This document shows positions 1-64,000 of a stretch of DNA of 64,000 nt, in pieces (positions within the stretch are counted from its first letter, which is position 1; every line of letters starts with the position of its first letter). A model generated the notes under the pieces. That model ran no database searches, was not told the DNA's origin, and saw only the letters and a program-made list of their open reading frames with translations. A program made the translations under genes and the position numbers. Source of the stretch: Haloarcula salina (GTDB lineage: Archaea; Halobacteriota; Halobacteria; Halobacteriales; Haloarculaceae). Location: NCBI RefSeq assembly GCF_010119195.1, contig NZ_WRXL01000006.1, positions 186,001-250,000 of the forward strand, written 5' to 3'.

Positions 1-524
1 GCGTCACGCTCCGATTCCGAGAGCGCGTCGAGAGCGGTCTCGGCCTGGTCAAGCGACGATGCGTCGGACCTGAGCTCCCGGGCGAGGTCGGCGCGGCCCT
101 CGTCGGCCTCGTTGACGAAGAAGTTCACCACCTGCAGGTAGAAGCGGTCGGCGATCAGGGGGGCCGCGACGAGGCCGGCCCCGACGCGCTCTGCGGTCCC
201 CGCGACGGTTTCGAGGTGCGCCGAGAGCGCGTCTGGCTCTCCCGAATCGGCGTCGATTCGGTCGCTCCGCTCTGCGGCCGCCGCGGCCGCCTCATCGAGC
301 GCGTCCGCGACCGCGCCGTCCGCTCCATCGTCGTCCGAGATCTCGTCACTCCACCGTCCCAGCGCGGCCGCCAGCCCCGCCTCGCGAGTCGCGGCGGCTT
401 CGAGGACCGCGTCGGTCTCAAGCGACGCGCCGGTGGCGGCGACGAGCGCCTTGTCCGACCCGAGTCGGTCGCGTTCCGTCTCCGTCGCGTCTCGCACCGC
501 GTCGATCGTGGCTCGCGCGTCCAT
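1..524 (-). CDS. Alpha-helical haloarchaeal protein, truncated by the window edge
   Basis: An open frame runs from an ATG at 524-522 down to base 1 without a stop, so the C-terminus lies outside the window and at least 174 residues are visible. The product is Ala/Asp/Glu-rich and predicted helical, beginning MDARATIDAVRDATETERDR, with an LGSDKALVAATGASLE stretch near the N-terminus. That opening resembles haloarchaeal proteins often labelled rubrerythrin-family, but I see no paired ExxH iron motifs, so a metal-binding role is unsupported. It is divergent from the MBL-fold gene that starts 71 bp away. Coding is supported by the long open frame and haloarchaeal composition; the function is unknown. 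Confidence 0.6.
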   Translation of the reverse strand, partial: MDARATIDAVRDATETERDRLGSDKALVAATGASLETDAVLEAAATREAGLAAALGRWSDEISDDDGADGAVADALDEAAAAAAERSDRIDADSGEPDALSAHLETVAGTAERVGAGLVAAPLIADRFYLQVVNFFVNEADEGRADLARELRSDASSLDQAETALDALSESERD

Positions 525-594
525 ACTCTCGCTGGGGCCGGCGCGGGCTTCAATTCCCCGCCCGGTTTATCTGCCGGAGCGACCTACGTCCGGT

Positions 595-1776
595 ATGACC
601 GAGGACTATCCGGAGCCCCCGACGGAGCCACAGTCCGTGTCGGCGGCGGCGCTGCAATCGCGACTCGACGCCGGCGAACCGGTCCGACTGCTCGACGTTC
701 GCGACCGCGACGAGTACGAAGAGTGGCACATCGACGGCCCGTCGGTCACGGCGACGCAACTCCCGTTCCCGAAGTTCCTGCAGGCGAAGGTGACCGGCGA
801 GGTCGACGACCTCGTAGCGGACGTGGCCGGCTCGGGCCCGATAACCGTCGTCTGCGCCCGCGGCGAGGCCAGCGCCTTCGTCGCCGGCCTTCTGGCCGAC
901 CACGACGTGGACGCGCAGAACCTCGCCGACGGCATGGAGGGATGGGCCCGTCTCTACGATGCCCGCGAGATCCCTTGCGACGCGGCCACCGTCGTCCAGT
1001 ACCGACGCCCCGCCTCGGGCTGTCTCGGCTACATGGTCGTCAGCGACGGCGACGCCGCCGTCGTCGACCCGCTTCGGACGTTCGCCGACCGCTACGTCGC
1101 CGACGCCACCGAGCACGACGCGACGCTCCGCTACGCCGTCGACACGCACGTCCACGCCGACCACGTCAGCGGCGTTCGCCGCCTCGCTGCCGAGACCGAC
1201 GCCGAACCGGTCATGGCCACACGAGCGGTCGACCGCGGCGTCACGGACGCGGTGACCGCGCTCCCCGACGACGGGTCGCTCACCGTCGGCTCGGCGACGC
1301 TCCGCGCCCACCCCCTGCCCGGCCACACTACCGGCATGACCGGGTTCGCAGTCGGCGACGTGCTGCTGGCCGGCGACAGCGTCTTCCTCGACGGCGTCGC
1401 TCGCCCGGACCTCGAAGCCGGAGCCGAGGGCGCGCGCGACCTCGCTCGGGACCTCCACCGCACGCTGATCGAGCGCCTCGCCGCGTTCCCGGACGACACG
1501 CTCGTCGCACCGGGGCACTACGGCGACGCCGCGACGCCCGCGTCAGACGGGACCTACACCGCCCCCCTCGGCGATCTCCGCGAGCGCCACCCCGCCTTCT
1601 CGATGGACCGCGAAGCGTTCGTCGACGCCGTCTGCGACGACATACCCCCGCGGCCGGCCAACTTCGAACGCATCATCGCGATCAACCTCGGCACCGAAAC
1701 CGCCGACGACGACGCGGCCTTCGAACTCGAACTCGGGCCGAACAACTGCGCCGCCACCCCCACGGCCGACGACTGA
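595..1776 (+). CDS. Rhodanese / MBL-fold fusion, persulfide dioxygenase-like
   Basis: The 393-residue product has an N-terminal rhodanese domain (about residues 15-120) with a candidate persulfide cysteine in VVCARGEA (about residue 87). A metallo-beta-lactamase domain follows, with metal motifs THVHADH (about 182-188), LPGHTTGM, AGDSVF and APGHYGD. These match the ETHE1/glyoxalase-II-like branch, whose members oxidise glutathione or other low-molecular-weight persulfides; that activity is inferred from the family. The domain order is rhodanese first, whereas classical fused persulfide dioxygenases carry rhodanese at the C-terminus. The start is chosen because GGTTTATC at 564-571 is a good TATA box 27 nt upstream, implying a leaderless mRNA. 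An upstream in-frame start at 433 would overlap the divergent gene and is less likely. Confidence 0.9.
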   Translation: MTEDYPEPPTEPQSVSAAALQSRLDAGEPVRLLDVRDRDEYEEWHIDGPSVTATQLPFPKFLQAKVTGEVDDLVADVAGSGPITVVCARGEASAFVAGLLADHDVDAQNLADGMEGWARLYDAREIPCDAATVVQYRRPASGCLGYMVVSDGDAAVVDPLRTFADRYVADATEHDATLRYAVDTHVHADHVSGVRRLAAETDAEPVMATRAVDRGVTDAVTALPDDGSLTVGSATLRAHPLPGHTTGMTGFAVGDVLLAGDSVFLDGVARPDLEAGAEGARDLARDLHRTLIERLAAFPDDTLVAPGHYGDAATPASDGTYTAPLGDLRERHPAFSMDREAFVDAVCDDIPPRPANFERIIAINLGTETADDDAAFELELGPNNCAATPTADD

Positions 1777-1780
1777 GCGA

Positions 1781-2074
1781 CTAAAACGGCAACCGATCGC
1801 GAATTTGGTCCAGCAGCGATCCCTCCTCGTCCGGCACGTCGTCGCCCACCACGTCCTCCCCCGGCAGAATGACCGTCCGTTCGCCGTTGTCCTCGACCTC
1901 GATGAGGTCGTCCGCCTTGAGGGCCGCCAGCGCGTCTTCGATCCGGTCGATGTTCTCCTCCGTCCGCGACCGAAGCTCGAAGACGGTCATCCCCTCCTCG
2001 CGGCGGTCGGCGAGCGCGTCGAGCACCGCAACCTCGGTCTCGTCCCGGTCACGATACTCCGGCTTCGCTCTCAT
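1781..2074 (-). CDS. Small winged-helix protein, DUF6432-like
   Basis: This 97-residue protein begins MRAKPEYRDRDETEVAVLDA and contains a helix-turn-helix-like core (VFELRSRTEENIDRIEDALAAL) followed by a beta-wing-like stretch ending in TVILPG. The pattern fits the conserved haloarchaeal winged-helix family I associate with DUF6432, presumably DNA-binding; no target is known. The acidic tail ends LLDQIRDRLPF. It converges on the MBL-fold gene with only 4 bp between the stop codons. A TATA-like element (TCTAATCTT on the plus strand, 2098-2106) sits 28 nt before the ATG, supporting a leaderless transcript from this start. Confidence 0.8.
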   Translation of the reverse strand: MRAKPEYRDRDETEVAVLDALADRREEGMTVFELRSRTEENIDRIEDALAALKADDLIEVEDNGERTVILPGEDVVGDDVPDEEGSLLDQIRDRLPF

Positions 2075-2254
2075 GGTCCCCTCTATTACCGGACGGGTCT
2101 AATCTTTGTCCCCTGTCAACGGGTATAAAGAGAGAAGAGATCTGCACGGAGTTACTAGGTTCATATTTAGTCTCGAAAGACACAGCTGACCGTACATTAT
2201 AAAAATTACTAGAATAGAAGGGACAAACCTTGGATATTTATTAACCACTCGATT

Positions 2255-2917
2255 TTATTCGCGACCTTCGTAATCAGGATGTTCTGGACCTAATTCGATA
2301 GAACCCGCATAATGTGCCAGATAGAGGCGCTTTGACCACTTTCCAATAGAGTGTTGATAAGCCCAGTTGTATTTTAGGTAGCTTGTCTCGTACAATTTTC
2401 CCTCTGGCGTTAGAACAGTCACATTTACTGTATCTGGGATATATGTATGATCACGATCTGGGAAATCAGCAGAGTTCCACCGGTTGACAATATGCATATA
2501 GCTCAAAGCAATAAGCCGTCTCTCTTCTCTGCTAATTGACCTATTTCTTGGATTCTCCATTTCATATTGGATATGATATGATTCGTTCTCTGGATAGATC
2601 TCGGTATTAATAACCTTTGCAGTAATTCCAAGAGTCATCCAAATTCGAAATTCTTTATCGAATTGTCTATATTTTTGTCGACGATCGGCATATTTATCAA
2701 CCTCTGTTTTGGTCTGAATAGCTTCGTGAGGGGTCTTCTTTTTTGGTGTCGAACTCTTTCGGATTGCTGACTCTGTTGTTTTCTCAGTGGCTGTTTCTTC
2801 TGGAGTTAGTTCCGGTGTCACAGTACTTCTACTGGTTCCAAGGCTGGAACACCCCGAAAACAAGACAAGTGTGAGAATACTGAACAACACAAAACTCCTT
2901 TTTAAATCTAACATCAT
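2255..2917 (-). CDS. Low-GC secreted lipoprotein, uncharacterised
   Basis: The 220-residue product has a lipoprotein signal: a charged start, a hydrophobic core and the lipobox LFSGC at about residues 19-23, so it is expected to be lipid-anchored on the outside of the membrane. A Thr/Ser/Glu/Lys-rich linker follows (residues 25-75), then a globular domain with many Tyr, Trp and Lys residues. The gene is clearly AT-richer than almost everything else in the window and uses A/T-ending codons, suggesting recent acquisition. It lies 63 bp downstream of the PKD-domain gene on the same strand. An A/T-rich run around 2936-2950 is a plausible promoter. I do not recognise the globular domain. Confidence 0.75.
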   Translation of the reverse strand: MMLDLKRSFVLFSILTLVLFSGCSSLGTSRSTVTPELTPEETATEKTTESAIRKSSTPKKKTPHEAIQTKTEVDKYADRRQKYRQFDKEFRIWMTLGITAKVINTEIYPENESYHIQYEMENPRNRSISREERRLIALSYMHIVNRWNSADFPDRDHTYIPDTVNVTVLTPEGKLYETSYLKYNWAYQHSIGKWSKRLYLAHYAGSIELGPEHPDYEGRE

Positions 2918-2980
2918 CTTATATCTTATTTTATGCTACGTTTTTTATTTGCTTTCGCCATGTTGAAACGATTCTTTACT

Positions 2981-4111
2981 TCACGGCCCCCATCCACCAT
3001 AGACTGGACTGTCGTTACCTCCACTGGTATCATCCGTTCCTCCATCACACGTTTCACACCCACCAACACCATTGCTGGGAGTGTTTCTTACATCTGCTTT
3101 TCCATTTGAATCAGTCTCTTCGTGGAATATGAAATCAGGACTACTATCAGAATCGCTATCTCTATTATCGGTTTCTCTCTGTTGTCGCTGATTTAATAGG
3201 CTCCGACTTTCTTCATCAATTGTTTCTTTCGTGAACGTTTCCCCCAAACCATTTTTCGAGAGACTATCGGCTTCTTCCGGCTTAACGACCTGTGTAAGTT
3301 CGTTGTCTACGTACATCCAGATCCCGGGTTTCCCATCGACGTCGACGACGGTATCGCCGATAGTCATCGATGCGCCGGTGGTACACCCTCGATTCTGGTT
3401 GGAACTGTCGTAGTAGTTGATCGTACCGCCAGGACACGGCTCGGAACCGACGCCGCCGCCACCACCGCCGGTCGAGCTGACGACTCGGACGGTCTGGTTC
3501 GCGGCCCCGCGGTGGCCGGCCGCGTCGTACACGACGGCGCGGACTGAGATCGGACCGGTGGTGTTGAACGTCCACGGGTGCGTCGCGGTCGCGTTGTCGC
3601 CCGAGAGTTGCGCTCGCCGGACCATGCTTCCGTTGACGAGCCAGGCGAGCGACCGGAGAGACGCGTCGCCGGCGGTCACGGTGGCGGAGAGGTTCCGCTG
3701 CGCACCGACGGGGAGCGCCGTCGGCGACGACAGCGAGACCGTCGGTCCGCGAGGGTCGGTCACCGTCACGTAGAGCGTGTCCGAGCGGGTGGTCCCGTTG
3801 TCGTCGGTGACCGCGACAGTGACGTTGTATCGCCCGAGTTCAGTCGGGGTGAACGCCGTCTGGACGCAGGTCGGGCAGTCGGGCGCACGCGTCGCGCCGC
3901 CAGGCGTTCGGATGGTCCACTCCACGCGGCGGACGTCGCCGTCGGGGTCGCGCGACCCATTGGCGTCTAGGTGGACCGTCGCTCCGCGCTCAACCGACTG
4001 GTCGAGGCCAGCGTCGGGAAGCGGCGGTTCGTTCGCCGTCGCCGCGCCGGTGCTACTGAGAACCGGCAGGAGCAGACACAACGCGACGATCGCCGCCGTC
4101 GTCCAACGCAT
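2981..4111 (-). CDS. Secreted PKD-domain surface protein with a low-GC C-terminal region
   Basis: The 376-residue product starts with a Sec-type signal peptide (hydrophobic residues about 6-24) and then carries two immunoglobulin-like repeats. The first is a clear PKD domain (DPDGDVRRVEWTI, then GRYNVTVAVTDDNG, about residues 30-118); the second, weaker one covers about 125-210. After a Gly-rich linker at about residue 215 the character changes: this part has two CxxC-like pairs (EPCPGG, CETCDGG), many Ser/Asp/Asn residues and no membrane anchor. Base composition changes with it: the 5' two thirds are GC-rich and the last ~300 bp AT-rich. A TATA-like GTTATAAAA at 4136-4144 lies 29 nt before the ATG. 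Probably a cell-surface binding protein; the ligand is unknown. Confidence 0.8.
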   Translation of the reverse strand: MRWTTAAIVALCLLLPVLSSTGAATANEPPLPDAGLDQSVERGATVHLDANGSRDPDGDVRRVEWTIRTPGGATRAPDCPTCVQTAFTPTELGRYNVTVAVTDDNGTTRSDTLYVTVTDPRGPTVSLSSPTALPVGAQRNLSATVTAGDASLRSLAWLVNGSMVRRAQLSGDNATATHPWTFNTTGPISVRAVVYDAAGHRGAANQTVRVVSSTGGGGGGVGSEPCPGGTINYYDSSNQNRGCTTGASMTIGDTVVDVDGKPGIWMYVDNELTQVVKPEEADSLSKNGLGETFTKETIDEESRSLLNQRQQRETDNRDSDSDSSPDFIFHEETDSNGKADVRNTPSNGVGGCETCDGGTDDTSGGNDSPVYGGWGP

Positions 4112-4206
4112 TGACGAATCGTAGGCCCGGTATCTGTTATAAAATTTCGCAATAGGAGGTGAAATAAATCTCAGACTGTCACGTGATGACGGGCGAACGG
4201 GCAGGG

Positions 4207-4214
4207 TTTAAGTA
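4207..4214 (+). promoter_or_regulatory. TATA box for the two-zinc-ribbon gene
   Basis: TTTAAGTA is centred 27 nt before the ATG at 4238, the spacing expected for a leaderless haloarchaeal promoter. About 65 bp away on the other strand lies the TATA element of the divergent PKD gene. Confidence 0.65.
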
Positions 4215-4237
4215 TACCACGGCGGGAAGTTCTGACA

Positions 4238-5089
4238 ATGGGTCTCAAATGTTCCGTCCTCGGGCACAAGTACGGTGAGACCACCGTCGAGCGCGAGCGC
4301 GAAGAGCAGGGTAGCGAAGTCGTAATCACCATCCAGGAACGGGAGACCTGCGAACGGTGTGGGAACACACGGATCGTCTCGGAGAACAAGGAAGTGACGG
4401 CAATCGAGACGCCATCGGACATCGCGGGCGATCTCGTCGACGACGCGGACGCTGACGCGGCGGACGCCGAACCGGAGGGGAGCGAGTTCGAACCCCCAGA
4501 AGACGACGAGGCGGAAGACGCGTCCGACGGCTGGGACAGCGTCGACGAGGGCGTCGAGACGGAGCCCGTCGACCCGGATGTCGGTGGCGTGGGAGGCGGC
4601 GGATCGGACGAGGAGTCGGAACCGATCGACCCGTCGGCCGACGACGCCGAGATCATCGACGACGACGAGAGCGACGACGAGGCCGAAAGCGGGGACGTCG
4701 AACTGGACGAGCCCACGACGACGGTCGACGTACCGGACGCGGAGGGCGACGACTCGCTGGCCGGTGACGAGACGGATCCCGAGGAAGACGACGGGCTCAT
4801 CCTCGGCGAGGAGGACGAGGAGGGGACGAGCGGCGACCGGGAGCCCGGCGCGTGGCCCGAGGAGCCAGGAGACGACGGTGACGACTGGTCACCCGAGACG
4901 ATGCCCGTCGAGGACGACGACGAATCCGACGTCGAGCCCGTCGGTGAGAACGCCGTGACCGTTCCCGAAGGCGAGTTCCGCTGTCCCGAGTGCGGGTTCA
5001 CGACCGAGGTCGAATCGACCTCGCTGCGGGCCGGCGACTTCTGTCCCGAGTGCCACAAGGGGTCACTTATCAACCACCGCGACGAGTGA
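4238..5089 (+). CDS. Two zinc ribbons joined by a long acidic linker (DUF7093-like)
   Basis: The 283-residue protein opens with a small Cys/His module (C5, H10, then CERC at about residues 38-41). An extremely Asp/Glu-rich, probably disordered segment follows (about 65-235). The C-terminus is a zinc ribbon with two CPEC knuckles (about residues 249-252 and 270-273), ending in SLINHRDE. This layout matches a conserved haloarchaeal family I associate with DUF7093, of unknown function. The paired ribbons suggest a nucleic-acid or protein adaptor; that is inference. The next gene, DUF5611-like, begins 38 bp downstream on the same strand, so they may be co-transcribed. A clear TATA box fixes the start. 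Confidence 0.85.
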   Translation: MGLKCSVLGHKYGETTVEREREEQGSEVVITIQERETCERCGNTRIVSENKEVTAIETPSDIAGDLVDDADADAADAEPEGSEFEPPEDDEAEDASDGWDSVDEGVETEPVDPDVGGVGGGGSDEESEPIDPSADDAEIIDDDESDDEAESGDVELDEPTTTVDVPDAEGDDSLAGDETDPEEDDGLILGEEDEEGTSGDREPGAWPEEPGDDGDDWSPETMPVEDDDESDVEPVGENAVTVPEGEFRCPECGFTTEVESTSLRAGDFCPECHKGSLINHRDE

Positions 5090-5127
5090 ACGCAAAGGGT
5101 AAGACAGCCCCTCGCAAAAACTCGGCC

Positions 5128-5520
5128 ATGCGAGAGTACAAGATGCGACGGGGCGAGCATCTCGAAGACCGCGTCCCTGACATGGAGGCGTTCGTCGAGG
5201 AGTATTTCGGACCGGTAACTGACACGGAAGAGTACGAGGGCAACGACCTGTTGGTCGTCGACGAACCGGACAATCCCGTGTTCGAGCGGGTCGTCGCCGG
5301 CCGCGTCGAGTACGGATCGAAGAAGGACAAACTGGCGCTGCACATCGACGAGCGCCCCGCCGAGGAGGTCATCGCCGAGGGACACGTCGACGCCGCCGAG
5401 GACGCCGTGGCCAAGAAAAACGACTTCCTCGAAGAGGCGACGGACCGCGACGCGAAGGCGCGCCGCGATTCGCTGAAGCGCTCGGTCGAGGACGACGCCG
5501 ACGCGCCGGACAACGTATAG
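5128..5520 (+). CDS. DUF5611-type conserved haloarchaeal protein
   Basis: The 130-residue protein starts MREYKMRRGEHLEDRVPDME and is predicted alpha/beta, highly charged and soluble, with a helical acidic C-terminal third. The N-terminal motif and length fit DUF5611, a small family conserved in haloarchaea with no assigned function. The ATG at 5128 is preferred over upstream in-frame starts because those run through the preceding gene and lack family-like sequence. It follows the two-zinc-ribbon gene closely on the same strand. Confidence 0.85.
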   Translation: MREYKMRRGEHLEDRVPDMEAFVEEYFGPVTDTEEYEGNDLLVVDEPDNPVFERVVAGRVEYGSKKDKLALHIDERPAEEVIAEGHVDAAEDAVAKKNDFLEEATDRDAKARRDSLKRSVEDDADAPDNV

Positions 5521-5959
5521 GGTCCGACCGGGGCGGACTTTCTGCGGGTGCGATCGAAGTCCGAGCGCGCAGTACCTGCTCGTGAGCACGAAACGACCGC
5601 GTTCCGGAGCCACGCGGTGACGTGCTGCCGAACGACCACTCAAGAGCGATTGCACAGCCACAGCGGGCCCGATTATCACTGCGCGTCAGACGGGCGTCAC
5701 ACCTAAATGCCCTCATGTCATAATTTAACATACGCCACGCCCGGAGGCGCTCACAAGTATCCGGGTCACGAGTCCGCTCGTGTCGCCACGGAACCTCGTT
5801 CCGGGGCACCCTGTCATAGTTTGTCCGCCCGCCGGAGCGGACCCAATCCGGCATTCCGATCCGGGTCAGCCGCCGAGGGCACGTCCCCCTTTTCGTAGGA
5901 CAGGAGCGACGGCGAGTAGCGTCGCGAAACCGACGAGCGCGAGGCGCACCGGCGAGCCC
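5521..5959. other. Gene-free gap of 439 bp with small hairpins
   Basis: No frame here has convincing haloarchaeal coding character. The segment lies between a plus-strand gene ending at 5520 and a minus-strand gene ending at 5960, so it holds two 3' ends. Two short hairpins are visible: CGGAAC-CTC-GTTCCG at 5789-5803, and GTCCGC pairing with GCGGAC at 5823-5842. They could act in 3' end formation. An A/T-rich patch near 5719-5733 (ATAATTTAAC) could be a promoter for an unannotated small RNA, but nothing further supports one. Confidence 0.5.
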
Positions 5960-6727
5960 TCACTCCGTCAGCCCGTAGCCGCGCTTGAACAGCGCGAAGT
6001 CGATCGACAGGACGACCACGGTCACGCCGGTCAGGACCGCGAGCGACGTGTTCGGGTCGATCTCGGTGACGCCGATCATGCCGTAGCGAACACCGTTCAC
6101 CATGTACACCATCGGATTGAGCAGCGAGACGCTGCGCCAGAGCGGCGGCAGCACGTCGAGCGAGTAGAACACCGCGCCGAAGAACACCAGCGGCCGGAGG
6201 ATGAACTGGTTCATCACGGTGAGGTAGTCGAAGTCGCTCGCCCACAGGCCGCCGACGACGCCGAGGCCGCCGAACAGCGTGGTGATGACGAGGACGAACG
6301 CGACCAGGTAGCCCGGGTGCGAGACGGGGACGGACGTGAACACCAGTCCGACGCCGATGATGAGCAGCGACGTGATGACGCCCCGGAGCGCGCTCGCGGT
6401 CACGTAGGCCGACACCATGCTCCGGTTCGACATGGGCGAGGTGGTCACGGCCTGGATGTACTCGTTCCACCGGCCGTGGAAGATGGTGAACGAGGCGTTC
6501 TCGAAGCTGTCCGAGATGGCCCCCAGCACGACCAGTCCCGGGAGGACGAACTGGATGTAGCTCACGCCCGCGATGGACCCGATCCGGCTGCCGAGGATCA
6601 CGCCGAAGACGGAGAAGTACAGCGCGTTCGTGATGATCGGCGGCAGGAACGTGTTGTACGGCCGGCGCACGAACCGGAGGACTTCCCGCCGGACCAGCGT
6701 CACCAGCTGGGTCGCGTTGGGGTTCAC
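5960..6727 (-). CDS. ABC-2 type transporter permease
   Basis: The 255-residue integral membrane protein has about six predicted helices and the typical ABC-2 arrangement: a cytoplasmic N-terminus with VTLVRREVLRFVRRPYNTF, then the first helices. Its start overlaps the stop of the ATPase gene by 4 bp, so the pair forms a translationally coupled exporter. Members of this class (DrrB/NodJ-like) export drugs, lipids or polysaccharides, or act as Na+ exporters; the substrate cannot be read from the sequence. Confidence 0.92.
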   Translation of the reverse strand: MNPNATQLVTLVRREVLRFVRRPYNTFLPPIITNALYFSVFGVILGSRIGSIAGVSYIQFVLPGLVVLGAISDSFENASFTIFHGRWNEYIQAVTTSPMSNRSMVSAYVTASALRGVITSLLIIGVGLVFTSVPVSHPGYLVAFVLVITTLFGGLGVVGGLWASDFDYLTVMNQFILRPLVFFGAVFYSLDVLPPLWRSVSLLNPMVYMVNGVRYGMIGVTEIDPNTSLAVLTGVTVVVLSIDFALFKRGYGLTE

Positions 6728-7668
6728 GCCGACACCTCCGCGTAGTCGCGCTCGTCGCGCGTCATGTCGACGAACACCTCTTCGAGCGACGCCCGGCGGA
6801 TGTCGAGCGAGGCGACGGTGTGGCCCTGTGCTTCGAGTTCGCGCATGATCGCCGGCGCGGTCTGGCTCCCGCCCATCGCGGTCACGGACAGGCCCTCGTC
6901 GGTCAGTTCCACGTCCGTGACGCCATCCACGTCGAGGCGCGGCGCGGTCCGCGGCGGATCCGCGAGTTCGAGGACGATGGTGTCCGTGCCGCGGGCCATC
7001 AAGTCGTCGGGCGTCGCCACCTCGACCTTCCGCCCGTCGTCCATGATGGCGACGCGGTCACAGAGGCGCTCGGCCTCCTCGATGTAGTGGGTCGTCAGCA
7101 GGATGGTGGTCCCCGCGTCGTTCATGCGGTTGATGATGTCCCAGAGGTCGTGCCGGAGCTGCACGTCGACGCCCGCCGTCGGCTCGTCGAGGATGAGCAG
7201 GTCGGGGTCCGAGACGAGCGCGCGGGCGAGCATCAGCCGGCGTTTCATCCCGCCGGAGAGCCAGTCGAAGCGCGTGTCGCGCTTGTCCCAGATGCCGACG
7301 GTCTTGAGCGCCTCTTCGGCGCGTTCGCGGGCCTCGTCCCGCGGGATGCCGTGGTAGCCGGCCTTGTGTTCGAGCACCTCGATGATGGGGAAGAATCGGT
7401 CGACGTTGAACTCCTGTGGGGCCAGCCCGATGCGGTCGCGGACCTCCCGGTAGTCGTCCTCCACGTCGAAGCCGAACACCTCGGCGGTTCCCTGGTCGCT
7501 GTGGACGAGACCGACCAGCGTGTTGATGAAGGTCGTCTTGCCGGCCCCGTTCGGCCCGAGCAGGCCGAAGAACTCCCCCCGATCGACGGAGAGTTCGAGG
7601 CCGTCGAGCGCCTGCACGTCGCCGTATCGCTTTCGTAACCCACTGGCTCGTATGGCCGGATCTGTCAT
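6724..7668 (-). CDS. ABC-2 transporter ATP-binding protein
   Basis: The 314-residue ATPase has all nucleotide-binding motifs: Walker A GPNGAGKTT (about residues 37-45), signature LSGGMKRR (about 139-146), Walker B LLILDEPTAGVD and the switch histidine in TTHYIEEAE. The C-terminal ~90 residues form the extra domain common in drug/antibiotic-type ABC exporters (DrrA/CcmA-like). The ATG at 7668 is preferred to the one at 7674: a T-rich element (plus-strand CCGAAAAAC, about 7689-7696) lies at the expected distance for a leaderless start. It is followed directly by its permease. Confidence 0.93.
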   Translation of the reverse strand: MTDPAIRASGLRKRYGDVQALDGLELSVDRGEFFGLLGPNGAGKTTFINTLVGLVHSDQGTAEVFGFDVEDDYREVRDRIGLAPQEFNVDRFFPIIEVLEHKAGYHGIPRDEARERAEEALKTVGIWDKRDTRFDWLSGGMKRRLMLARALVSDPDLLILDEPTAGVDVQLRHDLWDIINRMNDAGTTILLTTHYIEEAERLCDRVAIMDDGRKVEVATPDDLMARGTDTIVLELADPPRTAPRLDVDGVTDVELTDEGLSVTAMGGSQTAPAIMRELEAQGHTVASLDIRRASLEEVFVDMTRDERDYAEVSA

Positions 7669-7757
7669 TGGCATCGCTAGCGCGGCGACACCGAAAAACG
7701 CATTGAACCCCCGACGAACCGGCCGTTACACTGAAACGAACGCCGCCGCGCCGACGT

Positions 7758-8117
7758 CTATCGACCGAGGCGTTCCCGGGCGATGCCGACGCCCGCCGGC
7801 GTGATGATGAGCTGGTCGTCGTCCTTCTGGACGATGTCGCCGCCGACCTCGTTGGCGACCTGCTTGAGCTCGTCGCTGATGTGTTCCATAGTCCGGTCCT
7901 GCGTGGAGTGGCGCGTGATGTCGGCGATCACCACGTCGCCGTCGTAGACGGCGTCCTTGATCTCGATGACGTCTTGCTTGTCGCTGATGCGGGCGATGCG
8001 GACCTGCCGCTCGGTCTCGGTCCCGCTCATGTCGAATTCGTTGGCGTTTAGCTCGACGTAGTCCTCGGTGTTCCGAGACGACCCCGACTCGCCGAGAATC
8101 TTGCTCATCAGTCCCAT
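7758..8117 (-). CDS. sepF: Cell division protein SepF (archaeal)
   Basis: The 119-residue protein begins MGLMSKILGE, the short amphipathic membrane-targeting helix of archaeal SepF. A linker follows and then the SepF core (about residues 37-119), including IEIKDAVYDGDVVIADITR and the conserved end DQLIITPAGVGIARERLGR. In Haloferax volcanii SepF is the membrane anchor that recruits FtsZ2 to mid-cell; the same role is inferred here. An upstream in-frame ATG at 8174 would hide the membrane-targeting helix inside a longer N-terminus, and a T/A-rich box (plus-strand TTTCAAGTTTT, about 8142-8152) lies 28 nt before 8117, so 8117 is chosen. The neighbour is an ABC exporter, not ftsZ. Confidence 0.92.
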   Translation of the reverse strand: MGLMSKILGESGSSRNTEDYVELNANEFDMSGTETERQVRIARISDKQDVIEIKDAVYDGDVVIADITRHSTQDRTMEHISDELKQVANEVGGDIVQKDDDQLIITPAGVGIARERLGR

Positions 8118-8252
8118 GTCACTCCCGGCGTGCGCAACCGGTTTCAAGTTTTCGTCCATCGAACGTGTTGACACAGGGGGCCCTGATCAGCCGGACTCTG
8201 CGCGCGGACGGGGACAAAGCGTTATTCAGCGGCGGACCGAACAGCGACACCG

Positions 8253-8672
8253 ATGCGTCCGCCCTCCGTCAAAACGACTCCCATCGCTGTCGCGGCCGTC
8301 GGTGGCGTTCTCTATGCCATCGGCGTGCTGTCGTGGCTGTTTTCGAACGGCGTCCACTTCTGGTCACAGGAGCCGGCGACCCTCGCGTTCGGGGCCGGCT
8401 ACGCCGCTGTCGGAATGGTTCTCACGGGTGCCGTCCCGCTGTATCTCTGTGGCCGGTTTTCGCTTGTCACGCCGGGACTCGCGACACTCTGGCTGCTCGG
8501 CAACACGGTGTACGAGTGGCTGTACGGGATGCATCTCCACCCGCTGTCGTCGTATCTCACCGTCTGGCCCCTGCTGCTCGGGGTCGCCGTGGGTGCTGGT
8601 GTTGTCGAAGCACTCGTCAGAGTAGGCCTCGACCGCGGCGTCGGCCGGTTGGGACTCCGACCGCTGGTGTAA
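8253..8672 (+). CDS. Four-helix membrane protein, uncharacterised
   Basis: The 139-residue protein is almost entirely hydrophobic with four predicted transmembrane helices (about 10-30, 40-62, 66-85 and 97-120) and short loops. No catalytic motif is apparent. A TATA-like TTATTC at 8222-8227 sits 28 nt before the ATG, supporting this start and a leaderless mRNA. It stands alone between the divergent sepF gene and the convergent PUA-protein gene. I do not recognise the family. Confidence 0.75.
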   Translation: MRPPSVKTTPIAVAAVGGVLYAIGVLSWLFSNGVHFWSQEPATLAFGAGYAAVGMVLTGAVPLYLCGRFSLVTPGLATLWLLGNTVYEWLYGMHLHPLSSYLTVWPLLLGVAVGAGVVEALVRVGLDRGVGRLGLRPLV

Positions 8673-8714
8673 CAGACGCAAAATCGCGGGCAGACAGCGG
8701 GCGGCCGCTCGACG

Positions 8715-9194
8715 CTACACCGAGAACTCGAAGAGGTCGTCGCCGACGTGGTGCAGCGACTCGACGACCTTCCCGCTGTCGCCGACCATGTCGTCGCCGT
8801 CGGTCTTCGCGCGGCCGACCGCGAGGAACTTCCCGTGGGACTCCTCGTTGATGACGACGAGGTCGCCCGCGCCGATGTCGTCGTCGGCCTCGGTGATGCC
8901 CGGCCGCATGATGTCCGCGCCGTCGGAGACGAACGAGACGGCCCCGGCGTCGACGGTGACGACGTGCTTCCGTGGCGGGTGCTGATTCGCGCCCTGGACG
9001 GTCAGGAACGGTTCGTCGTCTAAGTACAGCACGAGCGGGTCGCCGTCGACGAGGACGACGTTCCAGTCGCTGTCGTCGAACGCGACCTTCTCGAAGCTGT
9101 CGGCGTCGAGGTCGACCCCGAGGTTGTCCGACAGCGCCGCGGTGATGGCGTCCACCTCGTCGGAGCGGAGGTGGTGACGCGACTTGACTTCCAT
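8715..9194 (-). CDS. PUA-domain RNA-binding protein (archaeal Tma20/MCT-1 type)
   Basis: The 159-residue protein has an N-terminal MCT-1-like domain (about 1-75, beginning MEVKSRHHLRSDEVDAIT) and a C-terminal PUA domain (about 78-155) containing HVVTVDAGAVSFVSDGADIM, then PGITEADDDIGAGDLVVI. This two-domain layout matches the archaeal relatives of Tma20/MCT-1, which bind ribosomes or RNA and in eukaryotes act in translation re-initiation and recycling. The role here is inferred. A CTTACC-type box (9219-9226) lies 28 nt before the ATG. It is divergent from the cobalamin-binding-type gene. Confidence 0.88.
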   Translation of the reverse strand: MEVKSRHHLRSDEVDAITAALSDNLGVDLDADSFEKVAFDDSDWNVVLVDGDPLVLYLDDEPFLTVQGANQHPPRKHVVTVDAGAVSFVSDGADIMRPGITEADDDIGAGDLVVINEESHGKFLAVGRAKTDGDDMVGDSGKVVESLHHVGDDLFEFSV

Positions 9195-9281
9195 ACTCCC
9201 GTCTCGTCGGCGGTGGAGGGTAAGCGTAACGAACCGGCCGGACGGGGAGAGGCTTTTGCGCTCCCGGCCGAACACGGAGGT

Positions 9282-10193
9282 ATGCGAGTCGTCACGCTGC
9301 TTCCCTCGGCGACGGAGATCGTCTACGCGCTCGGCGTCGAACCGGTCGGCGTCTCCCACGAGTGCGACTACCCCCCGGCCGCCCGCGAGCGGCCGTCGGT
9401 CAACCGCTCGCGTGTCGACCCCGAAGCAGCTAGCGCTGAGATCAACGAACAGGTCGCGGCGGCCGAGGAGGGCGACGGCGTCTACGCCGTCGACCGGGAG
9501 GCGCTGGCCGAACTGGACCCCGACCTCGTCGTCACGCAGGGCGTCTGTGACGTGTGCGCCGTCGACCACGTGCTGGTGGCAGAGGCGGTCGCGGAACTGG
9601 GGCTCGATGCCGAGGTGCTCACGCTCGACGTGCACAGCCTCGACGACCTCTTCGAGTCCATCCACCGCGTGGGGAGCGCGATCGGCAGGGACGAACGGGC
9701 GTCGGCTCTCGTCGCGGACCTCCGAGAGCGGGTCGCGGCCGTCGAGGCGACGGCGGCGCGGGCCGAGACGCGCCCACGCGTGGCCGTCCTCGACTGGCTC
9801 GACCCCGTGATGGTCGCCGGCCACTGGATTCCCGAGATGGTCGCGACCGCGGGCGGGCGCTACGGACTGGAGGACGCCGGCGCGCACTCCCGGCCGCGCG
9901 AGTGGGAGGCAGTCCGCGAGTACGATCCCGAGGTGCTGGTGGCCGCCCCCTGCGGCTTCGACGTGGCCCAGACCCGCGAGAACCTCGCCGACCTGACCGA
10001 GCGGCCGGGCTTCGACGACCTGACGGCCGTCCGCGAGGGCCGGACCTACGTCGTGGACGGGCACCACTACGTCAATCGGTCGGGGCCGCGGCTGGTCGAC
10101 ACGCTGGAGTTCCTCGCGGCGCTCGTCCACCCGGAGCTGTTCGATTCACCGCCGCGAGACGCCGTCGTCGACCTCGGGGCCGTTCGGGCCTAA
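9282..10193 (+). CDS. Cobalamin/iron-type periplasmic-binding-fold protein without signal peptide
   Basis: The 303-residue protein has the BtuF/TroA-like fold: RVVTLLPSATEIVYALG at the N-terminus, SHECDYPP, LDPDLVVTQGVCDVCAVD (about residues 80-97) and a C-terminal lobe with LTAVREGRTYVVDG. These are characteristic of the BtuF branch. There is no signal peptide or lipobox, so the protein appears cytoplasmic. No BtuC/BtuD partner is nearby. A cobinamide- or corrinoid-related intracellular role is possible but not shown. The start is supported by GCTTTTGCG (9252-9260), 26 nt upstream. Its stop overlaps that of the next, convergent gene. Confidence 0.85.
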   Translation: MRVVTLLPSATEIVYALGVEPVGVSHECDYPPAARERPSVNRSRVDPEAASAEINEQVAAAEEGDGVYAVDREALAELDPDLVVTQGVCDVCAVDHVLVAEAVAELGLDAEVLTLDVHSLDDLFESIHRVGSAIGRDERASALVADLRERVAAVEATAARAETRPRVAVLDWLDPVMVAGHWIPEMVATAGGRYGLEDAGAHSRPREWEAVREYDPEVLVAAPCGFDVAQTRENLADLTERPGFDDLTAVREGRTYVVDGHHYVNRSGPRLVDTLEFLAALVHPELFDSPPRDAVVDLGAVRA

Positions 10194-10561
10194 GCGACGG
10201 CGGCCGCGGCCAGCCCGACGTACGTATTCCCCAAGACGACGAGCGCGCCGACGGCGACGACGCCGAGGAGCCAGGCCCGCCAGAGCGGGACCCGCTCGAC
10301 GAGGTCGCGACACTCCAGCAGGACGACGCCGACGTAGAGGACGACCGCCATCTTCAGCGCGACGACGAGCAGCGGCTCGTGGAACAGGAGCGACCGAATC
10401 CAGGGGTTCGCCTCCAGCCCCGGTCCCGCGAAGCGCGCGGCGAACAGCGTCGACAGCGCGTCGCCGAAGCCCCAGACGAGCACCAGCGAGAACACCAGCT
10501 CGACGTAGCCGGGCTTCTGCAGGCGAATCGAGAGGGAGTGGGGGCGCTCAGTCGGGGCCAT
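10190..10561 (-). CDS. DUF5658-like four-helix membrane protein
   Basis: The 123-residue protein has about three or four transmembrane helices. Near its start is VELVFSLVLVWGFGDALST followed by a conserved-looking EANPWIR. That motif (a helix with Asp, then E-x-NP) is the signature I associate with DUF5658 membrane proteins, whose function is unknown. Its 3' end overlaps the 3' end of the convergent gene by 4 bp. A CTTTATG box on the minus strand (about 10595-10602) lies ~37 nt before the ATG, so a short leader is possible. Confidence 0.78.
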   Translation of the reverse strand: MAPTERPHSLSIRLQKPGYVELVFSLVLVWGFGDALSTLFAARFAGPGLEANPWIRSLLFHEPLLVVALKMAVVLYVGVVLLECRDLVERVPLWRAWLLGVVAVGALVVLGNTYVGLAAAAVA

Positions 10562-10680
10562 GACACGAGATACCCGACCTCCGGACCACCGTCGCATAAA
10601 GCTCGGTGTCGCAGTATTAGCTGTGAGAATCGGCCGAGCGCCGCGGGCCGTCGGGCGGGGCTTCAGGACAGCGGTTCCGC

Positions 10681-11496
10681 TCAGTCCTCGGCCAGCGAGC
10701 AGCGCCCCTCGTACGTCGCGTCGGCGACGCTGTCGATGGCCGGGTCGTCGCCGCAGACCGGGCAGTCGGGGTTCGGGGCGACGGGGACCTCCTCGAAGGT
10801 CATCTCTGCGGCGTCGTAGGCGATCAGTCGCCCGTCCAGCGTCTCGCCGTAGCCCATCGCGAGCTTGACGACTTCCGTGGCCTGCATGCAGCCGATGGTG
10901 CCCGGCAGCACGCCCAGCACGCCGGCGGTCGCGCAGTCGGGGACCGTCCCCTCCGGCGGCGCTTCGGGGAACAGACAGCGGTAACACGGGCCGTCGCCCG
11001 AGAACGTCGTCACCTGCCCCTCGAAGCGGAAGATCGCGCCGTGGGAGAAGGGCGTCCCGGCGAGCGTGCAGGCGTCGCTGACGAGAAAGCGCGTCGCGAA
11101 GTTGTCCGACGCGTCGACGACGATATCGTAGTCGGCGACGAGGCCGGGGGCGTTCTCCCGTTCGAAGCGGACCGCGTGGCGGTCGACGGTCACGTCGGGG
11201 TTCAGGTCGGCGACGAACTCGGCGGCGCTGTCGACCTTCGGGCGGCCCACGTCCGCGTCGCCGTGGATGACCTGTCGCTGGAGATTCGACCGCTCGACGG
11301 CGTCGTCGTCGACGATTCCGAGCCGGCCGACCCCGGCCGCCGCGAGGTACTGGAGGACCGGCGACCCGAGCCCGCCGGCCCCGACGACGAGCACCGACGT
11401 ATCGAGCAGGGCCGCCTGTCCCTCGGGCCCCACGTCGTCCATGATGATGTGCCGCGAGTAGCGGTCGAGCTGTTCCGGGTCGAGGTCCGGTCGCAT
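10681..11496 (-). CDS. ubaA: UbaA, E1-like SAMP-activating enzyme
   Basis: The 271-residue protein is a ThiF/MoeB/E1-type adenylyltransferase. The nucleotide-binding loop GAGGLGSP spans residues 39-46 and the Arg/Asn/Gln motif RSNLQRQV follows at 69-76. Two CxxC pairs (C171/C174 and C245/C248) bind structural zinc. The active-site cysteine is Cys188 in PDCATAG, the position of the catalytic cysteine in H. volcanii UbaA. UbaA activates ubiquitin-like SAMPs both for protein conjugation and for sulfur transfer to tRNA thiolation and molybdopterin. An A/T-rich box (plus-strand GAAATAAG, 11518-11525) lies 26 nt before the ATG. No SAMP gene is seen nearby. Confidence 0.95.
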   Translation of the reverse strand: MRPDLDPEQLDRYSRHIIMDDVGPEGQAALLDTSVLVVGAGGLGSPVLQYLAAAGVGRLGIVDDDAVERSNLQRQVIHGDADVGRPKVDSAAEFVADLNPDVTVDRHAVRFERENAPGLVADYDIVVDASDNFATRFLVSDACTLAGTPFSHGAIFRFEGQVTTFSGDGPCYRCLFPEAPPEGTVPDCATAGVLGVLPGTIGCMQATEVVKLAMGYGETLDGRLIAYDAAEMTFEEVPVAPNPDCPVCGDDPAIDSVADATYEGRCSLAED

Positions 11497-11546
11497 GGGA
11501 GGGAGTTGGCCGGCCGGCGAAATAAGCGGCGTGTTCGTCGGCGCTC

Positions 11547-12533
11547 TCAGGCGTTCCGTTCGAGGTCCGCGACGAGGTCGTCCATCGCCTGATTGATGTC
11601 CGCGAGGAGGTCGGTCTGCTCGACGGACTCCCCGGCGATGTCGGCCGTGCTGTCCGCGATGTCCTTCGCGGCCGCGGTCGACTGGTCCATCATGCTGGCC
11701 ACCTCCTCGGTCGAGGCGGCCTGCTGGTCTGTCGCCGTGGCCACCTCGGCGATGCCGTCGTTGACTTCGCGAACGGTGTCGTCGATCTCTTCGAGAATCT
11801 GGGTGGACTCCTCGACGGTGTCGATCCCGTCGTCGATCTCCGCGTTGCTCTCTTCGAGGCTCTCGACGGCGTTCTCCGTGTCCTCCTGAATCCCGTCGAT
11901 CATCTGTTCGATCTCCGTCGCGTTCTGCTGGGACTCCTCGGCGAGGCTCTTGACCTCGTTCGCGACCACGGCGAACCCCTCCCCGGCTTCGCCGGCGCGA
12001 GCGGCCTCGATGGAGGCGTTCAGCGCCAGCATGTTCGTCTGATCGGCGATGTCGTTGATGACCTCGACGATCTCGTCGATCTCGGCGACGCTCTCCCGAA
12101 TCGTCTCGACGTCTTCGGCCACGCTGTCGGCCGCGCGCTGGATGTTCTCCATCGCCTCGTGCACGTCTTCGGCGTTGTCCTGGCCCCGCTCCGCGAGTTC
12201 CGTGGCCTCGCGCGAGGCGGCGGACACCTCCTCCGAAGACGAGGCGATCTGCTGGACCGACGCCGAGAGGTTCGACACCTCGTTCGCGATCTCGGTCATG
12301 GCCTCGTGTTGCTCGGCGGCCTGTGCGCGGATGGCGTCCGTCTCCTCGGCGACGTCGACCGAGGAGTCCTCCACTTCGGCGAGCATGGTCTGGATCTCGC
12401 TCGCCGCCTCGTGGTTGTATCCGGACTGCCTGTCGATGTTTTCGGCGATCTCGTCCTCGATGTCTGCGTCGATATCTTCGTCGATATCCGTAGTGCTGGC
12501 CCTCGGCTCAGCGTCGACGTGCTCCTCAGACAT
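11547..12533 (-). CDS. Soluble methyl-accepting chemotaxis transducer
   Basis: The 328-residue protein is almost entirely coiled coil and lacks transmembrane helices, so it is a cytoplasmic transducer. The hairpin tip that contacts CheA/CheW contains [20 protein letters not shown] and [18 protein letters not shown]. Glu/Gln-rich candidate methylation stretches flank it. The N-terminal ~60 residues are acidic and carry no recognisable PAS, GAF or protoglobin domain, so the signal sensed is unknown. The ATG at 12533 is chosen because CTTTTACC (minus strand, 12559-12566) lies 29 nt upstream; the longer in-frame start at 12587 precedes that box. No other chemotaxis genes are in the window. Confidence 0.92.
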
Positions 12534-12610
12534 GCTATCCGGATTGACGGACGCCAGCGGTAAAAGGCGACTACCTAAAATTTTCACGACCGATACTGCC
12601 AGCCCGCGAC

Positions 12611-14113
12611 TCAGCAGTCGTACAGCGCGCGGTACTTCCCGTCGGCGTAGTCGAGGAAGTGGTCGGCGGTGAACGACTCGCCGGTGGCCTCCCGAACGAG
12701 GTCGTCCGTCGTGTAGCGCGCGCCGTGGCGGTGGACGCGCTCGGTCAGCCAGTCGTGGATGGGACCGAACTCGCCCGCGCGGACGTGCTCGTCGAAGCCG
12801 TCGATGTCCTGCCGGGCGTGGTGGTCGAACTGGGCGGCCAGCACCGACCCGAGCGAGTACGTCGGGAAGTAGCCGAACGCGCCGTTGGTCCAGTGGATGT
12901 CCTGCAGACAGCCCTCGGCGTCGGTCTCGGGGCGCACGCCGAGGTACTCCTCCATCTTGTCGTTCCAGACCCGCGGCACCTCGGCCACGTCGAGGTCGCC
13001 CCGGATGAGGTCGCGCTCGATCTCGAAGCGCAGGACGATGTGCATGTGGTAGGTCAGCTCGTCCGCCTCGACCCGGATGCGGTTGTCGTCGTACACCTCG
13101 TTTGCGGCCTCGTAGAACTGGCGGGGCGACGCGTCGGTCCCGAGGTGGTCGTTGGCGGTGTCGGCGAAGAAGTCCCAGAAGGGCTCCGAGCGGCCGACGT
13201 GGTTCTCCCAGAAGCGCGACTGGGACTCGTGGACCGAGAGGTCGCGGTTGTCGCCGAGCGGCGTGCCGTACTCGGCCTGTGGCAGGCCGAGCGTGTAGGT
13301 GGCGTGGCCGAACTCGTGGATCGTCGACCCGAGCGCGTCCAGCGGGTCGTCGGGAGTGAAACGGGTGGTGACGCGGGCGTCGAACTGCGTCCCCATCGAG
13401 AAGGGGTGGGGCGCGGTGTCAAGCCGGCCGCGGTCCCAGTCGTAGCCCAGGTCGTCCAGCGCCGCCTCGACGAGGGCGTGCTGGTCGTCCTCGTCGTAGG
13501 TCCCCTCGAACGGGTCGGCGAGGGTCACGTCGCTGTCGGCGATGTCGTCGATGAGCGGCACGAGCGCGTCGCGCAGGTCCGTCAGCACCTCCTCGGCGGT
13601 GTCGATGCCGAGGTAGGGCTCGTACTCCTCGAACAGGACCTCGTAGGGGTCGCGGTCGGGGTCGATGGCTGCGGCGTACTCGCGGCGGAGTTCCACCAGT
13701 TCTTCGAGCGTGTCGGCGAAGGCGTCGAAGTCGTCCTCGGCCTTGGCCTCCTTCCAGACCGGCAGGGCGTTCGAGGACGCCTCAGAGAGGCGCTCGACGA
13801 GGTCGGCGGGGACCTTCGTCGCCCGCTCGTGGTCCCGACGGACCTCCCGGACGACGGCCGCCTGTTCGGCGTCGAGGTCGGCGTCTGCCAGTTCGTCGAG
13901 CCAGCCGGCCAGGTCGTCGTCGGTCAGCAGTTCGTGATGGAGCGTGGAGACGGCGGAGGTCTGCTTGGCGCGGGCCGGCGTGCCGGCGTCCGGCATCATC
14001 ACCTGCTGGTCCCAGTTCAGGACGCCGCCGGCGTCCTGGACGTAGTGGAGGCGGCGGACGTGGTCGAGGAACTGCTCGTACGTGGACTCGCTGTCCTCGC
14101 TCGCTGTTGCCAT
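12611..14113 (-). CDS. M32 family metallocarboxypeptidase
   Basis: The 500-residue protein matches the thermostable carboxypeptidase 1 (M32) family in length and motifs. The zinc motif HEFGH (about residues 265-269) is followed by [10 protein letters not shown], which supplies the third ligand region and a conserved aromatic patch. The C-terminal half includes [14 protein letters not shown] and [18 protein letters not shown], both typical of the family. It releases C-terminal amino acids from peptides in the cytoplasm; there is no signal peptide. A CTTTAGGG box (14135-14142) lies 26 nt before the ATG. The M20 peptidase gene is immediately upstream on the same strand, suggesting a peptide-turnover cluster. 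Confidence 0.95.
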
Positions 14114-14219
14114 ACGCCGTGGTTGGGCGGGCGGCCCTAAAGACCCGGTGTCGGCGGTAAGGGGCGTCGCGATAGCGCGGGGCCGCGCGGTCAGCGCGGG
14201 CGCGGTCCCGAACCCCGAC

Positions 14220-15302
14220 TCACGCCGGCGGCCACGTCTCGGCGACGCGCTCGTAGACCTCGCGACAGCGTTCCAGCACGGCGAGCGAGACGCTCTCGTC
14301 GGCGGTGTGAGCCTCGCCGGGTTCGGCCGCGCCGGCGACCACGCAGTCGGTGCCCGCCTCCGCGAGCCAGCCGGCGTCGGTCGCGTGGGGCTTGACGACG
14401 TGGTCTGGCGCGCCGTCCTGCGCTCCAGTGACGGCGTCCAGCACCGTGTCCGCGAAGTCGGCGTCGCCGCAGGCCATCGGCGGGAGGTCCTGGTCGACGC
14501 GCCAGGCCACGCCGTCGACGGTCTCGGCGCGGTCCAGCGGGGCGCGCTCGCCGGGGACCGTCCGCTCGTCGACCGTGACCGCACAGCGCTCGGGGATGAC
14601 GTTCCAGGCCGACCCGCCCTCGATCTCGGTGACGGCGACGCTCCCTCGGAGGTCGTGGCCCAGCACGGTCGTCGACGGGAAGTCCAGATCGCGGACCACA
14701 TCGACGGCGTCGGTGGCGCGGTAGATGGCGTTCTCGCCGGCGTCGGGTTCGCTCGCGTGGGCCGCCCCGCCCTCGGCGACGAGCGTCGACCCACGCCGGC
14801 CCTTGTGCGCGACGGCCACGTCGGTCACGCCGGCGGCGGAGTAGCCGGTCGACCCCTCGCCGACGACGGCGTAGTCCGGCGCGAACCCGTCCTCGATGGC
14901 CGCCTGACAGCCGAGTCCGCCCTGCTCCTCGCCGACGAACGAGGCGAAGACCAGTTCGCCCGCCGGGTCGGCGTCCCGGACGGCCAGCATCGCCGCGGCG
15001 ACGCAGCCCTTCATGTCGGCCGTGCCGCGGCCGTACAGGCGGCCCTCGCGCTCCTCGACGACGTAACCGCCGTCGGCGTCGACCTGCGACTCGTCCGGCG
15101 GGACAACGTCGTGGTGGCCGACCAGGGCGAGCGACGCGTCACCGTCGCCCCGTTGGGCGATTACGTTCCCGTGGTCGTCGCGCGTGACGGCGGCGTCGGT
15201 GTGGTCCCGGAGCCACGATTCGACGAAGTCGCCGGCGGCCGACTCGCCCTCGTGGCTGGGTATCGAGACGAGGTCGCGGGTGAGCGACGCGAGCGATGAC
15301 AT
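14220..15302 (-). CDS. M20 family metallopeptidase / deacylase
   Basis: The 360-residue protein has the di-zinc M20 motifs: VGHHDVVPPDE (about 61-71), YGRGTADMKG (about 89-98), the catalytic Glu pair in VGEEQGG, and a late EAHTADESVS. The family includes ArgE, DapE and aminoacylases, and the sequence alone does not choose among them. The start at 15302 is preferred: CTTTTTGG (15326-15333) lies 28 nt upstream, whereas the longer frame to 15386 starts before that box. It is cytoplasmic and upstream of the M32 gene with a ~106 bp gap. Confidence 0.92.
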   Translation of the reverse strand: MSSLASLTRDLVSIPSHEGESAAGDFVESWLRDHTDAAVTRDDHGNVIAQRGDGDASLALVGHHDVVPPDESQVDADGGYVVEEREGRLYGRGTADMKGCVAAAMLAVRDADPAGELVFASFVGEEQGGLGCQAAIEDGFAPDYAVVGEGSTGYSAAGVTDVAVAHKGRRGSTLVAEGGAAHASEPDAGENAIYRATDAVDVVRDLDFPSTTVLGHDLRGSVAVTEIEGGSAWNVIPERCAVTVDERTVPGERAPLDRAETVDGVAWRVDQDLPPMACGDADFADTVLDAVTGAQDGAPDHVVKPHATDAGWLAEAGTDCVVAGAAEPGEAHTADESVSLAVLERCREVYERVAETWPPA

Positions 15303-15430
15303 ACACCGTTCGGGGAGCGGCCGGGCCAAAAAGTCAGGGGCGGAGGGTGGCATCGGTGGGCCAGCCGGGATGAGGTGCCCAAACAATTCGGGAGTGGTGC
15401 TATTCCGCGCTTTCGCATAGCAACTACACG

Positions 15431-15685
15431 ATGCGACGCGAGCAAACGGTCGACGGTCTCACGTCCGACTCGGCAACCGAACTCCGCCGCGCGGCCCGCG
15501 GGAACGAGCACGTAGCGGTCGCGGACGCGACCGACGACTCCGTCCGAGTCGTCGGCGAGGACGAGGGTCTCAGGGAACTGGTTCGGACGCTCTGGGTCCG
15601 CGAACTGTCTGCACAGGAGTTCGGCCAGCCCGGACTCGCGGCCGCGGACCGGGCGGTTCGCATGCGACTCCAGCGGCAGGTGTAG
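15431..15685 (+). CDS. Small uncharacterised haloarchaeal protein
   Basis: The 84-residue, Arg- and Ala-rich, soluble protein begins MRREQTVDGLTSDSATELRR and ends ADRAVRMRLQRQV. The composition and codon use are those of a real gene. TATTCC at 15401-15406 is centred 28 nt before the ATG, a good leaderless promoter. I recognise no domain. It precedes the PIN-ATPase-KH gene by 61 bp on the same strand, but that gene appears to have its own promoter. Confidence 0.65.
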   Translation: MRREQTVDGLTSDSATELRRAARGNEHVAVADATDDSVRVVGEDEGLRELVRTLWVRELSAQEFGQPGLAAADRAVRMRLQRQV

Positions 15686-15746
15686 CGGCGCGAACGCCGG
15701 CTACCGACTCCACACCCTTTTCAACGTCAGCCCTCCAACGGAGCGT

Positions 15747-17624
15747 ATGGAAATCGTACCGGACACGAGCGTGGTCATCGACGGCCGCGTGTCCGAGCAG
15801 ATCGAAGCCGACGCCGACCCGGACACCGACGTGGACGGCATGGGCTTCGCCGGCGCGACAGTCATCGTCCCCGAAGCCGTCGTCGGCGAACTCGAGGCGC
15901 AGGCCAACGACGGCCGCGAGACCGGCTGGGAGGGCCTCGAAGAGCTTCAGACGCTCGTCGACCTGGCCGACTCCGGCACCATCGACCTGGAGTACGTCGG
16001 TCGCCGCCCCGACGCCGTCGAGAAGCGCGAGGCCGGCGAGGGCCAGATCGACGCGCTCATCCGCGACGTGGCTCAGGACCGCGGGGCGACGCTCGTGACC
16101 AGCGACGACGTGCAGGCGGAGGTGGCCCGCGCGAAGGGCCTCGACGTGGAGTTCGTCGAGCCGCGCGGGCGCACCGTCGACCGCCTCCAGATCGAGAACT
16201 TCTTCGACGAGGGGACGATGAGCGTCCACCTCAAGGTCGGGGTCCAGCCCTACGCGAAGAAGGGGTCCATCGGCGACATGCACTACCAGCCCATCCGCGA
16301 CGACATCGCCACGGAGGCGGAACTGCGGGGGTACGCCGAGGACGTCGAGGAGGCCGCCCGGTCGTCGCCGGACGGCTTCGTCGAACTCGACGAGCCGGGC
16401 ATGACCATCGTCCAGTTCCGCGACCTCCGCATCGCGATGGCGCGCCCGCCGTTCTCGGACGCACGCGAGATCACCGCCGTGCGGCCCATCGTCAAGACGG
16501 ACTTGGACGACTACGAGCACGCCGACGAGCTCCGCGACCGCTTCACCGAGCACCAGCGCGGCGTCCTCATCTCCGGGTCGCCCGGGGCCGGGAAGTCCAC
16601 GTTCGCCCAGGCCGTCGGCGAGTTCCTCGTCGACGCCGACTACGCCGTCAAGACGATGGAGAAGCCACGTGACCTCCAGGTCGGGCCGAACATCACCCAG
16701 TACACCGAACTCGGCGGGTCGATGGAGAAGACGGCCGACTCGCTGCTGATGGTCCGGCCGGACTACACCATCTACGACGAGGTGCGAAAGACCGACGACT
16801 TCGAGGTGTTCGCGGACATGCGCCTGGCCGGCGTCGGCATGGTCGGCGTCGTCCACGCGACCCGCGCCATCGACGCGCTCCAGCGCCTCATCGGCCGCGT
16901 CGAACTCGGCCTCATCCCGCAGATCGTCGACACCGTCGTCTACATCGAGGCCGGCGAGGTCCACACCGTCTACGACGTCTCGACCGAGGTCAAGGTCCCG
17001 CAGGGCCTGATGGAGGAGGACCTCGCGCGACCGGTCATCATGATCAAGGACTTCGAGACGGGCCGCCCCGAGTACGAGATATACACCTTCAACCGGCAGG
17101 TCGTCACGGTCCCGCTGAACGACGACGAGGACCAGCCTGACTCCGGCGTCGACCGCCTCGCCAAGCAGGAGGTCGAACGCGAGATCCGCTCCATCGCGAG
17201 GGGTCACGTCGAGGTCGAACTGCGCGGGCCGAACACCGCCGTCGTGTGGGTCGAGGACGACGACATCTCGCAGGTCATCGGCAAGGGCGGCGGCCGCATC
17301 TCCGACGTGGAGAACCGCCTCGGCATCGACATCGACGTGCGGACCTTCGAGGAGCGCCCGACGGGCCCCTCCGGCGGGCCGCAGACCGACTCCGGCGGCA
17401 AGCAGGGCGAGATCGTCCAGCCGGAGGTCACCTCCCGGCACGTCATCGTCCCGCTGGACGGGCATTCCGGCGACACCGTCGAGCTACAGGCCGACGGCGA
17501 GTACCTGTTCACCGCGACCGTCTCGCGCGGCGGCGAGATCCAGGTCTCGCGCGGGTCGGGCATCGCCGAGGAACTGGAGCGCGCCATCGACCGCGGCAGC
17601 ACGATCACGGTCGTCCCGTCGTAG
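15747..17624 (+). CDS. PIN / PilT-type ATPase / KH multidomain protein
   Basis: The 625-residue protein has a PIN nuclease domain (about 1-130; acidic residues in VPDTSVVIDG, VIVPEAVVGELE, QIDALIRDVA and LVTSDD). Next comes an ATPase of the PilT/VirB11 type with Walker A GSPGAGKST (about 273-281) and conserved MRLAGVGMVGVVHATR. A KH domain follows (about 487-545) with the GKGGGR loop, and then a C-terminal beta-rich region (about 570-625). The architecture is conserved in archaea and suggests an ATP-driven RNA-binding or RNA-cleaving machine; the role is unproven. A CTTTTCA box (15717-15723) lies 27 nt upstream. The MOSC gene follows 11 bp downstream. Confidence 0.93.
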   Translation: MEIVPDTSVVIDGRVSEQIEADADPDTDVDGMGFAGATVIVPEAVVGELEAQANDGRETGWEGLEELQTLVDLADSGTIDLEYVGRRPDAVEKREAGEGQIDALIRDVAQDRGATLVTSDDVQAEVARAKGLDVEFVEPRGRTVDRLQIENFFDEGTMSVHLKVGVQPYAKKGSIGDMHYQPIRDDIATEAELRGYAEDVEEAARSSPDGFVELDEPGMTIVQFRDLRIAMARPPFSDAREITAVRPIVKTDLDDYEHADELRDRFTEHQRGVLISGSPGAGKSTFAQAVGEFLVDADYAVKTMEKPRDLQVGPNITQYTELGGSMEKTADSLLMVRPDYTIYDEVRKTDDFEVFADMRLAGVGMVGVVHATRAIDALQRLIGRVELGLIPQIVDTVVYIEAGEVHTVYDVSTEVKVPQGLMEEDLARPVIMIKDFETGRPEYEIYTFNRQVVTVPLNDDEDQPDSGVDRLAKQEVEREIRSIARGHVEVELRGPNTAVVWVEDDDISQVIGKGGGRISDVENRLGIDIDVRTFEERPTGPSGGPQTDSGGKQGEIVQPEVTSRHVIVPLDGHSGDTVELQADGEYLFTATVSRGGEIQVSRGSGIAEELERAIDRGSTITVVPS

Positions 17625-17635
17625 GAGGGCCCGCG

Positions 17636-18118
17636 ATGACCGGAACCGTCACACAGATCCACGTCACGCCCGAGCGGGGAGCGGAGCCGGAGCCGGTCGA
17701 GCGCGTCGAGGCCGTCGCGGGCGCGGGATTGTGCGGCGACCGCTACTTCGACGAGTCGGGGACGTTCGCCGACCGCGAGGGGTGTGACCTGACGCTCATC
17801 GAGTCCGAGGCGCTCGCGGCGGTCGAACGCGACCACGGCATCGACCTCGAACCGGGAGCCCATCGGCGCAACGTCACGACGGCGGGGGTCGCGCTGAACC
17901 ACCTCGTCGGCGAGCGATTCCGCGTCGGCGACGCCGTCTGCGTCGGAACGGAGCTGTGCGAACCGTGCGCGTATCTGGAAGACCATCTCGGCGAGTCCGG
18001 CGTCCGTGAGGCGCTCGTCCACCGCGGCGGACTCCGGTGTCGAATCGTCGAGAGCGGCGAGATTTCGGTGACTGATCGTGTAGAATTCGGCGGAGAGCGC
18101 GACGGAAGCGACAGCTAA
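17636..18118 (+). CDS. MOSC domain-containing protein
   Basis: The 160-residue protein is a stand-alone MOSC domain (the fold shared with molybdenum-cofactor sulfurases). Visible features are [28 protein letters not shown] and the conserved Cys-containing CEPCAYLE (about residues 108-115). MOSC proteins carry or transfer sulfur, or bind molybdopterin in YiiM/mARC-like enzymes; the exact activity here is unknown. It starts 11 bp after the PIN-ATPase-KH gene and is probably in the same transcript. Confidence 0.88.
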
Positions 18119-18145
18119 ATTGGATTCGAGTCCGTCAGTGTGAGT

Positions 18146-18967
18146 ATGAGCGACACAGTCGTCGGCGGGCTGGTGGACCAGGCGACGCTGGTCGAGCAGG
18201 TCGACCGCGGCGTCGCGCCCGACTGGGTGGCCGAGCACTGGCGGACCTTCAGCGCGGGACTGACCGGCGAGCGAAACGACACGCCGTTCCCCTGCTTCTT
18301 CGGCGCGGAGTCGGTCCGCGACGGCGTCCCGCTGTACACGGCCGTCCCCTCGACCAGCGACCCAGACGCGCTGTTCGACCTCGGGCGGACGATACTGACG
18401 TACCTCGACACGTACCGCGACCACAGCGAGCGGGCCTCGCTGGTGACGTTCTTCCGCCCGCCCGAGCGCTCGCTGACGGAAGCCGAGTACCACGACCGCC
18501 TCTGGCATATCCTCCAGTTCCTGCACGTCCACGACCCGGCGCCGTGGCCCGAGGACATCCCGACCGATACCGACGACCCCTACTGGGAGTTCTGCTTCGG
18601 CGGCGAGCCGATGTTCCCCACGTGTCGCGCGCCGTTCTACGACGCGCGAAAGAGCCGCTACTGCCCGATCGGCCTGGAGATCACGCTCCAGCCCCGCTCG
18701 CTGTTCGAGGACCTGGACGTGACGGCCGACACCGAGGCCGGCCAGCACGCCCGCGAGGTCATCCAGGACCGACTGGAAGACTACGACGGCGTCTGTCCCC
18801 ACGCCGACATCGGCGACTGGGGGGTCGACGGCGACCGCGAGTGGCCCCAGTACATGCTGTCGTCCGAGGAGTCCGAGGCCCCCGACGAGTGCCCGATGAC
18901 CGTGACGCGCGAGCACCCGAAGTCGAAGTGGCTCGTCGACGCATCGACTCCGGAGCCGGCCGACTGA
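18146..18967 (+). CDS. YqcI/YcgG family protein
   Basis: The 273-residue protein matches the YqcI/YcgG family (motifs [37 protein letters not shown]). Members have unknown function but are rich in Cys, His and aromatic residues; a redox or haem-related role has been suggested for relatives and is speculative here. An in-frame GTG lies at 18140, but the TATA-like CTAAATTGG at 18115-18123 is 27 nt before the ATG at 18146, so 18146 is preferred. That box overlaps the stop codon of the MOSC gene. The stop TGA overlaps the ATG of the isochorismatase gene, so the two are translationally coupled. Confidence 0.88.
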
Positions 18968-19530
18968 TGGCGGCGCTCTCGCTCCCCGCGGACCCCGTGC
19001 TCGTGCTGGTGGACTTCCAGCGGGGCTTCGACGACCCGGGGTGGGGCACGCGGAACAACCCCGACGCCGAGGCGAACGCGGAGCGGTTGCTGGCCGCGTG
19101 GCGCGAGCGCGACCTGCCCGTGGTCCACGTCCGCCACGACTCGACCGAATCGGACTCCCCGCTCCGGGGCGACGACCCGGGCTTCGCGTTCAAGCCGGGA
19201 CTGGAGCCGAAAGCCGGAGACGCGACGTTCGAGAAGCGCGTCAACGGCGCGTTCGTCGACACCGGCCTGGAGGCGTGGCTCCGCGAGCGCGGCCACGAGA
19301 CGCTCGTCGTCTGCGGGCTGACGACCGACCACTGCGTCTCGACGACGGCGCGGATGGCCGAGAACCGCGGGTTCGACGTGGTCGTCGCGAGTGACGCGAC
19401 GGCGACCTTCGAGCGCGCGCTCGACGGCGAGCGCTTCGAGCCGGATCTGGTTCACCGGACGGCGCTGGCGCACCTTCGGGGCGAGTTCGCGGCGGTGGCG
19501 TCGGCGGACGACGTGATCGAGGCGCTGTGA
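18967..19530 (+). CDS. Isochorismatase-family cysteine hydrolase
   Basis: The 187-residue protein has the family's Asp-Lys-Cys triad: Asp in [11 protein letters not shown], Lys in FEKRVNGAF and the nucleophilic Cys in [14 protein letters not shown] (about residue 118). Relatives include nicotinamidases, isochorismatases and N-carbamoyl hydrolases; the compact length fits a nicotinamidase-like or uncharacterised member. The ATG overlaps the stop of the YqcI/YcgG-type gene (TGATG-type junction), so the two are expressed together and probably act on related substrates. Confidence 0.9.
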
Positions 19531-19582
19531 GCGCGACAGAGACGCCGCTACGGACGCGCTCGAGCGAGTGAGAGAGAAGGAA

Positions 19583-19846
19583 TCAGTCCGAGACGGCGGC
19601 GTCGGCTTCCGCGGATTGGTCGATGATCTCGTAGAGGTTCTGGCGCGCGTCCGCGAAGTACACGTCTTCCTCGATGACGCCGACTTCGTCGAGCCGTTCC
19701 AGCGCGTAGCGGACGGTCCGCGCCGACAGCATCGACTCCTCGACGATGCCTTTCTGCGTCAGCGGGCCGTCGTACTCCAGAACCTTGTACACGAGCTTTG
19801 CGCTCGGTGGAAGGTCTGCGATGTCCTCCCCGTCAGAGTCCGTCAT
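19583..19846 (-). CDS. Small winged helix-turn-helix regulator
   Basis: The 87-residue protein is a single winged helix: SAKLVYKVLEYDGPLTQKGI, then SARTVRYALERLDEVGVIEED (recognition helix) and a short wing. This is the compact MarR/TrmB-like type common in haloarchaea. No effector domain is present. A CTTTATGC box (19871-19878) is centred 28 nt before the ATG. It is divergent from the EMC6-like/ABCE1 operon and might regulate it or itself; that is inference. Confidence 0.85.
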   Translation of the reverse strand: MTDSDGEDIADLPPSAKLVYKVLEYDGPLTQKGIVEESMLSARTVRYALERLDEVGVIEEDVYFADARQNLYEIIDQSAEADAAVSD

Positions 19847-19960
19847 TACCCGTATCGAGTAGCGCCGGCCGCATAAAGATTGAGGAGTCGGCCTCGCCGC
19901 GACGGCGAGTAGCGGCCCCGAACCGCGCCCCTTTTGGTTGCGGGTAGTGGAAGGTGAGGT

Positions 19961-20257
19961 ATGGCTACGGAAACGGCGGACGGGATGAGCTCGCACATGC
20001 GCGGGCTCACTGTCACGACGCTGACGGCCGTCGCTGGCATCGCCGCCGCGTTCGGGTCGAACGCGCTCGCGACGAGCGCATCGGACCCGCAGGGCGTCCT
20101 CGTCGTCGCGGTCGCCGTCGCGGCACAGTTCCCGATTCTGCGGGTGATCGGCATCGACACGGACGACCTCTCGACGAAGGACTTTCTCTACATCGGGTTC
20201 ATGACCTTCGCGCTCTGGTTCGTCTCGTGGGGCATCCTGCTGACCACGGGAGCGTAA
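19961..20257 (+). CDS. EMC6-like membrane protein
   Basis: The 98-residue protein has three predicted transmembrane helices and the conserved-looking segment DLSTKDFLYIGFMTFALWF. It matches the haloarchaeal family annotated as EMC6-like. EMC6 is the core subunit of the eukaryotic ER membrane complex insertase. Two base pairs separate its stop from the ATG of the ABCE1 gene, so they form a two-gene operon linking a membrane-insertion-type protein with a ribosome recycling factor. CCTTTTGG (19929-19936) lies 28 nt before the ATG. Confidence 0.85.
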   Translation: MATETADGMSSHMRGLTVTTLTAVAGIAAAFGSNALATSASDPQGVLVVAVAVAAQFPILRVIGIDTDDLSTKDFLYIGFMTFALWFVSWGILLTTGA

Positions 20258-20259
20258 GC

Positions 20260-22092
20260 ATGGCCGAGGACAGCATCGCAGTCGTCGACCTGGAGCGGTG
20301 TCAGCCCGACCGCTGTAACTACGAGTGCATGAACTACTGCCCGCCGAACCGCAGCGGGAAGGAGTGTATCGTCAAGCGCGGGGACGCCTACGAGGAGGAC
20401 GAGCCCTTCGAGGGCGGGCCCGACCAGGTCCGCATCTCCGAGGAGATCTGTCTGGGCGAGTCCTGCGGCATCTGCGTCAACAAGTGCCCGTTCGACGCCA
20501 TCGAGATCATCAACCTCCCGCAGGAACTGACCGAGGAGCCGGTCCACCGCTACGGCGAGAACGCGTTCGCCCTGTACGGCCTCCCCAGCCCCACCGAGGG
20601 GCAGGTCACCGGCATCCTGGGCCCGAACGGCATCGGGAAGACGACCGCCGTCCGCATCCTCGCCGACGAGATGCAGCCCAACCTGGGCCGCTACGGCGAG
20701 GAGCCGGGGTGGGACGAGATCCTCGACGAGTACCGCGGCACGGCGCTGCAAGAGTACCTCGAACAGCTCCGCGACGGCGACGTGAGCGTCGCGCGCAAGC
20801 CCCAGTACGTCGACCGCATCCCCGACCAGTTCGACGGGACGGCGGCGGAGCTGCTCGAACGGACCGACGAGCGCGGCGAGCTCGACTATCTCGTCGAGCG
20901 GACCGGCATCGCGCCCGTCGTCGACAGCCACATCGGCGACCTCTCCGGCGGCGAGCTCCAGCGCGTCGCCCTGGTCGCGACGCTGGCCCGCGACGCCGAC
21001 TTCTACTTCCTCGACGAGATCACGCCCTACCTCGACATCGGCCAGCGCATGACCGCGGCGCGGCTCATCCGCGAACTCGCCGAGGACGGGGACCGCTCGA
21101 TGCTCGTCGTCGAGCACGACCTCGCCATCCTCGACCTGCTCGCCGACAACATCAACGTCGCCTACGGGACCCCCGGCGCGTTCGGTATCGTCACGTCGCC
21201 CAAGTCGACGAAGAAGGGCATCAACGAGTACCTCTCGGGCTTCCTCGAGAACGAGAACATGCGGATCCGCCAGACCGAGATCGAGTTCGAGGAGCACGCC
21301 CCCCGGACCGCCTCGACCGGCGACGTGGTCATCGAGTACCCCGAACTCGAGAAGAGCTACGGCGAGGGCGAGTTCTCGCTCTCCGTCGATGCCGGGACCA
21401 TCCGCGAGAGCGAGGTCCTCGGCGTCGTCGGCCCGAACGGCATCGGGAAGTCCACGTTCGCGAAGATGCTCGCCGGCCGCCTCGAGCCGACCGAGGGCGC
21501 GGTCGACAGCGACCTCGACATCGCGTACAAGCCCCAGTACATCGAGATCGACCAGCCGATGCGCGTCGACGCGTTCCTCGCCTCGATCACCGACGACTTC
21601 GGCTCGTCGTACTGGACCACCGAGATCGCCCAGCCGCTCCAGCTGGAGTCAGTGATGGAGCAGCAACTGACCGACCTCTCGGGCGGCGAGCGCCAGCGCG
21701 TCGCCATCGCGGCCTGCCTCTCGAAGGACGCCGACCTCTACCTGCTCGACGAGCCCTCGGCGCATCTGGACGTGGAACAGCGGGTGCTCGCCACCTCCGC
21801 CATCCGGCGCTACGCCGAGAACCACGACGCGACGGCGCTGGTCATCGACCACGACATCTACATGATCGACCTGCTGTCGGACCGCCTGCTCGTCTTCGAG
21901 GGCGAGCCGGCAAAGCGCGGCCGCGCCGCGCCGCCACAGGGGATGCGCGAGGGGATGAACGAGTTCCTCGAGAACCTCGACATCACCTTCCGCCGCGACG
22001 AGCGGACCTCACGCCCGCGCATCAACAAGCCGGGCTCGCAACTGGACCGCGAGCAGAAGAACGCCGGCGAGTACTACTACTCGCCGAACTGA
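20260..22092 (+). CDS. abce1: ABCE1 / Rli ribosome recycling ATPase
   Basis: The 610-residue protein has the full ABCE1 layout. The N-terminal iron-sulfur region carries eight cysteines (RCQPDRCNYECMNYC and CLGESCGICVNKCPF), followed by two ABC domains with Walker A GPNGIGKTT (about 120-128) and GPNGIGKST (about 391-399). Signature motifs are LSGGELQR and LSGGERQR, with Walker B sites YFLDEITPYLD and YLLDEPSAHLD. It splits ribosomes into subunits after termination and is essential in archaea and eukaryotes. Length and motifs are complete. The start 2 bp after the EMC6-like stop indicates co-translation. Confidence 0.97.
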   Translation: MAEDSIAVVDLERCQPDRCNYECMNYCPPNRSGKECIVKRGDAYEEDEPFEGGPDQVRISEEICLGESCGICVNKCPFDAIEIINLPQELTEEPVHRYGENAFALYGLPSPTEGQVTGILGPNGIGKTTAVRILADEMQPNLGRYGEEPGWDEILDEYRGTALQEYLEQLRDGDVSVARKPQYVDRIPDQFDGTAAELLERTDERGELDYLVERTGIAPVVDSHIGDLSGGELQRVALVATLARDADFYFLDEITPYLDIGQRMTAARLIRELAEDGDRSMLVVEHDLAILDLLADNINVAYGTPGAFGIVTSPKSTKKGINEYLSGFLENENMRIRQTEIEFEEHAPRTASTGDVVIEYPELEKSYGEGEFSLSVDAGTIRESEVLGVVGPNGIGKSTFAKMLAGRLEPTEGAVDSDLDIAYKPQYIEIDQPMRVDAFLASITDDFGSSYWTTEIAQPLQLESVMEQQLTDLSGGERQRVAIAACLSKDADLYLLDEPSAHLDVEQRVLATSAIRRYAENHDATALVIDHDIYMIDLLSDRLLVFEGEPAKRGRAAPPQGMREGMNEFLENLDITFRRDERTSRPRINKPGSQLDREQKNAGEYYYSPN

Positions 22093-22335
22093 ATTGTTCC
22101 GTCATAGAGCGGGCGCGGACGCTTCGCTCGCTGCGGGCACTCCCGCCTGCGAAAATGTAGTGCAATCCTACCGCCCTGCGAGCGGGACGTGAACCGCGCG
22201 CCGGTGGCGGTCGGACGCTTGCGTACCTCGCTCGTGGCGTCGGAATCCGATGGCGTCCATCCGGCTCGGTCCGACTCTGCGTGAGTGAGGTGACACGAAG
22301 CGCTGGAGAGCGATGCAGTCGTGACAGCCGGCCTC
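22093..22335. other. Intergenic region between convergent genes
   Basis: This 243 bp segment lies between the 3' ends of the abce1 gene and the secreted-protein gene. I see no coding sequence. A short hairpin (GCGGG-CACT-CCCGC, 22133-22146) may help form the abce1 3' end. Confidence 0.45.
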
Positions 22336-23121
22336 TCACGTGGCGGACTCGTTCGCGGCGGCGAGCTCTCTGGCTGTCTCGACCCAGCCGTGGTCCGGGA
22401 AGGGAGCGGGGTGGACGTCGTACGTGTACCGATACTCGCGCTCGGCCGCGTCGAGTGTGATGTCGAACGCGTAGACGATCCCGTCCTCGGCCCCCAGCCG
22501 GAGGGTGCCGTTGAGAGCCGGTGGAACGTCGGCGGCTGTCGTCCGTTCGCCCGAAACGCGATACGTGATGACGGGGACACCGTGATGGGTCGTCCTGTTG
22601 GTGGCCGTCCACGTGTACGCGCCGAGGATGTCGGGATGGCGGCCGATGTTGGTGGGGGCAATCTGTCCGTAGTGTGGGTCGTATCTGTAGTACGCGTCGG
22701 TGGCGTTGTCGTAGACGAACTGCGGGTCAGACGTGAACTGCTCGCGTTGGTGGGCCGGGAGACTGTCGGCCGGCTGGACGAACGCGTAGGTGGTCCCGTT
22801 CCGATAGACCGTCGCGTTGTGCCACCGGTCTGTGAGTATCTCACCCGTCGAGGAGTCGATGTAATAGTCTCCTTCCACGAGTCGGCGGTCGGGCGGAGCG
22901 GTGTAGACGATGGCGTACGAGTCCCAGTGCGACCGCGGCGTGTGCGATACGTTCGCCTCGTCCGCTTCGAGCGCCGTGAAGTTGATGTGATCCGGCCCCG
23001 CTCCCGCGGGATACGTCTGCTCGGATCCCGGTGTGGTTGCTTGCGGAGCCCACACGGTCGTGAAAGCGACCACGCCGATACCGAGCGCGACGAGTGCGAC
23101 GAGTCCGTAGCGACGGTCCAT
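22336..23121 (-). CDS. Membrane-anchored secreted protein, uncharacterised
   Basis: The 261-residue protein has one N-terminal hydrophobic segment (about 7-25) acting as a signal or anchor, then an extracellular domain rich in Tyr, Thr and Asn with many NxT/S sequons. Segments such as GDYYIDSSTGEILTDRWHN and DATDAYYRYDPHYGQIAP suggest a beta-rich domain, perhaps of the LolA-like clamp type often found in haloarchaeal surface lipoproteins; that similarity is a guess. A TACTTAGTGG-like box (23143-23150) lies 26 nt before the ATG. Confidence 0.72.
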   Translation of the reverse strand: MDRRYGLVALVALGIGVVAFTTVWAPQATTPGSEQTYPAGAGPDHINFTALEADEANVSHTPRSHWDSYAIVYTAPPDRRLVEGDYYIDSSTGEILTDRWHNATVYRNGTTYAFVQPADSLPAHQREQFTSDPQFVYDNATDAYYRYDPHYGQIAPTNIGRHPDILGAYTWTATNRTTHHGVPVITYRVSGERTTAADVPPALNGTLRLGAEDGIVYAFDITLDAAEREYRYTYDVHPAPFPDHGWVETARELAAANESAT

Positions 23122-23360
23122 ACAGAATCAAATCACAGCCCCACTAAGTAGCTGCCCAAGGCTCAAAACGACTCTTGTGTGTCACGGTGGTGCACATCCC
23201 GAACCGCGCCGCGAGCGCGACAGTCTCTGCACCGGACAGTGCCGAGTGTGATACACACAGGGTGGTTGCGGTTCGTTCGTCGATTCCGTCACGGCACGAG
23301 AGACGGGCAAGCAACGCGCGCTACCGAGCGTGGACCGTATCCAGCAAGCGACGTGCCCGG

Positions 23361-23882
23361 TCAGAGCACGTGACGCTGGCAGGAGCCACACAGCGAGACT
23401 TCCTTCACGTCGACCTGCCTGGCGGTGGGCGAGAAGTTCATTACGCAGCGCTTGTTGTCGCAGTGTTCGAGGCCGAGCGTGTGGCCGACCTCGTGGACGA
23501 CCTCCTTTCGGACGCGCTGAGAGAAGATTTCGCCGGCCGAGCGGTTCGAGAAGCCGCCGTCGGAGGATGTCTGGAGGCGGTACGTGGAGATGACGCTGCC
23601 CGACCCGCCCAGGTAGGCGAGGCCGAAGACGTAGTTGCGCCGGCGATAGAAGAGGTCCTTTGGGGTGATGGCGATGTTCTTGCCGCCGGAGCCGACGCGC
23701 CGGGCGAGGTCGATGAACTCCTCGGCGCGGTACTGGTCGCGGTCCCCATCGTACGCGCCGGCGGGGACGGACTGTGGCTCGTGCATCGAGACCTCACAGT
23801 CGTAGACGGAGCGGAGTCCGTCGGAGGCCTCGCGCTTGACCTGCGCGGAGACCTCGCCCACCGGCACGATGTCGACGTGCAT
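23361..23882 (-). CDS. amzA: Archaemetzincin zinc protease
   Basis: The 173-residue protein has the complete archaemetzincin signature: HEVGHTLGLEH (His130, Glu131, His134, His140) binds the catalytic zinc. Cys141, Cys146, Cys165 and Cys168 (CDNKRC and CGSC) form the second structural zinc site, with the Met-turn methionine at VMNF. The family consists of cytoplasmic zinc peptidases of unknown physiological substrate. The ATG at 23882 has a TATA-like ATTTATG on the minus strand (23908-23914) about 28 nt upstream. Only 39 bp separate it from the divergent UPF0146 gene. Confidence 0.95.
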   Translation of the reverse strand: MHVDIVPVGEVSAQVKREASDGLRSVYDCEVSMHEPQSVPAGAYDGDRDQYRAEEFIDLARRVGSGGKNIAITPKDLFYRRRNYVFGLAYLGGSGSVISTYRLQTSSDGGFSNRSAGEIFSQRVRKEVVHEVGHTLGLEHCDNKRCVMNFSPTARQVDVKEVSLCGSCQRHVL

Positions 23883-23887
23883 GCGAA

Positions 23888-23914
23888 CGCATATGCGCCG
23901 GCGTGGCATAAATC
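23888..23914. promoter_or_regulatory. Interleaved divergent promoters of amzA and the UPF0146 gene
   Basis: CGCATATGCG (23888-23897), a perfect 10-bp palindrome, is centred 29 nt before the GTG at 23922 and can serve as TATA box for the UPF0146 gene. CATAAAT (23908-23914) read on the minus strand is the TATA box for amzA. Each box lies between the other box and the other gene's start. Confidence 0.5.
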
Positions 23915-23921
23915 TCGCGAC

Positions 23922-24326
23922 GTGAACGACCCCACCGAGGCCCTCGTCGCGCGATTGGCGTCCGTCGATTCCGTCGTCGAGGTCGGCGTCGGAAACCGGC
24001 CGGACGTGGCGGCGGCGCTCGCCGAGCGCGGCGTCGACGTGACGGCGACGGACGTCTACGAGCGACCGGTCCCCGACGGCGTCGCGTTCGTCGTGGACGA
24101 CGTGCTCGACCCCGACCGGTCGGTGTACGAGGGGGCCGACGTGGTGTTCGCGCGGAATCTTCCCCCGGAGCTCCATCGACCGCTGCTGGCGGTCGCGCGG
24201 TCGGTCGGCGCGGCGTGCTGGTTCACGACGCTCGGGGGCGACCAGCCGGCGGTCGCCGTCGAGCGCGAGCAGCTCCCGGGCGGCGAGACGCTGTACCGGG
24301 CGCGGGATAGCAAGGCGCTTGAGTGA
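23922..24326 (+). CDS. UPF0146 family protein
   Basis: The 134-residue protein has a methyltransferase-like Rossmann opening ([20 protein letters not shown], then [11 protein letters not shown]) and [18 protein letters not shown] near the middle, which is the UPF0146 pattern. Some SAM-binding features are visible, but length and motif set are reduced and no activity is established. The GTG start at 23922 is supported by CATATG centred 29 nt upstream; no ATG lies in frame nearby. The gene leads a likely run of plus-strand genes (HAD hydrolase 19 bp downstream). Confidence 0.85.
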
Positions 24327-24345
24327 GGCCCGCGTTCGCCCGGCC

Positions 24346-25218
24346 ATGAAAGTCGACGCGGTCGTCCTCGACATCGACGGCGTACTTGTGGACGTGGCCG
24401 ACTCCTACCGCCGCGCCATCGTCGAGTCCGTCGACCGAGTGTACGGCGACACGATCGAGAAGGCGGCGATCCAGCGGTTCAAGGACGCCGGCGGTTTCAA
24501 CAACGACTGGGAACTGACGTATGCCGCGGCGCTGCTGGTCCTCGCCCGCCGCGAGTCCGCGGTCAGCGACGTGGCGGCCTTCACCGACGCCGTCGCCGAG
24601 CGCGGCGGCGGCCTCGACGCGGCCGAGGCCGTGGTCCGCGACCTCCTCGACGAACCGGCGGCCGAGCGCGTCTTCGACGACTGGGACCCCGAGCGGCTCC
24701 GCGACGTGTTCCAGGCGCTGTACCTCGGGTCGGAGCTGTACCGCGACCTCGAGGGCGGCGAACCGCCGTTCGACGCGCCGGGCTACATCAACGACGAGCC
24801 GCTGTTGCTCGACGAGGCGACGCTGTCGGACCTGCGCGAGCGCTTCGCCGTCGGCGTCGTCACCGGCCGTCCCGCGGCCGAGGCCGACATCGCGCTCGAA
24901 CGCGTCGGGCTCGACCTCCCCGACGAGCACCGCTTCACGATGGACGACTGGGAGGAGGGCAAGCCCCATCCGACGGCGCTGGTGACCCTCGGCGAGCGCT
25001 TCGACGCCGAGCGGATCGCCTTCGTGGGCGACACGCTCGACGACGTGGAGACGGCGGTCAACGCCGACGCGGCGGACGACGACCGCGTGTACTACGGCGT
25101 CGGCGTCCTCACCGGCGGGCTGACTGGCGAGGCGGGCAGACGGGCCTTCGCCGCGGCCGGCGCGAGCGCCGTCGTCGAATCTGTGACCGACCTGCCGGAC
25201 CTACTCGAGTCGGCGTGA
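24346..25218 (+). CDS. HAD-superfamily hydrolase (TIGR01548-type)
   Basis: The 290-residue protein has the four HAD motifs: motif [18 protein letters not shown] (nucleophile Asp8, acid Asp10), motif II VVTGRP, motif [12 protein letters not shown] (Lys) and motif [14 protein letters not shown] large helical cap (about 25-160) includes [12 protein letters not shown]. The length and cap fit TIGR01548, a subfamily IA group of unknown phosphatase substrate. It follows the UPF0146 gene by 19 bp. Confidence 0.9.
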
Positions 25219-25292
25219 GCGGGACCGCACGCGACGACGGACCGCCGTCCGCAAACGGCACCGATTTCACCGATGGGCCAGAGTCCCCCAGT

Positions 25293-25682
25293 ATGCGACG
25301 ACTGTCGACCGCGGGCTGGGCGATTCTCGTGAGCCTCTGGGCCGGCATCGTCGGCGGCGCGGTCATCCGCGAGCCCACCGTCGACCTGGTCCCGGCGTAC
25401 GCCGTCGGCTGCCAGGTCGTCGCGCTGCTCGCGGCCTACTGGACGATGCGCCGCCACGACGATATCCTCGCGTCCGCGCACCGACCGGGCCGGGTCGCGC
25501 TGTTCATCCTCGCGCTGTTCTTCGTGACCGTCCCGCTCACCATCCTGCTGGACCTCCTCCTCGGCCACTCGACCCCGCTGGGTATCGCAGCGCAGTGGCT
25601 CGCGTACCTGCTGGGACTCGGAACCGGACTGTACGTCTCCTTCGCCGGCGGCTTCGACCGGGCGTGGGCGGAGTACACGTAA
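25293..25682 (+). CDS. Four-helix membrane protein, uncharacterised
   Basis: The 129-residue protein has about four transmembrane helices (about 7-25, 35-52, 69-91 and 100-120) and a short acidic C-terminus. Two starts are possible. A GTG at 25215 overlaps the stop of the HAD gene and would add 26 low-complexity residues; the ATG at 25293 has GATTTCACC (25262-25269) centred 28 nt upstream and gives a typical membrane-protein start, MRRLSTAGWAILVSLW. I chose the latter. The function is unknown. Confidence 0.7.
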   Translation: MRRLSTAGWAILVSLWAGIVGGAVIREPTVDLVPAYAVGCQVVALLAAYWTMRRHDDILASAHRPGRVALFILALFFVTVPLTILLDLLLGHSTPLGIAAQWLAYLLGLGTGLYVSFAGGFDRAWAEYT

Positions 25683-25704
25683 CCGAGTGCGCCTGTCGCA
25701 CAAC

Positions 25705-25711
25705 GTTTATT
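25705..25711 (+). promoter_or_regulatory. TATA box for npdG
   Basis: GTTTATT is centred 28 nt before the ATG at 25736, indicating a leaderless mRNA. Confidence 0.6.
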
Positions 25712-25735
25712 CGGTGGTCGTCCGACCCCGTAGGT

Positions 25736-26404
25736 ATGGACATCGCGTTGCTCGGTGGCACCGGTGACATCGGACAGGGCCTCGCCCTCCGGTGGGCCTA
25801 CGACACGAACCACACGATCATCATCGGCTCGCGCAAGGCGGAGAAGGCGGAGACGAAAGCCGAGGAGTACGAGACGGAACTGACGAGTCGCGGGCTCGAC
25901 GACGTGACCATCGACGGTCTCGGGAACGAGGCGGCCGCCGCCCGCGCTGACGTGGTCGTCGCCGCCGTCCCGGCGTACCACCTGACGGACACCGTCGAGT
26001 CGGTCGCCGACGAACTCGACGACGCGACGCTGGTCGCCCCGGCCGTGGGGATGCAGCGCGACGAGGACGGCTTCCACTACAACCGCCCCGGCGCCGGCAG
26101 CGTCACGCAACTGGCCGCCAACGCCGCCCCGGACGACACGCCCGTCGTCGGCGCGTTCCACAACCTCGCGGCCGGCCGCCTCGCCAACCTGGACGCCGAC
26201 CTCGACTGGGACACCATCGTCGTCGGCGACGACACCGACGCCAAGGACACCGTCTGCGAACTGGCCGAGGGTATCGAAGGACTGCGCGCGCTCGACGGCG
26301 GCCCGCTCGCCAACGCCGCCGAGATCGAGGGACTGACGCCGCTGCTCATCAACGTCGCCCGGCACAACGACGGGATGCACGACCTCGGCGTGAAGTTCCA
26401 CTAG
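25736..26404 (+). CDS. npdG: NADPH-dependent F420 reductase
   Basis: The 222-residue Rossmann protein begins IALLGGTGDIGQGLALRWA, followed by IIGSRKAEKAE (the 2'-phosphate-recognising SR motif of NADPH users). GAFHNLAAGRL and the C-terminal DGGPLANAAEIEGLTPLLIN are characteristic of F420:NADP oxidoreductases. It transfers hydride between coenzyme F420H2 and NADP+; haloarchaea contain F420, consistent with the context. There are no obvious F420-biosynthesis neighbours. A T-tract (CCTTTTTAC) begins 3 nt after the stop and is a likely archaeal terminator. Confidence 0.93.
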   Translation: MDIALLGGTGDIGQGLALRWAYDTNHTIIIGSRKAEKAETKAEEYETELTSRGLDDVTIDGLGNEAAAARADVVVAAVPAYHLTDTVESVADELDDATLVAPAVGMQRDEDGFHYNRPGAGSVTQLAANAAPDDTPVVGAFHNLAAGRLANLDADLDWDTIVVGDDTDAKDTVCELAEGIEGLRALDGGPLANAAEIEGLTPLLINVARHNDGMHDLGVKFH

Positions 26405-26692
26405 TACCTTTTTACGTCACCCCCTCTCCTCGCGCGCTCGCAGAGCGCGCTGCGGGGAGCGGGTTCGCAAAAATCTACGCTAAAAACGACCTCCGAGTCG
26501 CGGCCTGCGGCCGCACTCGGAGTGAAACCGCGCGCCGCCGGCGCGCGGTATGCCTGCTGCGACTGCACAGCCGCCGGCAGCACTGTCATCGCGGGGCCTG
26601 CTTCGGCGGCCACCCCGCCCTTTCGACGCCAGCGACAAGACGCTGGCGCGGCCGCTACTGGGCAGTGTGACGAACCGCAAAAGACTGCGTCG
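26405..26692. repeat. Hairpin-rich intergenic region
   Basis: This 288 bp stretch between the 3' ends of npdG and the thioredoxin gene holds no convincing coding sequence but several strong inverted repeats. GCGCGCTC-GCA-GAGCGCGC spans 26432-26450. CTCCGAGT pairs with ACTCGGAG at 26491-26522, with further pairing inside. ACCGCGCGCC-GCC-GGCGCGCGGT is a perfect 10-bp stem at 26527-26549. GCCAGCG pairs with CGCTGGC at 26628-26647. A T5 tract at 26408-26412 follows the npdG stop. Confidence 0.7.
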
Positions 26693-26959
26693 TTACGCCG
26701 AGGCCTGCTGGAGCGCGTCCTCGATGTCGTCGGCCTGCGTGACGCCGACGAAGCGCTCGACGATGCCGTCGTCGTTCTCGACGATGAGCGTCGGCAGGGA
26801 GCGGACCTGGTACTCGTTGGCGACGTCCTGCTCCTCGTCGACGTTGATCTTCTCGAACTCCACGTCCGTCCACTCGGACTCCAAGTCCTCCAGAATCGGA
26901 TCCTGAGTCTTGCAGGGGCCACACCAGTCCGCGTAGAAGTCTTTCAGTGTAACGGTCAT
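26693..26959 (-). CDS. Thioredoxin-family protein
   Basis: The 88-residue minimal thioredoxin has the catalytic motif WCGPC (about residues 12-16), a cis-proline in SLPTLIVEND and no signal peptide. It acts as a cytoplasmic disulfide reductant. It is slightly shorter than the usual ~105 residues because the first beta-strand/helix is missing, which is normal for some archaeal forms. It is divergent from secG. Confidence 0.92.
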   Translation of the reverse strand: MTVTLKDFYADWCGPCKTQDPILEDLESEWTDVEFEKINVDEEQDVANEYQVRSLPTLIVENDDGIVERFVGVTQADDIEDALQQASA

Positions 26960-27047
26960 TGTGCTCTCTTCGGCTTAGTCTGTGGTGTCAGATAAGGGTT
27001 ATCCATGTGCAGTTGCGGGCGCACGACCGGCGACGAGACCCGAAAGG

Positions 27048-27053
27048 CTTACC
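27048..27053 (+). promoter_or_regulatory. TATA-like box for secG
   Basis: CTTACC, preceded by purine-rich CGAAAGG, is centred 27 nt before the ATG at 27078. Confidence 0.5.
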
Positions 27054-27077
27054 GCCACCGACGAGACAGTTCGGTGT

Positions 27078-27236
27078 ATGAGTAGCGATAGCGGCGGGCT
27101 GATGTCCAGTGCCGGGCTGGTCCGGTACTTCGACGCCGAAGACCAGAACACGATTCGCATCGACCCCCGGACGATCGTCGCCTTCGGGATGCTGTTCGGC
27201 CTGCTGATGCTCGTGCTGAACGCGATGGTCGTCTGA
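27078..27236 (+). CDS. secG: Preprotein translocase subunit SecG / Sec61-beta
   Basis: The 52-residue protein has the archaeal Sec61-beta form: a short N-terminal region with [17 protein letters not shown], then [12 protein letters not shown] and one C-terminal transmembrane helix (about 33-50). It is a non-essential subunit of the SecYEG/Sec61 protein-conducting channel. The start is set by the family N-terminus and the CTTACC box. Upstream in-frame codons back to 26982 overlap the promoter and are excluded. Confidence 0.93.
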
Positions 27237-27277
27237 GTTTCCGCACTGTTTTTGTCGGCCGTCGCGGACTCCCAGAC

Positions 27278-27652
27278 ATGCACTTCACGCAGCGCGAACA
27301 GCGTGCGCTCCGCGAGGCCGGCGTCGACCAGGACACCATCGCGGCGGCGTCGGACGCCGTCGTCGACGCGACCGACGAGGCCGCCGCCGACCTCGAAGCG
27401 TTCTTCGACGACCGAGAGACGGTGTACTCGGACATGGACCGCGCTCACAGCGCCAGCGAGATTCAGGAACACGCCGTCGAGTATTGCGACCTGTTCACCC
27501 ACGCCGACGACATCCGCGGCTACCTGCGCTTCGAGCGGTGGGGGGTCCCCGTCGAGGGCGGGCGGGTCCTGAGCGACGAGGTGATCGAGCTGTCGCTCGG
27601 CCCGACGGTCCACGACCGGGTGCGCTTTGCCGCCGACGAGGACGCGCTATGA
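27278..27652 (+). CDS. Conserved haloarchaeal protein (possibly DUF7532)
   Basis: The 124-residue soluble acidic protein begins MHFTQREQRALREAGVDQD, with later conserved-looking segments TVYSDMDRAHS and LFTHADDIRGYLRFERWGV. It matches a small conserved haloarchaeal family I tentatively equate with DUF7532; the function is unknown. Its stop overlaps the start of the FAU-1 gene (ATGA), so the two are translationally coupled, hinting at a role in RNA metabolism. CTGTTTTTG (27246-27254) lies 28 nt before the ATG. Confidence 0.85.
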   Translation: MHFTQREQRALREAGVDQDTIAAASDAVVDATDEAAADLEAFFDDRETVYSDMDRAHSASEIQEHAVEYCDLFTHADDIRGYLRFERWGVPVEGGRVLSDEVIELSLGPTVHDRVRFAADEDAL

Positions 27653-29049
27653 CCGTCAGGGTCAGGGGCATCTACGCGACGGCACTGACCCGCCTCCTTC
27701 GAGAGGACGGCCACGATATCGTCCAGGCGTCGGGCCCCATCGAAGCGCGCTTCGACGGCGCGTTCGCCGACGAGCGGGCGGCCGTGACCGTGGAGACGAC
27801 GGGCGACCAGCAGGGCGTCGGCGTGGTCGGCGAGCGCGACGCCGCGGCCGCGGTCGTCGATCGCCTGACCGACGTGGGCCGCGACGCGCTCGCGTGGGAC
27901 GACCCGACGCCGGTGGGCGCGGTCTACGACGGGACGGTGACGGAGACGCTGGGCAGCGGCGCGGTCGTCGACCTCGGTGACGGCGAGGGGTTTCTCCCCT
28001 ACTCGTCGTCGGCCGAGCGCGTCGAGACGGGCGACGCCGTCCGCGTGCAGGTCGTCGAGGCGAGCGCGCCGTGGGACGACGACCGACCCGTGCTGGACAC
28101 GACGGTCGCCGTCCGCGGCGAACTCCTCTCGCTCGTGCGCGGCGGGAGCGGCCCGTCGTCGGGGACCGGCGGCCCGGCGATGCTCGACGTGATCGCCGCG
28201 GACCCGCGGGACGGCTGGGGCGTCTCCTGGGAGGGGGCGAGCGAGGACGCCAGCTTCGATGCGCTGGCCGACGCCCTGGAGGCGGCGAACGAGCGGGCGG
28301 CCGAGATCGACGCGACGCTGGCCGACGCCGACGCACCGGCAGAGAGCGCGCCCGTCTGTCACCACCCAGGACTGGCGACGACGTGGTGCTGGTTCGGTCG
28401 CGAGAGCCGCTTCGCGCTGGACGACGCCCGCCGCGAGGTGACGGCGACGATGCCGGGCCACCACCGCGTGAAGGCCGGCGACCGCGCGGCCAGCGCCGCC
28501 GTCGACTACGTCGAGGCGCTGTGCGACGAGCCCGAGACCGGCGAGTCCGACTTCCCGTTCGCCGTGACGGCCCGGCAGTTCGGCCCGCAGGTCGGCGGGT
28601 CGATCGCGCTCGGGCACGGCAAGCCCGACGGCCGCCTCATCACGCTCGGCAGCGGCGAGGTGCAGTCGGTCGACGACGACGGCACCGTGACCATCGAGCG
28701 CGAGCTGAGTGCCGGGGGGACCTACGACGCGCTGGGCGTGCCGAAAGAGGCCGGCGACGTGGCCGAGACCAAACTGAAGGAGGGGCGCTGGTGGTATCCC
28801 ACCGTCTACCGCGACCGCGACGGGGCGAAGAAGGGGACCTACGTCAACGTCTGCACGCCGGTCGAGGTCTTCCCCGACACCGCCCGATACGTCGACCTCC
28901 ACGTCGACGTGGTGAGACACGCCGACGGGACGGTCGAGCGGGTCGACGACGACGAACTCGACGCCGCCGTCGAGCGCGGGAACGTCCCCGAGAACCTGGC
29001 CGACCGGGCGCGCAGTGTCGCCGCAGCGGTCCGGAGCGCGCTGGAGTGA
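27649..29049 (+). CDS. fau-1: RNA-binding protein / ribonuclease FAU-1
   Basis: The 466-residue protein has an N-terminal RNA-binding region and an S1-like OB-fold segment (about 85-135, VGAVYDGTVTETLGSGAVVD). The C-terminal region is DUF402-like (about 360-460; ELSAGGTYDALGVPKEAGDV, then KLKEGRWWYPTVYRDRDG). This is the archaeal FAU-1/RNase E/G-like family, which binds AU-rich RNA and takes part in 5S rRNA maturation in Pyrococcus and Thermococcus. ATGA coupling to the previous gene is visible. It converges on the LVIVD-repeat gene with a 10 bp gap. Confidence 0.93.
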   Translation: MTVRVRGIYATALTRLLREDGHDIVQASGPIEARFDGAFADERAAVTVETTGDQQGVGVVGERDAAAAVVDRLTDVGRDALAWDDPTPVGAVYDGTVTETLGSGAVVDLGDGEGFLPYSSSAERVETGDAVRVQVVEASAPWDDDRPVLDTTVAVRGELLSLVRGGSGPSSGTGGPAMLDVIAADPRDGWGVSWEGASEDASFDALADALEAANERAAEIDATLADADAPAESAPVCHHPGLATTWCWFGRESRFALDDARREVTATMPGHHRVKAGDRAASAAVDYVEALCDEPETGESDFPFAVTARQFGPQVGGSIALGHGKPDGRLITLGSGEVQSVDDDGTVTIERELSAGGTYDALGVPKEAGDVAETKLKEGRWWYPTVYRDRDGAKKGTYVNVCTPVEVFPDTARYVDLHVDVVRHADGTVERVDDDELDAAVERGNVPENLADRARSVAAAVRSALE

Positions 29050-29059
29050 GACCGGGCGC

Positions 29060-30454
29060 TCAGCGCCGGGCGCGCCAGGCGGCGAGCGCGACCGCCGCGA
29101 GCGCGGTACCGATTCCGAAGCCGGGACCGCCGACGCCAAGCGCGGTGCCCTTGGCCTCGGCTCCCGAAGGTGAAGCGGCCCCGGTCGGCGTGGGCGTCCG
29201 AATCCGCGGGTCCGGGAACGCGTAGACGCCGGGCTGGACCTCCGTCCCGCCGTTGGCGTCGGTGCAGGCGGCGACGAAGCAGCCGTCGGCCCGCCGGGCG
29301 GTCCAGAACGAGGCCGCCTCCGAGTCGCGCCACTCGAACACCAGATCGGGCGCGGCGGGGTCGCGCACGTCGTGGACGCGGACGCCGCCGTTGTACCACG
29401 CCGAGTAACAGCGGCCGGCGGTCAGCTCGAAGTTGTGAGCGGTGGTGAGAATGCCACCGGGCGAGGGGTCCGACGTCGCCGGCGGGTCGAGCGTCGCCAC
29501 GGGTTCGGGCGCGGTCGGGTCGGTGATGTCGTACAGTTCGATGCCGCTCGGACCGCCCGTGCCGTCGTCGTCGATCTCCCAAGACTCGCCGCCGACGCCG
29601 AGCAGCGACGCGTCGTCGTCCACCGTGACGAAGTGGTCGTTCCCGGGCGGTTCGCTCCGCTCGACGCCCGGGTCGTCGATCGCCGCGAGTTCGGCCGGCG
29701 AGCGCCCGCGGACTTTCGAGACGACCGAGGGGGCGGCGGGGTCAGACACGTCGAGTATCCACGTCCCGCCATCCCAGTACGCGAGGTACGCGCGGCCGTC
29801 CTGCACCCACACGTCGTGGAGCGGCCACAGGCCCGAGGGCACGTCGTCCCACGCGTCGTCCGCGTCGAGCAGCGACCACGTGCCGACTTCGCGGCCGGTC
29901 TCGGTGTCGACGATCGACAGCGGATTGCCGTCGCGGCTGTTCGCCGTCAGGTAGGCGTAGCGGCCGTCGAAGTCGCAGTTGTGGATGCGCGTGTCGAGTT
30001 CGACGCCGGCGATCCGCTCGGGGTCGCGGCGGTCCGCCACGTCGAAGACGATGAGGCCGCGCGCGCCGTCGGCGGGGTGGGCCGGACCGGCGACGAGCAG
30101 GCGCGTCCCGCTGACGGCGAGGTCCTGCACGCGCTGGATCGGCCCGTCGGCGCTGTCGGCCAGCAGGTCCCGCTCCAGCCCGATGAGCCGCGGGTTCGTC
30201 GGCGTGACGAGGTCGACGAACGCGACGCCGTCGCCCGTCGCGACGTAGGCGGTGTGGCCGTCCGGGCTGGTGACCACCTCGTAGACGGCGTCCATGGCGA
30301 GGACGCCCAGCGGGTCGTCGCCGGTGGGCATGCTCGCGGGGCCCGGCGCGGCCGTGCCGCCGTCGGTCGGCGTCGGGTGGGCGCCCGCGCGTCCCGCAGT
30401 CAGCCCGATGCCCGCTCCGGCACCGAGTCGTCGGAGGACCGTCCGGCGGCGCAT
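29060..30454 (-). CDS. Tat-exported LVIVD/beta-propeller surface protein with PGF-CTERM
   Basis: The 464-residue protein starts with a Tat signal (MRRRTVLRRLGAGAG, then a weak hydrophobic stretch ending AGAHP). The body is a seven-bladed-propeller type with repeated blades such as GLIVFDVADRRDPERIAGVE, LSIVDTETGREVGTWS, TWILDVSDPAAPSVVSKV and GVRVHDVRDPAAPDLVFEW, the LVIVD pattern. It ends with PGF, a hydrophobic helix and WRARR, the tripartite PGF-CTERM signal. Substrates of archaeosortase A are cleaved there and lipid-anchored. It is expected on the cell surface as a binding or scaffold protein; the ligand is unknown. Confidence 0.88.
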   Translation of the reverse strand: MRRRTVLRRLGAGAGIGLTAGRAGAHPTPTDGGTAAPGPASMPTGDDPLGVLAMDAVYEVVTSPDGHTAYVATGDGVAFVDLVTPTNPRLIGLERDLLADSADGPIQRVQDLAVSGTRLLVAGPAHPADGARGLIVFDVADRRDPERIAGVELDTRIHNCDFDGRYAYLTANSRDGNPLSIVDTETGREVGTWSLLDADDAWDDVPSGLWPLHDVWVQDGRAYLAYWDGGTWILDVSDPAAPSVVSKVRGRSPAELAAIDDPGVERSEPPGNDHFVTVDDDASLLGVGGESWEIDDDGTGGPSGIELYDITDPTAPEPVATLDPPATSDPSPGGILTTAHNFELTAGRCYSAWYNGGVRVHDVRDPAAPDLVFEWRDSEAASFWTARRADGCFVAACTDANGGTEVQPGVYAFPDPRIRTPTPTGAASPSGAEAKGTALGVGGPGFGIGTALAAVALAAWRARR

Positions 30455-30543
30455 GGCTGTCCCTGCGGGAGCCACGGCAAGAAGCGTTCCGGTGGGAGCG
30501 ACGGGCTGTCGGCGCTCGGGCAGCCAGGGGAGGGGGCGACCGC

Positions 30544-31125
30544 TCAGTTGCCCTGGATGGCGTCGATGACCATCGCGGCGGCGACGATGGGCTCTTTCGG
30601 GACCGAACTGGCGTCGTCGATGCTGATCTCGTAACGGTCGCGGAAGGAGAACTGGCCGTCGATGGTGCCGACGTGACCGCCGTCGGCGTCGGTGATCTCG
30701 TACTTGTGGGGGATCAGCTCGCCGAACGGGAGGAGGTTCCGAGCGAGCGTGACGAGCGCGCCGCGGGACGTGATCTTCGCCAGCGCCTCGCCGGAGTCGG
30801 CGTCGCGGACCGTCCACACGTCCTGAAAGACGGAGAAGTCGTTGTCGAGGACGACCACGTCCTCGCCCGTCCGGGCGTCGGTGAGCATGTAGTTGCCCGC
30901 CACGTCGAGGATGCCGCCGGCGTTGACCTCGAACACCTCGTTCCCGTCGGCGTCGACGAAGGGGAACTGCTCTTTCATCTTGAACATCTTCTGCTTGCCG
31001 CGGAGGACGACGTTCCCGGCGGCGTCCATCGCCTTGTACTTGTTGCGAATCAGGCTCTGCTCGACGGTGTAGCGGTCGTCGGAGAGGTCGATGCCCGAGA
31101 TGTCGTACGTGGAGGACTGACTCAT
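30544..31125 (-). CDS. LURP-one-related (Tubby-like) protein
   Basis: The 193-residue protein has the LOR fold pattern: [20 protein letters not shown] near the N-terminus, [20 protein letters not shown] mid-protein and [19 protein letters not shown] towards the end, a 12-strand barrel around a central helix. Relatives include phospholipid scramblase-like and plant LURP1-like proteins that contact membranes; a role here is unknown. There is no signal peptide. It lies downstream of the divergent uvrA promoter region. Confidence 0.88.
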
Positions 31126-31320
31126 ACACGGAGTCCACAGAACCCTCCGCATTGAAAGTTTCGACCGCCTGTGGCGAAAAATAAATCGGCGTGAGCGGGG
31201 CGGGTCGTCCCGGACCGCCGGGCGTGCCCGGTCGCCGGCCTGAACTGTGCTGGTCGGTCGCGGGGACCAGCGACTGCAACCGACAGGGTTTCGGCGGTCC
31301 CGCACTTGGGGAACCCATAG

Positions 31321-34296
31321 ATGAGCAAGGACGTTATCGAGGTCCGAGGGGCCGAGGAACACAACCTCAAGGACGTCGACGTGGAGATCCCCCGCGAGGA
31401 GCTGACGGTCGTGACGGGGCTGTCCGGCTCGGGGAAGTCTTCGCTCGCCTTCGAGACGGTGTACGCCGAGGGCCAGCGCCGGTACATCGAGTCGCTGTCG
31501 GCGTACGCCCGGAACTTCCTGGGCCAGATGGACAAGCCGCAGGTCGAGAACGTCGAGGGGCTGTCGCCGGCCATCTCCATCGACCAGAAGAACGCCGCCA
31601 ACAACCCCCGCTCGACGGTGGGGACCGTCACCGAGCTACACGACTACCTCCGCCTGCTGTACGCCCGCGTCGGCACGCCGCACTGTCCCGAGTGCGGCCG
31701 CGAGGTGGGCGAGCAGTCCGCCCAGAACATGGTGTCGCGCCTGCTCGAACTCCCCGAGGGGACCCGAGCGAAGCTGTGTGCGCCGGTCGTCCGCGACCAG
31801 AAGGGGGCCTTCGAGGACCTGTTCGACGACCTCGTGAGCGAGGGGTACAGCCGCGTCGAGGTCGACGGCGAGTCTTACGACCTCACGCTCGACCGACCCG
31901 ACCTCGACGAGAACTACGACCACACGGTCGACGTGGTCGTCGACCGCGTCAAGATCGCGCCGGACGCCCGCTCGCGCATCACCGACTCGGTGGAGACCGC
32001 GCTGACCGAGGCCGACGGGACGCTGAAGGTCATCCTCCCGGACCCGCCGGAGGGCGCGGCCGAGACGCTCGGCGGATCGGACGCCCGCGCGACGGGCGAC
32101 CTGGCCGGCGACGGGGCCGACGGCGGCGAGCGCGAGCGCCTCGTCGTCGAACTCTCCGAGGACCTCGCCTGCACCCACTGCGGCATCGACATCTCGGAGA
32201 TCGAGACGCGCTCGTTCTCGTTCAACTCCCCCCACGGGGCCTGCCCCGAGTGCGAGGGGCTGGGCGAGACAAAGGAGGTCAGCGAGGACCTCGTGATCCG
32301 GGACCCGTCGAAGCCGCTGAAGCACGTCTTCGAGCCCTGGAGCTACGACCGGACGTACTACTCCCGACAGCTGGACAACGTCGCCGAGCACTTCGGCGTC
32401 TCGCTGTCGACGCCGTTCGAGGAGCTTGACGAGGAGGTCCGGCGGCAGTTCCTCTACGGCACGGACGACCTCGTCCACTTCCAGTGGCGCACCAAGAACG
32501 GCACGCGCGAGAAGACCGAGCGCTTCGAGGGCGTCATCCCGAACCTCGAACGCCGCCACGTCGAGACGGACTCCGACCGCGCCCGCGAGCACATCGAGGA
32601 GTACATGGCGACAACCACGTGCCCGGCCTGTGAGGGGACCCGGCTCAAGGCGGAGTCCCGGGCGGTGCTCGTCGACGGCACGTCGATCACCGAGGTCAAC
32701 GAGCTGTCCATCGGCGACGCGCTGGCGCACTTCGAGGGCCTGGAGGCGGACCTCTCGGCGCGCGACCGGAAGATCGCCGAGGAGATCCTCAAGGAGATCC
32801 GCGCCCGCCTGGGCTTCATGACCGAGGTCGGCCTGGACTATCTGACGCTGGACCGCGAGGCCTCGACGCTGTCGGGCGGCGAGAGCCAGCGCATCCGGCT
32901 GGCGACCCAGATCGGCTCGGGGCTGGTCGGCGTGCTGTACGTCCTCGACGAGCCCTCCATCGGCCTCCACCAGCGCGACAACGACCGCCTGCTGAACACC
33001 TTAGAGGAACTCCGAGACCTCGGCAACACCCTGCTCGTCGTCGAGCACGACACCGAGACGATGCGGCGGGCCGACGCCATCATCGACATGGGTCCGGGAC
33101 CGGGCAAGCGCGGCGGCGAGGTCGTCGTCAACGGCCCGTTCGACGAGGTGACCGCCTGCGAGGAGTCGGTGACCGGCGAGTACCTCGCGGGCGAGCGAGC
33201 GATTCCCGTCCCCGAGGAGCGCCGCGAGCGCGACGGCGAACTCGTCGTCAGGGGAGCGCGCCAGCACAACCTCGCGGACCTCGACGTGACCGTCCCGCTG
33301 GGGACGTTCACGGCCATCACGGGCGTCTCCGGCTCCGGCAAGTCGACGCTGATGCACGACGTGCTGTACAAGGGGCTGGTCCGGCGGATGAACGACACCG
33401 ACGTGAACCCCGGCGAGCACGACGACATCGAGGGCATCGACCAGATCGAGTCGGTGCGGCTCATCGACCAGTCTCCCATCGGCCGCACCCCGCGGTCGAA
33501 CCCGGCGACCTACACCAACGTCTTCGACCACATCCGCGAGCTGTTCGCCGAGACGAGCCTCGCGAAACAGCGGGGCTACGAGAAGGGCCGGTTCTCGTTC
33601 AACGTCAAGGGCGGCCGCTGTGAGGCCTGTGGCGGGCAGGGCACGGTCACCATCGACATGAACTTCCTCTCGGACGTGACCGTCCCCTGCGAGGAGTGCG
33701 GCGGCGCGCGCTACAACGACGAGACGCTGGACGTGACCTACAAGGGCGCGACCATCGCCGACGTGCTGGAGATGACCGTCGAGGAGGCCTACGACTTCTT
33801 CGAGAGCCACTCGGGGATCCGCCGCCGCCTCGAACTCCTGAAAGACGTGGGGCTGGGCTACATGCGCCTCGGCCAGCCCTCGACCACGCTGTCGGGCGGC
33901 GAGGCCCAGCGCGTGAAGCTCGCCGAGGAACTGGGAAAGAAGGACTCCGGCGAGACGCTGTACCTGCTCGACGAGCCGACCACCGGGCTCCACCCGGAAG
34001 ACGAGCGAAAGCTCATCGACGTGCTCCACCGCCTCACCGACGACGGCAACACCGTGGTCGTCATCGAGCACGAACTCGACCTCGTGAAGAACGCCGACCA
34101 CGTCGTCGACCTCGGGCCCGAGGGCGGCGAGAACGGCGGCGAACTGGTCGCCGAAGGGACCCCGGAGGACGTGGCCCGGACGGAGGAATCGTACACCGGG
34201 CAGTACCTCCGCGACCTGCTGCCGAACGTCGAGCTTGAAGGGCCTCGCGCCGACCGCGAATCGGCGGCCGAACAGCCGGCCGCGGACGACGACTAA
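31321..34296 (+). CDS. uvrA: Excinuclease ABC subunit A (UvrA)
   Basis: The 991-residue protein is a complete UvrA: Walker A sites GLSGSGKSS (about 32-40) and GVSGSGKST (about 668-676), signature motifs LSGGESQR and LSGGEAQR, and Walker B sites VLDEPSIGL and LLDEPTTGL. The zinc-finger cysteines occur as CTHCGID/CPECEGL and [17 protein letters not shown]. It recognises bulky DNA lesions as a dimer and loads UvrB in nucleotide excision repair. No uvrB or uvrC lies in the window. The C-terminal ~20 residues are an acidic tail. Its stop overlaps the 3' end of the PIN gene on the other strand. Confidence 0.98.
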
Positions 34297-34844
34297 TCGG
34301 CCGCGTCGTCGATCAGTTGTTCCGCTCGCTTCACGAGACTCGCACTGAGGCGGGCTCCGACTTCGTCCATCGCGTAGAGTGTCTGTTTGGCGTCTTCGGC
34401 GGTACACTCGCCACGCTCGACTGCTCGTATCAGGACACCGATCGATCCGGAGATGAGGATCGACAGCGCCTTGCAGGTCTGTCGAAGCGGTTTGTCGTCA
34501 GTTATCACGACTGGCCGATCGTTTCTTAATGCCATCGCAAGAAGTCCGACATCGCCTGTAAAATCAGATTCATCTTCAACTCCTAATTGGGAAGCCGCCG
34601 TCTGAACGTACTCATCGATGTCATCGAATATATTTTTATTTTTTAGTATTGGTTCAAATTGTACCCAGTTATCACTCGCACTCTCTAGATCTTTCATCGC
34701 TGGGTTCGTTTTAATTTCTTTAAAAACAGATACTGGGATTACAATCTTCCCATCCAAGCCTCGTAAAAGGTCCAAAGAGTTGGTCTCCGAAAGCGTGATC
34801 CAGACGCTCGCATCAACCAACAACGTCCGGTCGCGGTCGGTCAT
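34293..34844 (-). CDS. PIN-domain toxin (VapC-like)
   Basis: The 183-residue protein has the PIN active-site acids: LLVDASVWITL (Asp), VFKEIKTNP (Glu), FTGDVGLLAMALR (Asp) and VVITDDKPLRQ (Asp), consistent with a VapC-type ribonuclease toxin. It is longer than typical VapC (~130) because of a C-terminal helical extension (about 140-183). The middle of the gene (about 34520-34770) is distinctly AT-rich compared with both flanks. Its ATG overlaps the antitoxin stop by 4 bp, and its 3' end overlaps the uvrA 3' end by 4 bp, so antisense interference with uvrA is possible. Confidence 0.85.
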   Translation of the reverse strand: MTDRDRTLLVDASVWITLSETNSLDLLRGLDGKIVIPVSVFKEIKTNPAMKDLESASDNWVQFEPILKNKNIFDDIDEYVQTAASQLGVEDESDFTGDVGLLAMALRNDRPVVITDDKPLRQTCKALSILISGSIGVLIRAVERGECTAEDAKQTLYAMDEVGARLSASLVKRAEQLIDDAAD

Positions 34845-35137
34845 CGCAACGCATCCACGTCATCCGCGAGGTCGACCTCGTCGTAGTTCGACAGCACTCC
34901 GCGGTCGTTCGCTTCAGCCATCATCTCCGCGATGGTGACCCCAGCCAAATCCGCCGCACCGCGCATCCCGATCTCTCCGTCCTGATAGCGCTGGAGAGCG
35001 ACCCGAATGAGTTCCTCGCGAGCGCCCTGCCGGATCGCCTGCCTGATCGCGTCGCTCCGGCTCTCTCCTTTCGCCTCGGCGAGACGCGCCACCAGATCGA
35101 GTTCCGTATCGCTCATTCGAGTCGTGACGTTCTCCAT
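34841..35137 (-). CDS. UPF0175-like ribbon-helix-helix antitoxin
   Basis: The 98-residue protein has a ribbon-helix-helix N-terminus (VTTRMSDTELDLVARLAEAK, then SDAIRQAIRQG) and a C-terminal UPF0175-like segment (YQDGEIGMRGAADLAGV, then a toxin-neutralising helix). It presumably binds and blocks the PIN toxin encoded directly downstream with a 4 bp overlap. An upstream in-frame ATG at 35158 lies inside the core promoter, only 3 nt from the TATA box, whereas the ATG at 35137 sits 27 nt from it; I therefore start at 35137. The operator-like palindrome lies between box and start. Confidence 0.85.
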   Translation of the reverse strand: MENVTTRMSDTELDLVARLAEAKGESRSDAIRQAIRQGAREELIRVALQRYQDGEIGMRGAADLAGVTIAEMMAEANDRGVLSNYDEVDLADDVDALR

Positions 35138-35142
35138 GCGGA

Positions 35143-35158
35143 ATGCAACGTGTTGCAT
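35143..35158. promoter_or_regulatory. Palindromic operator of the toxin-antitoxin operon
   Basis: ATGCAAC-GT-GTTGCAT is a perfect inverted repeat with 7-bp arms, placed between the TATA box and the antitoxin start. A ribbon-helix-helix antitoxin dimer would be expected to bind such a site and autorepress the operon; this is inference from the family. Confidence 0.65.
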
Positions 35159-35160
35159 CG

Positions 35161-35167
35161 TATTAAG
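35161..35167 (-). promoter_or_regulatory. TATA box of the toxin-antitoxin operon
   Basis: CTTAATA on the minus strand is centred 27 nt before the ATG at 35137. Confidence 0.65.
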
Positions 35168-35263
35168 CGTGCGGTCATACCCGACAATTGTGCCGTGTTC
35201 CGGGATAAATCTCCGAACCAGCCACCAACGCTTTTGTCGGGGGAGCCACCTGATATCACAGAC

Positions 35264-36031
35264 ATGGCGCAACCGACAGCGGACCGCACCGAGCGGAAAC
35301 GGGGTATCGGTGGGCTGGCGAAGCAGGCGAACCCGGCGTTCGCGGCGGGGGCGGTGGCCGTCCCGCTGCTCGCGTTCGCGGGGGCCGTCGCGAGCGGGAA
35401 CCTCCGGGCGCTGACGTACGTCCACGTGATGGCCGGCGTGCTGTGGACCGGCATCGACCTGTTCATGGGCCTGGTACTCGGCCCGGTCCTGGGCGGTCAG
35501 GACCCAGAGGCGCGGGCCGGCTTCTTCTCGTCGTTCACGCCGAAGATGACGTTCCTGATGCCGACGCTGGCCGCGGTGACCGTCGGCGGCGGCATCCTGC
35601 TGGCGCTGCGGCTCGGGAAGTTCCCGAACGCCGACCCGTGGCTGGCGCTGATGACCGCTGCGACGCTGATTCCGGTCGTCCTGCTCGTCGGCTACCAGTT
35701 CGACGCGCTGACCGACCCGAAGACGCTCGTGGCGCTCGCGCTCGCCGTCGTCGGGTCCGGGGCGTACCTGGCGACCGCGCTCCCGCAGTTCGCGATGACC
35801 TCGTGGTGGATCGTCGCCGCGCTCGCCATCGTCACGGTGCTGTCCGTGCAGGGCTTCGGGGTCATCCTCCCCGGCGAGATCCGGATCTACCGGCAGGTCG
35901 TCTCCGAGAACCCGGATGTGGACCTCATCTCCGACATCGGGATGCGAAACGCCAGACTCGGCGGGATTCAGGGCGTCATGCAGTTGGCCATCGTGTTCGT
36001 GATGGTCGGCATCCGGTGGTGGACGCCGTAG
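35264..36031 (+). CDS. Multi-pass membrane protein (DUF2269/CopD-like)
   Basis: The 255-residue protein has about seven transmembrane helices. Its second helix contains TYVHVMAGVLWTGIDLFMGLV and a later one KMTFLMPTLAAVTVGGGILL; the His in a hydrophobic helix followed by W-x-G resembles DUF2269/CopD-type membrane proteins, in which such residues may bind haem or copper. That assignment is tentative. The N-terminal ~20 residues are soluble and charged. The ATG at 35264 is the first with sensible membrane-protein sequence; upstream in-frame codons run through the toxin-antitoxin promoter. Confidence 0.75.
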   Translation: MAQPTADRTERKRGIGGLAKQANPAFAAGAVAVPLLAFAGAVASGNLRALTYVHVMAGVLWTGIDLFMGLVLGPVLGGQDPEARAGFFSSFTPKMTFLMPTLAAVTVGGGILLALRLGKFPNADPWLALMTAATLIPVVLLVGYQFDALTDPKTLVALALAVVGSGAYLATALPQFAMTSWWIVAALAIVTVLSVQGFGVILPGEIRIYRQVVSENPDVDLISDIGMRNARLGGIQGVMQLAIVFVMVGIRWWTP

Positions 36032-36077
36032 CCGGGCGAGAACCGACTCGGAGCGGAGGGAGGCGCGGACGCAAGCG

Positions 36078-36084
36078 CTTATTA
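36078..36084 (+). promoter_or_regulatory. TATA box of the pentapeptide-repeat gene
   Basis: CTTATTA is centred 32 nt before the ATG at 36113, suggesting a leader of only a few nucleotides. Confidence 0.55.
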
Positions 36085-36112
36085 CCGCGGCTCGCCACGG
36101 TTCGTTCCAGCA

Positions 36113-38299
36113 ATGGCCTGGTCGGGCGGCGAAGGAGCGTGTGAGTTCACGTGTGACCCGTCAGCGTTCCACGACGGGACCGGTGCGGCGGCGGAGTGGA
36201 GCTGTCCCCACGACGTACTCGACGGGCGAGACCGCTGTCCGTTCCACTGCGACCCCGACGCGGTCCCTGTCTCGGTGAGCGTCTCCGACGCGTTTCTGGA
36301 CGCCATCGCCGCGAGCGACGGCGAGGACCGACGCGACCGCGAGCGGGGGAAGCAGTTCCTCGGGGCCACCATCGACGACCTCGACCTGTCGATGGCGGTC
36401 GTGAACGCGGGCGACAACTACCCGATCGACCTCCGCGGCGCGACAGTCGGCCGGATCGACTGCACCGACAGCGAGTTCGGCCAGCGGATCGACCTCCGCG
36501 GCGCGACGGTCGCGGGCACGGCGACGTTCGACGGGACCTACTACGAACTCGACGCGCGGGACGCGACTCTCGGGGAAGTCGTGTTCACCGATGTCACGGC
36601 CGAGCGCCTCGACTGGCGGAACGCGAGCGTCGAGACGGGAACGTTCGACGGCGCGGCGCTATCGACCGTCGACGCCAGAGACGCGACGTTCGGGACGGCC
36701 TCGTTCGAGCGGGCGTCGCTTCGAGACGCCGCGTTCGACCGTGCCGACTTCGGGACGGCGAAGTTCCGCCACGCGACGGTCGAGATGGCGGACTTCGACG
36801 ACGCGACGTTCGAGACGGGCGATTTCTACCACGCGGACTTCGACGAGGCGGACTTCCGCGGGGCCGACTTCGGCCGGGCGCGGTTCTACGGCGCGACGTT
36901 CGGCGGCGGGTACTTCAACGAGACGAGCTACGACGAAGCCGACTTCGCACGGATCGAGGCCGAGCGGTTCTACCTCCCGGACGCGCGTCTCACCGATGCG
37001 ACGTTCGCCGACGCGGTCGTCTCGATGAAGCTCGTGATGCGCGACGCCGTCTTCGCGGGCGTCGACTTCGCGGGACTGGAAGTCGAGCGGCTGGACGTGA
37101 CCGACGCCCGGTTCGTCGGGTCGTCGGTCGTCGACGCCACGATTGGGACCCTCGAACTCGACGGCGCGACGCTCGCGAGCCCCCGATTCGAGGACAGCGC
37201 CATCGAGCGGGTCAACGCGGCGGAGGTGACGCTCCTCGGAACCGTCCGGCTGTCCGGCTGTCACATCGGCGATCTCGATCTCCGGCCGGCAGCGGTCGGG
37301 CCGGGCGGGGTCGCGCTGCTCTCGCTCGCCGAGGCGACCCTCGATGACGGAACCGCCTGCCAGCCCGAGGACGGCGCGCTCGTGTACGACCTCGACCGGG
37401 CGACGCTGGGGACGGTCCGTTTCGAGTGCGGCGACGCACCGACCGCCCTCGAGAGGGTGGCGTTTCACCGGACGCGCTTCGACGGCTTCGACTTCCGGGA
37501 CGACGACGACATCGACCTGGAGGCCGGCGGCTACCGCCTCCACGCACTCGATTCGTCCCTGCGTGCTCCGATCCGTGACGCGCTGGCCTACGCCGACGCC
37601 GTGGACGACGCCGTCGCGACCCTGCACGACGGAGAGACGGACGACCCCGACCACCTCCCCGGTCTGCAACCGCCGGACGGGGAGGGAGCAGACGGAGAAC
37701 CGTCGGTCTCCGACGGGACGGCGACGGTCACCGACGGCGTCGTCGACAGAACGCTGTCGCCAGCCGCGAACGAGACGTTCGACCGGCTCACGACGGCCGC
37801 GGACGGTCAGATCGGGGCGTCGGCCGGCGAGGTCACGTACCTCCGCGCGAAGAACGGCGCGAACGCCATCGCGGACAACACCGCCGCCGCGGAGTTCTTC
37901 ATGTCGCAGATGGCCTACCGGCGACGGTCTCACGGGGCTCGCGCCCGGGACGCCGACGCGACGCTTCGAGAGCGCGCCCGGGGCCTCGTCCGCTGGGGGA
38001 TGAACGGCTTCCTGTTCGTGACGACGGGGTACGGGGAGCGGGCGTCGTACGCGCTCGCGGCGTCGACGGCCATCATCACCGCATACGCCCTGGCCTACGT
38101 CGCTCTCGCCCCCGACCTGTTCGACGGAGTCGGCCAGTACGTTCAGTTGAGCCTCGGATCGTTCATCGCGTTCTTCCTCGGCGGCATCGGCGAGGTCAGC
38201 CACCCGACCGTCTCCCTCGTCGCCCAGTCGGAGGCGTTCCTCGGCGGCTTCTTCATCGCGCTGTACGTCTTCGCGCTGACCCGCTCGGTCAACCGCTGA
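36113..38299 (+). CDS. Pentapeptide-repeat beta-helix fused to a two-helix channel-like module
   Basis: The 728-residue protein has four parts. Residues 1-50 contain a Cys/His cluster (CEFTC, CPHD, CPFHCDP) that may bind zinc. Residues about 85-470 are a long pentapeptide-repeat region (for example FDEADFRGADFGRARFYGA) predicted to form a quadrilateral beta-helix. Residues about 480-610 are a mostly helical, polar linker. The last ~100 residues carry GYGERASY, a transmembrane helix, a re-entrant-like segment (QYVQLSLGSFIAFFLGGIGE) and a final helix with EAFLGGFFIALYVFAL. The last part resembles the two-helix pore module of K+-channel-like proteins, but the TxGYGD selectivity filter is replaced by LGGIGE. 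Function unknown; a gated pore or membrane sensor is inferred. Confidence 0.85.
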   Translation: MAWSGGEGACEFTCDPSAFHDGTGAAAEWSCPHDVLDGRDRCPFHCDPDAVPVSVSVSDAFLDAIAASDGEDRRDRERGKQFLGATIDDLDLSMAVVNAGDNYPIDLRGATVGRIDCTDSEFGQRIDLRGATVAGTATFDGTYYELDARDATLGEVVFTDVTAERLDWRNASVETGTFDGAALSTVDARDATFGTASFERASLRDAAFDRADFGTAKFRHATVEMADFDDATFETGDFYHADFDEADFRGADFGRARFYGATFGGGYFNETSYDEADFARIEAERFYLPDARLTDATFADAVVSMKLVMRDAVFAGVDFAGLEVERLDVTDARFVGSSVVDATIGTLELDGATLASPRFEDSAIERVNAAEVTLLGTVRLSGCHIGDLDLRPAAVGPGGVALLSLAEATLDDGTACQPEDGALVYDLDRATLGTVRFECGDAPTALERVAFHRTRFDGFDFRDDDDIDLEAGGYRLHALDSSLRAPIRDALAYADAVDDAVATLHDGETDDPDHLPGLQPPDGEGADGEPSVSDGTATVTDGVVDRTLSPAANETFDRLTTAADGQIGASAGEVTYLRAKNGANAIADNTAAAEFFMSQMAYRRRSHGARARDADATLRERARGLVRWGMNGFLFVTTGYGERASYALAASTAIITAYALAYVALAPDLFDGVGQYVQLSLGSFIAFFLGGIGEVSHPTVSLVAQSEAFLGGFFIALYVFALTRSVNR

Positions 38300-38339
38300 C
38301 GCCGACACCGTTCTCCGTCCGCGGTTCGTATCACTCGGT

Positions 38340-39317
38340 ATGCACATCGCCTACGCCGCACTGCGTGACCGCGTGCTCGCTATCGACGGCGACGCCGCCT
38401 CCGACTGTCTCGTCGGGCGCGACGTGGAATGCGTCGCGGCCGACCCGGCCGCCCCCGACCGCGCCGTCGTCGGCACCGCAGACGACGGCCTCCAGCGGAC
38501 CACGGACGGCGGCCGGTCCTGGGAACGGGTGCTCGACGCCGGCGACCGTGTGACGAGCGTCACCGTCGGCCCGCGCGACCCCGACGTGGTGTGGGCCGGA
38601 ACGGAGCCGAGCGCCGTCTACCGCTCGACTGACGGCGGCGAGACGTGGGCGGAGCGGCCGGGGCTGACCGACCTGGACTCGTCGTCGCGGTGGTCGTTCC
38701 CGCCGCGGCCGCACACGCACCACGTCCGCTGGATCGCCCTCGCGCCGGACGACCCCGAGCGGGTGTACGTCGCCGTCGAGGCCGGCGCGTTCGTCCGCAG
38801 TCCCGACGGCGGCGAGACGTGGGTCGACCACCCCGAGGGCGCGCGCCGGGACAACCACACGCTGGCGACCCACCCCGACGCCCCGGAGCGGGTGTACACC
38901 GCCGCGGGCGACGGCTACGCCCGCTCGACCGACCGCGGGGAAACGTGGTCACACCCCCAGAACGGGCTCGGCCACCGCTACGTCTGGGGACTGGCCGTCG
39001 ACCCGTCGAACCCCGACGGGGTGGTCGTCTCCGCCGCCAGCGGGCCGCGGTCAGCCCACAGCACGAGCGGCGAGAGCTACGTGTACCGGTGGACCGGCGA
39101 CCGCTGGGCGGTGGCGATGGCCGGCCTGCCCGGCCCCGAGGGACTGGCCCGGCCCGTGCTCGCGGCGGACCCGGACGGCGGACTCGTCGCGCTGACGAAC
39201 CACGGCCTGTTCCGGTCGGAAGCGGGGGCGGAGTGGACCGCCGCGTGGCCCGAGGCGGGGGTGGCCGACTGGCCGAGCGAGTACGACCAGGTCCCGAGCG
39301 GGCTGGCCGTCGCCTGA
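38340..39317 (+). CDS. BNR/Asp-box beta-propeller protein
   Basis: The 325-residue protein contains repeated Asp-box/BNR signatures: [46 protein letters not shown], each preceded by DPE/DPD-x-V-Y/W-x-A blade starts. It therefore forms a sialidase-type propeller. No signal peptide or anchor is visible, so it is predicted to be cytoplasmic. Catalytic sialidase residues are not recognisable, and a binding or scaffold role is more likely. It follows the pentapeptide-repeat gene by 40 bp on the same strand without an evident promoter of its own, suggesting co-expression. Confidence 0.87.
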
Positions 39318-39354
39318 CCGCGTTTTCTCGGTGAGAAACTCGGTTGTCACTACT

Positions 39355-40359
39355 ATGACAGCCGCGGCCGCACCGGCGAACGACATGGACATCGCGGACG
39401 CCCGCTCGGAGTGCGAGCGGGTCCTCAAGGCCGTCGAATCGAGCGTCGTGGCCGACAGGGAGTTCCTCGAAACGGTGCTGACCGCCGTCCTCGCGCGGGG
39501 GAACGTCCTCATCGAGGACGTGCCCGGGACCGGCAAGACCCTCACCGCCCGGAGCTTCGCGTCGGCGCTCGGGCTCTCCTTTTCCAGGGTCCAGTTCACG
39601 CCGGACCTCCTGCCGGCTGACGTGACCGGCACGCACGTCTACCGCGAGGCGGACGAGGCGTTCGAGTTCTCGCCGGGCCCGATCTTCGCGAACTTCGTGC
39701 TGGCCGACGAGATCAACCGCGCGCCGCCGAAGACCCAGGCCGCCCTGCTGGAGGCGATGGGCGAGGGGCAGGTGACCGTCGACGGCGAGACCCACGCGCT
39801 GCCGGAGCCGTTCGTGGTCGTGGCCACGCAGAACCCCGTGGAGAGCGAGGGCGTGTTCCCGCTTCCCGAGGCCCAGCGGGACCGCTTTCTCGTCAAGACA
39901 GCCATGGGCTACCCCGACGCCGACGCGGAGCGGGGGCTGTTACGCCGGCGGACCGAGCGCGAGTCGCGGACGCCGAGCGCTGACGCCGTCCTCGATCCCG
40001 CGGACGTGCGCCGTCTCCAGACCGTCCCGGAGGACGTGACCGTCGACGACGACGTGCTCGGCTACCTCGTCGACCTCGTCGGCGCGACGCGGCGGGACGC
40101 TCGCACCGAGGTCGGCGTCTCCCCGCGCGGGACCCAGCGCCTGCTCGAAGCCACCCGGAGCCGCGCCGTGATCGAGGGCCGTGAGTTCGTCCGCCCGGCC
40201 GACGTGCGGGCGGTCGGCGAGGCAGTGCTCGCTCATCGACTGGTCCTGACCGCCGACGCGACGGTCGAGGACGCGGCGGCGAGCGATGTCGTCGCCGAAG
40301 CCTTCGACCGCGTTTCCGTTCCGACGGTCGACGCGCCGGAAGCGGACGCGACGGAGTGA
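39355..40359 (+). CDS. MoxR-family AAA+ ATPase
   Basis: The 334-residue protein has MoxR motifs: Walker A DVPGTGKT (about 56-63), Walker [21 protein letters not shown] (about 118-137), sensor 1 [20 protein letters not shown] and a C-terminal lid with [15 protein letters not shown]. MoxR ATPases act as chaperones, typically with the DUF58 and vWA proteins encoded beside them. It heads a four-gene operon (DUF4129, DUF58, membrane protein). CGTTTTCTCG (about 39320-39329) lies ~29 nt before the ATG. The upstream in-frame ATG at 39331 would start within the promoter. Confidence 0.94.
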
Positions 40360-40429
40360 GCGATGGCGGCGCAAGCGCTCGTTCGGGCCGCGACGACCGG
40401 GCCGGATCTCGACGTTCGGAGGGGCTGAG

Positions 40430-41110
40430 ATGGAGCGACTTGGTTCGATAGCGCTGGCCGTCCTCGCCGTCGTCGCGCTCGCGGCGGTGGCCGCCTCGGT
40501 CGAGACAGTCTCGACTGCGCCCACGGTCGAGCGCGAGGAGCCGACGCCGGGGACGCCGGAGCGGTATGGCGGACCCGGAAGCGGAGCGGAGACGCCGGGA
40601 ACGCAGTCAGCGACCGCGGTGGAAGAACCGGACCAGGAGACGGCAACGCCGGCGAGCGCGTCGAGCGACGGGCCGCCGCCGTGGCAGGTGGCGGCCGGCC
40701 TCGCGCTGTTCGTCTGCGGCGGGCTGGCGGTCCTCTACGGGCTCACGCGGGGCACCGCGGACGAGTCGCCGGCCGACGGTGACGACCCGGTTCCCGCGCC
40801 CGTGTCACCCGACCCGGACGCCGTCTCGCTGGCCACAGACGTGCCGCCGGACAACGACGTGTATCGGGCGTGGGCGGCGCTCCGAGAGCGCGTCGAGACG
40901 CCGGCCGAGGCGTCGACGGCCGCCGACGTGCGCGACGCCGCGGTCGCTGCCGGCCTGCCCGAGCGGCCGGCGTCGGCACTCACGGACCTGTTCTGTGCGG
41001 TCCGGTACGGCGACGCCGACGCCACCGCCGAGCGAGAGCGGCGGGCGCGGTCGCTCGCGAGCGACCTGTCTCTCTCGCTCGGGTCGGCCGACGGGGGCGG
41101 TGCGTCGTGA
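40430..41110 (+). CDS. DUF4129-containing membrane protein
   Basis: The 226-residue protein has a signal or first helix (about 5-23), an extracytoplasmic Pro/Thr/Glu-rich linker and a second helix (about 84-103). A C-terminal cytoplasmic DUF4129 domain follows (about 140-215: YRAWAALRERV, AAGLPERPASALTDLFCAVR). DUF4129 proteins accompany MoxR/DUF58 operons and sometimes transglutaminases. The start lies 71 bp after the MoxR gene; its stop overlaps the GTG of the DUF58 gene. Confidence 0.85.
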   Translation: MERLGSIALAVLAVVALAAVAASVETVSTAPTVEREEPTPGTPERYGGPGSGAETPGTQSATAVEEPDQETATPASASSDGPPPWQVAAGLALFVCGGLAVLYGLTRGTADESPADGDDPVPAPVSPDPDAVSLATDVPPDNDVYRAWAALRERVETPAEASTAADVRDAAVAAGLPERPASALTDLFCAVRYGDADATAERERRARSLASDLSLSLGSADGGGAS

Positions 41111-43044
41111 CCTCGACCCGCCGACTCTCGGTCGGGGTCGGCCTGCTGTCCATCGCCGTCGGCGGCCTCCTGCTCGCGCTTCCGGCGCTGGGGAGCGGGC
41201 TCGTCCCGCGGGCCGTCGCGACGCTCCTCACTGTGGGCGTCGGCACGGTGGCCGTGGTCATCGCGGGTCGGCGGCTGTTCGAGTCCGACGAGCCGGCCGT
41301 CCGCCTGCCGTCGCCGGAGTCACGGCCCCGCTACCGGACGCCGGGATCGTCGTTCGCCGGACTCCTGGACGACGTGAGTACGGTCGGCCGCAGGGCGGTC
41401 GACGAGACGGACGACTGGGACGGCGACGGCGAGTTCGCGCCACGGGAGCGGGTGTCCGCCGCGCTCCACGACCTGGCGGTGGCCGTGCTGGCCCGGACTG
41501 AGGGCCGCGACGCCGGCAGGGCCGCCGACCGCCTCGCAAACGGCCGCTGGACCGACGACGAGGACGCCGCCGCGTTCTTCGCCGAGGGGCTCCGGCCGCC
41601 GCTCCCGCGCCGGGCGTCGCTCCCCTGGGTCCGCCCGGAACTGCCCGTCGCGCGGCGGGCGCGCCACGTCGTCGCCGAACTCGCCGACCGTGCGGGGACC
41701 GACGCACCGGACCCCACCGAGGGCGGCGGACTCGCGGCGACCGACGACGCGGAGACCGGGGCCTACTGGCCGACGGCGGACCTGCCGCGTGAGCGCTCGA
41801 CGGGTCGGACCAGGCGCGTCACCGTGGCGGTCCTGCTGACCAGCGCGGTCGGCGTCGTGGCCGGCCTGCCCGGGACCGTGCTGACCGCCGCGTTCGGGGT
41901 CTCGCTCGCCGGCGCGGCCCGCGTCTGGCGGCCGTCGACCGACCTCGCGGTGTCGCGGTCGGTCAGCACGCGGACGCCGGCTCCCGGGGAGACGGTCGAA
42001 GTCACCGTCACGGTCCGCAACGTCGGCGATTCGACGGTCCCGGACCTCCGGCTCCTCGACGGGGTCCCCGCGGGGCTCGGCGTCGACTCGGGGACGGCCC
42101 GGTTCGCGACCGCGCTCCGGCCCGGGAAGGCGGCGTCGACGAGCTACACCGTCGAGGCGGTCCCGGGGACGCACAGGTTCGAGCCGCCGGTCGCGGTCGT
42201 CGGCGACGTGGCCGGCGCGCGCGAGACGGTGCAGGCCGTCGAGAGCGTCGACGGGCCGGCGACGCTGGACTGCGGCTTCGAGCGCCGCGGACGGGAGAGT
42301 GAGGCTCCGCGACCGCAGGTCACGCTCGCGTCGGGCAGCCGGACGGCCGGCGTCAGCGGCGCGGGCGTCGAGTTCGACGCGCTCCGGGAGTATCGACCCG
42401 GTGACCCGCCCGGCCGCATCGACTGGAACCACCGCGCGAAGACCGGCGACCTCGCGACGGTGGAGTTCGAGGAGCCCCGGCGGCCGCGTGTCGTGGTCGT
42501 CCTCGACGCCCGCCGCGCGGCCTACGTCGCCGAGACGCCCCGCGGCGTTCCCGCGCCGCGCCACGGGGCCGCTGCCGCCTTCGCCGTCGCCGACGTGCTG
42601 CTCGAATCGGGGGTCCCGACCGGGCTCGCGACCGTCGGCGCGACGGACTGCTGGCTCCCGCCGAAGACCGGGAGCGCACACCGCGATGCGGTCCGCGACC
42701 GACTCGCCGGCGACCGGGCCGTCCCCTGGACCGCGCCGAGCGATGAGACGGTCGTCGCGGACGCCGCGGCGGACCTCGCCGCGCGGCTCTCGGCCGACGC
42801 CCAGGTGGTCCTCGTCACCCCGCTGTGTGACGACGGCGGCGTCTCGCTCGCGAGGCGACTGGACGCCGCCGGTCACTCCGTCTCGGTCGTCAGCCCGGAC
42901 TGCACGGACCCGTCGACGGTCGGCGGGGCGTACGGCCACCTGACTCGGCGCGAGCGACTCGCGACGCTCCGACGGCGGGGCGTTCCAGTGCGGGACTGGG
43001 ACCCGACGACGCCGATTTCGGAGGTGGCACATGTCGAACGGTGA
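41107..43044 (+). CDS. DUF58 domain protein with membrane anchor
   Basis: The 645-residue protein starts with GTG overlapping the upstream stop (GTGA). It has two helices near the N-terminus (about 7-60), a cytoplasmic segment, another pair (about 238-272), an immunoglobulin-like CARDB-type stretch (about 285-370) and the DUF58 core (about 420-645). The core contains FDALREYRPGDPPGRIDWNH and a vWA-like strand VVVVLDARRAAY. DUF58 proteins are the usual partners of MoxR ATPases. The long N-terminal extension with two extra helix pairs is typical for haloarchaea rather than bacteria. Confidence 0.88.
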   Translation: MTSTRRLSVGVGLLSIAVGGLLLALPALGSGLVPRAVATLLTVGVGTVAVVIAGRRLFESDEPAVRLPSPESRPRYRTPGSSFAGLLDDVSTVGRRAVDETDDWDGDGEFAPRERVSAALHDLAVAVLARTEGRDAGRAADRLANGRWTDDEDAAAFFAEGLRPPLPRRASLPWVRPELPVARRARHVVAELADRAGTDAPDPTEGGGLAATDDAETGAYWPTADLPRERSTGRTRRVTVAVLLTSAVGVVAGLPGTVLTAAFGVSLAGAARVWRPSTDLAVSRSVSTRTPAPGETVEVTVTVRNVGDSTVPDLRLLDGVPAGLGVDSGTARFATALRPGKAASTSYTVEAVPGTHRFEPPVAVVGDVAGARETVQAVESVDGPATLDCGFERRGRESEAPRPQVTLASGSRTAGVSGAGVEFDALREYRPGDPPGRIDWNHRAKTGDLATVEFEEPRRPRVVVVLDARRAAYVAETPRGVPAPRHGAAAAFAVADVLLESGVPTGLATVGATDCWLPPKTGSAHRDAVRDRLAGDRAVPWTAPSDETVVADAAADLAARLSADAQVVLVTPLCDDGGVSLARRLDAAGHSVSVVSPDCTDPSTVGGAYGHLTRRERLATLRRRGVPVRDWDPTTPISEVAHVER

Positions 43045-43534
43045 CCCGGTGTCGGTCTCGGCGCTGCCGCGGTTCGGCGTCGCGGTCAGCGCGCTCTCCG
43101 TTCTCGTCGTCTGCGGGCTCGTCGCCCCCGCACCCGCGCCGCTCGCGCTCGCCGTCGTCGGCGGGCTGGCGCTCGGCGCGGGGCTTGGACGGGACGCCGA
43201 GTTCGCGCTGACGGCCGGCGTCGCCGGCCTGTTCGCCGCCGTCCTCGTCGCCGGGAGCGAGGGGCGGTCGGTCGAGTGGATGCTGGCCGCGGCGGTCCCG
43301 GTCGTCCTCGCGTGGGTCACGGCCAGGCACGCGCTCCGACTGGGCGCGCAGGTCGGTCGCGCCGCCGGGACGCTGCGCGTCGAACTCGTCCACCTCGTCT
43401 CGACGACGGTCCTGCTGGCCGCGGGCGGCGGCGTCGGCTACCTCGCCTACCGCTCGGTCGCGGGGAGTCCGTCGCCACTGGCACTGGGACTGCTCCTGCT
43501 CGCCGTCGTCGCGTTCACCGTCTCGCTCCGGTGA
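43031..43534 (+). CDS. Membrane protein of the MoxR/DUF58 operon (DUF7519-like)
   Basis: The 167-residue protein has about five transmembrane helices and almost no soluble part. The start overlaps the end of the DUF58 gene by 14 bp, so it is the last gene of the operon. The position and hydrophobic pattern fit the family I associate with DUF7519, found at this place in haloarchaeal MoxR operons. No catalytic residues are visible. Confidence 0.8.
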   Translation: MSNGDPVSVSALPRFGVAVSALSVLVVCGLVAPAPAPLALAVVGGLALGAGLGRDAEFALTAGVAGLFAAVLVAGSEGRSVEWMLAAAVPVVLAWVTARHALRLGAQVGRAAGTLRVELVHLVSTTVLLAAGGGVGYLAYRSVAGSPSPLALGLLLLAVVAFTVSLR

Positions 43535-43628
43535 ACCGCGGCCCTCGTCGCCCGCGACTGGGTCATTCGCCACGGCCCCCCGACATATCAACGGGAAATA
43601 CTGATGGGGTCGGGGAGTGTATAGCTCG

Positions 43629-44057
43629 ATGATGTCCCTCCAAATCGAACTCTCGGAGACGTGGAAGTACGCCCTGCTCGGCGGACTCCTCGCCGCCCCG
43701 TTCACCGTGCTCGAGGTGCTGCGGTCGTCGGGAAGCCTGACGTTGAACATGGTCGCGGTCGGGAGCGCGCTGGCCGGCTATCTCGTCAAGCGCCGCGGCG
43801 GGAACAGCACCGCGACCGGATTCCGCGCCGCCCTCGTCGGGGGGCTTCCGGCGCTCTGGACGATAGGCGAGTTCGTGTCGATCATCCCCACCGTGCCGAA
43901 CCCGCTGTGGTTCCAGGCGGTCGGCGTCGCGATGGGGCTGGCGGTCGCGGCGCTCCTCATGCTGTTTCTGGCGGTCGGCGGTGCGCTCGCCGGGCGGTTC
44001 GGTGGCTGGCTGGCCGAACGGCGCGGCCACGGCGGGGCGACTCCGGCGGGCGGATAA
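43629..44057 (+). CDS. DUF5518-type membrane protein
   Basis: The 142-residue protein has four predicted helices (about 14-34, 38-52, 66-84 and 95-125) with a KRRGG loop between the second and third, the pattern of DUF5518, a haloarchaeal membrane family of unknown function. Two adjacent ATGs (43629, 43632) are possible starts; both follow GAAATACT (43594-43601) at ~31 nt. It is separate from the MoxR operon by a 94 bp gap. Confidence 0.78.
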   Translation: MMSLQIELSETWKYALLGGLLAAPFTVLEVLRSSGSLTLNMVAVGSALAGYLVKRRGGNSTATGFRAALVGGLPALWTIGEFVSIIPTVPNPLWFQAVGVAMGLAVAALLMLFLAVGGALAGRFGGWLAERRGHGGATPAGG

Positions 44058-44132
44058 TCCCGGTATCGCACGCTCGGGGACGGACCGGGCGAATCGCGAA
44101 GCTATTTGGTTCGTGACACCCAGGAGACGTGT

Positions 44133-45215
44133 ATGTACGACGTTGTGGTCGTCGGGGCGGGGCCGGCCGGGTCGCGGTACGCGCGCCGGGCGGCCGAGCG
44201 GGGGCTGGACGTGGTCGCCTTCGAACAGGGGGAGATCGGCGAGCCGCTGGCCTGTTCGGGCCACGTGAGCACCGACGTCTGGGAGTTCACCGAGGACGCC
44301 CGCGACGACCTGTTCCAGAACGAGATATCGGGTGCGCGCTTCCACACCGGCGGGCCGGGTAGCGCGGACCACCCGTTCTACAAGGACGAGGTCATCTCGA
44401 ACGTCATCGACCGCGTGGGCCTCGACAAGCACCTCGCGGGCCTGGCCCGCGACGCCGGTTCGGACGTGCGCGAGGACCACTCCGTCGTCGGCGTCACGGA
44501 GGAGCGCGACGGCGTCACCGTCGAGGTCCGCGGGCCGGACGGCGTCGAGACCCACCGCGCGAAGATGGTCGCAGGCTGCGACGGGCCCAAGAGCCGCGTC
44601 CGGCGCGAACTCGGGCTCCCGGAACCCGACGAACTGCTCCACGGCGTCCTCGGGTTCAGCGACGAGGTCGATCACGGCGACTTCGTGGACGTGCACCTCA
44701 CCGTCCCGCGCTTCTTCGCGTGGCGCATCCCGCGGGGCGAGGCCGGCGTCGAGTACGGGCTGGCCGTCCCGCCGGGCGACGACGCCCGCGGACGGTTCGA
44801 GGACTTCGTCGACGGCTACGGCGTCGAGACCGACCGCCGCTGCTCGGGGCTCATCCCGATCGGGCCTCCCCGGCGGGTCACCGGTCGTCGGTCGTTCCTG
44901 ATCGGCGACGCCGCCGCACAGACGAAGCCCTTTACCGGCGGCGGCATCCGCTACGGCATGACCGCCGCCGACCACGCCGCACGCGAAATCGACCCCGGCG
45001 ACCCGGCGACGCTGGGCGACTACGAGCGCGCCTGGCGCGACGACCTCAGACGGGAGATCCGGCTGGGCCACGCCGTCCGAGCGGGCTACTCCGCGCCGAC
45101 GCCGATACAGAAGGCCGGGATGGCCGCCTTCGAGGGCGAGATCGGCGTCCACATGGACCGGCCGACGACGCTGTTCTCCCGCGAGCAGCTGGCGGCGCTG
45201 TTCTCGCGGTCCTGA
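44133..45215 (+). CDS. Geranylgeranyl reductase-family flavoprotein
   Basis: The 360-residue FAD-dependent protein has the dinucleotide-binding start VVVVGAGPAGSRYARRAAERG, CSGHVS (the Cys-containing loop of the family), VAGCDGPKSRVRRELG and the second FAD motif FLIGDAAAQTKPFTGGGIRYGM. The family includes digeranylgeranylglycerophospholipid reductase, which saturates archaeal lipid chains; other paralogues reduce different isoprenoids. Which one this is cannot be settled. GCTATTTGG (44101-44109) lies 27 nt before the ATG. Confidence 0.9.
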   Translation: MYDVVVVGAGPAGSRYARRAAERGLDVVAFEQGEIGEPLACSGHVSTDVWEFTEDARDDLFQNEISGARFHTGGPGSADHPFYKDEVISNVIDRVGLDKHLAGLARDAGSDVREDHSVVGVTEERDGVTVEVRGPDGVETHRAKMVAGCDGPKSRVRRELGLPEPDELLHGVLGFSDEVDHGDFVDVHLTVPRFFAWRIPRGEAGVEYGLAVPPGDDARGRFEDFVDGYGVETDRRCSGLIPIGPPRRVTGRRSFLIGDAAAQTKPFTGGGIRYGMTAADHAAREIDPGDPATLGDYERAWRDDLRREIRLGHAVRAGYSAPTPIQKAGMAAFEGEIGVHMDRPTTLFSREQLAALFSRS

Positions 45216-45333
45216 TCGGCGGCTCCGCCGGTCGCCCGGCCGTTGTGGGGCGAGTTCGCCGTTCCGCGCTCGCTCACTCACGCTCGCTGTCACCTCCGGG
45301 AACGCTTTTCCCGGCCGACGCGGAAGGGAGAGC

Positions 45334-46338
45334 GTGGTTCGACGCAGACGGACGTACGTGCTCGCGGGCCTGCTCGCCCTCGTCGGGATGGGGACGACCG
45401 TGCTCCTGTCGAGCGTGCTGTCGACGGTGTTCTTCGCCGTGACCGTCGCGTACGTGCTCTTCCCGCTCTCCGAGTGGCTCGTCGGACACGGCCTCCACAA
45501 GCGACTGGCCGCCGCGCTGGTGACCGTCGTCGCGTTCGGCTCGGGGACGCTGATTCTCGTGCCGCTCGGGGGCGTGTTGTACCTCCGCCGGATGGACCTG
45601 TTCACGTTCGTCCAGCAGCTCCCGGACACGCTGACGCTCGAGGTCGCTGAGTTCGTCTACGTCGTCGACATCGAATCCGCGTTGGTGGCGGGCCGGACGG
45701 AGCTCGCGGCGCTCGCCGTGAGACTCGCGGGCGAGTCGCCCGTCATCGCGCTGAAGATGGTGCTGTTCGCCATCCTCGTCTACGCGATGCTCTGGCGGCC
45801 CCGCGCCCCCGCGGACGTCGTCTATCGGACCGTCCCGGGCGAGTACCACGATATCGTCGAACGGCTCCACGAGCGACTTCGAGGGACGTTATACGCCATC
45901 TACGTCCTGCAGGGGGCGACGGCGTTCGGGACCTTCCTCACGGCCTGGCTCGTCTTCTGGCTGCTCGGGTATCAGGGCGCGTTCGCGCTGGCGGTGGTCG
46001 CGGGCGTCCTCCAGTTCGTCCCCGTCGTCGGCCCGAGCATCGTGGTCCTCGCCATCGCCGCGGCCGACCTCGTCGCCGGCGACGTGAGCGGCGCGGTGCT
46101 CGTCACCGTGGTCGGACTCGTCTTCGTCGGGTTCCTGCCCGACGCCGTCATCAGGCCGCGCCTCGCGCGGTACACGACCGGACTGCCCGCGAGCCTCTAC
46201 TTCGTCGGCTTCACCGGCGGCGTGCTGTCGCTCGGCGCGGTCGGGTTCATCGCCGGCCCCGTCGTCATCGCGCTGCTCGTCGAGCTCACGTCGATACTGG
46301 CGGACGCGCGACTCGACGGGCAGCAGACGTTGCAGTGA
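45334..46338 (+). CDS. AI-2E family transporter-like membrane protein
   Basis: The 334-residue protein has about eight transmembrane helices with the AI-2E/PerM pattern: a central cytoplasmic helical region (EYHDIVERLHERLRGTLYAI) and QFVPVVGPSIVVLAIAAAD in a late helix, then PDAVIRPRLARYTTGLPASL. Bacterial relatives export AI-2 or act as Na+/H+ antiporters; the substrate in haloarchaea is unknown. It starts with GTG; GCTTTTCCC (45304-45312) lies 27 nt upstream. It converges on the sulfurtransferase gene with an 11 bp gap. Confidence 0.87.
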   Translation: MVRRRRTYVLAGLLALVGMGTTVLLSSVLSTVFFAVTVAYVLFPLSEWLVGHGLHKRLAAALVTVVAFGSGTLILVPLGGVLYLRRMDLFTFVQQLPDTLTLEVAEFVYVVDIESALVAGRTELAALAVRLAGESPVIALKMVLFAILVYAMLWRPRAPADVVYRTVPGEYHDIVERLHERLRGTLYAIYVLQGATAFGTFLTAWLVFWLLGYQGAFALAVVAGVLQFVPVVGPSIVVLAIAAADLVAGDVSGAVLVTVVGLVFVGFLPDAVIRPRLARYTTGLPASLYFVGFTGGVLSLGAVGFIAGPVVIALLVELTSILADARLDGQQTLQ

Positions 46339-46349
46339 GTGCAGACGGG

Positions 46350-47147
46350 TCAGTTCGTCTCCAGCGGGCGGTCCTGTACCTCCCACTCGGTGAGGCTACC
46401 CTCGTAGAAGTCGACCCGCTCGAAGCCGAGGTGACGGAGGACGACGTAGGTGTGGCTGATGCGCCGAGCCGTGTTGCAGTAGAGGACGACGCGCTTTTCG
46501 GGGAGGATGCCGGCCGATTCGAGGACGGACAGCGCCGCCTCGCGCGCGAGCAGGCCGCGGGTCTCGTCGTCGACGAGGTCGCGCCAGTCGAGCAGGACCG
46601 CGCCGGGGATGTGCCCCGCGTCGTACTCCTCGTCCTCGCGGGTGTCGACGACGACGGCGTCGGGGTCGTCGGCGGCCGCGGCGACCTCGTCGGGGCCGAC
46701 CAGCGGCGTCGACGCCGGGCGCTGGACGGCGTACTCGGTCGGCTCGACGTCCGGCGTCTCGCTCGACGTCTCGCGTTCGAGCTGCCAGCTGGAGAAGTCG
46801 CCGTCGAGCAGGTGCAGCCGCTCGGGGTCGTGGCCCAGCAGTTCGGCGGTGACGAGGAAGCGCGCGGCGAAGACGCCGTGGTGGTCGTCGTAGGCGACGA
46901 TCTCGCTCTCCCGATCGATACCGGCCGTCGAGAGCAGGTCAGCCCAGTCGTCCTCGGCGGGGAGCATCCCGCTGCCGTCGCCGTCGCTCGCTTCCGCCGC
47001 GTGCTCGTCGGCCCGGAAGGAGTCGAACGGGACGTTCACTGCGCCCGGCAGGTGGCCGAGGCCGTCGTACTCCCAGGCGTCGCGAACGTCGACCAGTCGC
47101 AGGTCCGACCGGCTCGCGACCCACTCCGCGGAGACGAAATCGGTCAT
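46350..47147 (-). CDS. Two-domain sulfurtransferase (rhodanese)
   Basis: The 265-residue protein has two rhodanese domains. The N-terminal one (about 5-125) lacks the active cysteine and ends in LHLLDGDFSSWQLERE. The C-terminal one (about 140-260) has the active-site loop YCNTARR (Cys about 224) and closes with YEGSLTEWEVQ. This is the thiosulfate/3-mercaptopyruvate sulfurtransferase type, moving sulfane sulfur to thiols or cyanide. The active loop CNTARR is not a textbook CxxGxR, so the specificity is uncertain. A TTTTCAAG-type box (47173-47180) lies 29 nt before the ATG. A paralogous sulfurtransferase is divergent on the other strand. Confidence 0.9.
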   Translation of the reverse strand: MTDFVSAEWVASRSDLRLVDVRDAWEYDGLGHLPGAVNVPFDSFRADEHAAEASDGDGSGMLPAEDDWADLLSTAGIDRESEIVAYDDHHGVFAARFLVTAELLGHDPERLHLLDGDFSSWQLERETSSETPDVEPTEYAVQRPASTPLVGPDEVAAAADDPDAVVVDTREDEEYDAGHIPGAVLLDWRDLVDDETRGLLAREAALSVLESAGILPEKRVVLYCNTARRISHTYVVLRHLGFERVDFYEGSLTEWEVQDRPLETN

Positions 47148-47353
47148 CGTCGTGTCGTTTCCGCTCCGAGCGCTTGAAAACTCCCATCGGAGTCGGTCGA
47201 AGACGGTGGCAAATGTGTCCGCGTCTCGGCCCGCGAGGGACCGGCACGATCGGTCCCCTGCCAGCCCAGGCGTCGCGTCCGTCGCAGGCTCGTCGTGTCA
47301 GTGCGACTAGTTCACTGGTTTCGGCAATATCTGCCTCCACGGTGGACGAGTGG

Positions 47354-47389
47354 CCGAACATGCCGAAAGTCGTGGTAATATATGTTCGG
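47354..47389. promoter_or_regulatory. Inverted repeat flanking the TATA box of a sulfurtransferase gene
   Basis: CCGAACAT (47354-47361) and ATGTTCGG (47382-47389) are perfect 8-bp inverted arms around a TAATATAT box (47376-47383) of the gene starting at 47412. The placement, overlapping the core promoter, suggests a regulator-binding site. The TATA box is 32 nt from the ATG. Confidence 0.55.
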
Positions 47390-47411
47390 TAGGCTTACGG
47401 TCGGGTGCACG

Positions 47412-48272
47412 ATGACCGACTACGCCAACGACGTGCTCGTCTCCGCCGACTGGGTGAGCGAGCACCTCGACGATTTCCAGAGCGACGACCCGTCCCACCG
47501 ACTGGTAGAGGTCGACGTGGACACGGAACTGTACGACGAGAGCCACGCGCCCGGCGCGATCGGCTTCAACTGGGAGACACAGCTCCAGGATCAGACGACA
47601 CGCGACATCCTCGACAAGGAAGACTTCGAGGACCTGCTGGGCAGTCACGGCATCAGCGAGGACTCGACGGTCGTCCTCTACGGTGACAACTCCAACTGGT
47701 TCGCCGCCTACACCTACTGGCAGTTCAAGTACTACGGCCACGACGACGTGAAGCTCCTCGACGGCGGCCGCGAGTACTGGGTCGAGAACGACTACGAACT
47801 CACCGACGAGGTCCCCGAGTTCTCCGCGGTCGACTACGAGGCCTCCGGCCCGCGCGAGTCCATCCGCGCCTACCGCGAGGACGTCGAGAACGCCATCGAG
47901 CGCGACGTGCCGCTGGTCGACGTTCGCTCGCCCGAGGAGTACTCCGGCGAGATCCTCGCGCCCCCCGGACTGCAGGAGACCGCCCAGCGCGGCGGCCACA
48001 TCCCCGGCGCACAGAACATCTCCTGGGCCGCCGTCACCAACGACGACGGCACCTTCAAGGACTACGACGAGCTCGCGGAGCTCTACGCGGAACACGGCAT
48101 CGACGGCGACTCCACGACGGTCGCCTACTGCCGCATCGGCGAGCGCTCCTCCGTCGCCTGGTTCGCGCTCCACGAACTGCTGGGCTACGAGGACGCCATC
48201 AACTACGACGGCTCCTGGACCGAGTGGGGCAACCTCGTCGGCGCGCCGATCGAGAAGGGCGCGGGCGACTGA
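47412..48272 (+). CDS. Two-domain sulfurtransferase (rhodanese)
   Basis: The 286-residue protein has an inactive N-terminal rhodanese domain (about 8-130; VVLYGDNSNWFAAY replaces the Cys loop with Asp) and an active C-terminal one (about 145-280) with AYCRIGERSS (Cys about 240). The CRxGxR-type loop fits thiosulfate sulfurtransferases of the SseA/TssA type. It is divergent from a shorter paralogue at 46350-47147, separated by 264 bp. The ATG follows a TAATATAT promoter flanked by an inverted repeat. The last codons (GAGAAGGGCGCGGGCGAC) recur ~200 bp downstream in noncoding sequence. Confidence 0.92.
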   Translation: MTDYANDVLVSADWVSEHLDDFQSDDPSHRLVEVDVDTELYDESHAPGAIGFNWETQLQDQTTRDILDKEDFEDLLGSHGISEDSTVVLYGDNSNWFAAYTYWQFKYYGHDDVKLLDGGREYWVENDYELTDEVPEFSAVDYEASGPRESIRAYREDVENAIERDVPLVDVRSPEEYSGEILAPPGLQETAQRGGHIPGAQNISWAAVTNDDGTFKDYDELAELYAEHGIDGDSTTVAYCRIGERSSVAWFALHELLGYEDAINYDGSWTEWGNLVGAPIEKGAGD

Positions 48273-48467
48273 ACAGCGTGAAAGAGCCCGCGAATCGGAG
48301 CGGGGAGCGGATGCGACCCGCGGAGAAGGGCGAGGCCGAGTACGCGATAGCGCACGAGGCCTCGTAGCGACACGGAGAGCGGAGCGAGCCGTGGAGCAGG
48401 CAACTGACCCGCCGAGGTCGTAGCGCGAGGCTGCAGTTTCCTTTTCGCAGAGAAGGGCGCGGGCGAC
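48252..48467 (+). repeat. Direct 18-bp repeat at and beyond the sulfurtransferase 3' end
   Basis: GAGAAGGGCGCGGGCGAC occurs at 48252-48269 (the last sense codons of the sulfurtransferase) and again, exactly, at 48450-48467 in noncoding sequence. A third, partial copy (GAGAAGGGCGAGGCCGAG) lies near 48320-48340. The copies may mark a past duplication or recombination. The intergenic stretch 48273-48534 otherwise shows no gene. Confidence 0.6.
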
Positions 48468-48534
48468 CGAGCGATAGCGACCCGCAGCCGCGGCGACCGT
48501 GGATTCAAGTCGGAGGAACGGCCTACAGGCAGAC

Positions 48535-48819
48535 GTGGACCGACAGGAACTCGAACGCGAACTCCGCGAGACGTTCGACGGCGATCCGGACCTCGTTCCG
48601 GTCGTCGCTCGCCAGGCGAGAGACCTCTCAGAGTCCGACCAGTTCGCCACCGACTTCGGGGCGGAACTGACGGTCGCGGACGTGATCCGCAACCTCGAAG
48701 ACGCGCCGGACGACTACGGCCTGGCCGAGCGGTGGAACTGGTGGCTCGGCGCGCTGGACCTCTCGCACGGCGGCTACGCGCGCTTCAGCGTCCGCCAGGA
48801 CATCGACACGACATCCTAA
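48535..48819 (+). CDS. Small conserved haloarchaeal protein
   Basis: The 94-residue soluble protein (helical, acidic) contains ELRETFDGDPDLVPVVARQA and WNWWLGALDLSHGGYARF. The aromatic-rich C-terminus looks like a conserved core. I recall similar short haloarchaeal proteins but no named family. The start is uncertain: a GTG at 48535 is taken because it opens the conserved part; another GTG at 48499 would add 12 residues. Confidence 0.7.
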   Translation: MDRQELERELRETFDGDPDLVPVVARQARDLSESDQFATDFGAELTVADVIRNLEDAPDDYGLAERWNWWLGALDLSHGGYARFSVRQDIDTTS

Positions 48820-48860
48820 CCGTTCTTCGAGACCGCGAAAAACCGTGATTGTGACGCCAG

Positions 48861-48980
48861 TCAGTGTACGCTGAGCCCGTGTGCCTCTCGTGCGTGTTCG
48901 AGGAGTTCCTCCGTCGTGTCGAACTCCTCACCGCAACTGCACGTGTGGTACGTCGTCGGGGTCTGCTGGCGTGTCGCCAT
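48861..48980 (-). CDS. Small zinc-finger protein of 39 residues
   Basis: This short gene encodes MATRQQTPTTYHTCSCGEEF, then a helix with ELLEHAREAHGL. A CSC pair (Cys14, Cys16) and two histidines (EHAREAH) form a compact C2H2-like zinc finger. Such tiny single-finger proteins are numerous and often functional in haloarchaea. A good TATA box (GTATAATAAT, 49004-49013) is centred 28 nt before the ATG, supporting a leaderless transcript and a real gene. The intergenic region beyond it to 49253 shows no further feature. Confidence 0.75.
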   Translation of the reverse strand: MATRQQTPTTYHTCSCGEEFDTTEELLEHAREAHGLSVH

Positions 48981-49003
48981 GACAACTGAACTATCGGACC
49001 GTA

Positions 49004-49013
49004 GTATAATAAT
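49004..49013 (-). promoter_or_regulatory. TATA box for the small zinc-finger gene
   Basis: ATTATTATAC on the minus strand lies 28 nt before the ATG at 48980, in an unusually A/T-rich patch (about 49001-49025). Confidence 0.6.
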
Positions 49014-49253
49014 TGTTTATGCTAGTACGGTACCATTACACAACCGACACGTCCATATGTCACAGGATACCACGAGACGGCGGGGTATCGGTGTCGATTC
49101 GGGCGAGGAATTCACGCGACCTGACAGTGCGTCGTGAAACGAGACCGGGAGCGTCGCACGGAGAAGCGCCGCCGAGCGACGCCCGCTGTGAGTCGGTGCA
49201 GACGGAGCCACGAACCGACGAACGGAAAGCGGTCGCCCCGCTACGGTGAGGCG

Positions 49254-50486
49254 ATGGAGGTCCAGTTCCTCGGCGGCGTCGGCGAAGTCGGGCGGAGCGC
49301 GCTCCTCGTCGACGAATCGCTGTTGCTCGATTTCGGACTCCTGACCGGGAACCCGCCGCAGTTCCCGGTTCGGACGCCGTCGCCCGACGCCGTCGTCGTC
49401 TCCCACGGCCACCTCGACCACGTCGGGACGGTCCCGGCGCTGCTGTCGGGCGACCGACGCCCGCCGATCCACTGGACGCCGCCGACGTACGAACTGGCGA
49501 TGACGCTGGCCCGCGACACGCTGAAGCTCCACGGCGGGACGCTCCAGTGCCCGTTCACCGAGACGAACCTGCGGCGGGTCACGCAGGTCTCCGAGACCCA
49601 CGGCTACCGCGAGTCCTTCGAGGCCGCCGGCTACGAGATCACGTTCTACGACGCCGGCCACATCCCCGGGAGCGCCCACGTCCTCGTCGACGACGGCGAG
49701 ACGCGACTGCTGTACACCGGCGACTTCCACACCGAGGACCAGCGCCTCGTCCCGGGGACCACTGCACGTCCCGACGCGGACGCGGTCGTCTGCGAGAGCA
49801 CGTACAGCGACGTGGAACACGAGGACCGCGCGACGGTCGAGGAGCGCTTCGCTGAGAGCGTCCAGACGACGCTCTGGGAGGGCGGGACGGTCGTCGTTCC
49901 GGCCTTCGCCATCGGACGGACCCAGGAGATGCTCCTCGTCTGCGAGGCGTACGACATCCCCTGTTACGTCGACGGGATGGGCAAGCAGGTGACCGAGATG
50001 CTCGACCAGTACCCGGAGTTCCTCCGCGACGCCGACGCGTTCCGGCGGGCGAAATCGCACGCGCGCTTCGTCACGGGCCGCGACGGTCAGCGCGAGCGCA
50101 TCACCGAGCAGAAGGCCGCGATCGTCACCACCAGCGGGATGCTCTCGGGCGGTCCGGCGATGACCTACATTCCCGCGATCCGAGCGAACCCGACGAACAA
50201 GATCGCGATGACGGGCTATCAGGTCGAGGGGACGCCGGGACGCGACCTGCTAGAGACCGGCAGCGCAGAAATCGATGGGCGGATCATGCCCGTCAGCGCG
50301 AAGGTAGAGCAGTTCGATTTCTCGGCGCACGCCGACCGAGACGGGCTCCTGGAGTTCCTCGACAGCTACCGTGACGCGCCGATCCTGATCAATCACGGCG
50401 ACCGCTGTGACGCGTTCGCGACGACGCTCCGGGAAGACGGCTACGACGCCGACGCGCCCGAACTCGGCGAGACGGTCAGCGTGTGA
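49254..50486 (+). CDS. MBL-fold / beta-CASP nuclease-like protein
   Basis: The 410-residue protein has the MBL metal motifs HGHLDH (about 51-56), DAGHIPGSAH, LYTGDFHTED and CESTYSD. The beta-CASP features are GTVVVPAFAIGRTQE, VTTSGMLSGGPA, EQFDFSAHADRDGLLEF and the final NHGD. These proteins are RNA-processing nucleases (CPSF73/RNase J-like); the absence of N-terminal KH domains distinguishes it from archaeal aCPSF1. The role is probably RNA 3' or 5' processing. The ATG at 49254 is the first with family sequence; no good TATA box precedes it, so the promoter is not identified. Confidence 0.92.
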   Translation: MEVQFLGGVGEVGRSALLVDESLLLDFGLLTGNPPQFPVRTPSPDAVVVSHGHLDHVGTVPALLSGDRRPPIHWTPPTYELAMTLARDTLKLHGGTLQCPFTETNLRRVTQVSETHGYRESFEAAGYEITFYDAGHIPGSAHVLVDDGETRLLYTGDFHTEDQRLVPGTTARPDADAVVCESTYSDVEHEDRATVEERFAESVQTTLWEGGTVVVPAFAIGRTQEMLLVCEAYDIPCYVDGMGKQVTEMLDQYPEFLRDADAFRRAKSHARFVTGRDGQRERITEQKAAIVTTSGMLSGGPAMTYIPAIRANPTNKIAMTGYQVEGTPGRDLLETGSAEIDGRIMPVSAKVEQFDFSAHADRDGLLEFLDSYRDAPILINHGDRCDAFATTLREDGYDADAPELGETVSV

Positions 50487-50509
50487 CGGGCAGAGCGCCG
50501 TCGGGCCGC

Positions 50510-50725
50510 TCACGCCGACTCGTCGTCTGTATCAGCGTCCGGGCGCTCGTTGCCCGCCGCGGCCTCGGCCGCGGCGCGCTCTTTCAGCCACTCGTCGAGC
50601 AGGTCGCGGATCGCCGCGTCGCGGTTGTCGCGGTGGTCGGCGAACGCCTTCTCGTCGATCGCTTCGAGCAACTCCTCTTCTAGTTCGACATCGACCGATT
50701 CGAGGTCGAGAAACGCTTCGTCCAT
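50510..50725 (-). CDS. Ribbon-helix-helix-like small protein
   Basis: The 71-residue protein has a beta-strand plus two-helix core, ESVDVELEEELLEAIDEKAF, then NRDAAIRDLLDEWLKERAAA, which fits a CopG/RHH-type DNA-binding fold with an acidic tail. No partner toxin gene is adjacent, so it may be an orphan regulator. An ATATAT patch at 50755-50760 lies ~31 nt before the ATG. It converges on the beta-CASP gene with a 23 bp gap. Confidence 0.75.
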   Translation of the reverse strand: MDEAFLDLESVDVELEEELLEAIDEKAFADHRDNRDAAIRDLLDEWLKERAAAEAAAGNERPDADTDDESA

Positions 50726-50857
50726 TGAATACCGGAAATGAGGCCGCCAGAGAGATATATCCTCGTCAGACGCCCGTCGGTCAGTCGCGTGACGCGGGCC
50801 CAGAGAGCGACGACGCTGGGCGCAGCGGTGCTCATCCGGCAGGCGCGCGCCGTGCCT

Positions 50858-50865
50858 TCATTACG
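50858..50865 (+). promoter_or_regulatory. TATA-like box for the YjdF-like membrane gene
   Basis: TCATTACG is centred 29 nt before the ATG at 50891. Confidence 0.5.
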
Positions 50866-50890
50866 CACCCGGGAGTAGCGACGGGTAGCA

Positions 50891-52123
50891 ATGGTTTCGC
50901 TACGGTCCCTCATCGAGCGACGGCGACTCGACGCGCTTCTCTCGTGGGCGGTGACGGGCGGACTCGTCGGTGGAGTCGGTCGGTTCGCCGTCGCGGGCGA
51001 CTGGGACTGGGCGGTGCTCGTGGCGCTGCTCGTCGCGGTCGCGGTCGGCGTCCCGCTGGCGACGCGTGACCTCGAACAGACGTTTCCCGCGGAGCTGCTC
51101 GGGCTGGTGGCGCTGCCGGTGGCCGTCCGGCTGCTGGGCGGCTTCCCGCAGGTCACGCCGTTCCTCGCGGTCGGCGGGCTCGCCCTGCTGGTCGCCGTCG
51201 CCCTCGACTCGTTCACGTCGCTGGAGATGACGCCGCGGTTCGCGACGGTGTTCGTCGTCGTCGTAACGATGGCGTTCGCTGGCGTCTGGGCAGTCGCAAT
51301 CTACGCGGCTGACGCCCTCTTCGGGACCGCGTTCCTCGACGGACAGACCGAGCTGATGTGGGACCTCGTCACCGCGACGACCGCCGGCGTGGTCGCCGGC
51401 GTCGTGTTCGAGCTGTACTTCGATCGGTCGGAGCGCATCGCCCGACTGCGCGTCTCCGAGCCCGACGGGTCGGCGTCGGACCGAGCGGGAGCGTCCCGTC
51501 CCGAGGGCGGCCAGCGCCACCGGGTCGCCGTCCGGGCGATGCAGGTCGTCCTCGCCGCGATCGCCGCGCTCGCGCTCGTCCGGGGGAACTCGACGCTGTT
51601 CGTCAACAGCGGCGGCCCGCTCGCCATCACGTTCCTGCCGGCCCTGCTCCGCCGGGAGTACGGCTACGCGATGGACACCGGGCTCGCGGTGTGGATCACG
51701 CTGGCGGCGACGTTACACGCGGTCGGCGCGTTCGAACTGTACCAGTCGCTCGGCTGGTACGACAGCCTGACCCACACGGTCTCGGCGACGCTGGTGGCGG
51801 GGATGGGCTACGCCGTCGCCAGAGGCGTGGAGCGCCACTCGGGATCCGTCGGATTCAACCCCGAGTTCCGCGCGACCTTCCTCGTCCTGTTCGTCCTCGC
51901 GGTCGGCGTGGCCTGGGAGGTACTGGAGTTCGCCAGCGGCGGCCTCGCGTCGACGGTCGGCGGGGAGGCGGTCCTCGCCCAGTACGGGACGAGCGACATC
52001 GTGAACGACCTCGTGTTCAACACGCTCGGCGCGGTCGTCGTCGCGGTCTGGAGCACCGCCCACTTCGAGGGGGTCGCCGCCAGGCTCGCCGGCCGGGTCG
52101 GGTGGCTGGCGGGCGGCGACTGA
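50891..52123 (+). CDS. Polytopic membrane protein with YjdF/DUF2238-like C-terminal half
   Basis: The 410-residue protein has about ten to eleven transmembrane helices. The N-terminal half (about 15-180) is a set of helices with an unmatched acidic loop. The C-terminal half (about 215-395) contains GWYDSLTHTVSATLVAGMGY, FVLAVGVAWEVLEFASGG and YGTSDIVNDLVFNTLGA, a pattern like YjdF/DUF2238. The function is unknown; a membrane enzyme or transport component is possible given conserved Asp, His and Glu in the helices. Confidence 0.8.
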   Translation: MVSLRSLIERRRLDALLSWAVTGGLVGGVGRFAVAGDWDWAVLVALLVAVAVGVPLATRDLEQTFPAELLGLVALPVAVRLLGGFPQVTPFLAVGGLALLVAVALDSFTSLEMTPRFATVFVVVVTMAFAGVWAVAIYAADALFGTAFLDGQTELMWDLVTATTAGVVAGVVFELYFDRSERIARLRVSEPDGSASDRAGASRPEGGQRHRVAVRAMQVVLAAIAALALVRGNSTLFVNSGGPLAITFLPALLRREYGYAMDTGLAVWITLAATLHAVGAFELYQSLGWYDSLTHTVSATLVAGMGYAVARGVERHSGSVGFNPEFRATFLVLFVLAVGVAWEVLEFASGGLASTVGGEAVLAQYGTSDIVNDLVFNTLGAVVVAVWSTAHFEGVAARLAGRVGWLAGGD

Positions 52124-52201
52124 GACGGACAGCGGTCTTCGGACCCGGCCGAAACTCGCCGTCGCCGAAAGCGACTCGGTGCCGCGAGCGGACTGACGCG
52201 T

Positions 52202-52504
52202 ATGGAGCGCGCGCACCTCGACTTCGACCGCTACTTCGAGGTCGTCATGGAGACCGAGGAGGCACAGGTCGCGGAGATGACCGTCGAGCCGGGACGGTCG
52301 GTCGGCGGTCCCGAGAACTACCACGCCGACAGCGACCAGTGGCTGTTCGTCGTCCGCGGGAGCGGCGTCGCGACCGTCGACGGCGAAGAACAGCGACTCG
52401 CTGCCGGCGACCTCGTCCGCATCGAGGCCGGCGAGCGCCACGGCATCGAGAACGACGGCGACGAGCCCCTGGAGACGGTGAATCTCTACACGCCGCCGCG
52501 GTAG
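52202..52504 (+). CDS. Small cupin-domain protein
   Basis: The 100-residue single-domain cupin has both motifs: motif 1 around ENYHADSDQWLFVVRGSGVA and motif 2 around RIEAGERHGIENDGDEPL (His for metal). Such proteins bind a metal and a small ligand, often as isomerases, dioxygenases or sensors. The substrate is unknown. It converges on the Tat lipoprotein gene with a 5 bp gap. Confidence 0.9.
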   Translation: MERAHLDFDRYFEVVMETEEAQVAEMTVEPGRSVGGPENYHADSDQWLFVVRGSGVATVDGEEQRLAAGDLVRIEAGERHGIENDGDEPLETVNLYTPPR

Positions 52505-52509
52505 CCGTC

Positions 52510-53289
52510 TCAGACCTCGCTCCCGTGAGCCGGAGTGGATAGTTTGTAGCAGTCCCCGTCCCGGATGAGGAACGCAACGTCCGATGCGGCGATCATTCGG
52601 GCCGTGCCACCGGTGACGGTCGGCTCCCCATCCGACTGGAGTGCCGTATCGAGTGCGGTGACCTGGGCATCGTCGAGCGACAGCGGTTCGAGCGTCACGC
52701 ACCGGTTGTCGTCCGCCTCTTCGATCACATACGTTGCCACGAGGGGCTTGTCCGCATGAGAATCCAGTGAGAACACGTAGTACGAGCCGTTGTAAACGTA
52801 TACAGAGGAGTATGGGTCGAATCCGCCCGCGTCGGAGTCGTATCTGTGCTCGCCCGACGCTATCGCGTCGATGACGGCGCGCCGGTCGCTGTCGGGGAGG
52901 TCGGCCACGCGAACCGTCGACTCATTCCCGGGCTCGTCGACTTCGGTCACGCTGTACTCGTTGACGTACCCGCCGGACCCGGTCGCGCCTTCAGTGATTT
53001 CGTACGTCACGCCGTCGAACGCGAAACAGTCGAATTCGTGAAACATGTGCGCCCACTCGTGGTCCGTGACGTCTGTCGAGGCGTCGCGGATGGCCGCTCT
53101 GATGTCCGCAGTTGTCTCAGAAAAAATGCCAACAGTCGCTGTTTCGGGCACTGCCGCGGCAGCGACCAGTGACAACACCACCGGGGCTGGGGTCGCCGTG
53201 GCGTCCGTCGAGGGGTCGTCACTGACCCCGGAACAGCCTGCAACGAGCGTACAGGCGACGGTTCCGAGGAGGGTCCGGCGGGAGGGCAT
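52510..53289 (-). CDS. Tat lipoprotein, uncharacterised
   Basis: The 259-residue protein has the Tat/lipobox signal PSRRTLLGTVACTLVAGC (Cys about 19), so it is exported folded and lipid-anchored. The linker is Ser/Thr/Asp-rich, and the rest is a beta-rich domain with ESTVRVADLPDSDRRAVIDA and SSVYVYNGSYYVFSLDSH. The architecture recalls haloarchaeal surface lipoproteins of unknown role. A CATTTACCG box (53312-53319) lies 26 nt before the ATG. Confidence 0.8.
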   Translation of the reverse strand: MPSRRTLLGTVACTLVAGCSGVSDDPSTDATATPAPVVLSLVAAAAVPETATVGIFSETTADIRAAIRDASTDVTDHEWAHMFHEFDCFAFDGVTYEITEGATGSGGYVNEYSVTEVDEPGNESTVRVADLPDSDRRAVIDAIASGEHRYDSDAGGFDPYSSVYVYNGSYYVFSLDSHADKPLVATYVIEEADDNRCVTLEPLSLDDAQVTALDTALQSDGEPTVTGGTARMIAASDVAFLIRDGDCYKLSTPAHGSEV

Positions 53290-53311
53290 GGGCGTCGGTT
53301 GCCGGCCGACC

Positions 53312-53319
53312 GGTAAATG
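53312..53319 (-). promoter_or_regulatory. TATA-like box for the Tat lipoprotein gene
   Basis: CATTTACC on the minus strand lies 26 nt before the ATG at 53289, just after the stop of the upstream CNNM gene. Confidence 0.5.
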
Positions 53320-53328
53320 CTTTCAGCG

Positions 53329-54405
53329 TCACTCCACGCCGGCCTCGGCGTCGATCGGGTCCTGGATGTCGCCGACGACTTCTTCGAGCAGGTCGGTGAC
53401 CGTCACCAGGCCGACCACCTCGCCGTCTTGCATCACCAGCGCGACCTCCTGGTTCTCGGCCTGGAACTGGTCGATCGCGTCGCTGACGCTGGTGTCGGCG
53501 GCCAGCGTCATCGACGGCGAGGCGATGGCTTCGAGGTCGATACCGTCGAGCAGGCCGCCCGACCCGTCCTGTTCCTCGCGCTCGTCGACGAGCGCGGGGA
53601 TGTAGACGATGCCCAGGAAGTCCTCGAAGTCCTCGCCGACGAGCGGGTAGCGGGTGTGCGGCGTCTCCGCGATGCGCGTGGCGTTGGCCTCGTCGTCGTC
53701 GGTCGTCGACAGTGCGACGACGTCCTCGCGGGGGACCATCACCTCGCTGACCGGACGATCGCCCACGCGGAACGCGGACAGCACTTCCTCGCGGCGTTCG
53801 TCCGAGAGGTCGCCGCGTTCGAGGACCGATCCGAGTTCGTTGCGCAGTTCCGCGCGTGATTCGAACGAGTCGACCTCGGCCTCCAGCCACGCGCCGGACA
53901 TCTCGACGCCGAACAGGCCGAGCGTCCACTTCGCGACGCTGTCGCCCACCTTGATGAGCGGCGAAATGAGCATGGCGAAGTAGTACAGCGGGGTCGCGCC
54001 GTACCGACAGACGAACTTCGCGCGCTCGACGCCGAGATAGGTCGGCGTCTGCTCGCCGTGAGTAAGGTGGACGAGGTTGATGATGAGGAAGGCGATGGCC
54101 GCGCCGGCCCCGACGCCGGCCAGCCCGGAGGACTGGAAGTACGGCTCGAAGATGGCCGCGAGCGCGGGTTCGGCGACGATACCGACGGCGATGCTGGAGG
54201 CGGTGATGCCGACCTGACAGCTCGTCAGGTAGATCTCGAGGTCGTCGGTCATCTCCCAGGCCCGCCGCAGGCCGGGTTCGTCGAACTCCGACTCCGAGTA
54301 CTGTCTGGCCCTGGTCAGGGCGAACTCGATGGCGACGAAGAAGCCGTTGGCGAGGATGAGGGCCAGTCCGGCGAGCAGTCTGGCGGCGATCTGCGCTGTC
54401 TGCAT
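53329..54405 (-). CDS. CNNM/CBS-domain membrane protein (CorC/hemolysin family)
   Basis: The 358-residue protein has an N-terminal CNNM transmembrane domain (about 1-170; AGLALILANGFFVAIEFALTR, then THGEQTPTYLGVERAKFVC) and a cytoplasmic CBS pair (about 210-345; VMVPREDVVALSTTD and LVTVTDLLEEVV). Members are thought to transport Mg2+ or Co2+, or to regulate ion export. Here the C-terminal CorC_HlyC domain is missing: the protein ends shortly after the second CBS motif. An ACGAAAAG-type box (54432-54439) lies 31 nt before the ATG. Confidence 0.9.
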   Translation of the reverse strand: MQTAQIAARLLAGLALILANGFFVAIEFALTRARQYSESEFDEPGLRRAWEMTDDLEIYLTSCQVGITASSIAVGIVAEPALAAIFEPYFQSSGLAGVGAGAAIAFLIINLVHLTHGEQTPTYLGVERAKFVCRYGATPLYYFAMLISPLIKVGDSVAKWTLGLFGVEMSGAWLEAEVDSFESRAELRNELGSVLERGDLSDERREEVLSAFRVGDRPVSEVMVPREDVVALSTTDDDEANATRIAETPHTRYPLVGEDFEDFLGIVYIPALVDEREEQDGSGGLLDGIDLEAIASPSMTLAADTSVSDAIDQFQAENQEVALVMQDGEVVGLVTVTDLLEEVVGDIQDPIDAEAGVE

Positions 54406-54486
54406 GTACCGACGGGGTTCGACGGCCCCCTACGAAAAGGTGCGGCAAGCGTCGGCCGGACCGCGAATCGAGACGGGCCGCGGCCG

Positions 54487-55566
54487 TCAGTTCGCGTCGC
54501 CGTCGCGTCGGCGTGCGAGCCAGCGGCCGGCCACCAGCGCGACACCGCCGGCGACCGCGAGCGCGGCGAATCGGCGACCGGTCGAGCCGCCGGACTCTCC
54601 GTCGGTCGGCGTCGCGTCGACCACCGGCTCGTCGCCGAAGTCGTACTCGACATCGGTGAGATCTGTCGAGACCATCCAGAGCCGCTCCGCGGCGGTCTCG
54701 TCGTAGGAGGCCGGGCTCGACTCCTGGAACTCGGGCGCGCCGCGCATCCCGAACAGGCCGTCGGGGCCGACGTACTCGCCGCCGGTGACGTCAGCGGCCG
54801 TCGCCGCGTAGAGCATCGGCAGCGCGCCCTGCGCGGCCGACTGGGCGAACACCGCGTTGGCGGCGCGCATGGCCACCGCCCGCGCGGTCGACCCCGTCTC
54901 GCGCGGCCCGCGGAACTGGAGTTCCGTGTCGGCGTAGCCGGGGTGGCAGGCGACGCTCACCACGTCGTCCCAGCCGTAGCGCTCCAGTCGCCGCTGGAGT
55001 TCGTAGGCAAAGAGGAGGTTCGCGAGCTTGCTCTGGGCGTAGGCGTCCCACCGGTCGTAGGACGCCTCGGACTGCAGGTCCTCGAAGTCGATCTCGCCGC
55101 GCTCGTGGAGCCCGCTCGACTGCGTGACGACCCGCGCCTCGCCGTCGGCGGCGTCGAGCAGGTCCAGCAGGCGGCCGGTCAGCGCGAAGTGCCCGAGGTG
55201 GTTGACGCCCAACTGCGTCTCGAAGCCGTCTTCGGTCTCGCTCCGGGGAATCGCCATCACGCCGGCGTTGTTACAGAGCGCGTCGACGGCGTCGTAGTCG
55301 CCGCGGAGGCCGTCGGCGAACGCCGCCACGCTGTCGAGGTCACCGAGGTCGCACTCGCGCACGTCGAGGTCCGCGTCGGGCACGGCCGAGCGGATCTCGT
55401 CGGCGGCCGCCTCGCCGCGGTCGACGCTCCGGCAGGCCATCACCACCGTCGCGCCCTGCCGGGCGAACGCCTTCGATCCTTCGAGTCCCAGTCCGCTGTT
55501 CGCGCCCGTTACGACGACCGTCCGGTCCGTCATGGAGGGCATGTCGGCGGCAGTCCAGTCCGTCAT
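54487..55566 (-). CDS. Short-chain dehydrogenase with C-terminal membrane tail
   Basis: The 359-residue SDR has the cofactor motif VVVTGANSGLGLEGSKAFAR (about 17-36), NNAGVMAIP, SS at the catalytic position and YAQSKLANLLFAYEL with Tyr and Lys. It belongs to the retinol-dehydrogenase-like group acting on hydrophobic alcohols or ketones. A C-terminal extension carries an Asp/Glu linker, a single hydrophobic helix (FAALAVAGGVALVAGRWLA) and a basic end (RRRDG), suggesting a tail-anchored membrane form. The longer in-frame start at 55665 is rejected because GGTTTCAG is 28 nt before 55566. Confidence 0.9.
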   Translation of the reverse strand: MTDWTAADMPSMTDRTVVVTGANSGLGLEGSKAFARQGATVVMACRSVDRGEAAADEIRSAVPDADLDVRECDLGDLDSVAAFADGLRGDYDAVDALCNNAGVMAIPRSETEDGFETQLGVNHLGHFALTGRLLDLLDAADGEARVVTQSSGLHERGEIDFEDLQSEASYDRWDAYAQSKLANLLFAYELQRRLERYGWDDVVSVACHPGYADTELQFRGPRETGSTARAVAMRAANAVFAQSAAQGALPMLYAATAADVTGGEYVGPDGLFGMRGAPEFQESSPASYDETAAERLWMVSTDLTDVEYDFGDEPVVDATPTDGESGGSTGRRFAALAVAGGVALVAGRWLARRRDGDAN

Positions 55567-55645
55567 ACCCCCGATTGTGGCCCGAGACACTGAAACCCAT
55601 CGGCGACGGCAGGGCCTTTGGTCGCCGACCGCGTACGTCCCGGCG

Positions 55646-55894
55646 ATGAGCGACGTGTCGGTCACCGTCTACACGCGCGAGGACTGCCACCTCTGCGAGG
55701 AGGCCGTCGAGACCATCGAGCGGGTCGCCGACGACGAGGGGGTCGCGGTGGCGCTGGACCTCGTCGACGTGGATTCGGACCCCGAACTGCAAGCGGAGTA
55801 CGGCGAGCGCGTCCCGTACGTCTTCGTCGACGGCTCGCCGGCGTTCAAGTACCACGTCGACGAGCGACGCCTGCGGGAGAAACTGCGGGGCTGA
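55646..55894 (+). CDS. Glutaredoxin-like protein
   Basis: The 82-residue protein has a thioredoxin-like fold with the redox motif CHLC (about residues 13-16), a VPYVFVDG cis-Pro strand and the C-terminal helix. The CxxC and the YTREDC start resemble the glutaredoxin/YruB-like class. It acts as a thiol-disulfide oxidoreductase in the cytoplasm. CCTTTGG (about 55614-55620) lies 29 nt before the ATG, which excludes the upstream in-frame start at 55532. Confidence 0.88.
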   Translation: MSDVSVTVYTREDCHLCEEAVETIERVADDEGVAVALDLVDVDSDPELQAEYGERVPYVFVDGSPAFKYHVDERRLREKLRG

Positions 55895-55959
55895 CGGAGC
55901 CGGCGGTTCCGGGGTCCGGCCCGGTAGTTCACGTGCGGCCGTCAGGTCCCCGACCGATC

Positions 55960-56604
55960 TCAGTTCCCCGAGCGGCCGCGCTCGACCGCCGCGGCGAGGT
56001 CGGCCGTCGCCGCCGCCGGGTCCTCGGCTCCCGTTATCGCGGTGATGACGGCGACGCCGTCGGCTCCGGCCGCGACCACGTCGGCCGCGTTCTCGGCCGT
56101 GATACCGCCGATTCCCACCAGCGGTATCTCGACGGCGTCGGCGATGGCGGCGACCCGCTCGGTCCCGACCGCGCGTTCGTCCTCGGGGATGTCGTCTTTC
56201 GACCCGGTGGCGAACACCGCGCCGACGCCGAGGTAGTCGGCCCCCGCCGCTTCGGCGTCGCGGGCGGCCTCGACGGTCGAGACGGAGCGCCCGACGATGG
56301 CGTCCGGGCCGAGGAGGTCCCGCGCGACGGGCACCGGCAGGTCGTCGTCGCCGAGGTGGACGCCGTCGGCGTCGAGCGCCTGCGCCAGGTCCACCCGGTC
56401 GTTGACGACGAATGCGACGCCGGCCTCGCGGGTCAGCTCTCGCACTCGTCGCCCCGTTTCGTAGCGCTCGCGCGCCGAGCGGTCCTTCTCGCGGAGCTGG
56501 ACGACGCCGACGCCGCCCTCGATGGCGGCGGCGACCACGTCGGCGGTGTCCCGACCCGCGGAGAGCGACGCCTGCGTGACCAGATACACGTCCCAGTCGA
56601 CCAT
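55960..56604 (-). CDS. thiE: Thiamine-phosphate synthase
   Basis: The 214-residue TIM-barrel protein has ThiE motifs: VQLREKDRSARE (about 37-48), FVVNDRVDLAQALDADGVHL (about 71-90), a phosphate loop GRSVSTVE, then ADYLGVGAVF and VGIGGITAENA. It couples the thiazole and pyrimidine phosphates to thiamine phosphate. Other thiamine genes are not in the window. The start at 56604 is chosen because upstream in-frame residues to 56655 lack family sequence. Confidence 0.94.
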   Translation of the reverse strand: MVDWDVYLVTQASLSAGRDTADVVAAAIEGGVGVVQLREKDRSARERYETGRRVRELTREAGVAFVVNDRVDLAQALDADGVHLGDDDLPVPVARDLLGPDAIVGRSVSTVEAARDAEAAGADYLGVGAVFATGSKDDIPEDERAVGTERVAAIADAVEIPLVGIGGITAENAADVVAAGADGVAVITAITGAEDPAAATADLAAAVERGRSGN

Positions 56605-56679
56605 ACGCGGCCTCCGGCCCGTCGGGACTTGGGTGCTGTGAGTTTCGGTCGTCACGGCACACGGAGACAGCGGGTCGGC

Positions 56680-57738
56680 TCAGCTCTCGGACTCGGCCGA
56701 CGGCCCCGACGCGCTCGCGCCCTCCTCCGGGACGGGGTCGGTCAGGCCGCCGTCGCGGACCGCCATCCGCAGGCCGAACTCGGCGATGTTACCGCCGTGC
56801 TGTGCGGTCCGCGAGAGGCTGTCGAGCACGCGCGTCAGGCGGTAGTCGGCGTCGGTCGACTCGAAGAGGCGCTGATCGAGGTCGCCGACGCGGTCGCAGA
56901 CCGACCGGCGTCGCGAGAGGGTCTGTCGCGCGGTGTCGACGTGGGCGTCGCCGATGACCACGCGGACGGCGTCCTCCACGACGGCGCGGGCGTCCCGCGC
57001 CAGGTCGTCGAGGTCGGCGGCGAGGGCCTCGTCCGGCGGCTCGTCCAGCCGCTCGGCGACGAGTCCGATGCGCTCGGCGTGGTCGGCGACGCGTTCGAGT
57101 TCGTTCGCCGTCGCCCAGCGGCCGAACAGCTCCGGGCGCGTCAGCCCGAGCGCGTCGATCTCGTCGAGCCGGGCGAGCCCGCGCTCGAAGTAGCGGTCGA
57201 TCATCGCGTACAGCCGGTCGGCCTGCTCGTCGCGCTCGCCCCACCGGTCGCCGGTCGACCCGCTCGTCAGCGTGGCCGTCGCGTCCCGGTGCATCGACAG
57301 CGCGACGAACTGGAGCTGGCGGACCGACTGGGTGACCGACACCTCGCTCGCGTCGAGCAGCGTCTGGACGGTCACGCGCGTGTCGGTCGCCTCGGTCACG
57401 GTCACGCCGGTCAGGTTCCGCGCGACGCGCTCGACGGCGCGGTGCTGGGCATCGGAGAAGCCCTCCGGCGCGTCGAGGACGACGGACTCGACGCCGGCGG
57501 CGTAGGCCGCCCGGAGCGTCTGCTCGATTCCGTCGGGCTCGTCCGACCCGATTTCGAGCGAGACGCGGCTGGTCGTCTCGGCCTCGGACTCGGGCGTCTG
57601 GATGACGAGCAGGCCGTCGATGTGCGTGTGGAGGTTCACCGACGTCCCGGCCGTGCAGTCCTCGGACTCGGCCCATTCCTTCGGGAGCGAGACCGTGTAC
57701 GTGCCGCCGCCGACCGTCTGTATCTTGCGTTGCTCCAT
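56680..57738 (-). CDS. Phosphate uptake regulator: AbrB-like domain fused to PhoU
   Basis: The 352-residue protein has an N-terminal SpoVT/AbrB-like DNA-binding domain (about 1-50; RKIQTVGGGTYTVSLPKEWA), a middle region and C-terminal PhoU-like helices (about 180-330; ELERVADHAERIGLVAERL and LDSLSRTAQHGGNIAEFG). This combination is typical of archaeal phosphate regulators, which probably bind DNA and sense Pst activity. It lies 1 bp from the phoU stop, at the 3' end of the pst operon. Confidence 0.92.
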   Translation of the reverse strand: MEQRKIQTVGGGTYTVSLPKEWAESEDCTAGTSVNLHTHIDGLLVIQTPESEAETTSRVSLEIGSDEPDGIEQTLRAAYAAGVESVVLDAPEGFSDAQHRAVERVARNLTGVTVTEATDTRVTVQTLLDASEVSVTQSVRQLQFVALSMHRDATATLTSGSTGDRWGERDEQADRLYAMIDRYFERGLARLDEIDALGLTRPELFGRWATANELERVADHAERIGLVAERLDEPPDEALAADLDDLARDARAVVEDAVRVVIGDAHVDTARQTLSRRRSVCDRVGDLDQRLFESTDADYRLTRVLDSLSRTAQHGGNIAEFGLRMAVRDGGLTDPVPEEGASASGPSAESES

Positions 57739-57739
57739 G

Positions 57740-58417
57740 TCAGTAGAGGAGTTCGGAGTCGGTCTCGACCATGTACAGCGTGCGCGCCGCGACGTTGACG
57801 GCGTGATCGCCGACGCGTTCGAGGTCCCGCACCGTCAGCAGCAGCCGCGAGACGTCGTCGAGCAGCTGTTCGACCGACCAGAGGTCGTCGCCGTCTCCCT
57901 CACGCTCGATGAGGTCGCGGGCGACGGTCTCGCTGGCCTGCTGACAGAGCGCGTCGAGGTCGTCGTCGTCGGCCGCGATCTCCCGGCAGGCGGCCACGTC
58001 CTCGCGCTCGTAGGCGTCGAGGCTCCGCTCGATCATGTCGGTCGCCTCGCGGCCGATGGTGTCCACGTCGACCTCGGGCGCGAGTCGGCGGTCGGTCGCC
58101 AGCGCGTACGCGCCGAGGTTCGTCGCGAGGTCGCCGACGCGTTCGAGGTCGGTGATGATCTTGAACGAGGCGGCGACGAACCGCAGGTCGCTCGCGACCG
58201 GCTGCTGGAGGGCGAACAGGTCGATGCAGTCCGATTCGAGGGAGAGATACAGCTCGTTGATCTCGTCGTCGCCGTCGATGACTTCCCGGGCGAGGGCCTC
58301 GTCGTTCGTCTCCAGCGCCGTCAGCGCAGCGTCGAGGCGCTCGACGACCAGGTCGCCCATACCGACCACGTCGGCTCTGAGATCGTCCAGCAACCGCTGG
58401 TACGACTCGCGGGACAT
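57740..58417 (-). CDS. phoU: Phosphate signalling protein PhoU
   Basis: The 225-residue protein is a tandem PhoU: two three-helix repeats with DEINELYLSLESDCIDLFAL and ITDLERVGDLATNLGAYA in the first, and a matching LTVRDLERVGDHAVNVAART in the second. PhoU binds the PstB/PstSCAB transporter and represses phosphate uptake when phosphate is plentiful. The start at 58417 is 5 bp downstream of the pstB stop, consistent with an operon. Confidence 0.95.
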   Translation of the reverse strand: MSRESYQRLLDDLRADVVGMGDLVVERLDAALTALETNDEALAREVIDGDDEINELYLSLESDCIDLFALQQPVASDLRFVAASFKIITDLERVGDLATNLGAYALATDRRLAPEVDVDTIGREATDMIERSLDAYEREDVAACREIAADDDDLDALCQQASETVARDLIEREGDGDDLWSVEQLLDDVSRLLLTVRDLERVGDHAVNVAARTLYMVETDSELLY

Positions 58418-58422
58418 CTGTG

Positions 58423-59370
58423 TCACCCGAACTTGCCGGTGATGTAGTCCTCGACGCGCTGGCTCTCGGGGTTCTCGAAGATCTTGTCGGTGTCGTCGTA
58501 CTCGACCAGTTCGCCGCCGGTGAGGAAGACGGCCGTCTGGTCGGAGATGCGGGCCGCCTGTTGCATGTTGTGCGTGACGATGACGACCGTGTACTCCTTC
58601 GAGAGCTCCTCGACGAGGTCCTCGATCTTCGAGGTGGCGATGGGGTCGAGCGCCGAGGCCGGCTCGTCCATCAGGATGACCTCGGGGTCGACCGCGAGAC
58701 ATCGCGCGATACAGAGGCGCTGTTGTTGCCCGCCTGAGAGCCCGAGCGCGTTGTCGTCGAGGCGGTCGCTCACTTCGTCCCACAGCGCCGCCTGCTTCAG
58801 CGAGCGCTCGACGAGTTCGGCCTCGGCCTCGGTGTCGTCGCGGCCGAACAGGCGCGCGAGCAGGCCCTTGTTGATGTCGCCGTGCTTGCGCGGGCCGTAG
58901 GAGATGTTCTCCCGGATGGACTTCGGGAAGGGGTTGGGCGACTGGAACACCATGCCGATGCGCTTGCGCAGTTCGACGAGGTTGGCGTTCGAGTCGTAGA
59001 TCTCGGTCCCTTCGAGTTCGACCGAGCCGTCGACGCGCGCGGCCTTGATCCGGTCGTTCATGCGGTTGAGACACCGCAGGTACGTCGACTTGCCACAGCC
59101 CGAGGGGCCGATGAGGGCCGTGACGCTGTTCTCGGGGATCTCCATCGAGACGTCCTTGAGCGCGTGGTCGTCGCCGTACCAGACGTTCAGGTCCTCGACG
59201 GAGAGCTTCGCAGCGCCGTCGAACTGGTACTGCGTCCACTCCTCGCGGACCCGCTCTTCGCTCTCGCCGGCGGTCGTCTGGATGCCGGGCGACTCGCCGT
59301 CGGTGCTCGCCTGTGTGCCGGTACTCGCCTGTGCGTCGGTGCTCGTCTCGGTGTTGATGCTGTCACTCAT
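58423..59370 (-). CDS. pstB: Phosphate ABC transporter ATPase PstB
   Basis: The 315-residue ATPase has Walker [10 protein letters not shown] (about 93-101), the PstB-specific RCLNRMND, the Q-loop region [14 protein letters not shown], signature LSGGQQQR and Walker [13 protein letters not shown], then [13 protein letters not shown]. Full-length PstB is ~250-260 residues; the extra ~50 at the N-terminus are a Ser/Thr/Glu-rich, probably disordered leader. Its ATG overlaps the pstA stop by 8 bp. Confidence 0.97.
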
Positions 59371-62017
59371 AGTCGAGTTTCCTCCGGAAGTAGGTCCGCG
59401 CGGTGATGCCGACGGCGTAGAACGTCAGCACGACCATCAGCAGGATGAACGCCGTCGCCCAGCCCATCTGCGGCGACCCGGACACCCCCGCCGCGATGAC
59501 GGCCCACACCTGGGTCGGAAGCGACGCCGAGGCCGTCAGCAGGGCGTCGTTGACGACGAACGGCGGCCGCGCGACGAAGCGGAAGCCGCCGACGACGTCG
59601 ACGGCGTTGGTCGCGTTGAGCGTCGATCCCAGGACGAGGATGAGCGGGGCCGTCTCGCCCGCGATGCGGCCGACGCCGAGGATGACGCCGGTGATGACGC
59701 CGGGCATCGCCGCCGGCAGGACGACGCTCTTGATCGTCTCCCACTGGGTCACGCCCAGCGCCGTGCTGGCGTCGCGGTACTCGTTCGGGACCGACTTGAT
59801 CGCCTCGCGAGAGGTGATGAGCACGAGCGGCAGGAGCATGAATCCCAGCACGAGCATCCCGGCCAGCAGCGACTCGTCGCCGCCGAGGCGTGGGATGAGG
59901 AAGGCCGCGCCGAACAGGCCGAAGACGATGCTCGGGGTGGACCAGAGCGCGTTGGTCGCGATCTCGACCAGCGCGGTGAACCGGCCCTGTTCGGCGTACT
60001 CGGTCAGGAACACGGCCGCGCCGAGCCCGAGTGGCACGGCGAACAGCGTCGCCCCGACGACCAGCCACACCGTGCCGACGATGGCTGGCATGATGCCGCC
60101 CGGTTCGAGGCCGAGCGGGATGTACGCCTGCATCACCATCGGCCACGAGAGGCTGCCTTCGTTCGCGACCGAGACGCCGAGGACGGTGAACGAGACGCCG
60201 GTGACGGCGACGTGCAGTCCCACCAGCGCGGTGAAGCCCGCCGCGCCGACCAGCCCGAGGCGCGTCTCTTCGGCGAGCAGCCGTCGGGTGATCGTCTCCT
60301 CGCTCCCCCGTCGCGCGGCGGTCGTCAGCACCGCGACGGCGAGGGAGGCGACCGCGCCAAGCAGCGCGACCGCGGGGACGAGGTTTACCGGCCCCACCAG
60401 CGGATTGACGGCGGCGACGGGCTGGAGGACGAGCGCGGCGGTCAGCAGGCCGAGCCCGCCGAACACGCCGAGCGTGAACAGCGGGGCCTCGTCCTGCGCG
60501 CTGGCCGCGAGCGACGACCCGTTACTCGCCAGGACGCCGGCCAGCGGGAGGACGGCGAGCGCGCCCGCGGCGAGGGTCCCCGCGACGACGGCGGCGAAGC
60601 CGAGCGTGCCGCCGAGGGGCAGGCCGAACGGACTCGGGCCGACCACGAGGAAGCAACCGATCAGCGCGACGAGGCCGAGAATCGCCGTCGGGACGGCCTG
60701 CCGGACCGATCCGGTGCGAGCCGACTGCGTGCCGACGCTCCGGAGCGACCCGAACGCGCGGAAGAACGCGACCGCGAGGAGGAGGGCCGGGGCGATCAAC
60801 AGGAGCGTTCCGACCGTCGCGTCCGGGGTCACCGTGATGGCCGTGTCGATCGTCTCGCCGGCTCGGTTGACCTGGACGACGTAGGTGAAGGCGTATCGAA
60901 GCGTCGATCCAGTGAGCAAGACGCCGGCGAGGACGGTGCCCAGCGAGCCGACGAGCGCCAGCGGGAGGACTCGGAACAGCTGTCGCACGCCCGTGTTCCA
61001 GTCGCTCGTGCCGGCCGGGGAGCGGGCGAACTGGACCGCACCGACGAGCGCCGGCGACAGCACGACCAGCAGGGTCAGCGCGCCGACCGTGATGCCGTGG
61101 ACGGCGTACCCGACCCCCTTGAGGGTCACGAACAGGACGATGGTCGCCATCACGGCGACCATGAGGAAGGCGTTGAGGTTGATGACGAGGAACGCGCCGT
61201 ACTCGCGGCCGCGGGCGCCGAACCCGGCGCGGCACTTCGCCGCGGACCAGGCCGACAGCAGCGTCCCGAACAGGAGGAAGACGGGGATGACCGCGCTGCC
61301 GGTGAAGCCACCGGAGAGCGTCTGGGGGTTCCACTGCCAGCCGACGCCGACGACGCCCGTGACGACGACCAGTCCGAGCGTCGCCACGACGAGCGCGGGC
61401 GACGCCGTCGAGCCGACGTCCTCGCGCGGGAGGACGGTCACGGCGAGCAGGAACGCGCCGGTGGCGAGCGCGACGACGGCCCACAGCGGCGAGCCGAACC
61501 CGACGAGCGCCCCGCCGATGACGGTCCCGAACGCGAGGCCGACGGCGCCGAAGACCGACCCGGCGAGGAGGCCCGCGCTCATGTTCGGTTCCGTGTCGAC
61601 GACGCCGGCCCGGGAAGTGGCGCCGGCGGCGACGAGCGCCAGCGCCTCGACCAGCAGGACGACGCCGAGCAGCGTCGCCATCGTGACCGGGAGGGCCACC
61701 GCGAGGACGGCCAGCGAGACGGCGCTGACGACGAGTCCGATGCCGATTCCCCGCACGCGTTGTGACGTGATGGGTGCGACGCCGGTGTAGGACGCGAGCC
61801 CGGAGATGCCGACCGCGCCGACGACGACCGCGAGCAGCGTCGCGAACGCCCCGGTGAGCGCGCTCCCGCCGGCGTCGAGCGGGACGAGGCCGACGAGCGT
61901 CACCATCCCCAGGGCGAAGCCGACGACGCTGAGCGCGATGGTCGCGTCGAGGCCCCGGTCGTAGACGTTCGATTCAGCGCTGACGAGTCGGTCCGTGGTC
62001 GCGTAGGCGTCGCTCAT
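59363..62017 (-). CDS. pstA: Phosphate ABC transporter permease PstA with very large N-terminal extension
   Basis: The 884-residue protein has a standard PstA permease core only in its last ~300 residues (about 577-884), including the EAA-type loop [20 protein letters not shown] and [16 protein letters not shown]. The first ~575 residues are a long series of hydrophobic segments, perhaps 14 or more helices, with extracytoplasmic loops such as [20 protein letters not shown]. Typical PstA is ~280-300 residues. There is no sign of a frame break. The stop overlaps the pstB start by 8 bp and the start overlaps the pstC stop by 4 bp, so translation is coupled. Confidence 0.93.
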
Positions 62018-63135
62018 TGGTTCCCCTTCAGTTTCTCCTGCATGCGTTGCTCGATGAACTGCGAGACGACGCTCATCCCGGCGACGATGACGAACAGCAT
62101 GACGCCGGCGACGAACAGCACGTCGATGGTGCTCTCGGAGGCGCTGCCGTACTGCGTGGCGATGAGGCTCGTCAGCGTCACGTTCGCGTCGAAGATGTCG
62201 AACAGCGGATCGGCGAACTGCGTCCCGGCGGCCATGATCGCGGCCACGGCCATCGTTTCGCCGATGGCCCGCCCGAGGCCGAGGATGACGGCCGCGGAGA
62301 TGCCCGAGAACGCCGCCGGGATGGAGATGCTCTTCATCGTCTGCCACTCGGTCGCGCCCATGGCGACCGAGCCGTCGCCCATCGACTGGGGGACACTCGA
62401 CAGCGCGTCCTCGCCGACGGAGACGACCGTCGGCAGCGCCATCACGCCGACGACGACGCCCGCGATGAGGAAGCTCGCGCCGTCGTCGAGGAAGTTCGTC
62501 TGGATGAAGCCGTTCAGCACCTGGAAGCCGATGAACCCGTAGACGATCGAGGGTATCCCGGCCAGTATCTCGACGCCCGGTTTGATGACCTCGCGCAGTC
62601 GGTCGCTTGCGACCTCGGCGATGAACAGCGCGCCGAACAGGCCGAGCGGGCCGGCGACCGCGCCCGCGATGATGGTGACGACGACCGTCGCCCAGATCAT
62701 CGGAATCAGCGAGTAGGCCCCGCTGAGCGGGTTCCAGTACGTCTCGCCCGTCGGGAGCGCGCCCTCGAGCCAGAAGAACCACCGTGGCTCGCCGTTCTGG
62801 ACGGGAATCAAGAGGAGCCCGAGCCCGTGTTCGAGAAACGCCGGGAGGGCGCTCACGAACAGGAAGAACGTGATGAAACCGACTGTCAATACGGTCAGTA
62901 TCGTCGCGACAAGGGTCAACAGCCGCGCGATTTCGGCCTGATAGGTCACCCAGCCCAGCGCGGTGATAAAGGCGAACGCCAGCAGCATCGGCAGCGCGAG
63001 CGCCGGCCGAACCAGGAACACCAGAATCGTCGCGACCAGCGTGAGCGCCGAGCCGCCGACGGCGAGCAGTGAGCCGTCTAACGACACTCCGTCCGACATC
63101 GTCTCGCCCTCCGTCGTAGATAGTTCGTCTGTCAT
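62014..63135 (-). CDS. pstC: Phosphate ABC transporter permease PstC
   Basis: The 373-residue protein has a cytoplasmic N-terminus, two or three extra helices (about 23-95) and the PstC permease core with six helices. The EAA-type loop is VPQSMGDGSVAMGATEWQTM, followed by GRAIGETMAVAAIMAAG. The other recognised segment is EILAGIPSIVYGFIGFQVLN. It forms the channel with PstA. It follows pstS after a 60 bp spacer carrying two hairpins, and its stop overlaps the pstA start. Confidence 0.96.
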   Translation of the reverse strand: MTDELSTTEGETMSDGVSLDGSLLAVGGSALTLVATILVFLVRPALALPMLLAFAFITALGWVTYQAEIARLLTLVATILTVLTVGFITFFLFVSALPAFLEHGLGLLLIPVQNGEPRWFFWLEGALPTGETYWNPLSGAYSLIPMIWATVVVTIIAGAVAGPLGLFGALFIAEVASDRLREVIKPGVEILAGIPSIVYGFIGFQVLNGFIQTNFLDDGASFLIAGVVVGVMALPTVVSVGEDALSSVPQSMGDGSVAMGATEWQTMKSISIPAAFSGISAAVILGLGRAIGETMAVAAIMAAGTQFADPLFDIFDANVTLTSLIATQYGSASESTIDVLFVAGVMLFVIVAGMSVVSQFIEQRMQEKLKGNQ

Positions 63136-63147
63136 AGTATGGAAAAT

Positions 63148-63188
63148 CGACCGGCGCGGTCGGCGATCGGTCGACTGACGACCAGTCG
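63148..63188 (-). other. Two hairpins between pstS and pstC
   Basis: In the minus direction the transcript leaves pstS and meets CGACTG-GTCGT-CAGTCG (63188-63172), then CGACCG-CGC-CGGTCG (63162-63148), which is followed by ATTTTCC. Two 6-bp stems in a 60 bp spacer, the second before a T-run, could attenuate transcription or protect the pstS 3' end. Confidence 0.55.
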
Positions 63189-63195
63189 CGGTCGC

Positions 63196-64000
63196 TCAGG
63201 CCTGGTCGGCCAGCTTGTTCCGCTCTTCCTTCAGGCGCCGCTCGCCGAGGGTGAAGTAGTTGTTCGGGGCGACGAACGTCTCCTGACCGAACGCCGAGAG
63301 GATCATGTTGATGAAGGCGCTCTCCTTCTCCGAGGTGCCCTGCCACGTGTACATGTGGAGGTCACGCGAGAGCGGGTACTTCCTCGAGTCCAGCCCGTTC
63401 TGCGGGTCCTTGTACTTGTACGTGGTGCCTTCCCACTCGAGGGCGATGGGGGCGAGGCCGTCCGTGTTGATGAACGCGAGCGCGAGATAGCTGATCGCGT
63501 TGTCGGCCTGCGCGATAGCCTGGGCGAGGCGCTGGTTCTGCCCGTAGCGGTTGGCGACGGTGGTGTCCTCCTCGGGGTTGCCGAAGACGTTGGAGACGAA
63601 CGAGGTGCGCGTCCCCGAGCCCTTGACGCGACCGAGGACCTGGATCTCCTTGTCCGGCCCGCCGAGTTCGCTCCAGTTGGTGAGTCGGCCCTTGTAGAGG
63701 TCCTTCAGCTGCTGGCCGGTGATCTTCTCGACGCCGGCGTCGGCGATCTCCTGGGAGACGACGAGCGGCTGGCCGTCGACGGCGATGACGTGGTCGATGA
63801 AGTCGTCGTATGAGTCGCGGTCGGGGAGTTCGTCCTCGACGTTCCCGCTGGAGTTCCCGAGGTCGAGCTGGCCGTTCATGACCTTCTCGACGCCGGTCCC
63901 GGAGTGCGAGAGCGCGACGGAGACGGGGAACGGCGGGTCGCCGTCCTGGCCCGCCTCGAAGCCGTAGAGGCTCGCCCAGTAATCGGCGAGGTTCATCTCG
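63196..64000 (-). CDS. pstS: Phosphate-binding protein PstS, N-terminus outside the window
   Basis: At least 268 residues are visible. Features of the PstS family are SGTGVEKVMNGQLDLGNSS (phosphate-binding loop), VIAVDGQPLVVSQEI, LKDLYKGRLTNWSELGG and GRVKGSGTRTSF (second binding loop). The frame continues upstream past a Met codon at 63996 into base 64000, so the signal peptide/lipobox and the first ~50 residues lie outside. It captures phosphate outside the membrane for PstCAB. It is the first gene of the operon seen here. Confidence 0.95.
   Translation of the reverse strand, partial: EMNLADYWASLYGFEAGQDGDPPFPVSVALSHSGTGVEKVMNGQLDLGNSSGNVEDELPDRDSYDDFIDHVIAVDGQPLVVSQEIADAGVEKITGQQLKDLYKGRLTNWSELGGPDKEIQVLGRVKGSGTRTSFVSNVFGNPEEDTTVANRYGQNQRLAQAIAQADNAISYLALAFINTDGLAPIALEWEGTTYKYKDPQNGLDSRKYPLSRDLHMYTWQGTSEKESAFINMILSAFGQETFVAPNNYFTLGERRLKEERNKLADQA

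What the first reader, a model, noticed from the sequence alone, without database searches (positions are those of the whole stretch)
2150..3300. Low-GC island cutting into the 3' end of a PKD surface protein gene
Bases ~2150-3300 are clearly AT-richer than the surroundings. They hold a whole lipoprotein gene and the last ~300 bp of the PKD gene, whose 5' part is GC-rich. The shift falls inside one reading frame, at the Gly-rich linker, so the protein looks like a chimera: a native PKD stem with an imported variable C-terminal domain. This could be a cassette-exchange site for surface or effector-like domains.
Basis: partly seen in the sequence, partly recalled or inferred. Interest (0 to 1): 0.5.

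Follow-up and report, generated by a model that had tools for sequence, protein, structure and literature searches.

The report
Swappable surface-protein tail and lipoprotein pair
In salt-loving archaea, one chromosomal site keeps the same front half of a secreted protein while its back half and the neighbouring membrane-anchored lipoprotein are exchanged together between species, which looks like a recognition or rivalry system.

Summary
The low-GC block is real: change points 2081-3315, 41% GC against 66-71% outside. It is not a recent import onto a native stem. Gene order (DUF7093 | PKD gene, lipoprotein, DUF6432 | MBL-rhodanese) is kept in 28 of 29 congener loci fetched, and C-terminus and lipoprotein are AT-richer than the stem in 31 of 31 genus loci. 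The exchange idea nevertheless holds at the allele level. Sister species with 90-99% identical flanks and stem drop to about 50-70% from the linker through the lipoprotein and return to about 93% at DUF6432; others share near-identical segments despite more distant flanks. C-domain and lipoprotein travel together (Mantel r 0.68), decoupled from flanks (r 0.00); AU tests agree. A sister genus repeats this at another site. Across the class the same single-copy stem carries unrelated C-termini, mostly with their own partner family. Partnerless lipoprotein copies occur in three species, one on a named plasmid. Best reading: a polymorphic recognition or antagonism module comparable to VARTIG; function inferred, not shown.

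The parts
2081..3315 (.). low-GC block; matches, except for its PKD-side edge, the divergence island seen between congeners
   Evidence: change-point fit; sliding GC; congener islands
2981..4111 (-). gene for the secreted PKD protein (376 aa)
   Evidence: ORF; PKD_4 E 2.9e-11; homologues in 50 of 60 relatives
3761..4033 (-). PKD domain (residues 27-117), first half of the conserved GC-rich stem
   Evidence: Pfam; AF2 beta strands, pLDDT mostly 70-90
3479..3760 (-). second Ig-like domain (residues 118-211), rest of the stem
   Evidence: AF2 beta strands; weak Big_7 match below cut-off
3449..3469 (-). Gly-rich linker (residues 215-221); first step of the GC fall
   Evidence: sequence; codon-bin GC
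3206..3436 (-). variable C-domain (residues 226-302), with two cysteines invariant in 31 of 31 rows
   Evidence: alignment A5; found in 15 of 292 class genomes, all in this genus
2984..3205 (-). low-complexity acidic tail (residues 303-376), with a CxxC in this genome
   Evidence: sequence; pLDDT under 50 from residue 319 on
2255..2917 (-). partner lipoprotein gene (220 aa)
   Evidence: ORF; no Pfam, NCBIfam or PADLOC family; syntenic relatives
2849..2863 (-). lipobox L-F-S-G-C of the lipoprotein (residues 19-23)
   Evidence: sequence; G22 invariant and C23 nearly invariant in alignments
2258..2683 (-). conserved C-terminal domain of the lipoprotein (residues 79-220)
   Evidence: alignments; AF2 helix/strand core
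1781..2074 (-). DUF6432 gene: conserved right flank at which identity between congeners returns to about 93%
   Evidence: Pfam E 2.2e-39
4238..5089 (+). DUF7093 gene: conserved flank upstream of the PKD gene
   Evidence: Pfam E 2.2e-38
595..1776 (+). rhodanese-metallo-beta-lactamase gene: conserved outer flank used as reference for species relationships
   Evidence: Pfam

Best explanation
This is one allele of a polymorphic two-protein surface module. Shown: a conserved GC-rich PKD/Ig stem is followed by a variable C-domain and tail, and the next gene encodes a lipoprotein with a membrane-anchoring lipobox. The segment from about the end of the stem through the lipoprotein is replaced as one unit between species, so allele classes cross species borders; partnerless lipoprotein copies exist, one of them on a plasmid. 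Inferred: replacement is by homologous recombination in the conserved stem and the conserved downstream flank. The secreted PKD protein displays or delivers its C-domain towards neighbouring cells, and the cognate lipoprotein on the cell's own membrane binds that C-domain, as self-protection (immunity) or as self-recognition. Rare-allele advantage then keeps many allele classes alive. Least certain: whether the C-domain is toxic or only a recognition tag.
For: Pair conserved in order in 28 of 29 fetched congener loci. Identity islands with sharp edges in sister pairs: L041/L045 flanks 94, stem 97, C-domain 67, lipoprotein 52; L040/L043 95, 95, 74, 68; L048/L050 91, 90, 59, 54 (protein %; DNA profile). 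Inverse case L037/L040: flanks 91, lipoprotein 99. In 14 Haloarcula loci flanks against stem r 0.71 (P 0.0005), flanks against lipoprotein r 0.00 (P 0.47), C-domain against lipoprotein r 0.68 (P 0.0001; 0.73 given flanks). AU tests: 6 of 6 flank clades rejected by lipoprotein data (P 6e-4 or less), 4 of 5 lipoprotein clades rejected by flank data. Lipoprotein dS below that of DUF7093, stem and MBL genes in 3 of 9 near pairs that I chose (L037/L040, L032/L039, L038/L039), with omega 0.08-0.45 in all 9: recent exchange of a gene under purifying selection. Sister genus g29, at another chromosomal site: 3 of 4 pairs examined show the same island. Same stem once per genome in 86 of 292 class genomes, with unrelated C-termini, mostly each with its own partner family. 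Partnerless lipoprotein copies in three species, one on a named Haloarcula taiwanensis plasmid. Partner fused to a membrane-spanning segment instead of a lipobox in g29.
Against: No toxin domain was found: C-domain and lipoprotein have no credible Pfam, NCBIfam or PADLOC family and no convincing PDB relative. C-domain and lipoprotein lie next to each other, so their correlation may be plain linkage. The C-domain still follows the flanks weakly (r 0.36, P 0.04). Size-matched islands are few but not unique in two 200-kb controls. In other genera the whole PKD gene, stem included, diverges from its flanks without an abrupt step. In one g30 genome the lipoprotein lies on the opposite strand. Only one genome per species was available, so within-species polymorphism is untested.
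Confidence: 0.55

Rival explanations
1. The pair is a surface target under pressure from viruses: C-domain and lipoprotein are exposed, viruses bind them, and alleles are swapped to escape. No rivalry between cells is involved; the plasmid copies would act like superinfection or entry exclusion.
For: Secretion signal and lipobox; trans-species alleles; partnerless copies in three species, one on a plasmid, in one of them near a PrgI-like gene of conjugation type (E 3.3e-4, below cut-off).
Against: Does not by itself explain why the C-terminus of a secreted protein and a separate lipoprotein switch together, or why unrelated C-termini mostly have their own partner families. No relative of the partnerless lipoprotein in 50,697 phage records.
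Confidence: 0.22
2. One reading: a low-GC cassette was recently inserted onto a native PKD stem in this genome.
For: This genome has the largest stem-to-lipoprotein GC difference of 31 genus loci (30.7 points, next 23.6) and the lowest lipoprotein GC4 of the loci computed (28%, others 40-75); its lipoprotein matches the partnerless copies better (40%, E 1e-50) than any syntenic one (best E 2e-39).
Against: Same order, domains and GC fall in the relatives; C-domain and lipoprotein are recognisable orthologues (55% and 37% mean identity to 14 Haloarcula); no donor found; insertion does not explain the island in all other genomes.
Confidence: 0.1
3. Neutral fast evolution: a dispensable gene pair under relaxed constraint drifts to AT and diverges quickly, with some ordinary interspecies recombination.
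For: Haloarchaea recombine widely (start of the abstract of PMC3988388 seen in a search listing); other islands exist in the 200-kb controls; gradual divergence without steps in several other genera.
Against: The pair was never missing where the locus was readable in the genus; omega 0.08-0.45 within allele classes; abrupt edges and lower dS than flanks in some pairs; same stem kept once per genome in 86 of 292 genomes.
Confidence: 0.13

Closest known systems
VARTIG modules of Thermococcales (PMC8416519; abstract, results part 1, and the sections on recombination, other archaea and discussion read)
   Same: Secreted Ig-fold protein with a conserved N-terminal part and a hypervariable C-terminus, followed by membrane proteins; exchange between species at the same site; no recognised toxin; same open question of conflict against recognition.
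   Different: Here one PKD plus one Ig-like domain, not five Ig domains; one fixed locus per genome with one main partner, not patchy islands of 1-25 genes with extra Ig genes; the variable unit is a cysteine-marked C-domain, not an Ig domain; the edges can be mapped in DNA. The paper reports no counterpart outside Thermococcales.
Bacterial polymorphic toxin systems / contact-dependent inhibition (PMC3482391 seen in search listing with start of abstract only; details recalled)
   Same: Constant N-terminal part, variable C-terminus, adjacent co-varying protector gene, partnerless protector copies.
   Different: No toxin domain found; within this genus the C-domains are homologous alleles; no silent cassettes next to the locus were seen; the partner is a lipoprotein or membrane-spanning protein outside the membrane.
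Haloarchaeal PKD surface proteins in general
   Same: Signal sequence and PKD domain.
   Different: Single-copy stem family with its own partner gene and an exchanged C-terminal segment.

Membership tests
VARTIG | large protein with several Ig domains of arCOG07710 | tested here: not met
   one PKD domain and one further Ig-like region by Pfam and AF2; arCOG assignment not testable
VARTIG | hypervariable C-terminus shaped by recombination between species | tested here: met
VARTIG | downstream smaller genes homologous to the C-terminus of the large protein | tested here: not met
   0 BLAST hits between C-termini and partners at E 1e-4
VARTIG | patchy islands confined to Thermococcales | tested here: not met
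   haloarchaeal locus with conserved order in the genus
Polymorphic toxin system | C-terminal toxin domain | tested here: inconclusive
   no known domain; activity not testable here
Polymorphic toxin system | cognate immunity gene directly downstream, co-varying with the C-terminus | tested here: inconclusive
   adjacency and co-variation met; immunity function not testable here
Polymorphic toxin system | alternative non-homologous C-termini on one stem | tested here: met
   BLAST clusters of C-termini; same site with unrelated C-termini in L144 and L145
Polymorphic toxin system | orphan immunity genes elsewhere | tested here: inconclusive
   partnerless lipoprotein copies in G011, G027, G005; that they protect is not shown
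Bacterial-type lipoprotein | lipobox at the end of a signal sequence | tested here: met
   L-F-S-G-C; G22 invariant, C23 nearly invariant; lipidation itself not tested

The most novel reading that the evidence does not exclude
Haloarchaea carry a class-wide, single-copy allorecognition or antagonism locus: a constant PKD stem whose C-terminal specificity part and cognate membrane partner are exchanged together between species and kept polymorphic by rare-allele advantage, with plasmids carrying extra partner genes that widen the self-type.
Probability: 0.33. Interest if true: 0.82.

Novelty: new variant of a known kind. Interest (0 to 1): 0.62.

Why it matters
How archaea tell self from non-self and fight their own kin is poorly known. 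The one published hypervariable Ig module of archaea (VARTIG) was reported to have no counterpart outside Thermococcales, and its exchange edges could not be mapped for want of close genomes. Here such a module sits at a fixed site in culturable haloarchaea, with edges mapped and alleles paired with a partner gene, so the rival hypotheses can be tested directly.

Tried and rejected
Recent import into this genome: rejected as the main explanation, because relatives share order and composition. Amino-acid bias as the only cause of low GC: rejected, because fourfold sites are low too. Positive selection within allele classes: not seen, omega 0.08-0.45 in 9 near pairs that I chose. A known fold for the lipoprotein: AF2 mean pLDDT 66 from 8 sequences, 0 PDB matches at E 0.001 or better; PDB sequence hits (7, E 6e-4 to 1) mostly cover the signal and Thr/Pro-rich part. 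The PKD-protein model (pLDDT 61, C-domain about 50-70) was judged too weak for a fold search. Distant lipoprotein hits in the class search: 226 of 292 genomes pass E 1e-4, but most cover only the lipobox and linker; I counted only matches spanning most of the profile (this genus and five genomes of g29). L067 and L071, first taken as having the partner, were dropped as false after alignment. Phage records: no match. Plasmid records: one match for the partnerless lipoprotein. Papers: six searches listed no description of this module; a 2019 paper on archaeal polymorphic toxins that I wanted was not held.

Controls against uniqueness: in 200 kb of G031 against G003 there are 8 low-identity runs, two of them of similar size in both genomes, ours the larger; in 200 kb of G004 against G018 there are 17 runs, ours 2100/2423 bp, with a few other size-matched ones, smaller except one of 2250/3307 bp.

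Full report
OBSERVATION. The window is from a haloarchaeon whose congeners include named Haloarcula species. GC is 41% in 2081-3315 and 66-71% outside. The block covers the lipoprotein gene 2255-2917 and the last ~335 bp of the PKD gene 2981-4111, both on the minus strand. The fall inside the PKD frame starts at the Gly-rich linker and is complete ~50 codons later. Fourfold-degenerate sites of the lipoprotein are 28% GC, against 84-92% in the neighbouring genes.

THE LOCUS IN RELATIVES. A full-length PKD search hit 50 of 60 relatives. I fetched 29 congener loci; the other two of 31 congeners, G006 (match at a contig end) and G010 (weak match only), were not taken. In 28 of 29 the order DUF7093 | PKD, lipoprotein, DUF6432 | MBL-rhodanese holds (lipoproteins too diverged for BLAST in six of them were found as ORFs and by alignment); in L053 (G014) the two downstream flank genes were not found in the fetched stretch. 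The partner is short (~220 aa) or long (~360 aa, with a PPC-like insert in some). In L032-L045 a small membrane-protein gene often stands between PKD and partner. Low GC in C-terminus and partner relative to the stem was found in 31 of 31 genus loci (29 congener loci, a second copy L069, and this genome; median partner difference 16.3 points, maximum 30.7 in this genome). So low GC belongs to the module; this genome is only its extreme case.

EXCHANGE OF THE C-TERMINAL PART WITH THE LIPOPROTEIN. Among 14 Haloarcula loci (L032-L045), protein identities of flanks, stem, C-domain and lipoprotein disagree. L040/L043: 95, 95, 74, 68. L037/L040: flanks 91, lipoprotein 99. DNA profiles show flanks and stem at 90-99%, a fall to about 50-70% from ~650-750 bp of the PKD gene, and a return to 93% or more at DUF6432; L035/L042 have a shorter tract. 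Mantel tests: flanks-stem r 0.71 P 0.0005; flanks-C-domain 0.36 P 0.04; flanks-lipoprotein 0.00 P 0.47; C-domain-lipoprotein 0.68 P 0.0001, 0.73 given flanks. With this genome added (15 loci) flanks-lipoprotein rises to 0.63 (P 0.03), because this genome is an outlier in every part. AU tests rejected 6 of 6 flank clades on lipoprotein data and 4 of 5 lipoprotein clades on flank data (L033+L034 P 0.07); the clades were named after seeing the trees. In 3 of 9 near pairs that I chose, lipoprotein dS is lower than in DUF7093, stem and MBL genes; in one of these, L037/L040, DUF6432 is lower still. With the 200-kb controls I conclude that this is a marked but not unique exchange island.

INDEPENDENT REPEAT. 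In five genomes of a sister genus (g29; L133-L137) the pair lies beside other genes. L135/L137, L136/L137 and L133/L134 show stem mostly 87-98% (76% in its last bin for L133/L134), island 33-65%, downstream 89-100%; L135/L136 show no island. In L135 and L137 the small membrane protein is fused to the partner domain, replacing the lipobox. A sixth g29 genome, G291, has the stem but no full-length partner hit.

CLASS-WIDE VIEW. The stem occurs once in each of 86 of 292 class genomes, 30 of 77 genera (E 1e-24 or better). I fetched 40 such loci, chosen to include sister species. C-terminal GC is below stem GC in 40 of 40, and partner GC in 37 of the 37 with a called partner. The partner caller was crude: L166's call is doubtful, and L145's likely partner lies on the opposite strand. 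BLAST clusters at E 1e-4: 29 long C-termini (~790-980 aa) in one cluster and their 28 called partners in another; g1 C-termini in clusters of 25 and 5 plus one single; g30, g34 and others separate. Partners of g1 and part of g30 fall in one cluster of 34, although that could partly reflect shared signal and linker sequence. There are 0 C-terminus/partner cross hits. In g30, L144 and L145 share flanks (84% and 80%) but have unrelated C-termini, and lipoproteins only remotely alike (E 4e-6). In most other genera the whole PKD gene with its partner diverges faster than both flanks, without a sharp step: rapid evolution is general, clear allele swapping is shown in two genera.

PARTNERLESS LIPOPROTEINS. 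This genome's lipoprotein matches best (40%) to copies away from the PKD locus in G011, G027 and G005, near-identical to each other and with no PKD gene near. G027's copy is on a 129,893-bp Haloarcula taiwanensis plasmid. G005's contig is only 3.2 kb, so its surroundings are largely unknown. Those genomes have one C-domain each, at the main locus.

MECHANISM. Shown: conserved order, paired allele exchange, purifying selection within classes, partnerless copies. Inferred: homologous recombination through stem and DUF6432; the lipoprotein as cognate protector or receptor; rare-allele advantage. Toxicity is not shown and no toxin domain was found. I give the recognition-or-antagonism reading 0.55, virus-driven change 0.22, neutral 0.13, recent import 0.10.

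KNOWN RELATIVES. VARTIG of Thermococcales (PMC8416519; abstract, results part 1, recombination, other-archaea and discussion sections read) works most alike but fails several membership features. Its authors looked for counterparts in other archaea, Halobacteria included, and found no closely similar module. Six literature searches listed no description of the present locus; that is no proof of absence.

Noticed in passing
L072 6219-6944 (G011:C1), L073 (G027:C3), L076 277-1002: Near-identical partnerless lipoprotein copies in three Haloarcula species, one on a named plasmid; in L072 a PIN-domain gene and a PrgI-like gene (below cut-off) lie within ~4 kb.
   Followed up: partly
L135 and L137 (genus g29): Small membrane protein that stands alone before the lipoprotein in many Haloarcula is fused to the partner domain here, suggesting the two act together at the membrane.
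   Followed up: partly
window 3206-3436 and alignment A5: C-domain holds a D-x-[DN]-G-like loop that resembles calcium-binding loops (motif recalled, not tested).
   Followed up: no
PKD tails in L046, L049, L054, L057, L059, L069, L070: Several otherwise unlike low-complexity tails contain a CxxC or similar cysteine pair; the 14 Haloarcula tails instead end in aromatic residues such as W-S-F-W.
   Followed up: no
L069 (G001:C1:1435687-1448245): Second PKD-lipoprotein pair in one congener, at another chromosomal site.
   Followed up: partly
L145 2406-3518, strand opposite to the PKD gene: Lipoprotein gene lies on the opposite strand to its PKD gene at the same site where L144 has it on the same strand.
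   Followed up: partly
L138 4037-5858 (G035): Two adjacent related lipoprotein genes (294 and 285 aa) without a PKD stem gene seen; apparently another lipoprotein family.
   Followed up: no
window 34001-35000: A milder GC dip (58%) elsewhere in the window.
   Followed up: no
G031:C25:69901-70951 against G003: Another size-matched divergence island between sister species, gene content not examined.
   Followed up: no

Follow-up and report, generated by a model that had tools for sequence, protein, structure and literature searches.

The window analysed here, 64,000 nucleotides of Haloarcula salina DNA, carries on its plus strand an open reading frame (ORF) at 36113..38299 that is a real, intact gene of 728 amino acids. 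Its translation is stop-free, and full-length orthologues are present in six Haloarcula genomes (65-67% identity) and, more distantly, in one Halomicroarcula-type genome (59-66% identity). The product consists of a Cys/His motif, a beta-helix built of pentapeptide repeats, a helical connector and a two-transmembrane (2TM) pore module that has no selectivity filter. A 562-aa ORF on the reverse strand (36659-38347) was considered and set aside as a frame shadow of a high-GC gene; related loci show similar antisense frames.

The gene order in Haloarcula is uvrA, a membrane protein, the 728-aa gene, a BNR-type protein, MoxR and DUF58, with names assigned partly by eye. PIN/UPF0175 genes also lie within the locus in some genomes. 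The window has such a PIN-domain-like and UPF0175-like pair (34293-35425, minus strand), toxin-antitoxin-like and named by eye, with uvrA on one side and the membrane protein on the other; some congeners have the pair and others are missing it. The BNR-type repeat gene, also named by eye (38340..39317, plus strand), lies 40 bp downstream of the 728-aa gene, is co-directional in the Haloarcula orthologues and is a possible operon partner. Synteny comparison found it not to be conserved outside Haloarcula. A wider neighbourhood comparison found no neighbour gene common to the loci of relatives outside the genus, and the 728-aa protein therefore probably works without a genetic partner of its own.

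Predicted cytoplasmic domains

At the N-terminus, residues 8-48 (36134..36256, plus strand) hold a Cys/His motif of the form C10 ... C31-P-H ... C42-P-F-H45. C10, C31, C42 and H45 are each at least 90% conserved in an alignment of 20 relatives, and the motif is a putative metal site. A preliminary description of this DNA had singled out the Cys-rich N-terminus as unusual; given this conservation, it is instead a family hallmark.

A right-handed beta-helix of pentapeptide repeats follows, at about residues 86-461 (36368..37495, plus strand). The same description had placed a pentapeptide-repeat region of ~390 residues here, and Pfam, repeat phase and structure prediction agree with it; every sequence segment that it quoted is found in the translation. 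Pentapeptide models are the sole Pfam matches above cut-off in the protein, and they score far over it (PF13576, 69.6 bits; PF13599, 60.4; PF00805, 48.9). The 5-residue repeat phase reaches 34, against a maximum of 31 across 2000 shuffles. The full-length AlphaFold run, a single chain from a 20-row alignment (mean pLDDT 85.3, pTM 0.77), shows a continuous beta-helix over ~86-461 with pLDDT above 90 for most of its length. Foldseek matches for this part are HetL, QnrB1 and MfpA.

The beta-helix is joined to the membrane module by two further segments. The first is an acidic, partly disordered linker (residues 471-548; 37523..37756, plus strand), which has the lowest pLDDT and the highest pN/pS (0.57) in the protein. 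The second is a cytoplasmic helical connector (residues 550-638; 37760..38026, plus strand) with conserved TYL-AKNGA and FF....YRRR motifs, predicted by AlphaFold as helices 550-563, 569-585, 589-612 and 618-638. The beta-helix may serve as a cytoplasmic gating or sensing domain.

Homology to potassium channels

Three membrane elements are predicted at the C-terminus, all on the plus strand: an outer helix, TM1 (residues 644-665; 38042..38107), a pore helix (673-689; 38129..38179) and an inner helix, TM2 (698-727; 38204..38293). Modelled on their own, the last 189 residues gave the same three elements (pLDDT about 71-89); confidence in the C-terminal module is moderate, with pLDDT about 70-90. 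The pore helix contains the conserved S680, S683 and F684 and continues through the positions of the lost filter. TM2 has a conserved E707 and G711 and a C-terminal TRS..R. Alignment through a relative (L120) places E707 and G711 at LEALCG in KirBac3.1. Lysine and arginine number ten in residues 600-643, two in the last six residues and zero between, a charge distribution that agrees with the placement of TM1 and fits an N-in/C-in topology with two spans and a re-entrant segment.

Just ahead of TM1 is the motif TTGYGER (residues 637-643; 38021..38041, plus strand), found in filterless and filter-bearing relatives alike, with related forms in other archaea. The GYGERASY string that begins within it was considered as a filter remnant and rejected, because filter-bearing members have it too. 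GYGER (residues 639-643) is a conserved cytoplasmic motif separate from the filter.

The preliminary description had proposed a profile search of residues 620-728 against Ion_trans_2 (PF07885); a Pfam search of the 728-aa protein gives no match to this model. Relatives L120, L130 and L114 pass its cut-off; filter-bearing relatives match it well above this level and also match KirBac3.1, NaK, Kv and KcsA structures. We compared a profile of 8 filterless modules with a profile of 3 filter-bearing relatives (filters TIGYGN, TIGYGD and TVGYGN), and hhalign aligned the two over 159 columns with 99.6% probability. Two GYG-bearing archaeal relatives, L052 and L053, have an EAFLGAF inner helix in common with the filterless clade. 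A direct profile search of the PDB with filterless profiles found no credible channel match, so the channel link rests on relatives and on fold.

The fold points the same way. When the predicted C-terminal module was compared with the PDB by Foldseek, the first match (prob 1.00) was HalA (PDB 9nyi; NCBIfam NF051894), the effector in Hailong anti-phage defence. After it, almost all of the best 50 matches are P-loop channels, among them KvLm (4h37, TMt 0.67), MthK (3ous, TMt 0.68) and Kir pores; the E-values are weak (best 0.15) and the matches consistent. A search of a viral structure library returned one weak potassium-channel match and nothing useful. Profile comparison and predicted fold together show the C-terminal module to be a true homologue of the 2TM K+-channel pore, which bears out the original reading: a pentapeptide beta-helix joined to a module of channel origin whose filter is changed.

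Loss of the selectivity filter

The GYG filter is taken to define K+ channels. The 728-aa protein has no TxGYG filter. We aligned 119 sampled relatives, filter-bearing and filterless, and in this alignment the columns S-x-V-T-F-T-T-L-G-Y-G-D read S-L-G-S-F-I-A-F-F-L-G-G in the protein. The place of the K+ filter TTLGYGD is taken by IAFFLGG (residues 685-691; 38165..38185, plus strand), in keeping with the earlier judgement that an ordinary K+ channel is improbable here. That judgement named LGGIGE as the replacement for TxGYGD. The filter is indeed lost, but LGGIGE is not what replaces it: IAFFLGG is the aligned segment, and LGGIGE lies mostly in the extracellular loop GGIGEVSH (residues 690-697; 38180..38203, plus strand), which is variable outside Haloarcula.

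LGGIGE could still work as an alternative filter, with GIG standing for GYG and E for D, and the retention of G-I/V-G in the Haloarcula orthologues is what such a filter would show. It would, however, have to be shifted two residues against the family alignment. The segment is kept, as LGG[IV]G[EGA], within Haloarcula only, and the preliminary description had itself named lack of conservation among relatives as grounds for refutation; even within the genus its acidic end varies between E, G and A, so that some orthologues lack the acidic residue. Other filterless members with similar pore modules have LGGAED, LGQASK, LGSPPA or LGLPDV at this point. We consider a substitute filter here highly improbable and reject it on the family alignment.

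The change extends across the family. At the first filter glycine 71 of the 119 relatives have a hydrophobic residue, 40 have G[YFL]G and eight have other changes (DYGN, AYGQ, EYVG and so on); the hydrophobicity of the 71 at this central column is partly the definition of the class. Other columns also set the class apart. In nearly all filterless members L-G-Y is replaced by [FL]-[VILF]-[LIF], while the last filter glycine is retained in 64 of 71, giving a family-wide pattern of [VI][TAS][FL][VILF][LIF]G. In 67 of 71 the V/I of the pore helix is replaced by Q, E or G, and neither the proline that follows the filter nor the P-x-G..AR motif is retained. Mean hydropathy at the filter positions is 2.78 versus 0.62.

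The rest of the module is closely conserved. S680, F684, G690 and G711 are near-invariant in the family alignment, and among eight Haloarcula-type orthologues the pore and TM2 have the lowest pN/pS (0.20 and 0.21; beta-helix, 0.34). Decay of the pore into a pseudogene is rejected for the filterless clade on this low pN/pS and on the diagnostic pore-helix signature. The same values bear on whether the C-terminus is now a generic two-helix membrane anchor, monomeric or dimeric, with the function residing in the beta-helix and the channel likeness being historical. Loss of the filter and of the P-x-G..AR motif after it would agree with an anchor, as would the dispensability of the gene suggested by in-frame internal deletions in two congeners (see below). 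A generic anchor, however, does not need the four near-invariant residues, nor would its pore helix and TM2 be expected to be more conserved (about 0.2) than the beta-helix (0.34), and we regard this explanation as improbable.

To place the change on a phylogeny, a tree of family members was built without the filter columns. Filter-bearing members cluster (44 rows, SH-aLRT 94) with only scattered altered members inside; the long-branch GYG rows L052 and L053 fall outside this group. Filter class is strongly clustered on the tree, with 9 changes versus 39.6 in shuffles; many deep branches are weakly supported, and the number of filter losses is not fixed by the tree. Since the filter is present in K+ channels at large, we infer that it was lost rather than gained. 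At the level of sequence comparison, filter loss is confirmed as a property of the whole haloarchaeal clade.

Other filter variants were seen in related proteins. A pentapeptide-channel subgroup (L109, L111, L113, L115, L116 and L118) has a GLGD filter (FATLGLGDVHP) and not GYGD. In further orders of this archaeal phylum, pentapeptide-channel relatives (L180-L182, L184, L185, L186 and L190) have the altered filters LGYSN, LGFSN and TPGYGG, so that filter variation recurs in this architecture far outside the haloarchaea.

Distribution and dispensability

Of 392 genomes of the order, 200 have matches to a family profile covering filter-bearing and filterless members together; these matches fall in 65 of 95 genera. 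This genome has one family member only, and about 20 genomes, this one included, have a single detected member that is filterless. Some genomes (for example G145 and G275) hold both kinds, as would be expected if the filterless protein were a silent subunit in a hetero-tetramer with a filter-bearing paralogue. The genomes with a lone filterless member argue against obligate hetero-tetramers within the family. A family search found no filter-bearing paralogue in this genome, whose only Ion_trans_2 protein is an ordinary RCK-type K+ channel without pentapeptides. A silent subunit is thus largely refuted here, and we find the idea scarcely credible.

Within Haloarcula the gene is intact, partly deleted or absent. 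Two syntenic copies have in-frame internal deletions: in L009 (G027:C1:2496089-2496406) the N-terminus is fused to an intact TM module, and in L021 (G021:C2:770252-770425) 61 N-terminal residues are joined to the last 23, with a match overlap of ~14 bp at the break. A genome search found no match to the 728-aa gene in several congeners. These deletions and absences indicate that the gene is dispensable. The BNR-repeat-like gene is retained 3' of both deleted copies. Elsewhere, short frames contain the end of the pore module only (L153 at G015:C1:2041633-2041827, and frames in G080, G239 C44, G124 and G144 C1) and are possibly remnants of related genes; repeated loss of the beta-helix part is a recurrent pattern among them.

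Proposed function

We favour, with some reserve, a reading of this filterless channel relative as a membrane-anchored beta-helix receptor, probably a tetramer, whose pseudo-pore is sealed by hydrophobic residues. The cytoplasmic beta-helix and its metal-site-like Cys/His motif would be linked by the helical connector to the 2TM-derived module. There, the carbonyl-lined K+ filter has given way to an unbroken hydrophobic stretch, which lengthens the pore helix. The module would still form a tetramer in which hydrophobic side chains close the pore axis and prevent K+ conduction, and would act as a membrane anchor and a platform for oligomerisation or gating. Binding of a ligand or partner by the beta-helix may then be coupled through the module to a membrane response.

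Conservation of the glycine G711 and of E707 in the inner helix would be compatible, too, with a pore that can still open and close. Such a pore could be ligand-gated and not K+-selective (cation, anion or leak), with a hydrophobic gate in place of the carbonyl filter, as in a HalA-like or TMEM175-analogous protein. It would be shut at rest, and opening through the beta-helix would depolarise the cell, for example as anti-viral growth arrest. Besides the retained G711 and E707 and the patchy presence in the genus, the resemblance to HalA, an anti-phage ion-channel effector, speaks for it: HalA heads the PDB fold matches for the module, the full-length model matches it over 440 columns (prob 0.97), and the C-terminus of the HalA profile aligns in end-to-end register with filterless modules (L039, E 1.7e-4; L051, 2.7e-3). 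TMEM175, a K+ channel without a P-loop filter, offers a precedent (PMC7176437). Several results weigh against this pore. The protein misses the HalA cut-off (23 versus 250 bits), a PADLOC defence-system search gave no match, no HalB-type or other conserved neighbour occurs outside the genus, and the stable chromosomal synteny in Haloarcula is atypical of a mobile defence island. We judge a conducting pore of this kind to be plausible, if rather doubtful, and the sealed receptor remains our preferred reading.

A more far-reaching version would make these proteins an undescribed large group of haloarchaeal channels, in which the K+ scaffold and gating helix are kept and a hydrophobic ring replaces the carbonyl filter, forming a new type of gated pore under beta-helix control that either is non-selective or chooses ions by a different principle. 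This seems unlikely to us.

Pentapeptide-channel fusions are already known, and HalA has been characterised. Within the accessible literature, which leaves most subscription papers outside, we found no description of a widespread filterless clade with a conserved pore signature. What stands out is a haloarchaeal clade (71 of the 119 sampled relatives) that conserves the channel scaffold strongly, yet without the filter. Either the P-loop scaffold now serves as a receptor or sealed pore that does not conduct, or a hydrophobic filter is functional, and this is a testable question. There is also a caution for annotation: architecture alone is poor ground for the name 'potassium channel', which some relatives' records bear.

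Comparison with known systems

HalA, reportedly the DNA-gated ion-channel effector of Hailong, resembles the 728-aa protein by profile and by fold: in both, a pentapeptide-type part at the N-terminus precedes a 2TM ion-channel module at the C-terminus, with the register shared. The 728-aa protein differs in being twice as long, in having no conserved partner gene and probably also in its lost filter. None of 146 Halobacteriales genomes passes the NF051894 cut-off. No HalB NTase lies next door; the neighbours, named partly by eye, are uvrA, PIN/UPF0175, a membrane protein, a BNR protein, MoxR and DUF58. Membership in Hailong was rejected on the score cut-off and this neighbour test.

Qnr, MfpA and HetL have the beta-helix fold in common with our protein and are soluble; it misses the Qnr/MfpA equivalog cut-offs (about 51 bits or less versus 240-500). 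Archaeal pentapeptide/Ion_trans_2 fusions (L052, L120, L130 and L022), annotated as 'potassium channel family protein' or 'pentapeptide repeat-containing protein', are closer. They have the same architecture, a pre-TM1 GYG.RP and an EAFLGA inner helix, but keep TxGYG[DN] or GLGD, whereas the 728-aa protein and its clade have neither. The 2TM K+ channels KcsA, MthK and KirBac (PF07885) share the TM1-pore helix-TM2 fold and the E..LG stretch of the inner helix; unlike them, the 728-aa protein is without a filter and goes undetected by Pfam. TMEM175 proteins are K+ channels that lack a P-loop filter and have a different fold (PMC7176437). We draw on them as an analogy and claim no homology; they make a filterless pore conceivable.
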